32,688 bases of DNA, taken from the NCBI GenBank assembly GCA_903826635.1, contig CAIKFI010000088.1, forward strand, positions 1-32,688, given 5' to 3'. Below the pieces are notes generated by a model. That model was given only the letters and a program-made list of their open reading frames with translations, was not told the origin of the DNA and did not search any database. The stretch's first letter is position 1, and each line of letters begins with the position of its first letter. This DNA comes from an uncultured Spartobacteria bacterium (lineage in GTDB: Bacteria > Verrucomicrobiota > Verrucomicrobiia > Chthoniobacterales > UBA6821). The position numbers and the translations under genes are program-made. Positions 1-32,688 of this stretch are shown here, one piece after another.

Positions 1-2
1 CT

Positions 3-587
3 ACACTGCATTTTGGACATGGCCGTTCAGAGGGAGCAAATCGACTTCATGAGGCACTTGAACGCGCGCTTCATTCCCCGCTGATGAAAGAAAAAGGGGG
101 AAGGTCGGTAATCGGCGACGCACGCATGATCCTGCTTTTGTTACGGGGTCCCAATGACCTTTCGTTTGCCGAGATGCAGGTTGCTGTTGAGGACATCGAA
201 AGGATGGCAGGGAAAGGTTGCGTGGTTAAGGTGGGGGTCGACACGACCGCAGAGGCCACTGCTGGACTGGAGGTTTTCATCATGGCTGCGAGCGATCGGT
301 CTGAACTTTCCTTGGAGAGGAAAAGCCCGGAGGAGGTGGCCCGTGATGCGTCTCCGGCTACGACGGTTTCGATTCGCACGAAAAAGGAAACGAGTGCCAA
401 GAGCAAACTGACAACGCCCGCTGCCAAATCAACCGCAACCTACAACCAGACTCAGGGAATGTTCGAACTCAACCCCTACCAACGTGGTCGCTTTGACAAG
501 AGCGAGCCCACGATTTTCGATGGAGAGGACCTTGATGTCCCGACTTTCCTCCGCAGGGGAATCAAACTTGTTTTCCCTCCCAAATAA
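3..587 (+). CDS. ftsZ: Cell division protein FtsZ, C-terminal part (5' end outside window)
   Basis: The reading frame is open from the window edge to a TAA at 585-587, leaving 194 residues of what should be the C-terminal half of FtsZ, the tubulin-like GTPase that forms the division ring. It opens with a FGHGRSEGANR stretch, matching the GxGxAxGENR region after the FtsZ T7 loop. It continues with the beta-rich C-terminal tubulin domain (DARMILLLLRGPNDLSFAE, then a GLEVFIMAAS strand). An Arg/Lys/Thr/Ala-rich linker follows, then a terminal DLDVPTFLRRG peptide, the conserved tail that binds FtsA- or ZipA-type partners. The GTP-binding half lies upstream. The ATG at 84 is internal and is not the true start. 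clpB begins 21 bases downstream, so the two may share a transcript. Confidence 0.9.
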   Translation, partial: TLHFGHGRSEGANRLHEALERALHSPLMKEKGGRSVIGDARMILLLLRGPNDLSFAEMQVAVEDIERMAGKGCVVKVGVDTTAEATAGLEVFIMAASDRSELSLERKSPEEVARDASPATTVSIRTKKETSAKSKLTTPAAKSTATYNQTQGMFELNPYQRGRFDKSEPTIFDGEDLDVPTFLRRGIKLVFPPK

Positions 588-608
588 ATTGCCCCGATCA
601 AAAATCAC

Positions 609-3179
609 ATGAGACCCGATAAATTTACAACGAAGATGCAGGAGGCTTTCAACGGAGCCATTGAAATTGCATCAGGCTTGGGACAGCAGGAACTGAGCGA
701 CGATCACTTCATGCTCTCGTTGCTCGCCCAAAGCGAGGGGCTCACCAAGCCATTACTGGAAAAAATGGGGGTCCAGATCTCCTCCTTCACGTCGAGATTG
801 GAGTCTGCCGTCGCAGGGCTTCCAAAAGTGCATGGGGGAGCGCAACCATTCGTTGGCAACGAACTTCGCGGAACGATTGATTCCGCCGAGCGCGAGATGG
901 GAAAACTCAAGGACGAGTTTCTCTCGGCCGAGCACTATCTCCTAGCTCTCAGTCAGGAGAAGAGCTCTCTCGCCAAACTCCTTCAGGAAAGCGGGGTGAC
1001 GCATCAGAGATTGATGAAAGCCCTTGTCGAGGTTCGCGGGAGTCAGCGGGTCACCGACCAGAATCCGGAGGGAAAATACCAGGCTCTCGAAAAATACGGA
1101 CGAGACATCACTGAGTTGGCCCGAAAGGGGAAGATCGACCCTGTGATTGGCCGGGATGAAGAGATCAGGCGCACCATGCAGGTTCTATCGCGCCGCACCA
1201 AAAACAACCCCGTCCTCATCGGTGAACCCGGAGTCGGCAAGACGGCCATCGTCGAGGGATTGGCGCGGCGAATCGTCAGCGGTGATGTGCCAGAGTCTTT
1301 GAAGAACAAGAGGGTGGTGGCCATGGACATCGGTTCCATGGTCGCGGGGGCAAAATTCCGCGGAGAATTTGAGGATCGTCTGAAAGCTTTCCTTAAGGAA
1401 GTCACCTCTTCCGAGGGAGAGATCATTCTTTTCATCGACGAACTTCATACCATTGTCGGGGCGGGAGCCGCAGAGGGATCGATGGATGCCTCCAATCTTC
1501 TCAAGCCTCAACTTGCACGAGGGGAACTCCGCACCATCGGTGCCACGACACTTGATGAATACCGTAAGTATATCGAGAAGGATGCGGCTCTGGAAAGACG
1601 CTTTCAGCCCGTGATGGTGAAAGAGCCGAGTGTTGAGGACACGATTGCGATCCTGAGAGGGCTCAAAGAGCGTTACGAGGTGCATCACGGAGTTCGCATT
1701 CAGGATGCCGCACTTGTTGCCGCCGCGATCCTCTCGCACCGTTATATTTCCGACCGATTCCTTCCCGACAAGGCTGTTGATCTAATCGACGAGGCCGCTT
1801 CGCGATTAAAGATCGAAATTGAATCGATGCCTACGGAGATTGATCAGATGGAGCGCCAGATCATGATGCTCGAAATGGAAAAACAGGCCCTTCGCAAGGA
1901 GAAGGATGCCGCCAGCAAAGAGCGGTTCGCAAAACTCGAGAAAGAACTGGCATGTCTCAAGGAGACGGGTGCAGGTCTCAAGGCCCGTTGGCAGAAAGAG
2001 AAAGAGGAGATCGGCAAGTCGCAGAAAATCAACGAGCAGATCGAACAGCTGAAAAATGAACTCCTGATCGCCCAGCGACAGGGAGATTTCGCAAAAGCCA
2101 GCGAGATCCAATACGGCAGCATACCCGAGTTGACATCAAAGCTTGAGGCTCACAACTTGAAGCTGGCTGAGAGCGGACAATCCTCACTTCTTAAGGAAGA
2201 GGTCACCGAGGAGGATATTGCCAAGGTTGTTTCCGTCTGGACTGGCATTCCTGTTTCCAATCTCCAGGAGGGTGAACGCCAGAAACTTGTCAGGATGGAG
2301 GAGCGCCTGATCGAGCGTGTCGTGGGACAGGGGCAGGCCATCAAGGCCGTCTCGAATGCAGTGCGCCGTGCCCGGGCAGGGCTACAGGAGGAGAATCGTC
2401 CCATTGGTTCCTTCATGTTCCTGGGTCCGACCGGTGTCGGGAAGACCGAACTTTCCAAAGCCCTGGCAGAGTTCCTCTTCGATGATGAAAACGCCATCAT
2501 CCGGATCGACATGTCCGAGTATATGGAAAAGCACACGGTTGCGCGCCTGATCGGGGCACCTCCCGGATATGTCGGCTATGAGGAGGGTGGACAACTTAGT
2601 GAAACCGTGCGACGAAAGCCCTACTCGGTCGTTCTCTTCGACGAGGTGGAGAAGGCACACGGGGATGTCTTCAACGTGCTCCTGCAGGTTCTTGATGATG
2701 GTCGGATTACCGATGGTCAGGGGCGCACCGTCGATTTCAAGAACACGGTTCTGATCATGACAAGCAATCTAGGGAGTCAGTATATCATGGAGGATCTCTC
2801 CGTTGAGGAGCGTAATAGACGGGTGATGGAGGCGCTGCGCGGGCATTTCCGTCCCGAGTTCCTGAACAGGATTGATGAGATCGTGATTTTCGACCGTTTA
2901 AGCGACAAAGAGATCGGGAAAATCGTCGACATCCAACTTTCCAGACTCCAGAAGCGTTTAGAGGGACAGAAACTCCACCTTGAACTCAGCGACAAGGCCC
3001 GTGCCTATCTGGCCAAGGAGGGATATGATCCCGCCTACGGAGCCAGGCCTCTCAAACGAGTCATCCAGCACAGGATCCTTGATCCGCTTAGCCTGGAGAT
3101 CCTTGATGGGAAAATTCATGAAGGCCAGACAATCAAGGCCGACGTCTCGGGTGGTGAACTCGTCTTCAAGACAAAGTGA
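609..3179 (+). CDS. clpB: ATP-dependent disaggregase ClpB
   Basis: This 856-residue Hsp100 protein pulls polypeptides out of aggregates together with DnaK. The domain order is complete: N-domain (about 1-145), first AAA+ module with Walker A GEPGVGKT (205-212) and Walker B ILFIDE (D277/E278), arginine pair in ALERRF (about 328-333), a coiled-coil middle domain (about 405-525) that marks ClpB rather than ClpA/ClpC, and second AAA+ module with GPTGVGKT (606-613). The length is normal for ClpB. The start [13 protein letters not shown] matches the family start. No Shine-Dalgarno sequence precedes it, and no CIRCE operator is visible in the 21 bases after ftsZ, so a heat-shock promoter would have to lie inside ftsZ. 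The Smr-domain gene follows after 3 bases. Confidence 0.98.
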
Positions 3180-3182
3180 GGG

Positions 3183-3530
3183 ATGCCGCTGCTTCGTGAA
3201 GTCACGATCAAGGAGGGATTGCCCACGCTTGAGGAGGCGAAGAGAAGGCTCCTTCTCGAGGTGAGAAAGTGCCATGGTGAGGGGATCAGCGTCCTCAAGA
3301 TCATCCATGGCTATGGTTCCGGGGGCAGGGGAGGGGTTTTGCGGACCGGATTGAGAAAAGCTTTTGCAGAGTATCAGCGAGACGGAGACATCCTGGGCTA
3401 TGCCTCGGGAGAAGACTTTTCCATCTTTCACGCCGTTTCCCTGGAGATGATCGGTGCTGCTCCCGAACTCCGCACGGATCGGGATTTGGAGCGCTCCAAT
3501 CCCGGGGTCAGTTTTCTCTGGATTCAGTAG
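3183..3530 (+). CDS. Small Smr-domain protein
   Basis: This 115-residue protein consists largely of one Smr (small MutS-related) domain. The diagnostic segment is VLKIIHGYGSGGRGGVLR (about residues 38-54), which carries the HGxGxG motif (H42) seen in MutS2 C-termini and free-standing Smr proteins, where it supports nucleic-acid binding or nicking. The usual N-terminal DLHG motif is absent. The equivalent position reads TIKEGLPTLEEA, so catalytic competence is uncertain. It starts 3 bases after the clpB stop and probably shares its transcript. It converges with the OsmC gene, only 9 bases away. The exact function is unknown; the family assignment is fairly secure. Confidence 0.8.
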   Translation: MPLLREVTIKEGLPTLEEAKRRLLLEVRKCHGEGISVLKIIHGYGSGGRGGVLRTGLRKAFAEYQRDGDILGYASGEDFSIFHAVSLEMIGAAPELRTDRDLERSNPGVSFLWIQ

Positions 3531-3539
3531 GGGAGAGGC

Positions 3540-3950
3540 TCACCCGACCCATCGGAATTCGACCGATGAGTCAATTTCCTGGGAGAGGCTCTGTTTCACC
3601 GGACAGGCTTTTGCAGCATTCTCCAACATGGCTCGCTGTGGGTGGTCAGCGGGAAGTGGAATCGACATCACCGAGCGTAGGGCGATAATGCGTCGAGGCA
3701 GATCAGCACTCATCTCCTTGCCGATCGAGACGGTGGTGCCATTGAGGTTGATCCCGTGACGCTCTGCTGCTATCCCCATGACCGTCATCATGCAGTTGGC
3801 CACCGCAGTGGCCACCAGATCCGTCGGCGAAAAACTCTCTCCCTTGCCATGATTGTCTAGGGGAGCATCGGTCATCAGTTGGATGCCTGAGGGCCCGTGG
3901 ATTGCGTTACAGCGGAGGCCACCCTCATAGATGGAAGTGATCGTTACCAT
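3540..3950 (-). CDS. OsmC/Ohr-family peroxidase-like protein
   Basis: This 136-residue protein has the OsmC fold, whose members reduce organic hydroperoxides through two redox-active cysteines. C53 sits in the ATAVANCMMT helix and C116 in ACPVKQSL, the usual spacing for this family. The N-terminus contains the substrate-pocket strand (GPSGIQLMTDAP) and the conserved SPTDL turn. It looks closer to the YhfA-like OsmC branch than to Ohr, but that is a judgement from sequence style. The ATG is not preceded by a Shine-Dalgarno sequence; a promoter-like pair lies so close that transcription could begin at the ATG itself. It is convergent with the Smr gene. Confidence 0.9.
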   Translation of the reverse strand: MVTITSIYEGGLRCNAIHGPSGIQLMTDAPLDNHGKGESFSPTDLVATAVANCMMTVMGIAAERHGINLNGTTVSIGKEMSADLPRRIIALRSVMSIPLPADHPQRAMLENAAKACPVKQSLSQEIDSSVEFRWVG

Positions 3951-3956
3951 ACGGTA

Positions 3957-3984
3957 AAAGTAGCATCCCTTGGAACGACCGCAA
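3957..3984 (-). promoter_or_regulatory. Candidate promoter of the OsmC gene, possibly leaderless
   Basis: Minus strand: TTGCGG (3979-3984), a 16-base spacer, then TACTTT (3957-3962). The A of the start codon (3950) lies 7 bases after the -10 element, where transcription would normally begin. The match to the sigma-70 consensus is moderate (3/6 in each hexamer). Confidence 0.35.
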
Positions 3985-4070
3985 AGAATTCAGAGTGAGA
4001 GGTGACATTCAGTAGCGCTTCGGTATGCCTCATCTTCATCCCCGGATCGGTGCGAATTCCATGATCTTCT

Positions 4071-4109
4071 AAAAATGGAGCGGGGAGGCCCCTTTCGGAG
4101 ACTCCCCGC
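4071..4109 (-). terminator. Rho-independent terminator of rnpB
   Basis: Minus strand: an 8-bp GC-rich stem GCGGGGAG (4102-4109) with CTCCCCGC (4080-4087). It continues after a mismatch as CTCC/GGGG around a GAAA tetraloop. After TCCA it runs into five Ts (4071-4075). It lies directly after the RNase P RNA 3' end. Confidence 0.85.
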
Positions 4110-4541
4110 ATTTGCGACGGCTGTAAGCCGGATTCTGTCAGGCTGGATTGCTCCAGCTTGGATGGTCATTTCTCTCAGGATTCTCCGGCGAACCGGATCC
4201 TCCCGCCCGTCTTACGACGGGTGCGACGTTACCCGGGGTCCCGCTTGACCGATGGTCTTGCATCGAGGCCGGTTACCTCTTCCCCTGTTCTGTCTTGCAC
4301 CGCATAGGGTTTTTCGTGCCCCCGTGCTCACGCATGGGGCGGTGGGCTCTTACCCCGCCTTTTCACCCTTACCTCTGATCAACCCTCCCTGCGGAATTTT
4401 GACCAAAGGCGGTTTGTTTTCTGTGACACTTTCCGTCGACAGGGACTTTCGTCCCGGCCTCCCGCATGTTCTACGCGGTATGCCACCGTGTGGTGTCCGG
4501 ACTTTCCTCCAGGAACTCTCCCAGCGACCATCCGCCATCAC
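4110..4541 (-). ncRNA. rnpB: RNase P RNA, bacterial type A
   Basis: This is the catalytic RNA that trims tRNA 5' leaders. Read on the minus strand it carries the conserved P4-forming blocks: GAGGAAAGTCCGGACACC near the 5' end (about 4494-4511), ACAGAAAACAAACCGCC in the middle, AGGTAAGGGTGAAAAGG with GGTAAGAGCCCACCG, and the 3' block ACAGAATCCGGCTTACAG. The ends can be placed by helix P1: GUGAUGG (4535-4541) pairs with CCGUCGC (4114-4120), allowing G-U pairs. A promoter ends 7 bases before 4541 and an intrinsic terminator follows the 3' end. The gene lies just downstream of uvrA on the same strand but has its own signals. The length (about 430 nt) is typical of type A. Confidence 0.96.
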
Positions 4542-4547
4542 GTACAG

Positions 4548-4576
4548 AATCTAGATGCGAAACTTACAAGAGGCAA
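4548..4576 (-). promoter_or_regulatory. rnpB promoter
   Basis: Minus strand: TTGCCT (4571-4576), a 17-base spacer, then TAGATT (4548-4553). Each hexamer matches the sigma-70 consensus at 4 of 6 positions. The predicted start, 7 bases on, falls at 4541, exactly at the first base of helix P1 of the RNase P RNA. Confidence 0.6.
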
Positions 4577-4640
4577 GGCTCCAACACCTGTTTTAGGAAC
4601 CATGGAGCTTTTCACCGTTGGCCCTAACCGCCAAGGGACT

Positions 4641-10277
<5,637 letters not shown>

Positions 10278-10316
10278 CTGTTGACTGCTAAAATGGAGAT
10301 GTCATCCCGGCAGGGA

Positions 10317-10655
10317 TCACACCGTGTCGCTTGACTTCACACCGGTGGAGTTTCTGAGTTCCTCGGTGCGGAGAAGTACCCGCTGGCGCATGATCTTTCC
10401 AGCCTTGAACTTGACCGTTGCCCTCGAGGGGATCGGGACATCAACGTCAGGTTGGTTGGGGTTGCGACCAACTCGGGAACGGGTCAGACGAACCTCAAAG
10501 ACCCCAAAATTACGGAGTTCAACACCCTCCCCTTTGGAGAGAGCCTCAGTGATATGATCCAGAGTCCTTTGTATCACGTTGAAAACATCGCTCTGGATCA
10601 GTCCAGTTTCATTGCTGATGGCGACCACAAGATCTCGTTTGGTTAGATTGGCCAT
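10317..10655 (-). CDS. HU/IHF-family DNA-binding protein
   Basis: This 112-residue protein belongs to the HU/IHF family of DNA-bending dimeric proteins. MANLTKRDLVVAIS begins the first helix of the dimer body. GVELRNFGVFEVR (44-56) is the family signature. The arm carries RNPNQPD (64-70), with the proline that intercalates into DNA. The frame is open 29 codons further upstream (to 10742), but that extension is not family-like, so I start at 10655. No Shine-Dalgarno sequence is visible. A basic/polar C-terminal tail of about 12 residues follows the usual end. The arm sequence resembles IHF-type proteins, but HU and IHF cannot be separated safely here. It precedes uvrA by 39 bases and could be cotranscribed with it. 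Confidence 0.94.
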   Translation of the reverse strand: MANLTKRDLVVAISNETGLIQSDVFNVIQRTLDHITEALSKGEGVELRNFGVFEVRLTRSRVGRNPNQPDVDVPIPSRATVKFKAGKIMRQRVLLRTEELRNSTGVKSSDTV

Positions 10656-10713
10656 GTTGGTTGGTATGGAAATAATGATTTTCCTCAAAAAGAGGTCGGA
10701 AATGGAATGGGAT

Positions 10714-10742
10714 GTCCTACCCTTGGAATCAGAGAATTGCAA
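10714..10742 (-). promoter_or_regulatory. Candidate promoter of the HU-family gene
   Basis: Minus strand: TTGCAA (10737-10742), a 17-base spacer, then TAGGAC (10714-10719). The -35 matches at 4/6 and the -10 at 3/6. This would give a leader of about 50 bases before the start at 10655. It also explains why the open frame upstream of 10655 need not be coding. Confidence 0.3.
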
Positions 10743-10772
10743 GCATTGATGACAGTATTCCAGGGGTTCGAC

Positions 10773-12491
10773 TCAGAGGCGATCGTTTTGAGCAACATTT
10801 TTTCGCCACGATGAAAGTAACTCCCCCTGAAGTCGGTTCCATTCGGAAACAGCTTGAGGGAGTCTGGCGGTCCAATTTTCGAGACCAACAGCACCCGGCA
10901 CATTGAATCTCAAGTCCGAGGCGAAGAGATCGGTTATCATGGGGATGACGATCCAAGAATTGCAGGCCAGCAGTCCGCCGAGCAAGGTAGCATGGACTTG
11001 GCCAGCAAAGGGCGTCATCGGGTCAATTTCAGGGTGTCCTGCAAACTGAAGCAGTTCCGTCAGGATCTTCCGGCATCCCTCGCCTTCTTCTCCTCCTCGC
11101 CGGACCCCCTCCTGCCATTCCTGCCAGAGGGTGATCAGAGGTGGATGGTCGTGTGTTGCATAGGTTGCCACGGAAATTCTATCGTAGTTATTTCCCGGTA
11201 TCAGGCAGTCGATCCCGTTTCCTGCATCGTGGCGTTCCCACATTGGGATCTTGAAACCTGGAAGCTCCATGTGCCTCATCACGGGACGAACATAAGGCGC
11301 TACTTCGCCTAGGTCCTCGGCAATGAGCCTATGCGGCCCGATTTCCTCGTTTAACAAACTGAGAAGAACCTCTCCATGCTGGCGGTTGTGTTCGCAGTGT
11401 TCGGGGGTGTCATCATCAGTATCAATAAACCCCGGAAGAGTTCCACCCGTGCGTTCCAAGGCCTGCTCTTTTCCAAGTCCTATGAATTCGTGATTGCGGT
11501 TCGGCGGCCAAGGAAAACTATAGATGCGAAAAAAACCGAGCGCATGATCCACGCGAAGCATGTGAAACAGCGATCGGAGGAGTCTCAGGCGACGGCGCCA
11601 CCAAATGAAATTGCCGCGAGCCATGGATTCCCATCTATAGAGTGGGAACCCCCAGTTCTGGCCCCATTGCTCCGTGAAAGGATCGGACTTGAAGACTTTT
11701 TCAGGAGGTGCACCGCAGGAACGGGTTAGATCAAAATCGCCGGGTGCTGCAAAGACATCCGCTCCCCCCGCCGAGACACCCACAGGCACATCCCCGATCA
11801 GGGCGACGCCGAGGGTGTCCGAAAAATCTGAGATCAAGGACCATTGGGAGAAGGCGATCCATTGAATGTATGCAAAGTGAAGCCGTCTCTCTTCAAAGTC
11901 CCGACGCTCCGTGGAGGTGAGTCCAATAAGCCAGGAACGAGCCTCTTCCGCAGTGCGTTGACCACGCGGCCAGGATGAGAAATCCTCATGGCCACCGTTC
12001 CTCTCAAGCAATGCTCTGTAGAGGGTGTAATCGGGAAGCCATGCCGACTGCTGATCCAGAAAATGGGCAAAAAGTTTTGAGCGACCAATCCTTCCGTCAC
12101 CACGGTTAAAGCGTTTCCATGCGGCTTCCAGAAGTTCCCTCTTCAGGGCCTTGACCGCCGCATATTGAACAGGTCCTTTCCTGAGTTCTTCAAGATCGTG
12201 ATGCCCTGTGATCCTTCTGTAGTCACCTGGAGTCAATTCGGGAATCCAGGAGGGATGTGTTGTGATGGTGGTCGGATCAAGCGCAAAAGCACTCAAGACA
12301 TTATAGGGACTGTTATCCCCCCCCGTTTCGTTGACTGGTAGAATCTGGAGAGCCTTGAAGCCGTTTTCGGCAGCCCACGCGATCGCCTCTCGGAGAGCCT
12401 CTGTATCACCGATGCCGAGGTCATGCCGCCCGCGCAGCGCAAACAGGGGAAGCAGGATGCCTGCGATCTTGTGATTGAGGTCTAGGTTCAT
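10773..12491 (-). CDS. malQ: 4-alpha-glucanotransferase (amylomaltase)
   Basis: This GH77 enzyme transfers alpha-1,4-glucan chains between maltodextrins in glycogen or maltose metabolism. From the chosen start the protein has 572 residues. It opens with GILLPLFALRGRHDLGIGD, the family's first strand. GDVPVGVSAGGADVFA (233-248) matches the substrate-binding region. The expected catalytic residues are D315 in RVDHALGF (nucleophile), E392 in AEDLG (acid/base) and D448 in ATHD (transition-state stabiliser). The C-terminal DLFASDLRFNVPG block is also typical. The frame is open to an ATG at 12591-12593 and another at 12540-12542, the latter preceded by a weak AGGGGA. I prefer 12491 because the conserved fold begins there, but a 17-34-residue extension is possible. 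It is divergent from the UPF0173 gene. Confidence 0.94.
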   Translation of the reverse strand: MNLDLNHKIAGILLPLFALRGRHDLGIGDTEALREAIAWAAENGFKALQILPVNETGGDNSPYNVLSAFALDPTTITTHPSWIPELTPGDYRRITGHHDLEELRKGPVQYAAVKALKRELLEAAWKRFNRGDGRIGRSKLFAHFLDQQSAWLPDYTLYRALLERNGGHEDFSSWPRGQRTAEEARSWLIGLTSTERRDFEERRLHFAYIQWIAFSQWSLISDFSDTLGVALIGDVPVGVSAGGADVFAAPGDFDLTRSCGAPPEKVFKSDPFTEQWGQNWGFPLYRWESMARGNFIWWRRRLRLLRSLFHMLRVDHALGFFRIYSFPWPPNRNHEFIGLGKEQALERTGGTLPGFIDTDDDTPEHCEHNRQHGEVLLSLLNEEIGPHRLIAEDLGEVAPYVRPVMRHMELPGFKIPMWERHDAGNGIDCLIPGNNYDRISVATYATHDHPPLITLWQEWQEGVRRGGEEGEGCRKILTELLQFAGHPEIDPMTPFAGQVHATLLGGLLACNSWIVIPMITDLFASDLRFNVPGAVGLENWTARLPQAVSEWNRLQGELLSSWRKNVAQNDRL

Positions 12492-12632
12492 AGGGATGAA
12501 ATTGCAGGTGAAGTCCGGCGATACTCCCGAAGTTTCCTTCATAGAGTGAGTCCCCTGAAGCGTTGGGGCAAGCGATAGCTGCCCGGACATCATCGCCCCT
12601 TGGTTTCGGAGTTTTCAAAGTGTCCTTAGATC

Positions 12633-12662
12633 TTGGCGTGACGGAGAGGTTTGGAACAGAAT
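12633..12662 (+). promoter_or_regulatory. Candidate promoter of the UPF0173 hydrolase, possibly leaderless
   Basis: TTGGCG (12633-12638), an 18-base spacer, then CAGAAT (12657-12662), ending 7 bases before the ATG at 12670. Transcription would begin at or next to the start codon. The -10 matches at 4/6 positions; the -35 is weak. Confidence 0.3.
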
Positions 12663-12669
12663 CCAAGTC

Positions 12670-13350
12670 ATGAAGATCGCCAGTTATGGACACGCTTGTT
12701 TCTCCGTTAATGTCGGGGGAAAGACACTTCTCTTCGACCCCTTTATCACCCCGAATCCGCTTGCTGCAGCCATCGATATCGGTTCACTCAAGCCTGATTA
12801 CATTCTGCTCTCCCATGGGCATTATGATCATGTCGCGGATGTTGAGGTGATCGCAAGATCCAGCGGAGCAACACTCATTGGCAATTATGAGGTGATCCAA
12901 TGGTTTGCTAGGAAGGGACTGGAAAAAGAGCACCCCATGAATTCCGGCGGATCCTGGAATTTTGAGTTCGGGAGGGTCACCTTCACAACAGCTGTCCATT
13001 CCAGCAGCATGCCGGACGGAACCTATGGGGGGCAGGCTGGTGGTTTTTTTGTGGAGTCCACCGAGGGCTCCTTTTATTATAGTGGAGATACGGCCTTGAC
13101 GCAGGACATCAAGCTGATCGCAAGCTCTAGAACCCTCCGCTTTGCGGCACTTTGCCTCGGGGGAAATTTCACGATGGGGGTGGATGAGGCCGCGGTCGCC
13201 GCGGGGTGGTTAGATTGTCAGGAAATTCTGGGTGTTCATTACGACACGTTCCCCCTGATCTCGATTGACCATGAGTATGCCAAAAGGGAGTTCCAAAAAA
13301 AAGATCGTCACCTTCACCTGCTGAAGCCCGGTGAGGAGAGGGTGTTCTAG
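12670..13350 (+). CDS. UPF0173 metal-dependent hydrolase (metallo-beta-lactamase fold)
   Basis: This 226-residue protein has the metallo-beta-lactamase fold of the UPF0173 (YtkL/UlaG-like) group. MKIASYGHACFSV begins the first strands, where the GHAC/GHS histidine is conserved. HGHYDH (49-54) is the metal-binding motif. YYSGDTAL near 138 supplies the bridging aspartate, and GVHYDTFP near 200 the last histidine. Members are predicted metal-dependent hydrolases whose natural substrate is mostly unknown, so I give no specific reaction. The start is the only sensible one; no Shine-Dalgarno sequence precedes it. It is divergent from malQ, and a 430-base gap separates it from rho. Confidence 0.93.
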   Translation: MKIASYGHACFSVNVGGKTLLFDPFITPNPLAAAIDIGSLKPDYILLSHGHYDHVADVEVIARSSGATLIGNYEVIQWFARKGLEKEHPMNSGGSWNFEFGRVTFTTAVHSSSMPDGTYGGQAGGFFVESTEGSFYYSGDTALTQDIKLIASSRTLRFAALCLGGNFTMGVDEAAVAAGWLDCQEILGVHYDTFPLISIDHEYAKREFQKKDRHLHLLKPGEERVF

Positions 13351-13780
13351 AAGGAATTAGAAAAAGGCGTTGACACCCTGCCGTCATCTGTTTCTCTCTT
13401 GATCAGAGTTTCGGTCTTCTAGGCCCTTTCCCCCAAAAAGTCAGGGGCGAGATGATTTGCCAACGAAGTTTTTCGAAATCTTCAAAACCCCAACGCAGAG
13501 AACCCCTAGGAGTGCTCGATCGTTGTCGCAGGAGGTTGACGCCTTGGTCTGAAATGCTAGGGCATGGTCAAACCCGATTGCGGGCGACGTGACATCTCTC
13601 CGGAAATGACAACTTGGAGCATGAGAAGGGATTTCCCCATAGGAATCCAAAGACATCAGTGATGCCGGACACCCGATATGACGAGGAAAACTCCCCTCGG
13701 CAGGAGTCCTGATTGCCCCCAAAACTTTCCAAAAAATCCGGTTCCCAAGACCACTTTTAAAACACCAAATCCATTTTCCC
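13351..13780. other. 430-base gap, probable rho leader
   Basis: I find no convincing gene here. The minus-strand open frame through this gap is a low-complexity shadow continuing into rho. A hairpin lies at 13629-13648: GGATT and CC pair with GG and AATCC around a ccata loop, with one bulged T. A shorter one lies at 13690-13707 (ACTCC/GGAGT). A perfect TTGACA occurs at 13370-13375 and a TTGACG at 13537-13542, but neither has a good -10 at the right distance. A long structured leader is plausible, since rho is autoregulated in several bacteria, but this is inference. Confidence 0.35.
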
Positions 13781-15244
13781 ATGAGCGAAGAAGCACAGAA
13801 CGAACATTCACAGCCCATCAGGTCAGCATCCAGGCAGCCCGAAAACCAAGGGGAGCAAATGCCCCAATCAACTCCTGGATCGGCGGACCAAAACGCGGGT
13901 GATCCTCCCGTGCAACGGCAAGAGGGCCAAACACCCCAAGGTGAAAGGCAGTTTGACCGTCCCCGTCGCGGCGGCGGTCGCAATCCCCGTGGTCGCAGGC
14001 CGTTTAGAAACAACCGAGGCAATGACCGTGGTCCCAATGAAGGAAGAAATCATCCTTCCGGGGGTGAACAGGGGGCCGATGACTTTGCCGGATCCACCCC
14101 GGTCGAGGGCGATGCCGTCCGTCAAGAGGGACCTCCACCAGAACCGACTTACGCGGAGGGAATTGTTGAACTCTCCGGAAAAGGATTCGGATTTCTTCGT
14201 GAGGCCAAACGTGCCTATGCAGCCACCCAGAACGATATCTTCATCACGCCCGAGGTGATCCGTCAGCACAACCTTCGTGACGGCGTGCTCATCAAAGGGG
14301 AGACCAGACGCGGTCCCCGGGGCATCCAACTCTTCAAGGCCACGGAGATCGAGGGAGCTGAGCCGGAAAAATATGTGAACATTCCCTTCTTCGAGGAACT
14401 CACAACCATCAGTCCCAACAAACGCATTAGGCTGGAGACGACCCCCGAACGTTTTACCACGCGGGTGATCGATCTCATGACTCCCGTGGGAAAGGGACAG
14501 AGGGGGCTTATTGTGGCGCCACCCCGCACGGGAAAAACCACGCTTCTCCAACATATCGCCGATGCAGTGGTCAAGAATCATCCAGAGGTAAAGCTCATCA
14601 TTCTGCTCGTGGATGAACGCCCGGAGGAGGTTACCGAGATCCGGCGCACTGTCCCGCAGGCGGAACTATACGCCAGTTCCAACGACAGCGATCTTCGCAG
14701 TCACACGCGCATCGCGCAAATCGCTGTCGATCGTGCCAAGCGCCTTGTCGAGCAGGGTAAGGATGTCTTTGTTCTCATGGACTCGCTGACCCGCATCGGT
14801 CGGGCCTTCAACAATGCGATGGGTGGTGGAGGACGCACCATGAGCGGCGGTATGGATTCACGAGCCATGGAGATTCCCCGAAAGCTTTTTGCCGCCGCCC
14901 GCAACACCGAGGAGGCCGGCTCCCTCACCATCATGGCGACGGCGTTGATCGAGACGAACAGCCGCATGGACGACCTGATTTTCCAGGAGTTCAAGGGGAC
15001 CGGTAACATGGAGCTTGTGCTTGACCGAAAAATCAGTGAGCAGCGCATCTATCCTGCCGTCGACATCTTCCTCTCGGGCACTCGCCGTGAGGAACTCATC
15101 CTGACGCCTGACGAAATGCACAAGATCAACGTGATCCGCCGCGGGCTGGCGGGGCACAAGCCCATCGAGGCCATTGAGAGACTTCTCTTTTTTATCAGGC
15201 GCTATCCTACCAACGCCGAATTGTTGAAAAACATTCCCGGTTAG
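13781..15244 (+). CDS. rho: Transcription termination factor Rho with disordered Arg/Gly-rich N-terminus
   Basis: This 487-residue hexameric RNA helicase ends untranslated transcripts. Residues about 1-122 are predicted by eye to be disordered: Gln/Pro/Gly/Arg-rich, with an RG/RGG-like block (about 58-90). They stand in place of the usual N-terminal helical Rho_N domain. The primary RNA-binding cold-shock-like domain follows (about 125-190), with GKGFGFLR (133-140) and DIFITPEVI. The RecA-like motor has Walker A PPRTGKT (247-253), Walker B VFVLMDSLTR, the Q-loop FKGTGNMELVLDR and the R-loop region. Start ATG at 13781; no Shine-Dalgarno sequence is seen. It converges with aroB across a hairpin-forming intergenic region. 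Confidence 0.98.
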   Translation: MSEEAQNEHSQPIRSASRQPENQGEQMPQSTPGSADQNAGDPPVQRQEGQTPQGERQFDRPRRGGGRNPRGRRPFRNNRGNDRGPNEGRNHPSGGEQGADDFAGSTPVEGDAVRQEGPPPEPTYAEGIVELSGKGFGFLREAKRAYAATQNDIFITPEVIRQHNLRDGVLIKGETRRGPRGIQLFKATEIEGAEPEKYVNIPFFEELTTISPNKRIRLETTPERFTTRVIDLMTPVGKGQRGLIVAPPRTGKTTLLQHIADAVVKNHPEVKLIILLVDERPEEVTEIRRTVPQAELYASSNDSDLRSHTRIAQIAVDRAKRLVEQGKDVFVLMDSLTRIGRAFNNAMGGGGRTMSGGMDSRAMEIPRKLFAAARNTEEAGSLTIMATALIETNSRMDDLIFQEFKGTGNMELVLDRKISEQRIYPAVDIFLSGTRREELILTPDEMHKINVIRRGLAGHKPIEAIERLLFFIRRYPTNAELLKNIPG

Positions 15245-15278
15245 GGATTTCTCCACCTAGTCTCTTCCTTTGGGTCGG

Positions 15279-15319
15279 ATCTCATCCAAACTTTGGGATC
15301 ATCCCCCGGAGGGTGAGAT
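15279..15319. terminator. Hairpin between convergent rho and aroB
   Basis: ATCTCATCC (15279-15287) pairs with GGGTGAGAT (15311-15319), nine pairs including one G-U. The loop contains a second small palindrome GGGAT-C-ATCCC (15295-15305). No T-run follows on either strand, so it may act as a Rho-assisted or bidirectional end rather than a classic intrinsic terminator. Confidence 0.35.
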
Positions 15320-15371
15320 GGTCATGGGCCAGAGATGTCTTGGGGACGGGCGATGAGGAGGTTGCCGCCTT

Positions 15372-16472
15372 TTAGCGCCGGATTCTGGAAAGGGTTTCGG
15401 TGATATCCTCCAGAGTCACCTGATCGCTTATAAAGGCAGATCCCAGTTGGCCCGAGAGCACGAACCGGATGGCTCCTCGGTCGAATTTCTTGTCGCGTTG
15501 GAGCGCTGCAAGCAGAGACTCCGTGGAGAGTGAGGAGGGAAGCGTATCCGGGAGTCCGCAGGCGCGGATCGCACACCGAACCTTCTCCGCATCAATAAGG
15601 GATAGTCCGGCCAATCGGACCGAGAGATCAAGCGCCGCAATCATGCCGATCGACACGGACTCACCGTGTGAGAGCACGCCGTAACCTGCCACCGACTCGA
15701 CCGCGTGACCAATCGTATGGCCGAAATTCAGAAGGGCTCTCCGACCCTTGGTTTCAAACTCATCCTCCGTAACGATGGCGGCCTTGATGGCGATGTTTCT
15801 GGCAATCATTGGGGCGAGATCCCGGGACCTATCCGTGGGAAGCAAGTCCAGCAAGGAGGCATCCGCAATCACGGCATGCTTGATCGTCTCGGCGAGACCC
15901 TCGTTGAAGACCCTTTCCGGAAGAGTGCATAGGGTGCCAGTATCGGCAATCACAACGAGAGGTTGGTGAAAGGAACCGATCAGGTTCTTGCCGAGGTGAC
16001 TGTTCACTCCTGTCTTGCCACCCACCGAACTGTCGACTTGGGAAATTACCGTGGTGGGGATTTGAATGACGGGAATGCCGCGATAAAAGATGGAGGCAAC
16101 AAAACCCGCCAGATCCCCTATCACACCACCCCCAAGGGCAAAGACCGCTCCTTTGCGATCAATACCCAATTCGATCATGCGATCGCAGAGTTTCGAGGCC
16201 TCGGACATCGACTTTGATTGCTCCCCTGGCGGTATGACGAGCAGTTGAGGATCGAAGCCGCTTCGACCGAGCGATTCCATGAGAATGCCAGCATGATTTG
16301 CGGCAACATTTTCATCCGTGATCACCACGCACCGGCACGGAGCGACGATGGGAGTTGTATATTCGCCGATCTCCGTGAGAAGACCCTTGCCGATGAAAAC
16401 TTCGTAGGGGTGTGCGGTCAGGGGGACAGGAATCTTTGTCACCGTTTGGATACTGGGAGTCGTTGCGGTCAT
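15372..16472 (-). CDS. aroB: 3-dehydroquinate synthase
   Basis: This 366-residue enzyme makes 3-dehydroquinate from DAHP in the second step of the shikimate pathway, using NAD+ and a divalent metal. The NAD-binding segment GGGVIGDLAGFVA (114-126) is intact, as are IPTTVISQVDSSVGGKTGVN (138-157) and the metal ligands in NEGLAETIKHAVI (Glu) and FGHTIGHAVES (two His). The length is standard. The start ATG (16470-16472) has a faint AGGA about 10 bases upstream. The L,D-transpeptidase gene lies 89 bases upstream on the same strand. No other aro gene is present in the window. Confidence 0.98.
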   Translation of the reverse strand: MTATTPSIQTVTKIPVPLTAHPYEVFIGKGLLTEIGEYTTPIVAPCRCVVITDENVAANHAGILMESLGRSGFDPQLLVIPPGEQSKSMSEASKLCDRMIELGIDRKGAVFALGGGVIGDLAGFVASIFYRGIPVIQIPTTVISQVDSSVGGKTGVNSHLGKNLIGSFHQPLVVIADTGTLCTLPERVFNEGLAETIKHAVIADASLLDLLPTDRSRDLAPMIARNIAIKAAIVTEDEFETKGRRALLNFGHTIGHAVESVAGYGVLSHGESVSIGMIAALDLSVRLAGLSLIDAEKVRCAIRACGLPDTLPSSLSTESLLAALQRDKKFDRGAIRFVLSGQLGSAFISDQVTLEDITETLSRIRR

Positions 16473-16561
16473 GCCGCCGCATCCTAAATCATTCTCAAGG
16501 CAGTGGAAAACCTCAATTCCCGGAATCCCTTTTTCCAGTCAAGAGTTGTCTTCCTGCCGAT

Positions 16562-17209
16562 TTATTTCTCCACGATGACGGGAGTCCCGATCGGTGTCGT
16601 CGCAAAGAAGATTCTGGCCATCTTGTCTGGCAGGCGGATACATCCGTGGGAATCGGGCACTCCGGGCAAAAAACCGGTGTGCATCCCCACCCCCGGGGCA
16701 AACTGCATGAACCAAGGCATGGAAGAACCCTGGAAGTGAGTGCCTGGAGGGGCTTTGTCTACCTTGAAGGTAACATTCTTAACGACCAAGGTGCCATTGG
16801 CATCGACAAAATCACCGTAAAGATTCGAGGCATGCTCTTTCTCTTTGAGTTGGACCTTGAATTTTCCAACCGGTGAATCATGTCCCTCCCTTCCTGTGGA
16901 TACAGCCGAGATGCCGACAAGTTTGCCAGCCTTGTAGTAGTAGAGTTTCTGGTCACTCAGTTTGATGACAATGCTGGCAGGACCTGAAACGGAATCACCC
17001 GCCCAATAGGAAGCGCGCTCGGAGAGAGACGCTGTGGAGGTCCTGGTGACGATGGATCCGTCCGTTCCCAGATACTGGGTTGTGCTGGAGTTCAGACGTC
17101 CGTCATAAGACGCACATGCAGCAAACAAAAGGGTGGACAGGACGAGGACGAGGGATTTGATGATCGCTCTGGGAGAGGCTTGAACCATGGCACTACATTT
17201 ACGACTCAT
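16562..17209 (-). CDS. L,D-transpeptidase (YkuD domain), exported, probable lipoprotein
   Basis: This 215-residue envelope enzyme has the YkuD fold, which crosslinks peptidoglycan stem peptides or attaches proteins to them. The N-terminus has a basic start and a hydrophobic run (IIKSLVLVLSTLLFAAC). A lipobox-like FAAC (C32) makes it a probable lipoprotein, although Phe at -3 is atypical. The catalytic region is HTGFLPGVPDSHGCIRLP, with H177, H188, C190 and R192 matching the HxnSHGChR motif. The strand IVIKLSDQKLYYY near 80-92 begins the domain. Start: ATG 17209 has AAGGAG only one base away, too close for a normal site, and the ATG at 17188 is an equally good signal-peptide start. It is divergent from prs. 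Confidence 0.9.
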   Translation of the reverse strand: MSRKCSAMVQASPRAIIKSLVLVLSTLLFAACASYDGRLNSSTTQYLGTDGSIVTRTSTASLSERASYWAGDSVSGPASIVIKLSDQKLYYYKAGKLVGISAVSTGREGHDSPVGKFKVQLKEKEHASNLYGDFVDANGTLVVKNVTFKVDKAPPGTHFQGSSMPWFMQFAPGVGMHTGFLPGVPDSHGCIRLPDKMARIFFATTPIGTPVIVEK

Positions 17210-17353
17210 GCTCCTTCGCCGTCAAGCGGTGGCGGTGAAGATAGCGGCGGCAAGTGTTTTTTAGGAACGGCATCAAACCCGGCCAAAGACGGATCGCAAG
17301 TCCTCATTCCGCAGTTGAAATTGATTTTGAAAAGAGAGCTTGTTCGTTTGGGA

Positions 17354-17378
17354 CCTCATTTTTTTCAATAAAATGAGG
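17354..17378. repeat. Perfect AT-rich inverted repeat in the prs leader
   Basis: CCTCATTTT (17354-17362) and AAAATGAGG (17370-17378), with a 7-base loop, lie 60 bases before the prs start in the gap between the divergent L,D-transpeptidase and prs genes. It could be an operator or a leader hairpin. It is followed by GG rather than Ts, so a terminator on the plus strand is unlikely. Confidence 0.6.
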
Positions 17379-17438
17379 GGATTCTCGATTTCCTGCGTGC
17401 GTGGGCTGTTGTTTGGAAGGTATCGTTGAAAGACTTTC

Positions 17439-18389
17439 ATGAAAGGCATACCCGAACTCAGGATTTTCACCGGCACAGCGCATCGCCAACTGGCCCAGGA
17501 TATCGCCGACTATCTCGGCCAACCGCTTGGGGATGCCACAGTGACTTCCTTTCCAGATGGAGAGACCTTCGTGAAAATCAACGACAATGTCCGGGGGCGA
17601 GATGTCTTCATTGTCCAACCGACGTGCCCTCCCAGCAACCAGAACATCATGGAACTCCTGATCATGGTGGATGCAGTGCGCAGGGCCAGTGCCAACAGGA
17701 TTACCGCTGTCATACCTTTCTTCGGTTATGCAAGGCAGGATCGCAAGGATCAGCCAAGGGTGCCCATCACCGCGAAATTGGTGGCCAACATCCTCGTTGC
17801 AGCGGGAGTCAACCGTGTGCTCACCATGGATCTCCACGCCCAGCAGTTGCAGGGGTTCTTCGACATCCCTGTCGACCATCTTTATGCGCTGCCCGTGATG
17901 GTCGACCATATCCGCCGCAAGAATATCGAAAACCTTGTGGTGGTCTCCCCCGATGTCGGTGGGGTCAAGATGGCCAGTTCCTATGCCGAGGCACTTGGGG
18001 CCGGGTTGGCCATTGTTGTCAAGAGGCGGCGCAATGCGACCGAGGTCGACGCCCTCCATGTCATCGGTGAGGTCGAGGGGAAGAATGTCATGATCCTGGA
18101 TGATATTACCGAAACGGCTGGAACTCTGACGAGTGCCGCAAAAATCCTCCGAACCATGGGGGCGTGTGATATTTATGCTGGCGTCTCGCACGCAGTGCTG
18201 ACAGATTTAGCGGTTCAGCGGTTGGAGGGTTCCGAGATCAAGGAACTCATCACCACCGACAGCGTCCCCGTCCGACAAGGATCGGGTGGTCGCGTGCGGG
18301 TTCTTTCAATAGCCGAACTTCTCGGCGAGGGAATCCGGCGGATCCATGGAGGCGAGTCGGTCAGCTCGCTGTTCCAGCTCAAGCACTAA
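17439..18389 (+). CDS. prs: Ribose-phosphate pyrophosphokinase
   Basis: This 316-residue enzyme makes PRPP from ribose 5-phosphate and ATP for purine, pyrimidine, His and Trp synthesis. Visible motifs are the ATP-binding flexible region FFGYARQDRK (94-103), LTMDLHAQQLQGFF (128-141), the pyrophosphate-side SPDVGGVKMA (170-179) and the PRPP loop DDITETAGT (221-229), where Glu replaces the more usual Asp before Thr. The length is standard. It heads a same-strand run prs-rplY-pth-rpsF-ssb; prs-rplY-pth adjacency is common in bacteria. No Shine-Dalgarno sequence is visible before the ATG. Confidence 0.98.
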   Translation: MKGIPELRIFTGTAHRQLAQDIADYLGQPLGDATVTSFPDGETFVKINDNVRGRDVFIVQPTCPPSNQNIMELLIMVDAVRRASANRITAVIPFFGYARQDRKDQPRVPITAKLVANILVAAGVNRVLTMDLHAQQLQGFFDIPVDHLYALPVMVDHIRRKNIENLVVVSPDVGGVKMASSYAEALGAGLAIVVKRRRNATEVDALHVIGEVEGKNVMILDDITETAGTLTSAAKILRTMGACDIYAGVSHAVLTDLAVQRLEGSEIKELITTDSVPVRQGSGGRVRVLSIAELLGEGIRRIHGGESVSSLFQLKH

Positions 18390-18427
18390 TCGCATTCCAG
18401 CAATCACCGTCCAAACTTCCTCATTCT

Positions 18428-19093
18428 ATGGCAAAACAGGTTAAACTCTCAGCCCGTCCCCGCGCGGATGTCGGCCGCAATTCCGTCAAGCATCTCCGCA
18501 GTCGTGGTGTTGTCCCCGCAGTGATCTACGGACACAAGGACCAGCCTGCCAACCTTGAGATCAACAACCGCGAGATCGCCGCTCTTCTCAAGCATGCGAT
18601 CGGTGAGAACATCCTTGTGGAGCTTGAAATTGAAGGCACGGCCACGAAGCTTTCGTTGATTCAGGAAGTTCAGCATCATCCGGTGCGCGGCGATATCCTG
18701 CACGTCGATTTCCTCGAAGTTGCCACCGACGAAGTGCTCAACACGGAAGTCCCTATCGAGCCTTTCGGTGATGCCGATGGAGTCAAGAACTTCGGCGGTC
18801 TCCTTGAGCACAGTCTTCGTTCCCTTGCAATTGAGTGTCTTCCCAAGGATCTACCCGAGATCATCCGTGTCGATGTCAGCGCTTTGGGACTCAATCAGTC
18901 CCTTCATGTCCGTGATCTTGTTCTTCCAGCAGGTGTCAGGGCTACTTCGGATGCCGACCTTACAGTCTTCATTGTCGCGGAGTCCAAGGTGGAGGTGACT
19001 CCAGTCGCCGGAGCAGAGCCCTCCAAGGGACCTGAGGTGATCAAGGAAAAGAAGCCCGTTGAGGGAGCAGATGCTTCCAAGGGCAAGAAGTAA
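18428..19093 (+). CDS. rplY: 50S ribosomal protein L25 (long TL5/CTC form)
   Basis: This 221-residue protein binds 5S rRNA in the large subunit. The N-terminal L25 barrel (1-92) includes RSRGVVPAVIYG. The second TL5-type domain (about 98-185), absent from E. coli L25, follows with VPIEPFGDADGVKNFGG and IECLPKDLPEIIRVDVS. It ends in a Lys/Glu/Ala-rich tail (about 190-221). It lies 38 bases after prs. Its stop codon (19091-19093) is in the same frame as pth, 27 bases before the pth start. Confidence 0.97.
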   Translation: MAKQVKLSARPRADVGRNSVKHLRSRGVVPAVIYGHKDQPANLEINNREIAALLKHAIGENILVELEIEGTATKLSLIQEVQHHPVRGDILHVDFLEVATDEVLNTEVPIEPFGDADGVKNFGGLLEHSLRSLAIECLPKDLPEIIRVDVSALGLNQSLHVRDLVLPAGVRATSDADLTVFIVAESKVEVTPVAGAEPSKGPEVIKEKKPVEGADASKGKK

Positions 19094-19120
19094 CGGATTT
19101 CCCTCAACCTGCACCCTTTC

Positions 19121-19762
19121 TTGACTCCGGATACCTCATCCTCAGGTATCCGGCTTGTGGCTGGATTGGGTAATCCCGGTCGCGAATATGAGGGCACCCG
19201 ACACAATATAGGGTTTGCCGTCATTGACCGCATCGCGTCACTTCTCGGTGTGGAGTGTTCCAAAGAGCCCAAGTGGCGGATCCTTCTAGGCAAGGGGAAG
19301 CCCGGGACCGAAGACGCAGATCTTACTTTAATTAAACCAACCACCTTCATGAACCTCAGCGGAGAAGCGGTCGTGGAGTATGCTCGTTTCTTCAGAATTC
19401 CGTCGACCTCCACGCTTGTGATCATCGATGATATCGCCTTGCCGCTGGGTATGCTTCGTTTGCGTTCCGAGGGGGGATCGGGAGGTCAGAAAGGACTGGA
19501 GTCCGTCCTTATGCATTTTGCGACCGAGCAAGTACCGCGCCTCAGAGTTGGCATCGGCGGGGCTCCAGACGACAGTGACCTCTCCAATCATGTGCTCTCC
19601 CGTTTCCTTCCTGGGGAGCAATCCGCCGCAATGGAAGCTGTCAACCGGGCAGCGGAAGCCACGCTTTGCGTCCTGCGTAAAGGACTCTCCCAAGCGATGA
19701 ACCTTTACAATGCGGCACCCTCTTCTGCTAAAACTGCAGACAACACAGAAAAACAACCATGA
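19121..19762 (+). CDS. pth: Peptidyl-tRNA hydrolase
   Basis: This 213-residue enzyme frees tRNA from peptidyl-tRNAs that drop off the ribosome. GLGNPG (15-20), catalytic H28 in TRHNIGF, N78 in PTTFMNLSG and D103 in IIDDIALP correspond to E. coli N10, H20, N68 and D93. However, the usual GGHNG is GGQKG here (Q123, K124), replacing the equivalents of H113 and N114. The start must be TTG at 19121: the frame is closed by the rplY stop at 19091-19093, there is no ATG or GTG before the first strand, and the Pth fold begins at residue 10. The stop overlaps the rpsF start (ATGA), implying translational coupling. Confidence 0.95.
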   Translation: MTPDTSSSGIRLVAGLGNPGREYEGTRHNIGFAVIDRIASLLGVECSKEPKWRILLGKGKPGTEDADLTLIKPTTFMNLSGEAVVEYARFFRIPSTSTLVIIDDIALPLGMLRLRSEGGSGGQKGLESVLMHFATEQVPRLRVGIGGAPDDSDLSNHVLSRFLPGEQSAAMEAVNRAAEATLCVLRKGLSQAMNLYNAAPSSAKTADNTEKQP

Positions 19763-20103
19763 AAAACAGATACGAAATCCTCCTTGCTCTCAACGTGGCG
19801 GGAAAAGAAGAAACCAACAAGGACCTCATTGAGCGTTTGGAAAAAACCCTTACCGCTGAAGGAGCCAACGTGGAGCAGGTCCAGCGCTTGGAACGACGCG
19901 AGTTCTCCTATCCGCATGACAAACTCAAAAGCGCATATTTTGTAAACTACGTCGTGACGGCCGAGTCGACGGCGATCGCGAAGATCCGCACGAAGTTGAC
20001 TCTTGATGAGGAAGTTGTCCTCCAGAACTACCTCCGCAAGGGGGCTGTCAAGTCCGTTGGAAAGGCCCGTAAGGCCGCCAAGAAAACGGCGAAGGCTGCT
20101 TAG
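19759..20103 (+). CDS. rpsF: 30S ribosomal protein S6
   Basis: This 114-residue protein, MKNRYEILLALNV onward, has the S6 ferredoxin-like fold, which pairs with S18 on the platform of the small subunit. The RLERREFSYPHDKLKSAYFVNYVV segment (43-66) is typical. The C-terminus is a Lys/Ala-rich tail (KARKAAKKTAKAA). Its ATG overlaps the pth stop. ssb follows after 116 bases, giving the common rpsF-ssb order, but neither rpsR nor rplI follows in this window. Confidence 0.96.
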   Translation: MKNRYEILLALNVAGKEETNKDLIERLEKTLTAEGANVEQVQRLERREFSYPHDKLKSAYFVNYVVTAESTAIAKIRTKLTLDEEVVLQNYLRKGAVKSVGKARKAAKKTAKAA

Positions 20104-20219
20104 TTTTTTGCGGCGGGTTGCCTGTGGCATATTCTCCAAGCAATCGGCCTGAAAAAAACTTTCCCCCAACCAAGCCCGCCACTGATCAATCCTCCCCAGA
20201 CTCAAACTTCCAAAATACT

Positions 20220-20729
20220 ATGGCCAATCTTAATAAAGTGATGCTCATCGGAAATGTTACCCGTGACCCTGAGATCAAATACACGCCGAAGGGCAGTGCA
20301 GTCACCGATCTCGGTATCGCCGTGAACCGGGTCTTCACCCCGGAGGGTGGGGAGAAGAGGGAGGAAACAACCTATGTCGATGTGACTTTATGGGGCCGAC
20401 AGGCAGAAATTGCCGGTGAGTATTGCAAGAAGGGACGTTCCATCTACATTGAAGGGCGTCTTCAACTTGACAGTTGGGAGGACAAGACCTCGGGACAGAA
20501 GCGGACAAAGCTTCGAGTGGTTGGGGAGAGTTTTCAACTGCTTGGACCCCGCCCAGGTGGTGCGGGTGGCGGGGGCGGATCAAGTGGATCAGGCGGGCCC
20601 GGTCATGATGAAGATTACTCCGAGCGTCAACCCCGGAGGGAGTCTCCTGCAAGCGGATCCGGCGGATTTAGCAGCGGACGTTCTCAGGTCAGTCAGTCGC
20701 CCATCGAGGAAGACGACATTCCTTTCTGA
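20220..20729 (+). CDS. ssb: Single-stranded DNA-binding protein
   Basis: This 169-residue protein has an OB-fold (about 1-105): MANLNKVMLIGNVTRDPEIK opens it, with TYVDVTLWGRQAEIAGEYCKKG in the middle. A Gly/Ser-rich flexible linker (about 110-155) follows, then the acidic tip EEDDIPF, which docks repair and replication proteins. The frame is open upstream to a TTG at 20118, but those codons are not SSB-like, so the ATG at 20220 is used. A 9-bp hairpin (CACTCAAGC/GCTTGAGTG, 20732-20752) stands 2 bases after the stop. Confidence 0.97.
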   Translation: MANLNKVMLIGNVTRDPEIKYTPKGSAVTDLGIAVNRVFTPEGGEKREETTYVDVTLWGRQAEIAGEYCKKGRSIYIEGRLQLDSWEDKTSGQKRTKLRVVGESFQLLGPRPGGAGGGGGSSGSGGPGHDEDYSERQPRRESPASGSGGFSSGRSQVSQSPIEEDDIPF

Positions 20730-20731
20730 GC

Positions 20732-20752
20732 CACTCAAGCAGAGCTTGAGTG
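20732..20752. terminator. Perfect hairpin just after ssb
   Basis: CACTCAAGC (20732-20740) and GCTTGAGTG (20744-20752) form nine perfect pairs with an AGA loop, 2 bases after the ssb stop. No T-run follows, so it could be an RNA 3'-end stabiliser or a Rho-assisted terminator. Confidence 0.45.
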
Positions 20753-20770
20753 CGGCTGAAGGTTGAAGGC

Positions 20771-20907
20771 TGAAACTTGAGACCTGAAAGGGTCCCGAGT
20801 GAATCGATCCTCAGTTTCGTAGAGGCGAAACTCGTGCGTGCGTCGAGAGTAGTGCGTGTATGAAAAGAGCGAAGGACAATCCTGCTATTTTCAGGTCTCA
20901 GGTTTCA
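20771..20907. repeat. Intergenic inverted-repeat element between ssb and tRNA-His
   Basis: TGAAACTTGAGACCTGAAA (20771-20789) is the reverse complement, with one mismatch, of 20889-20907. The arms are 19 bases and the spacer 99. The spacer contains a perfect hairpin AGTTTCG/CGAAACT (20813-20832). The arms are built from TGAA/GGTTTCA-like words. It holds no gene. It may be a miniature or REP-like intergenic element, or a folded transcript end. Confidence 0.6.
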
Positions 20908-20935
20908 AGAGTCAGCTTTCCCTGCTGAAGAAACG

Positions 20936-21008
20936 GGTGGCTGACGGGGCTCGAACCCGCAACAGCCGGTACCACAAACCGGAGCTCTACCATTGAGCTA
21001 CAGCCACC
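20936..21008 (-). tRNA. trnH: tRNA-His (anticodon GUG)
   Basis: Minus strand: an eight-pair acceptor GGTGGCTG/CAGCCACC that includes the extra G(-1):C73 pair diagnostic of histidine tRNA, D-arm with TAGCTCAATGGTAGAGC, anticodon stem CCGGT/ACCGG with loop TTGTGGT (anticodon GTG), and T-arm GCGGGTTCGAGCCCCGT. The 3' CCA is not encoded. Confidence 0.97.
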
Positions 21009-21039
21009 ATCGTTTCCCACTCTCGTGAGGAGGGGTAAT

Positions 21040-21067
21040 ATCATGGTGATGAGGTTTAACTTGTCAA
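21040..21067 (-). promoter_or_regulatory. Candidate tRNA-His promoter
   Basis: Minus strand: a perfect TTGACA (21062-21067), a 16-base spacer, then CATGAT (21040-21045, 4/6). Transcription would begin about 25 bases before the tRNA 5' end. On the plus strand the same place reads TTGTCA and may serve the divergent CYTH-Nudix gene. Confidence 0.45.
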
Positions 21068-21103
21068 TCCCGACATCAGGGTCATCTTTAAAAAAATCTC
21101 AAG

Positions 21104-21970
21104 ATGAGCAAAATCTCCGGCCCAATTCGTCGAAAGTTTCTTCTTGTTTCGGCTCCTTCCCAAATGGCCTTGGCCCGAGGAGTTGAGATAGAGCAGGGTT
21201 ACATCATTCGGGAACGGGGTCAGGAGCTTAGGGTCCGCCGCGAGGGGGGGCGTCATTATCTTTCGGCAAGGGACCGGACGGGAAAGGAGGTGACAGGACA
21301 GGAAATCAAGATCACCAAGGGTCAATTCGAGAAACTCTGGCCCTTCACGCTGGGGCAGCGGATCAAGCGTCTGCGGCATATCATGAAATTGGGGCGGCTC
21401 AAAATGAAGATCGATGAGTTCACTGGTGAGCATGCACCCCTGCGAGTGGCAGAGATCTTTTTTCCCGATGCCGCTGCCTCGAAGGGGTACAAGAAGCCGG
21501 ACTTTCTCGGTGAGGAGATCTCGCGCCGAGAAGAGTATCAGACTGCGGAAATGGCGATTCACGGACCGCCGGAGCCATCCGGAATGTGCCAACTGGGCAT
21601 TCTTCCCTACACGTTTATCGATCGTCGACTGCATCTGCTCCTCATCACGAGTTCCTCGGGAAATCGATGGATTTTCCCCAAAGGTCGCCAGGAACCGGAT
21701 ATGACCCCTCACGAAGTGGCCGTGATGGAAGCCGTTGAGGAGGCCGGGGTGCTGGGAACTCTCCGCCAGGATCTTCGGACCCGCTGCCAGATGGCAGACG
21801 GTCGCCATCTGCAACTTTATGCCATGAAGATTTCAAAATTACTCAAAAGTTGGCCCGAAGCCAATGTCCGCCGCCGCCGGCTTTTCCCACTCAGTGATGC
21901 CTTGGAAATGATCGGTGATCCGGGGCTCGCCAAAGCTGTCAGACGTTTGGCCGTCACGATCAACAAATAA
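21104..21970 (+). CDS. CYTH-Nudix fusion protein with degenerate motifs
   Basis: This 288-residue protein seems to join two phosphate-handling folds. Residues about 5-152 follow the pattern of a CYTH (triphosphate tunnel) domain: a first strand ending KFLLV, EQGYII, LRVRRE, HYLSARD, IKRLRH, KIDEFTG, LRVAEIFF, and the closing PDFLGEEISRREEYQ. The hallmark ExExK is PIRRK (7-11), losing both glutamates, and other tunnel acids are replaced (K102, F119). Residues about 160-285 form a Nudix domain with WIFPKG and a box starting at G194. The catalytic E209, E212 and E213 remain, but the first Glu is M200 and the Arg is M208. Known relatives of each domain act on inorganic polyphosphates, nucleotides or dinucleoside/inositol polyphosphates. 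The substrate is unknown. It stands alone, divergent from tRNA-His. Confidence 0.78.
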   Translation: MSKISGPIRRKFLLVSAPSQMALARGVEIEQGYIIRERGQELRVRREGGRHYLSARDRTGKEVTGQEIKITKGQFEKLWPFTLGQRIKRLRHIMKLGRLKMKIDEFTGEHAPLRVAEIFFPDAAASKGYKKPDFLGEEISRREEYQTAEMAIHGPPEPSGMCQLGILPYTFIDRRLHLLLITSSSGNRWIFPKGRQEPDMTPHEVAVMEAVEEAGVLGTLRQDLRTRCQMADGRHLQLYAMKISKLLKSWPEANVRRRRLFPLSDALEMIGDPGLAKAVRRLAVTINK

Positions 21971-22157
21971 GGATGGCGATCATAAGGCGAAGAAGTGAAG
22001 GGGACGGGGTTGATATGGATTTTTTCAAGGACCGGTGGCTTGCGACCCGTTACCTAAAACGACTTCCTCACGCTTGCTTTCATTCCCATACCCAATTAAT
22101 CAGAGAGGCTATCTTTTTTACTTTTCAGCCCTCACCATCACAGAAGTCCTGACCCTT

Positions 22158-22163
22158 CATAAT
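22158..22163 (+). promoter_or_regulatory. Candidate -10 element of the PpiD-like gene
   Basis: CATAAT (5/6 match) lies 13 bases before the ATG at 22177, which would give a leader of only about 6 bases. No good -35 hexamer is found at 16-18 bases upstream. The preceding 190 bases hold no other gene. Confidence 0.25.
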
Positions 22164-22176
22164 CTCTCCCTCACCG

Positions 22177-23697
22177 ATGCTTACCGTTTTCCGCCGCCAC
22201 CAACAGATTCTCATGCTGGTAATCGCCATCATGACCATTATTGCCTTCATCTGGCTCTATAACCGGACGAACCTCACCCAAGTCGGTAGCAACGATGTGG
22301 CCAGGATTTATGGACAGGTCGTCCAGCGCGCTGAGATCGACCGTCAGGCTCGCGGTTATCAATTGGCGATGGCCCTTGGCCTCACGGATTTTGTTCGGGA
22401 TCTTGGAGGTCTGGGTGAGAATGAGGAGTCTTCCGCAAGCGACTTCATCCTGAATTTGTTGATCATCCAGCATCAGGCTCCGGAACTTGGTATCCGTCCC
22501 TCGGATGAGGCGGTCGCTGAGGTCATCAAGTCCCTCCCCTTACTCCAGACTAACGGAGCCTTTGACCCGGCCAAATACTCCCGCTTCCTTCAGGAACAGC
22601 TGGTTCCCCGTGGATTCACGGAGCGCCAAATGGAGGACACTGTCAGGGATTCCCTGCGCGTGAAAATGATTCGCTCCGTTGTGACGTCTCCCATCGCCGT
22701 CGGGGAAAGTCAGGTTCGTGAGGCGGCAAGAATCTATCAGGCAGTCGACGCGCAAATCCTAAGGTTTGATCGCTCTGCCTTTGAGAAAAGCGCTGCACCC
22801 ACCAAAGAGGAGATCTCGGCCTTTTATGAAAAGAACAAGGCTGGCCTGAGATCCAATGAGTCGAGGTCAATTTCCTACCTTCTCTTCACCCTGCCCGAAA
22901 CCCAGCAAAAACTTGTTGGAAAGGATCATGCAGCCGCCCTGCAGAAACTCGCCGATCAGGCCGTGGAAACCCTCAAGTCGATCCGTCAGAGCCTTGCCAA
23001 GGGCATGGATCTGTCGAAAGCCGCCGAAGCTGTGGCCCTCCATGCTCAAAAAGCCCAGAACCTTCAGAGCGATGGCTCCCAGAATGGAAAACCCTCGGGA
23101 TTGCCAGAGGTCCTTGTCGCTGCCACCTACCGGTTGCAGAAAACCGGGGAACTCTCCGAGATTATACAGGATGGGAATTCCTTTTACGCCCTGATGGTTG
23201 ACGGGGTGGCACCGGCGCGACAACTCGAATTCACCGAGGTGGCGGATAAGATCGGCAGCCTGATTTCTCAGCAAAAAGCTGCTTCAATCGCCTCGGATGC
23301 CGCGACAAAGTCCCTTGATAAGATCCGGGCCGCAATGGTGGCGGGAAAATCATTTTCCGTAGCGGCCAAAGAGGCGGGAGTCAAGACGCAGGTTCTCTCT
23401 GGAGTCGTTCCGGCCGATGAGAAGAACAGCGCAGAGACTCGTGCCCTCGTATCGGCTACCCTTTCACTAAAAGCAGGGGAATTAGGATCCCTCCAGGGAG
23501 CTCCCTGGGGAAACTTTGCGATCTACCTTGAGAAGCGAGCACCGCTGAGCGATGCCCTTTGGAAAGAGCATCAACCCATCATCTCCAAGACCCTTCTCTC
23601 CAACGAGCAGAGCATGCTCTTCTTGGAATGGTTGCGTGCGGCGCGGGTTGGGGCGCAGGTCAAGATGCTTCCCGGAGCGGCAAAGGGAGGGGGCTAA
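22177..23697 (+). CDS. PpiD/SurA-like membrane-anchored foldase
   Basis: This 506-residue protein has one N-terminal membrane anchor (about 10-28, ILMLVIAIMTIIAFIWLY) with a large periplasmic part, the layout of PpiD. A SurA-type N-terminal chaperone region follows (about 85-200), with GIRPSDEAVAEVI and FTERQMEDTVRDSLRVKM. A parvulin-like region (about 230-350) is recognisable from YLLFTLPE, the helix with KGMDLSKAAEAVA, and LQKTGELSEIIQDGNSFYALMV split over about 320-341. It lacks the clear AxHIL signature, so peptidyl-prolyl isomerase activity is doubtful and a holdase role is more likely. No Shine-Dalgarno sequence is visible. It probably begins the TPR-metG-acyltransferase run. Confidence 0.82.
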   Translation: MLTVFRRHQQILMLVIAIMTIIAFIWLYNRTNLTQVGSNDVARIYGQVVQRAEIDRQARGYQLAMALGLTDFVRDLGGLGENEESSASDFILNLLIIQHQAPELGIRPSDEAVAEVIKSLPLLQTNGAFDPAKYSRFLQEQLVPRGFTERQMEDTVRDSLRVKMIRSVVTSPIAVGESQVREAARIYQAVDAQILRFDRSAFEKSAAPTKEEISAFYEKNKAGLRSNESRSISYLLFTLPETQQKLVGKDHAAALQKLADQAVETLKSIRQSLAKGMDLSKAAEAVALHAQKAQNLQSDGSQNGKPSGLPEVLVAATYRLQKTGELSEIIQDGNSFYALMVDGVAPARQLEFTEVADKIGSLISQQKAASIASDAATKSLDKIRAAMVAGKSFSVAAKEAGVKTQVLSGVVPADEKNSAETRALVSATLSLKAGELGSLQGAPWGNFAIYLEKRAPLSDALWKEHQPIISKTLLSNEQSMLFLEWLRAARVGAQVKMLPGAAKGGG

Positions 23698-23723
23698 CCG
23701 CCCCGTTCATCAAGCTTAAATCC

Positions 23724-24122
23724 ATGGCCGATCCCCGTCAGGTTTCGGAGGAAATCTCCAGACTTTTTGACGAGGCAAGCGGTGACCTTGCTGTTGGTGA
23801 TCTCGAAGCGGCGGTAGAAAAATACCGCCAGTGCATTCTCCTTGATTCTTCTTTCTTCGACGGGTGGCATGCCTTGGGGATGGCATTGATGAAAACAGGT
23901 CATTTTCTCGAGGCCATCGAGGCGGGACTTGTGGCGACCCGACTGTCTCCAAACGACCAACTCGCCTGGTCCAGCCTTTCCATGTTCTATGTCAGGAATA
24001 ACCAGATCGCCGAGGCTGAGTCCGCCGGCGTGAAGGCGCGTATTCTCTCCTGGGGAGGCAAGATTGCCAAAGAGGATCCGGAGGATGCACCGCCGATTTT
24101 CGAAGGAAAAACAACGATATGA
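23724..24122 (+). CDS. Small TPR-repeat protein
   Basis: This 132-residue protein carries about three tetratricopeptide repeats (roughly 12-45, 46-79 and 80-113), seen in LAVGDLEAAVEKYRQCILLD, WHALGMALMKTGHFLEAIEA and AWSSLSMFYVRNNQIAEAE. TPRs are protein-binding scaffolds; the partner is not evident. It has no signal peptide and is therefore probably cytoplasmic. The frame is open upstream into the PpiD-like gene, but the ATG at 23724 lies just after that gene's stop and starts the repeat-bearing part. Its stop overlaps the metG start (ATGA). Confidence 0.82.
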   Translation: MADPRQVSEEISRLFDEASGDLAVGDLEAAVEKYRQCILLDSSFFDGWHALGMALMKTGHFLEAIEAGLVATRLSPNDQLAWSSLSMFYVRNNQIAEAESAGVKARILSWGGKIAKEDPEDAPPIFEGKTTI

Positions 24123-25684
24123 AACCTTTCTTCATCACCACTGCGATCGATTATACCAATGCGCCGCCGCACATCGGACACGCCTATGAAAAAATCCTGG
24201 CGGACGTTCTCGCCCGATATCATCGCCTGCGCGGAAGGGAGGTCTTTTTCCTCACCGGGGTGGATCAGCATGGCCAGAAGGTGCAGCAGAGCGCGGAGCG
24301 GGAGGGGATTGCCCCGCAAGAGTTTGCAGATCGGATTTCGGAGTCCTTCCTTTCGCTCTGGAAGACACTCGGTATCTCCTACGATGCCTGGGCCGCCACG
24401 ACCGCCCCGCTGCACACGGAGTCTGTCCGTGCCATCCTCAGCAACCTTAAGGAGCGTGACTGGCTCTACAAGGCAACCTATAGCGGACACTACAGCATCC
24501 GTCAGGAGCAGTTTCTGACCGACAAGGAGCGGGGACCTGACGGAGAATTCGGTCCCGAGTGGGGGGAGGTGGTGCTTCTCGATGAGGAGAACTGGTATTT
24601 CCGTCTCTCGAAGTGCTCGGAGTGGCTTGCTGCTTTTCTGGAGGCTCATCCTGAATTCGTAAGCCCGGGCTTCCGCCATATCGAACTCAGCAATGCCGCC
24701 AGCAAGATCACAGGGGATCTCTGCATCTCACGCCCCAAGAGCCGTCTCTCTTGGGGAATCGAATTTCCGTTCGACCCGAACTTCGTCACCTATGTCTGGT
24801 TCGACGCGCTGATCAACTACATCAGCTTCGCTGGTTATGGCGGCAGTAGTGACCAGCGTGGGGAATTCAAGAGTCGCTGGCCCTGCGACCAGCATGTGAT
24901 TGGCAAGGATATCCTGATTCCAGCGCATGGGGTCTATTGGCCCTGCATGCTCCACGCCATGGGATTTTCCGATAATGAGATGCCTAGGCTTTTGGTGCAT
25001 GGCTTCTGGAGCCTGAAGGGGGAAAAGGTGAGCAAGAGTACCGGAAATGTGGTCGATCCCGCTGCCCTGGCCGAAACCTATGGCCCCACGGCTCTGCGCT
25101 ACTACCTCATGAGGGATGCTGTGATGGGTCAGGATGCCGACTTCAGCGAGGAGAGGTTACTCCTCCGACACAATACGGAACTTGGCAACGGACTTGGGAA
25201 TCTCGTCAACCGCACCCTCAGCATGACCCGTCGTTACCGGGAGGGATCACCAAAACCGGTGACACTTACTGCTGATCTCGTCGCTCATTTGGAGTCCGAT
25301 ACCTCTTCCGTGAAGACCTTCATCACCCAGATGGATGCCGCCCAGATCCATTCCGGGATCGAGACCATGGTGGATCTGGTGAACCGGGCCAATGCCTTGG
25401 TCGATTCCTCCGCGCCTTGGAAGCTCGCCAAGGACCCGGAACAGCCCGACCGGCTGGACGCTGTCCTTGCAACGTTGATCCTCTCCGCACGCACTGCGGC
25501 GACGCTCCTTCAGCCTGTTGCCCCAGCTGCCGCCGCCGAGATTTTACGCCAGATCAGCCTTCAGCCTTTGTCCCTTCACGGGGAGGTGCTCATCGGTGAT
25601 CTGCCCGAGGAATACGTGTGCGGAGAACCATCCCCTGTCTTTCCCAGACTAGAGAAATCGGGAGTCGTGGATTCCCCCGCATGA
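24119..25684 (+). CDS. metG: Methionyl-tRNA synthetase, short form
   Basis: This 521-residue class I synthetase charges tRNA-Met. The HIGH motif is HIGH (18-21) in APPHIGHAYEK. The KMSKS loop reads KVSKS (303-307). The connective insertion YSGHYSIRQEQFL (121-133), followed by DGEFGPEWGEVV, lacks the CxxC knuckles of zinc-binding MetRS, so this is the zinc-free type. No C-terminal tRNA-binding (EMAP/Trbp111-like) domain is attached; the protein ends after the anticodon-binding helices. Its start overlaps the TPR stop, and its stop overlaps the acyltransferase start. A weak AAGGA lies about 11 bases upstream. Confidence 0.98.
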   Translation: MKPFFITTAIDYTNAPPHIGHAYEKILADVLARYHRLRGREVFFLTGVDQHGQKVQQSAEREGIAPQEFADRISESFLSLWKTLGISYDAWAATTAPLHTESVRAILSNLKERDWLYKATYSGHYSIRQEQFLTDKERGPDGEFGPEWGEVVLLDEENWYFRLSKCSEWLAAFLEAHPEFVSPGFRHIELSNAASKITGDLCISRPKSRLSWGIEFPFDPNFVTYVWFDALINYISFAGYGGSSDQRGEFKSRWPCDQHVIGKDILIPAHGVYWPCMLHAMGFSDNEMPRLLVHGFWSLKGEKVSKSTGNVVDPAALAETYGPTALRYYLMRDAVMGQDADFSEERLLLRHNTELGNGLGNLVNRTLSMTRRYREGSPKPVTLTADLVAHLESDTSSVKTFITQMDAAQIHSGIETMVDLVNRANALVDSSAPWKLAKDPEQPDRLDAVLATLILSARTAATLLQPVAPAAAAEILRQISLQPLSLHGEVLIGDLPEEYVCGEPSPVFPRLEKSGVVDSPA

Positions 25685-26703
25685 GCACTCCGGAGACGGT
25701 CGCCGCCCCGCGAGCCGTTGCCATGGGTGGCATTCCATTCTGGAAACGACTGCGCTACCGGATCGAGTATGCGGGACTTCGCTTTGCATCCGCCTTGATC
25801 TGTCTCCTACCTTGGCGATGGATTGCACCGCTGGCTGATTGTGTCGGATCGGTTTTCTTCACCTTCGACCGTCACCGCCGCGAGGTGACGCTGGCCAATC
25901 TGCACTCTGCGTTCGGAGAGCGTTACGAAGACGCGGAGTATCAGATGATCGGAAGAAAATCGTATGGAGTCTTTGCACGGACCGCCCTAGAGTTGCTCTG
26001 GTCTCCGAATCTCAGTAACGCGGCGCTGGACGAGATCATCACCACGGAGGGGCTGGATCCGATGCCGGGCCATGTTGCCGGGGGAAGGCCCGCTCTCTAC
26101 TTCTGCCTTCATGCTGGGAACTTTGAATGGTTGAGCCAGATCACCTGCCGGCATTTCGGAAATTTCCCTGTCATTGCCCAGAAACTCAAGAATCCCCTGA
26201 TCGGCCCACTCTTTGACTCGTGGCGCTCCGCACTGGGGCAGGAGATCATGCCACAGAAGGGGGCGATGCTTCGCACCATACGCCACCTCAAGGAAGGGGG
26301 CAAAATGGGGATGCTCATCGACCTGAATCTAAAGCCCAGCGAAGGACCGGTGGTGATCCGCCAGTTCGGCCGACTCCTCACCCCGGTGACACGACTGCCG
26401 GCTGAATTGGCGCTGCGCACCGGATCAGCATTGGTTCCCGTGGAATGCCTTCCGCGCCAGGATGGAGGTTACATCGTCCGGTATCTGCCAGAGTTGTCAA
26501 TTCCTGCGGGAAGCAATCCTGGAGAGATTGCCCAAGCATGCTGGGATGCTTTGGAACCGGGTCTTCACAAACATCCGGAACTCTGGCTTTGGAGTTACAA
26601 GCACTGGAGGTATCGTCCCGGGGGAGTTCAGGGTAAGGGATATCCTTTCTATGCAGGGGAGTATGGACCTTTTCAGGAATTGATCGACGGGGTGAAGGGG
26701 TAG
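25681..26703 (+). CDS. Lysophospholipid/lipid A acyltransferase (LpxL/HtrB family)
   Basis: This 340-residue membrane-associated enzyme is of the family that adds secondary acyl chains to lipid A. The N-terminal hydrophobic helix (about 32-62) anchors it. HAGNFE (144-149) is the catalytic HX4(D/E) motif. GGKMGMLIDLN (about 210-220) and LALRTGSALVPVECLP are the expected later blocks, and WLWSYKHWRYRP near the C-terminus is typical. The start is the ATG overlapping the metG stop (ATGA). The acyl donor and substrate cannot be told. Its presence suggests a lipopolysaccharide-like outer membrane. Confidence 0.87.
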   Translation: MSTPETVAAPRAVAMGGIPFWKRLRYRIEYAGLRFASALICLLPWRWIAPLADCVGSVFFTFDRHRREVTLANLHSAFGERYEDAEYQMIGRKSYGVFARTALELLWSPNLSNAALDEIITTEGLDPMPGHVAGGRPALYFCLHAGNFEWLSQITCRHFGNFPVIAQKLKNPLIGPLFDSWRSALGQEIMPQKGAMLRTIRHLKEGGKMGMLIDLNLKPSEGPVVIRQFGRLLTPVTRLPAELALRTGSALVPVECLPRQDGGYIVRYLPELSIPAGSNPGEIAQACWDALEPGLHKHPELWLWSYKHWRYRPGGVQGKGYPFYAGEYGPFQELIDGVKG

Positions 26704-26720
26704 AATTTACAAGGGATTAA

Positions 26721-26859
26721 GGGGATAAAAGGGATGGTTTTTGTGTGAGTAGTCGGTGAAAACACCTGTTGATTGGCCTTGTTGAGCCCCTGGTTTTAAA
26801 ACGGATTTCTGCGTAGAATTCGCTCCTTCCCACCGATCCTCTTCATTCCTTTTATCCCC
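26721..26859. repeat. Intergenic inverted-repeat element after the acyltransferase gene
   Basis: GGGGATAAAAGGGATG (26721-26736) is the reverse complement, with one mismatch, of CATTCCTTTTATCCCC (26844-26859). The spacer is 107 bases. Weaker similarity continues outward (TTTACAAGGGATTAA against GTTTACCCTTTTTAC). The spacer contains GGTG-AAAA-CACC. No coding sequence is seen. Arms and spacer are close in size to the element at 20771-20907, though the sequence differs. Confidence 0.6.
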
Positions 26860-26888
26860 GTGAGTTTACCCTTTTTACAGAAAATGGG

Positions 26889-26917
26889 ATGACAAGGGTT
26901 GCGACCGAGAGTATGGA
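26889..26917 (+). promoter_or_regulatory. Candidate promoter of the small lipoprotein gene
   Basis: ATGACA (26889-26894, 5/6 to the -35 consensus), a 17-base spacer, then TATGGA (26912-26917, 3/6). It ends 7 bases before the ATG at 26925, again placing the transcription start at the start codon. Confidence 0.35.
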
Positions 26918-26924
26918 TTTCCCT

Positions 26925-27122
26925 ATGAAAACTTTGTTGCTCCTTCCCCTGATTGTTGCACCCCTCCTGCTCTCCGGATGCAATACAGTGAAGGGACTCG
27001 GTGAGGATATCAGCGGTTCGGCAAGTTGGACCCAGGACAAGATCTCCGGAGCAGGTGACTCCTCGGTTAAGAAGTCAGATTCGGATTATGTCAATCCTCC
27101 CCAATTCCCCAAGAGTAACTAG
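26925..27122 (+). CDS. Small entericidin-like lipoprotein
   Basis: This 65-residue secreted lipoprotein has a clean signal sequence, MKTLLLLPLIVAPLLLSGC, with lipobox LSGC (Cys19). CNTVKGLGEDIS follows, which matches the start of mature entericidin A/B-type peptides (small cell-envelope lipoproteins linked to a stationary-phase toxin/antidote pair in enterics). The rest is polar and Ser/Lys-rich. It is longer than the usual entericidin, and no second, paired peptide is seen. The frame is open to an ATG at 26889, but the lipoprotein signal and the promoter-like sequence both favour 26925. The entericidin link is by resemblance only. Confidence 0.78.
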   Translation: MKTLLLLPLIVAPLLLSGCNTVKGLGEDISGSASWTQDKISGAGDSSVKKSDSDYVNPPQFPKSN

Positions 27123-27138
27123 CTGACTTGATCTTTCG

Positions 27139-27176
27139 GCGGGAATCATGCTCTTGGGCGAAAAAACCAATCCCGC
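27139..27176. terminator. Weak hairpin between convergent lipoprotein gene and hrpB
   Basis: GCGGGA (27139-27144) can pair with TCCCGC (27171-27176) across a 26-base loop, between the stops of two convergent genes. No T-run is present. This is a possible bidirectional transcript end. Confidence 0.22.
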
Positions 27177-27177
27177 A

Positions 27178-29748
27178 CTATTTCCAGAGATGTTTTGGGT
27201 AGCGGCGTGACAACTCCGGTTTGATTTTCGGATAGGTCTCTTTCCAGAAGGAGTTGAGATCGCGGGTTACCTGAATGGGCCGCCGGTTAGGCGCCAGGAT
27301 TTCGATGGTCACCTCGGCTTTTCCTCCCGCAAGTTTCGGCGCCGTTGATACACCGTAGAGATCTTGAATCAGGGCGCTCATGATGACTTGGCCGGTTGAC
27401 TTGTAGAGCAGGCGGGCCTTGCGCCCCCCGGGAAGTTCGTGACGCTCTGGGGCAAGGCGATCGAGTGCCGAGCGTTGGGCTGGAGTCAGGAGGGATTGGA
27501 GAGCAGGAAGCGCCGGTTTGTCCTTCACCTCACGGTAGCCCACGGCACCTTGGCACCACTCCTCGAGCGCGAGTTGGCGTTCGGTTTCATCAAAGGAGGG
27601 AAGTTCGAGTTCGGGGTGGTGATGAGCCAACCACTGAACACGTTGTATCCACTCCTCGGTCTCTTCCTTCCACGTGGGGAGGGGAAGATCTCCCTCCGCC
27701 AGAGCAGCGGCCAAGACCCTGGAGGCTTCCCCGCATGGTTGCGCGTCGCGGTGGACTGATTCCAGCGTGAGGTCACGGAACATTTTCTCGGTCCGTTTCA
27801 CAACGCGGTTGGTCGATGTGTCGAAGAAGTAGTCATTCCGATCCGTGAAGTCTTCAGGAAAGATCTCCCTGAGCATCTGCTCGTCGATGGCAGTGGCCAT
27901 CGAGAGTTGCACCCGGACATCACCGCTACCCTGGCCGATCTCACTGATTTCCGAGGCGACAAGGAGTCGGCTCTCCGAGGCTGCGCTCTCCTTGGCAAGC
28001 AGGCCCCGGCGTCCGTGAACGATATCGCAAAGATTTGTTCCTGCGCCTTTCCTTCGGGCCACCTGGTCGGCGAACCCCGCAAGGATGCATTTAGCGAGGG
28101 CCTCGTCAGGCGCGGCAGGCGCATCGATATCGAGCCCTTGAGCTTCTGCAAGGCTTAGAAATTGATCGTAGACTCGCCCGGTCTGTCGGGCTGCATCTCC
28201 ATGGACGGCAAGCTGACGGCAACGGTCTGCACGGAAATCGTTCCTCTCCGCCCAGCGAAAGGCCCGGGCCATCACCAGAAAGTCGGATCCGCCGCCACCG
28301 AAGAGATCCTGACGCTCCTCCTCGGTCTTTCGATCGGTGCGCATGAGAAGAGGTCGCGACTGGGTGAGTGCGGCCATCAGTGCGGCCTGTCTGACGCAGC
28401 CGAATTCCTGCGCGGCAATCAGCATCCGCGCATAACGGGGGTGGGTTGGGAAGGCCATCATTCTCCGACCAAGCGGTGTGATCTCCCCGTCATGGTCCAG
28501 GGCGCCAAGATCCCTAAGGAGTGTTTCCGCACGGGTGACAGCCTGTGATTGAGGTGCATCCAGCCAACGGATTGCTTCCATTGAGGCGAAGCCGGCGGCT
28601 TTCAGGGTGAGAAGAACCTCGCAGAGATCGACACGATGGATCTCGGGAGCCTCGCGCGGGATTCTTCGGGCATGTTCCCTCTCGGTCCAGAGTCGGAGAC
28701 AGACCCCCGGAGCCGTCCGCCCGGCCCGGCCCGCCCTCTGGTCTGAAGATGCCCGGCTGATCTTTTCAATGAGCAGGGTGTTGATACCCCGGCGGGGGTC
28801 GAAGCAGGCCATGCGTGCCAATCCGCTGTCGATCACCGCGGTCACGCCGTCAATGGTGAGGGATGTCTCCGCGACATTGGTGGAGACAATCACCTTGCGA
28901 CTCCCTCCAGGAGCCACCGCAGCATCCTGATCAACCGGGGTCAACTCTCCGTGAAGCGGCATGATGGCAATGTTATTGGGAAGGCGGACCCTGAGGGTCG
29001 AGATGGTTCGGGCGATCTCATAGGCGCCCGGCATGAAGATCAGAAGATTGCCGGGCGTCTTGGGAAGCATCGAGGCGGCGGCCTCGGCGGCCAGATCCCA
29101 GGGCTTTTCGTCACCGGGCTCCCGTGTCAGGTATTCGATCTTCACGGGGTGGGTGCGGCCACCGGATCGGAGAACAGTGCATGGCTCGAGGTATTCGGCC
29201 AGTGATGTGGTGTCGAGTGTGGCCGACATGACGATGATCTTTAGATCCGGTCGGCGTGTGGCCTGCAACTCCAGGGCTTGGGCCAGCGAGATGTCACTGT
29301 AAAGATGCCTTTCATGGAACTCATCGAAGAGCAGTGCACTGACCCCTTTGAGGTCGGGATCACCGAGCATCTGACGGACAAGAATTCCCTCCGTGACAAA
29401 AAGGAGGCGTGTCGCCGGGCTGGAGGCATCGTCCAATCGGATCCTATACCCCACTTCGTCACCGACCTTTCCACCACGCTCGTGAGCAACCCTAGCTGCC
29501 AGCATCCGGGCGGCTAGGCGGCGCGGTTGGAGGATGATTGCCCGGCCATTCCCAAGAATGCCGGCATCCAGAAGCATCTGCGGGATCTGGGTGGATTTTC
29601 CGGAACCGGTCGGGGCCTCCACGATCAGCCGGTTCCCCGAGTATAATTCTGAGACGATTCCCTCCCTAAGTTCCTCGATGGGGAGATCGGTGATTCGGGG
29701 TGGGGAAGGCACGTTCTTGAGGGGAGATGTGTTCGGTTCTGGCAACAT
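27178..29748 (-). CDS. hrpB: ATP-dependent helicase HrpB (DEAH family)
   Basis: This 856-residue superfamily 2 helicase is of the HrpB type, with an RNA-helicase-like core and a dedicated HrpB C-terminal domain. Visible are Walker A APTGSGKS (45-52), motif II DEFHER (142-147; HrpB uses DEFH rather than DEAH), motif III MSATLD, the strand-entry block VSTNVAETSLTIDG and motif VI DQRAGRAGR. The C-terminal part ends with GQVIMSALIQDLYGV and ITRDLNSFWK-like elements typical of HrpB. The cellular role in most bacteria is not well defined. The start ATG (29746-29748) is only 26 bases from the divergent upstream start chosen for the next gene. Confidence 0.96.
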   Translation of the reverse strand: MLPEPNTSPLKNVPSPPRITDLPIEELREGIVSELYSGNRLIVEAPTGSGKSTQIPQMLLDAGILGNGRAIILQPRRLAARMLAARVAHERGGKVGDEVGYRIRLDDASSPATRLLFVTEGILVRQMLGDPDLKGVSALLFDEFHERHLYSDISLAQALELQATRRPDLKIIVMSATLDTTSLAEYLEPCTVLRSGGRTHPVKIEYLTREPGDEKPWDLAAEAAASMLPKTPGNLLIFMPGAYEIARTISTLRVRLPNNIAIMPLHGELTPVDQDAAVAPGGSRKVIVSTNVAETSLTIDGVTAVIDSGLARMACFDPRRGINTLLIEKISRASSDQRAGRAGRTAPGVCLRLWTEREHARRIPREAPEIHRVDLCEVLLTLKAAGFASMEAIRWLDAPQSQAVTRAETLLRDLGALDHDGEITPLGRRMMAFPTHPRYARMLIAAQEFGCVRQAALMAALTQSRPLLMRTDRKTEEERQDLFGGGGSDFLVMARAFRWAERNDFRADRCRQLAVHGDAARQTGRVYDQFLSLAEAQGLDIDAPAAPDEALAKCILAGFADQVARRKGAGTNLCDIVHGRRGLLAKESAASESRLLVASEISEIGQGSGDVRVQLSMATAIDEQMLREIFPEDFTDRNDYFFDTSTNRVVKRTEKMFRDLTLESVHRDAQPCGEASRVLAAALAEGDLPLPTWKEETEEWIQRVQWLAHHHPELELPSFDETERQLALEEWCQGAVGYREVKDKPALPALQSLLTPAQRSALDRLAPERHELPGGRKARLLYKSTGQVIMSALIQDLYGVSTAPKLAGGKAEVTIEILAPNRRPIQVTRDLNSFWKETYPKIKPELSRRYPKHLWK

Positions 29749-29774
29749 GAAGGAAACCTGTGTAACTGTTAATC

Positions 29775-30719
29775 ATGCAGACGGGCAGATATTTTGCCAT
29801 CTCGGTGATGAGCGTGTTGTGTTGTCACGCTGTCATTGCCTCCAATTTCGTGATTTCACCAATGAGTGAGTCACAGATACAAGGAGCGATCTTCATCGAC
29901 TCTCTGAGTGTCCCTTCTCCGGGAGAGGTCTTTGCAGCCATGAACAAGGTCTGCCGCCCGAATTGGGCTACCCTAGTCCTGCCGATTTCCGCCCCTGTCT
30001 CGACGGAGCGATCGCAGCTCGCGCTTGCCGTTGGCGTTCTCTCGGCGAACGGTTACATTGCCGTCGAGGCTCAGGATGGACAGCAGGTGAAAAATGTCGG
30101 CAGGGAAATGATGAGTGTGGCCAAGTCCCTGGGAATCAGCGAGAGCCTGATGGGCAGAGGAAATAGTCTGATCCAGTTCGCCGATAACAGCGACTGGGAA
30201 GCCTTGGCGGGGGAACTCGAAGCGACGGAAAACGAAGTGAAGGCCACCATGGTGGGTCAGAAAGACAAGGAACTGGTTACCTTGACCTCAGCGGCTGCAT
30301 GGCTCCGGGGGCTTCAGGTGGTAACGACCGTGATTCTCGCCAGCCCGACCCTTCAAGGAGCGGAAGTCATTGACCAATCCTCCCTTGCCCGACATCTCTT
30401 GCTTCAGTTGGATGCTCTTCCCATCAGGGTCAGGAAGTCAGAACGGGTTATTACGGTGCACGACTCCCTGGATCAGATCGCAGCCATTTTAGAGAAGAGG
30501 AATAAGTTGCCGGATTCCTCATTGGAAAAAAAGAGAATCGAAATCCAGAAGATCCATCAACTCGCTGCCGGGGCCGTGCAGGCCATCATGACCTCCGCAA
30601 GTGCTCCCTCTCAAATCCCTTCAATTCCTCCGATCCCGATGCCCCGGATTCCGGGAGTCCCTGAAGTTCACGGCGTATCCAATAACAGCCCTGCGGTCAT
30701 CACTCCCTCCAAGCCGTGA
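29775..30719 (+). CDS. Putatively exported protein of unknown function
   Basis: This is a 314-residue protein I cannot assign to a known function. The first about 24 residues (FAISVMSVLCCHAVIASN) are hydrophobic enough for a signal peptide, though not a strong one. The body is mostly helical and polar, with PSPGEVFAAMNKV, ANGYIAVEAQDGQQVKNVG and LARHLLLQLDALPIRVRKS blocks. The end is a Pro/Ile-rich tail (about 277-314). It resembles in style a conserved exported protein of Verrucomicrobiota/Planctomycetes. An ATG at 29862 is an alternative start that would make it cytoplasmic but leave a more usual gap to hrpB. Its stop overlaps the next gene's GTG, so the pair is probably coupled. Confidence 0.7.
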   Translation: MQTGRYFAISVMSVLCCHAVIASNFVISPMSESQIQGAIFIDSLSVPSPGEVFAAMNKVCRPNWATLVLPISAPVSTERSQLALAVGVLSANGYIAVEAQDGQQVKNVGREMMSVAKSLGISESLMGRGNSLIQFADNSDWEALAGELEATENEVKATMVGQKDKELVTLTSAAAWLRGLQVVTTVILASPTLQGAEVIDQSSLARHLLLQLDALPIRVRKSERVITVHDSLDQIAAILEKRNKLPDSSLEKKRIEIQKIHQLAAGAVQAIMTSASAPSQIPSIPPIPMPRIPGVPEVHGVSNNSPAVITPSKP

Positions 30720-31267
30720 AATTCCCAAACCTCCCACTTCTCCTAAGTTGCTCTGTTGGATTCCTTCCCTTGATGGATTCGTGCGCGATGCTTGCCGCAT
30801 CCCGATCAGATGGGGGTAAGGGGAGTGATCCTAAGTTTCTCACTGATCAGGAATCCCCGGAGCCTCTGAATCCCGCCCCCCCCGTACCGACTGAATCGAG
30901 ACGGCTGGCATTGGAAACCGCTGCTGCATTTGAGAATGAGGGCTTCCGGATACGGGATTCGGAGTGGCAGAATTCCCTCTCCAAGGGGCAATCTGCTTTC
31001 CTTCAAATCTGCCTCTTTTCCGGCAATCAGTATTGGTTTGTGGCAGCATCGCCTACTAACGCCGTCAAAATCAGGATGGTCGTGTATGATCCCTCCGGAA
31101 AACCGTTAAAGAGTGATTCCTGGCAGGACGGAGGGGCCCATCCTGGATCCAGGGCAGCACTAGGATTTGCACCAACCATCAGTGGGATGTATTTTGTGGC
31201 TGTGGAGTTTCTTGATATTCCCGGGGGCTCCCCGAACGATGTCTGTTTCGTCTATGCTTATAAATAA
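30716..31267 (+). CDS. Putatively exported protein of unknown function with PPC-like C-terminus
   Basis: This 183-residue protein is not assigned. It starts at GTG (30716-30718), which overlaps the previous stop (GTGA). The N-terminus FPNLPLLLSCSVGFLPLMD is hydrophobic, consistent with export; LLSC could be a lipobox but sits very near the start. A Pro/Glu/Ser-rich stretch (about 35-62) precedes a beta-rich domain (about 88-183) with QYWFVAAS, VVYDPSGKPLKSD and SGMYFVAVEF. The pattern resembles bacterial pre-peptidase C-terminal (PPC) domains of secreted proteins. It probably acts with its upstream partner in the envelope; that is inference from overlap and shared export signals. Confidence 0.68.
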   Translation: MKFPNLPLLLSCSVGFLPLMDSCAMLAASRSDGGKGSDPKFLTDQESPEPLNPAPPVPTESRRLALETAAAFENEGFRIRDSEWQNSLSKGQSAFLQICLFSGNQYWFVAASPTNAVKIRMVVYDPSGKPLKSDSWQDGGAHPGSRAALGFAPTISGMYFVAVEFLDIPGGSPNDVCFVYAYK

Positions 31268-31273
31268 TTTCTT

Positions 31274-31744
31274 ATGTCCCCTCCCTCTTCCTCAATTTTA
31301 GAAACCGTGACAGGCGCCCCAGTGAAGCATTTTTCCATCTTTCTCGACAACAAGGTGGGGGCTCTTCTCGAGGTCGTGAAGTTCTTTGAGAAGAACGGCG
31401 TGATCGTTCTTGCCTTCAGCATTGTCGATTCCGCCGAGTCCTCCATCGCACGCATGATCGTGAGTGATCCCTCGCTCGCTTCCAAACTCCTGCATGATCA
31501 CGATATTGCCTTCAGCCAGACCTCGGTGCTTGTTGTGGAATTTTCCGAGGGTGCTGCCGATCTGACCCGCGTGCTCGGTTGTTTGCTCATGGCAGAGGTG
31601 AATCTACTCTTCAGCTATCCCTTGCTTGTGCGTCCCCGAGACAAGCCTCTCCTTGTCCTGCATGTCGATGACAACGAGTGCGCTGCCACGGTCTTGCAAG
31701 GTGAGGGATACAAGATCCTGACTCAGGGAGACCTCTCCAGATAG
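31274..31744 (+). CDS. Double ACT-domain protein
   Basis: This 156-residue protein contains two ACT domains (about 17-80 and 84-152), each of the beta-alpha-beta-beta-alpha-beta type that binds amino acids and regulates enzymes. The first begins KHFSIFLDNKVGALLEVVKFFEKNGV, where the Gly between sheet and helix is conserved. The second includes VLVVEFSEGAADLTRVLGCLL and LLVLHVDDNECAATVL. No catalytic domain is attached, so it is probably a free regulatory or ligand-sensing protein; the amino acid is unknown. It lies 6 bases after the previous stop. Confidence 0.86.
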   Translation: MSPPSSSILETVTGAPVKHFSIFLDNKVGALLEVVKFFEKNGVIVLAFSIVDSAESSIARMIVSDPSLASKLLHDHDIAFSQTSVLVVEFSEGAADLTRVLGCLLMAEVNLLFSYPLLVRPRDKPLLVLHVDDNECAATVLQGEGYKILTQGDLSR

Positions 31745-31753
31745 GGCTAAGGC

Positions 31754-31782
31754 TCGACTTACTGTGGGCACCTCTTTACGAT
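31754..31782 (+). promoter_or_regulatory. Candidate tRNA-Ser promoter
   Basis: TCGACT (31754-31759), a 17-base spacer, then TACGAT (31777-31782); both match the consensus at 4/6. Transcription would begin about 9 bases before the tRNA 5' end. Confidence 0.4.
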
Positions 31783-31797
31783 CATCTCGAAAGTTTT

Positions 31798-31885
31798 GGA
31801 GGGGTGGTAGAGTGGTCTATTGCGTCAGTCTTGAAAACTGAAGTGCTGAAAGGCACCGTGGGTTCGAATCCCACCCCCTCCGCCA
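31798..31885 (+). tRNA. trnS: tRNA-Ser (anticodon UGA), CCA encoded
   Basis: GGAGGGG (31798-31804) pairs with the CCCCTCC acceptor strand before discriminator G (31882). The anticodon stem TCAGT/ACTGA encloses loop CTTGAAA with anticodon TGA. A long variable arm (GTGCTGAAAGGCAC) marks a class II tRNA, and the T-arm GTGGGTTCGAATCCCAC is intact. The 3' CCA (31883-31885) is present in the DNA, unlike in the tRNA-His gene. The integrase-like gene lies downstream. Confidence 0.97.
31861..31885 (+). other. Probable attachment-site core at the tRNA-Ser 3' end
   Basis: The 3' part of the tRNA gene, from the T-loop to CCA, is the place where tyrosine-recombinase elements usually cross over. An integrase-like gene starts about 230 bases downstream and reads away from the tRNA. 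The second copy expected at the other end of an element lies outside the window, so this is inference from context. Confidence 0.4.
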
Positions 31886-31941
31886 TGCCTCTCAATCGAC
31901 CGCCAACCCTTATAAACACAGGGTTTGCCATTTTGAGGGGT

Positions 31942-31965
31942 GCCCTAAAAAAGGCCTTTTTGGGC
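31942..31965. repeat. Palindrome downstream of tRNA-Ser
   Basis: GCCC (31942-31945) and GGGC (31962-31965) flank a perfect 14-bp palindrome AAAAAGGCCTTTTT (31948-31961). It could be a protein-binding site of the recombination region or help end tRNA transcription. Confidence 0.5.
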
Positions 31966-31966
31966 C

Positions 31967-31988
31967 AAGTGTCCCTAAAAGTGTCCCT
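31967..31988 (+). repeat. Tandem AAGTGTCCCT direct repeat
   Basis: Two perfect copies of AAGTGTCCCT (31967-31976 and 31979-31988) stand 12 bases apart. A related GGTGCCCTAAAA occurs just before them (31939-31950). Lying between a tRNA and an integrase gene, they are candidates for integrase arm-type or excisionase sites. Confidence 0.55.
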
Positions 31989-32116
31989 CCTCGGATCGCG
32001 GAGGCACTACCCGAACCAAGGATGCCACAAAGCGAGCACTACTCGCATGTTGCTCCCAACCGGGAGCCAAAGGGGGAGTTTTTTCGGTCATGGTCTGCAT
32101 ATCCCGGATACTCCAC

Positions 32117-32688
32117 ATGCAGGCAAGATACCGTCTCTACCGCAGATCAAACCGCTCCCACGGCACCTACTACGCCCAGGATTGCACCACGGGCGCTAGG
32201 GAGAGCCTAGGCACCAAGAGCAAGACTGAGGCCGAAAAACTCCTCCAGGCCAAGAACGAGTCGAACGCACAGCCTGTCCTCAGCCGCGAGCTGGCGAAGG
32301 TCTACATGCACGCGCAGGACCCGCAGTTCGCCGAGCGCACCTGGAGCGATGTCGCCCGCCTCATCGACTTCGCCTACGAGGGCAATACCAAGACACGCTT
32401 CCAGAAATTCATGAAGAGCCAGCCCGTCCGTCACCTCATGAACCGGAAGCTCCTGGCCACCACATCCTCCGACTTCATGGAAGTCTTCTCTCACCCGAGG
32501 GCCGGAGTCTCCACCAACGTCCAGCTCCGCATCGTCCACAACCGAGCACTCGACCTCGAGTGGATCCTCCGCCCCATTCTCTCCAAGCGCGCCTGGCCAA
32601 AGATCAAATATGCCAACCGCCACGGCATCACCCGCGAGCAGCACGAGGCCGTCCTCAAGTTCACCCCCAACAAAGAATACCGCCTCTA
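32117..32688 (+). CDS. Integrase-like protein (tyrosine recombinase family), N-terminal part, cut by window end
   Basis: The frame is open from 32117 to the window end (190 codons, no stop). The N-terminus YRLYRRSNRSHGTYYAQD, then ESLGTKSKTEAEKLLQAKNE, is the beta-sheet/helix arm-binding domain typical of phage-type integrases. The middle region has the helical core-binding (SAM-like) character, ending HGITREQHEAVL, where the catalytic domain usually begins. The catalytic Arg/His/Tyr residues lie beyond the window and cannot be checked. An in-frame ATG at 32090 has AGGGGGAG about 12 bases upstream and is an alternative start. Codons end in C very often, unlike the neighbouring genes by eye, which fits transfer. 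It follows tRNA-Ser, so it probably belongs to an element integrated there. Confidence 0.8.
   Translation, partial: MQARYRLYRRSNRSHGTYYAQDCTTGARESLGTKSKTEAEKLLQAKNESNAQPVLSRELAKVYMHAQDPQFAERTWSDVARLIDFAYEGNTKTRFQKFMKSQPVRHLMNRKLLATTSSDFMEVFSHPRAGVSTNVQLRIVHNRALDLEWILRPILSKRAWPKIKYANRHGITREQHEAVLKFTPNKEYRL

Follow-up and report, generated by a model that had tools for sequence, protein, structure and literature searches.

The CYTH–Nudix fusion gene and its surroundings

The window, by which we mean the whole 32,688-nt stretch of DNA that was analysed, contains a gene with an ATG start whose 288-residue product is a CYTH/TTM barrel joined to a Nudix domain. The features of this gene, together with its immediate neighbours, are as follows.

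21104..21970, plus strand: CYTH–Nudix fusion gene; ATG start, 288 aa; full-length orthologues exist
21122..21568, plus strand: CYTH/TTM half, residues 7–155, with a remodelled phosphate tunnel (3typ, E = 1.2e-17; TMt 0.84; motif table)
21122..21136, plus strand: ExExK site, here P-I-R-R-K (residues 7–11), with the metal-site-2 glutamates lost (genus alignment)
21590..21949, plus strand: DIPP/DDP1-like Nudix half, residues 163–282 (PF00293; 3mcf, E = 9e-11; Foldseek)
21683..21751, plus strand: Nudix box GRQEPDMTPHEVAVMEAVEEAGV, residues 194–216; metal ligands E209, E212 and E213 kept
20935..21007, minus strand: tRNA-His, upstream neighbour of the fusion gene (context only)
22177..23697, plus strand: SurA-like peptidyl-prolyl isomerase, downstream neighbour (housekeeping context)

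The fusion gene lies among rpsF, ssb, tRNA-His, the SurA-like gene, a TPR gene and metG; these neighbours are housekeeping genes, neither a CHAD nor a ParA gene adjoins it, and the idea of a local operon was rejected, as none could be seen among them. An antisense open reading frame at 21056–21814 is regarded as a mechanical by-product. Elsewhere in the window, a single open reading frame of 1878 residues (4641–10277, minus strand) has the UvrA interaction domain twice, along with several matches to ABC ATPases, and apparently comprises two UvrA units in tandem.

Identity of the two halves

In phmmer searches against PDB chains, residues 7–153 match the inorganic triphosphatase NE1496 (NeuTTM; 3typ/2fbl, E ~1e-17; about 30% identity), and residues 174–270 match human DIPP3-alpha/DIPP1 (E ~1e-10; 3mcf, E = 9e-11). 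An AlphaFold2 model, for which 50 fused relatives were aligned, has a pLDDT of 90.4 and a pTM of 0.74, the latter leaving the relative placement of the two halves unsure. Considered separately, the N-terminal half forms the eight-stranded tunnel barrel of the CYTH/TTM fold, with 3typ/2fbl as its top Foldseek matches (TMt 0.82–0.84; 0.84 for 3typ), whilst the top matches for the C-terminal half are 3mcf, 7auq and 2fvv (TMt about 0.75–0.81), such that its nearest relatives by both sequence and structure are DIPP/DDP1. The original prediction, made from the DNA letters, had proposed just this pairing of a CYTH N-terminal half with a Nudix C-terminal half, and phmmer, AlphaFold2 and Foldseek all bear it out, also when each half is examined on its own. 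A viral origin for the fusion was rejected, given that the viral Foldseek matches each cover one half, and never the whole architecture. Pfam recognizes the Nudix half (PF00293, 4.9e-5, with 23.8 bits being above the curated cut-off of 21.1) and gives no match for the CYTH half, even at E ≤ 1; automatic annotation would, therefore, hide the fusion.

The individual domains are known, CYTH and CHAD reportedly having been defined by Iyer and Aravind in 2002. Their combination here, and the gene cluster described below, appear to be undescribed: the literature searched, which mostly excluded subscription papers, yielded neither a description of a CYTH–Nudix fusion, in keeping with what had been supposed at the outset, nor a paper that joins CHAD, ParA, CYTH and Nudix.

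Conservation and selection within the genus

The fusion is present in 15 of the 16 same-genus genomes, window included (one copy is cut by a contig end), and the only genome that lacks it is 84% complete; all six same-family genomes hold the whole or part of it. Full-length proteins are found in 13 other same-genus genomes, at 80–93% identity, and with these orthologues to hand, the motif changes described below can be taken as real and their origin in sequencing or strain-specific error rejected. Among 13 genus members, omega is ~0.07 for the CYTH half and ~0.03 for the Nudix half, compared with ~0.13 for the canonical CYTH that these genomes encode as a stand-alone protein, which lies above the CYTH half of the fusion; the values are rough, as dS is high and near saturation in most pairs, 37 of 78 pairs being usable. 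Neither half is decaying, and purifying selection within the genus is strong.

The CYTH half: a remodelled tunnel

In TTMs, metal site 2 is made up of the ExExK glutamates and the last glutamate of the C-terminal ExE; metal 2, held by these acidic-patch glutamates, activates water, and their mutation cripples activity (PMC4641920). NE1496 shares with the window protein the fold, the basic tunnel and the metal-site-1 glutamate; in contrast, the window protein lacks the ExExK glutamates and the second ExE glutamate, their places being taken by P7, R9 and F119, and has a Nudix domain attached (the correspondence with the residues of PMC4641920 was drawn by motif and is our own inference). The ExExK of catalytic TTMs is likewise absent from the 13 genus members, in which R9 and K11 of the window's PIRRK are invariant and P7 is variable.

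The 14 tunnel positions, aligned to NE1496, read P R K R R R G E R R K D E F in the window protein versus E E K R R K E E K R E D E E. All six of the basic positions are still basic; three acidic residues (E67, D104 and E117) are kept, and two acidic positions have become basic, namely, residue 9 (R9, at the second ExExK glutamate) and residue 102 (K102). Within the genus, 13 of the 14 tunnel positions are invariant, as against 75 of 149 for the whole CYTH half (hypergeometric P = 6e-4). This invariance, taken with the omega values, contradicts decay, which was rejected for the window genus: as read from the alignments, the CYTH half is remodelled, not decayed.

On this basis, with the second, water-activating metal site gone, the CYTH half is predicted to be without triphosphatase activity and to have retained phosphate binding. 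A precedent of sorts is the yeast polyP polymerase Vtc4p, in which basic residues occupy the metal-2 positions and only metal site 1 is kept (PMC4641920). The earlier suggestion that the CYTH half has become a binding module is plausible in the light of the lost glutamates and the kept basic tunnel; retention of the latter, along with the metal-site-1 glutamate E117, suggests that the barrel would act as a tri- or polyphosphate clamp, feeding the Nudix centre. The same anatomy would serve equally well for a sensor, with the activity of the Nudix half turned on or off by a tunnel ligand (PPPi, PPi or a nucleotide), and TTM barrels do open and close upon ligand binding (PMC8233210); nevertheless, such allostery is purely hypothetical and sequence cannot tell a sensor from a clamp, and we give this alternative little credence.

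The changes differ from one lineage to another. Across the Chthoniobacterales, the CYTH losses follow several patterns (P.R.K, K.E.L, A.E.K, E.V.K and G.T.S), and separate residue losses are seen in the L053, L083 and L120 fusions. In a sister Chthoniobacterales lineage (L065 and L070–L072), the basic tunnel residues are lost too, hence the clamp role is not general, and we propose it for the window lineage only. The TTM residues are kept in UBA6056, a bin from the Verrucomicrobiota (save for a single K-to-R substitution), and in three of five spirochaete fusions; moreover, 16 of 17 fusions from Geobacterales have them intact, the other, L057, being short of one Glu. That these Geobacterales cousins keep an intact CYTH site indicates that its loss is lineage-specific.

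The Nudix half: the normal form of a DIPP-like clade

The metal-binding glutamates of the REUXEE motif, E209, E212 and E213, are present in the window protein and invariant across 50 fused proteins from three phyla; the full consensus, GX5EX7REUXEEXGU, is broken by M200 and M208. All of these residues, like PIRRK at positions 7–11, are as first listed, when the changes were read as signs of degenerate active sites in both domains. For the CYTH half, where the catalytic glutamates are lost, that reading stands, but for the Nudix half it does not. The GX5E Glu and the box Arg are missing from most free-standing Nudix relatives in the Alphaproteobacteria, Spirochaetota and Verrucomicrobiota, which makes M200 and M208 a trait of the clade; moreover, the Glu triad is kept in every free-standing relative examined but one (the second Nudix gene of Acidisoma, L096:2647-3018), and a Glu three residues past the glycine (E197) is nearly universal in the clade. 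What had been taken for a modified Nudix centre is, judged by these relatives, the normal form for the DIPP-like clade and should be active, and degeneracy of the Nudix half was rejected. That both halves are dead, leaving a scaffold or pseudoenzyme, might be argued from the loss of the CYTH catalytic residues and the two gaps in the Nudix-box consensus; yet with these two residues missing clade-wide and the triad invariant in the 50 fusions, we consider it highly improbable.

DIPP1-3 and yeast DDP1, the best PDB matches, share with this half the fold, the metal-binding Glu triad and a serine-rich loop ahead of the box (ITSSSGNRW versus VSSSRYPDRW). The window protein is set apart from them by methionines in place of the GX5E Glu and the box Arg, by its membership of a bacterial clade and by the attached CYTH domain.

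Distribution of the fusion and the CHAD–ParA–CYTH–Nudix cluster

A survey of the same fusion, as suggested with the original prediction, found it in nearly all of the genus genomes and, in a scan of a genome collection, in Chthoniobacterales and other Verrucomicrobiota, Geobacterales and Spirochaetota. Two points had been missed: that the Geobacterales fusions mostly have an intact CYTH site, and that in other lineages the gene belongs to a CHAD–ParA–CYTH–Nudix operon. Fifteen of 112 sampled Geobacterales genomes carry the fusion, in one case on a contig whose length is at least 3.8 Mb. In a CYTH tree computed by a quick method, fusions from Verrucomicrobiota and Geobacterales, 47 in all, group together (SH-aLRT 94), which suggests a single fusion event shared by transfer; the placement of the spirochaete fusions is weak. 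Two genomes, labelled Akkermansia muciniphila (L053) and Proteobacteria (L038), bear names that disagree with the position of their fusions in the tree, and are probably mislabelled bins.

The cluster consists of three same-strand genes, encoding a CHAD protein (PF05235), a ParA-type ATPase (KGGVGKT/S motif, AAA_31) and, lastly, the CYTH–Nudix protein. It was seen at all 17 of the Geobacterales loci first found and at 15 from a later search, two sets that may share genomes, and also in UBA6056, at the spirochaete locus L081 and at L085; at L058 and L172, the ParA match is partial only. The 17 Geobacterales proteins (L049–L052, L054–L061, L063, L064, L075, L079 and L080), which are not known from the literature searched, have the same architecture as the window protein, at 37–41% identity, and differ from it in lying inside the CHAD–ParA operon and, for 16 of them, in the intact TTM set.

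An unfused form, with the same order and separate CYTH and Nudix genes, occurs in Verrucomicrobiota, at Pelagicoccus mobilis (L084), L118, L119 and L129, the CYTH gene of the last being broken across two frames, and DG1235 (L087) has CHAD–CYTH–Nudix with no ParA match. Further neighbourhoods are variable in gene order: at L121, L122 and L126, a DIPP-like Nudix gene adjoins CHAD with no CYTH gene; L136 has CHAD–ParA–Nudix, again with no CYTH gene; and L128 and L134 have every cluster member except ParA. Across many lineages, genes of this Nudix clade have CHAD genes as neighbours, whether or not CYTH is also there. CHAD modules bind polyP and occur on polyP granules (PMC6537752), and this repeated pairing of Nudix with CHAD is the best clue to the substrate. 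The operon CHAD proteins (for example, L084:3705-5249) have some 200 N-terminal residues that gave no match in Pfam and PDB sequence searches; our guess is that residues 1–200 are a very diverged CYTH domain.

Amongst known systems, YgiF-type CYTH–CHAD proteins likewise couple CYTH to a second polyphosphate-related domain, and CHAD genes adjoin the cousins of the window gene; here, in contrast, the partner is Nudix, and CHAD, where there is one, has a gene of its own. In Acidithiobacillus, a folD-ppk-parA-CHAD cluster has been reported, wherein ParA adjoins CHAD in a polyP context, as here, although it has ppk and there is no mention of CYTH or Nudix (PMC10892726).

In the window genus itself, no cluster-type CHAD was matched, and the ParA matches are distant relatives with 27–30% identity; the possibility that the CHAD–ParA operon lies elsewhere in the window genome was rejected on these grounds.

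Polyphosphate metabolism and proposed function

All 16 genus genomes, and 24 of 25 relatives of the window genome, possess ppk1. No Ppx/GppA match above the cut-off was obtained in any of the 25 relatives, and none in the 16 genus genomes, whereas most control genomes give one. Members of the order without the fusion are also without Ppx, such that the absence of Ppx is a lead only, of weak support to a role for the fusion.

With moderate confidence, we favour a metal-dependent pyrophosphohydrolase of the DIPP/DDP1 type, acting on a polyP-type substrate delivered by a non-catalytic CYTH clamp. The substrate would most likely be inorganic polyphosphate, or else a different long phosphoanhydride, for instance Ap5A or Ap6A: DDP1 is an endopolyphosphatase, and members of the DIPP family cleave ApnA too (PMC8064635). 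Both halves of the ancestral protein were presumably intact and encoded in a CHAD–ParA–CYTH–Nudix cluster, the gene having later become free-standing in the window genus. That its neighbours there are housekeeping genes, with CHAD and ParA not close by, counts against polyP and a clamp. DIPP-type enzymes are promiscuous, and a dinucleotide polyphosphate could be what this one cleaves; the Nudix half may then act on Ap5A/Ap6A or nucleotides, and the CYTH half be a relic that merely stabilizes the fold or dimer, as the housekeeping context and the extensive tunnel losses in the second lineage would allow. However, a relic would have no need of acidic-to-basic changes in a tunnel that is otherwise invariant across the genus, and the CHAD linkage of the Nudix clade also points elsewhere, so we regard this reading as rather unlikely.

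The preferred reading, a Nudix enzyme fed by a CYTH clamp, can be extended, tentatively and with more doubt than conviction, to the relatives. Their cluster might constitute a polyP-granule system, in which CHAD forms the coat, ParA spaces granules over the nucleoid and CYTH–Nudix trims or mobilizes the polymer; the window-genus enzyme, on its own, might then be the main polyphosphatase, with CYTH as a non-hydrolysing, Vtc4p-like polyP tunnel. The organization of polyP granules in cells has been described as poorly understood (PMC9239181), and the adjoining CHAD–ParA genes link a positioning-type ATPase with polyphosphate-binding proteins in three phyla. The fusion is more interesting in the relatives than in the window protein itself. 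The CHAD-linked, DIPP-like bacterial Nudix proteins would be candidate polyphosphatases where ppk1 is present and Ppx absent. More generally, a triphosphatase barrel has seemingly been rebuilt into a tunnel for binding, within a protein that also carries a second phosphohydrolase, and the putative steps can be read in living relatives, as intact separate genes, an intact fusion and a remodelled fusion.

The window genome also encodes, on the minus strand of L139 (G000:C14), a canonical CYTH protein with an intact ExExK (971–1609), directly followed by a CHAD gene (2–967).
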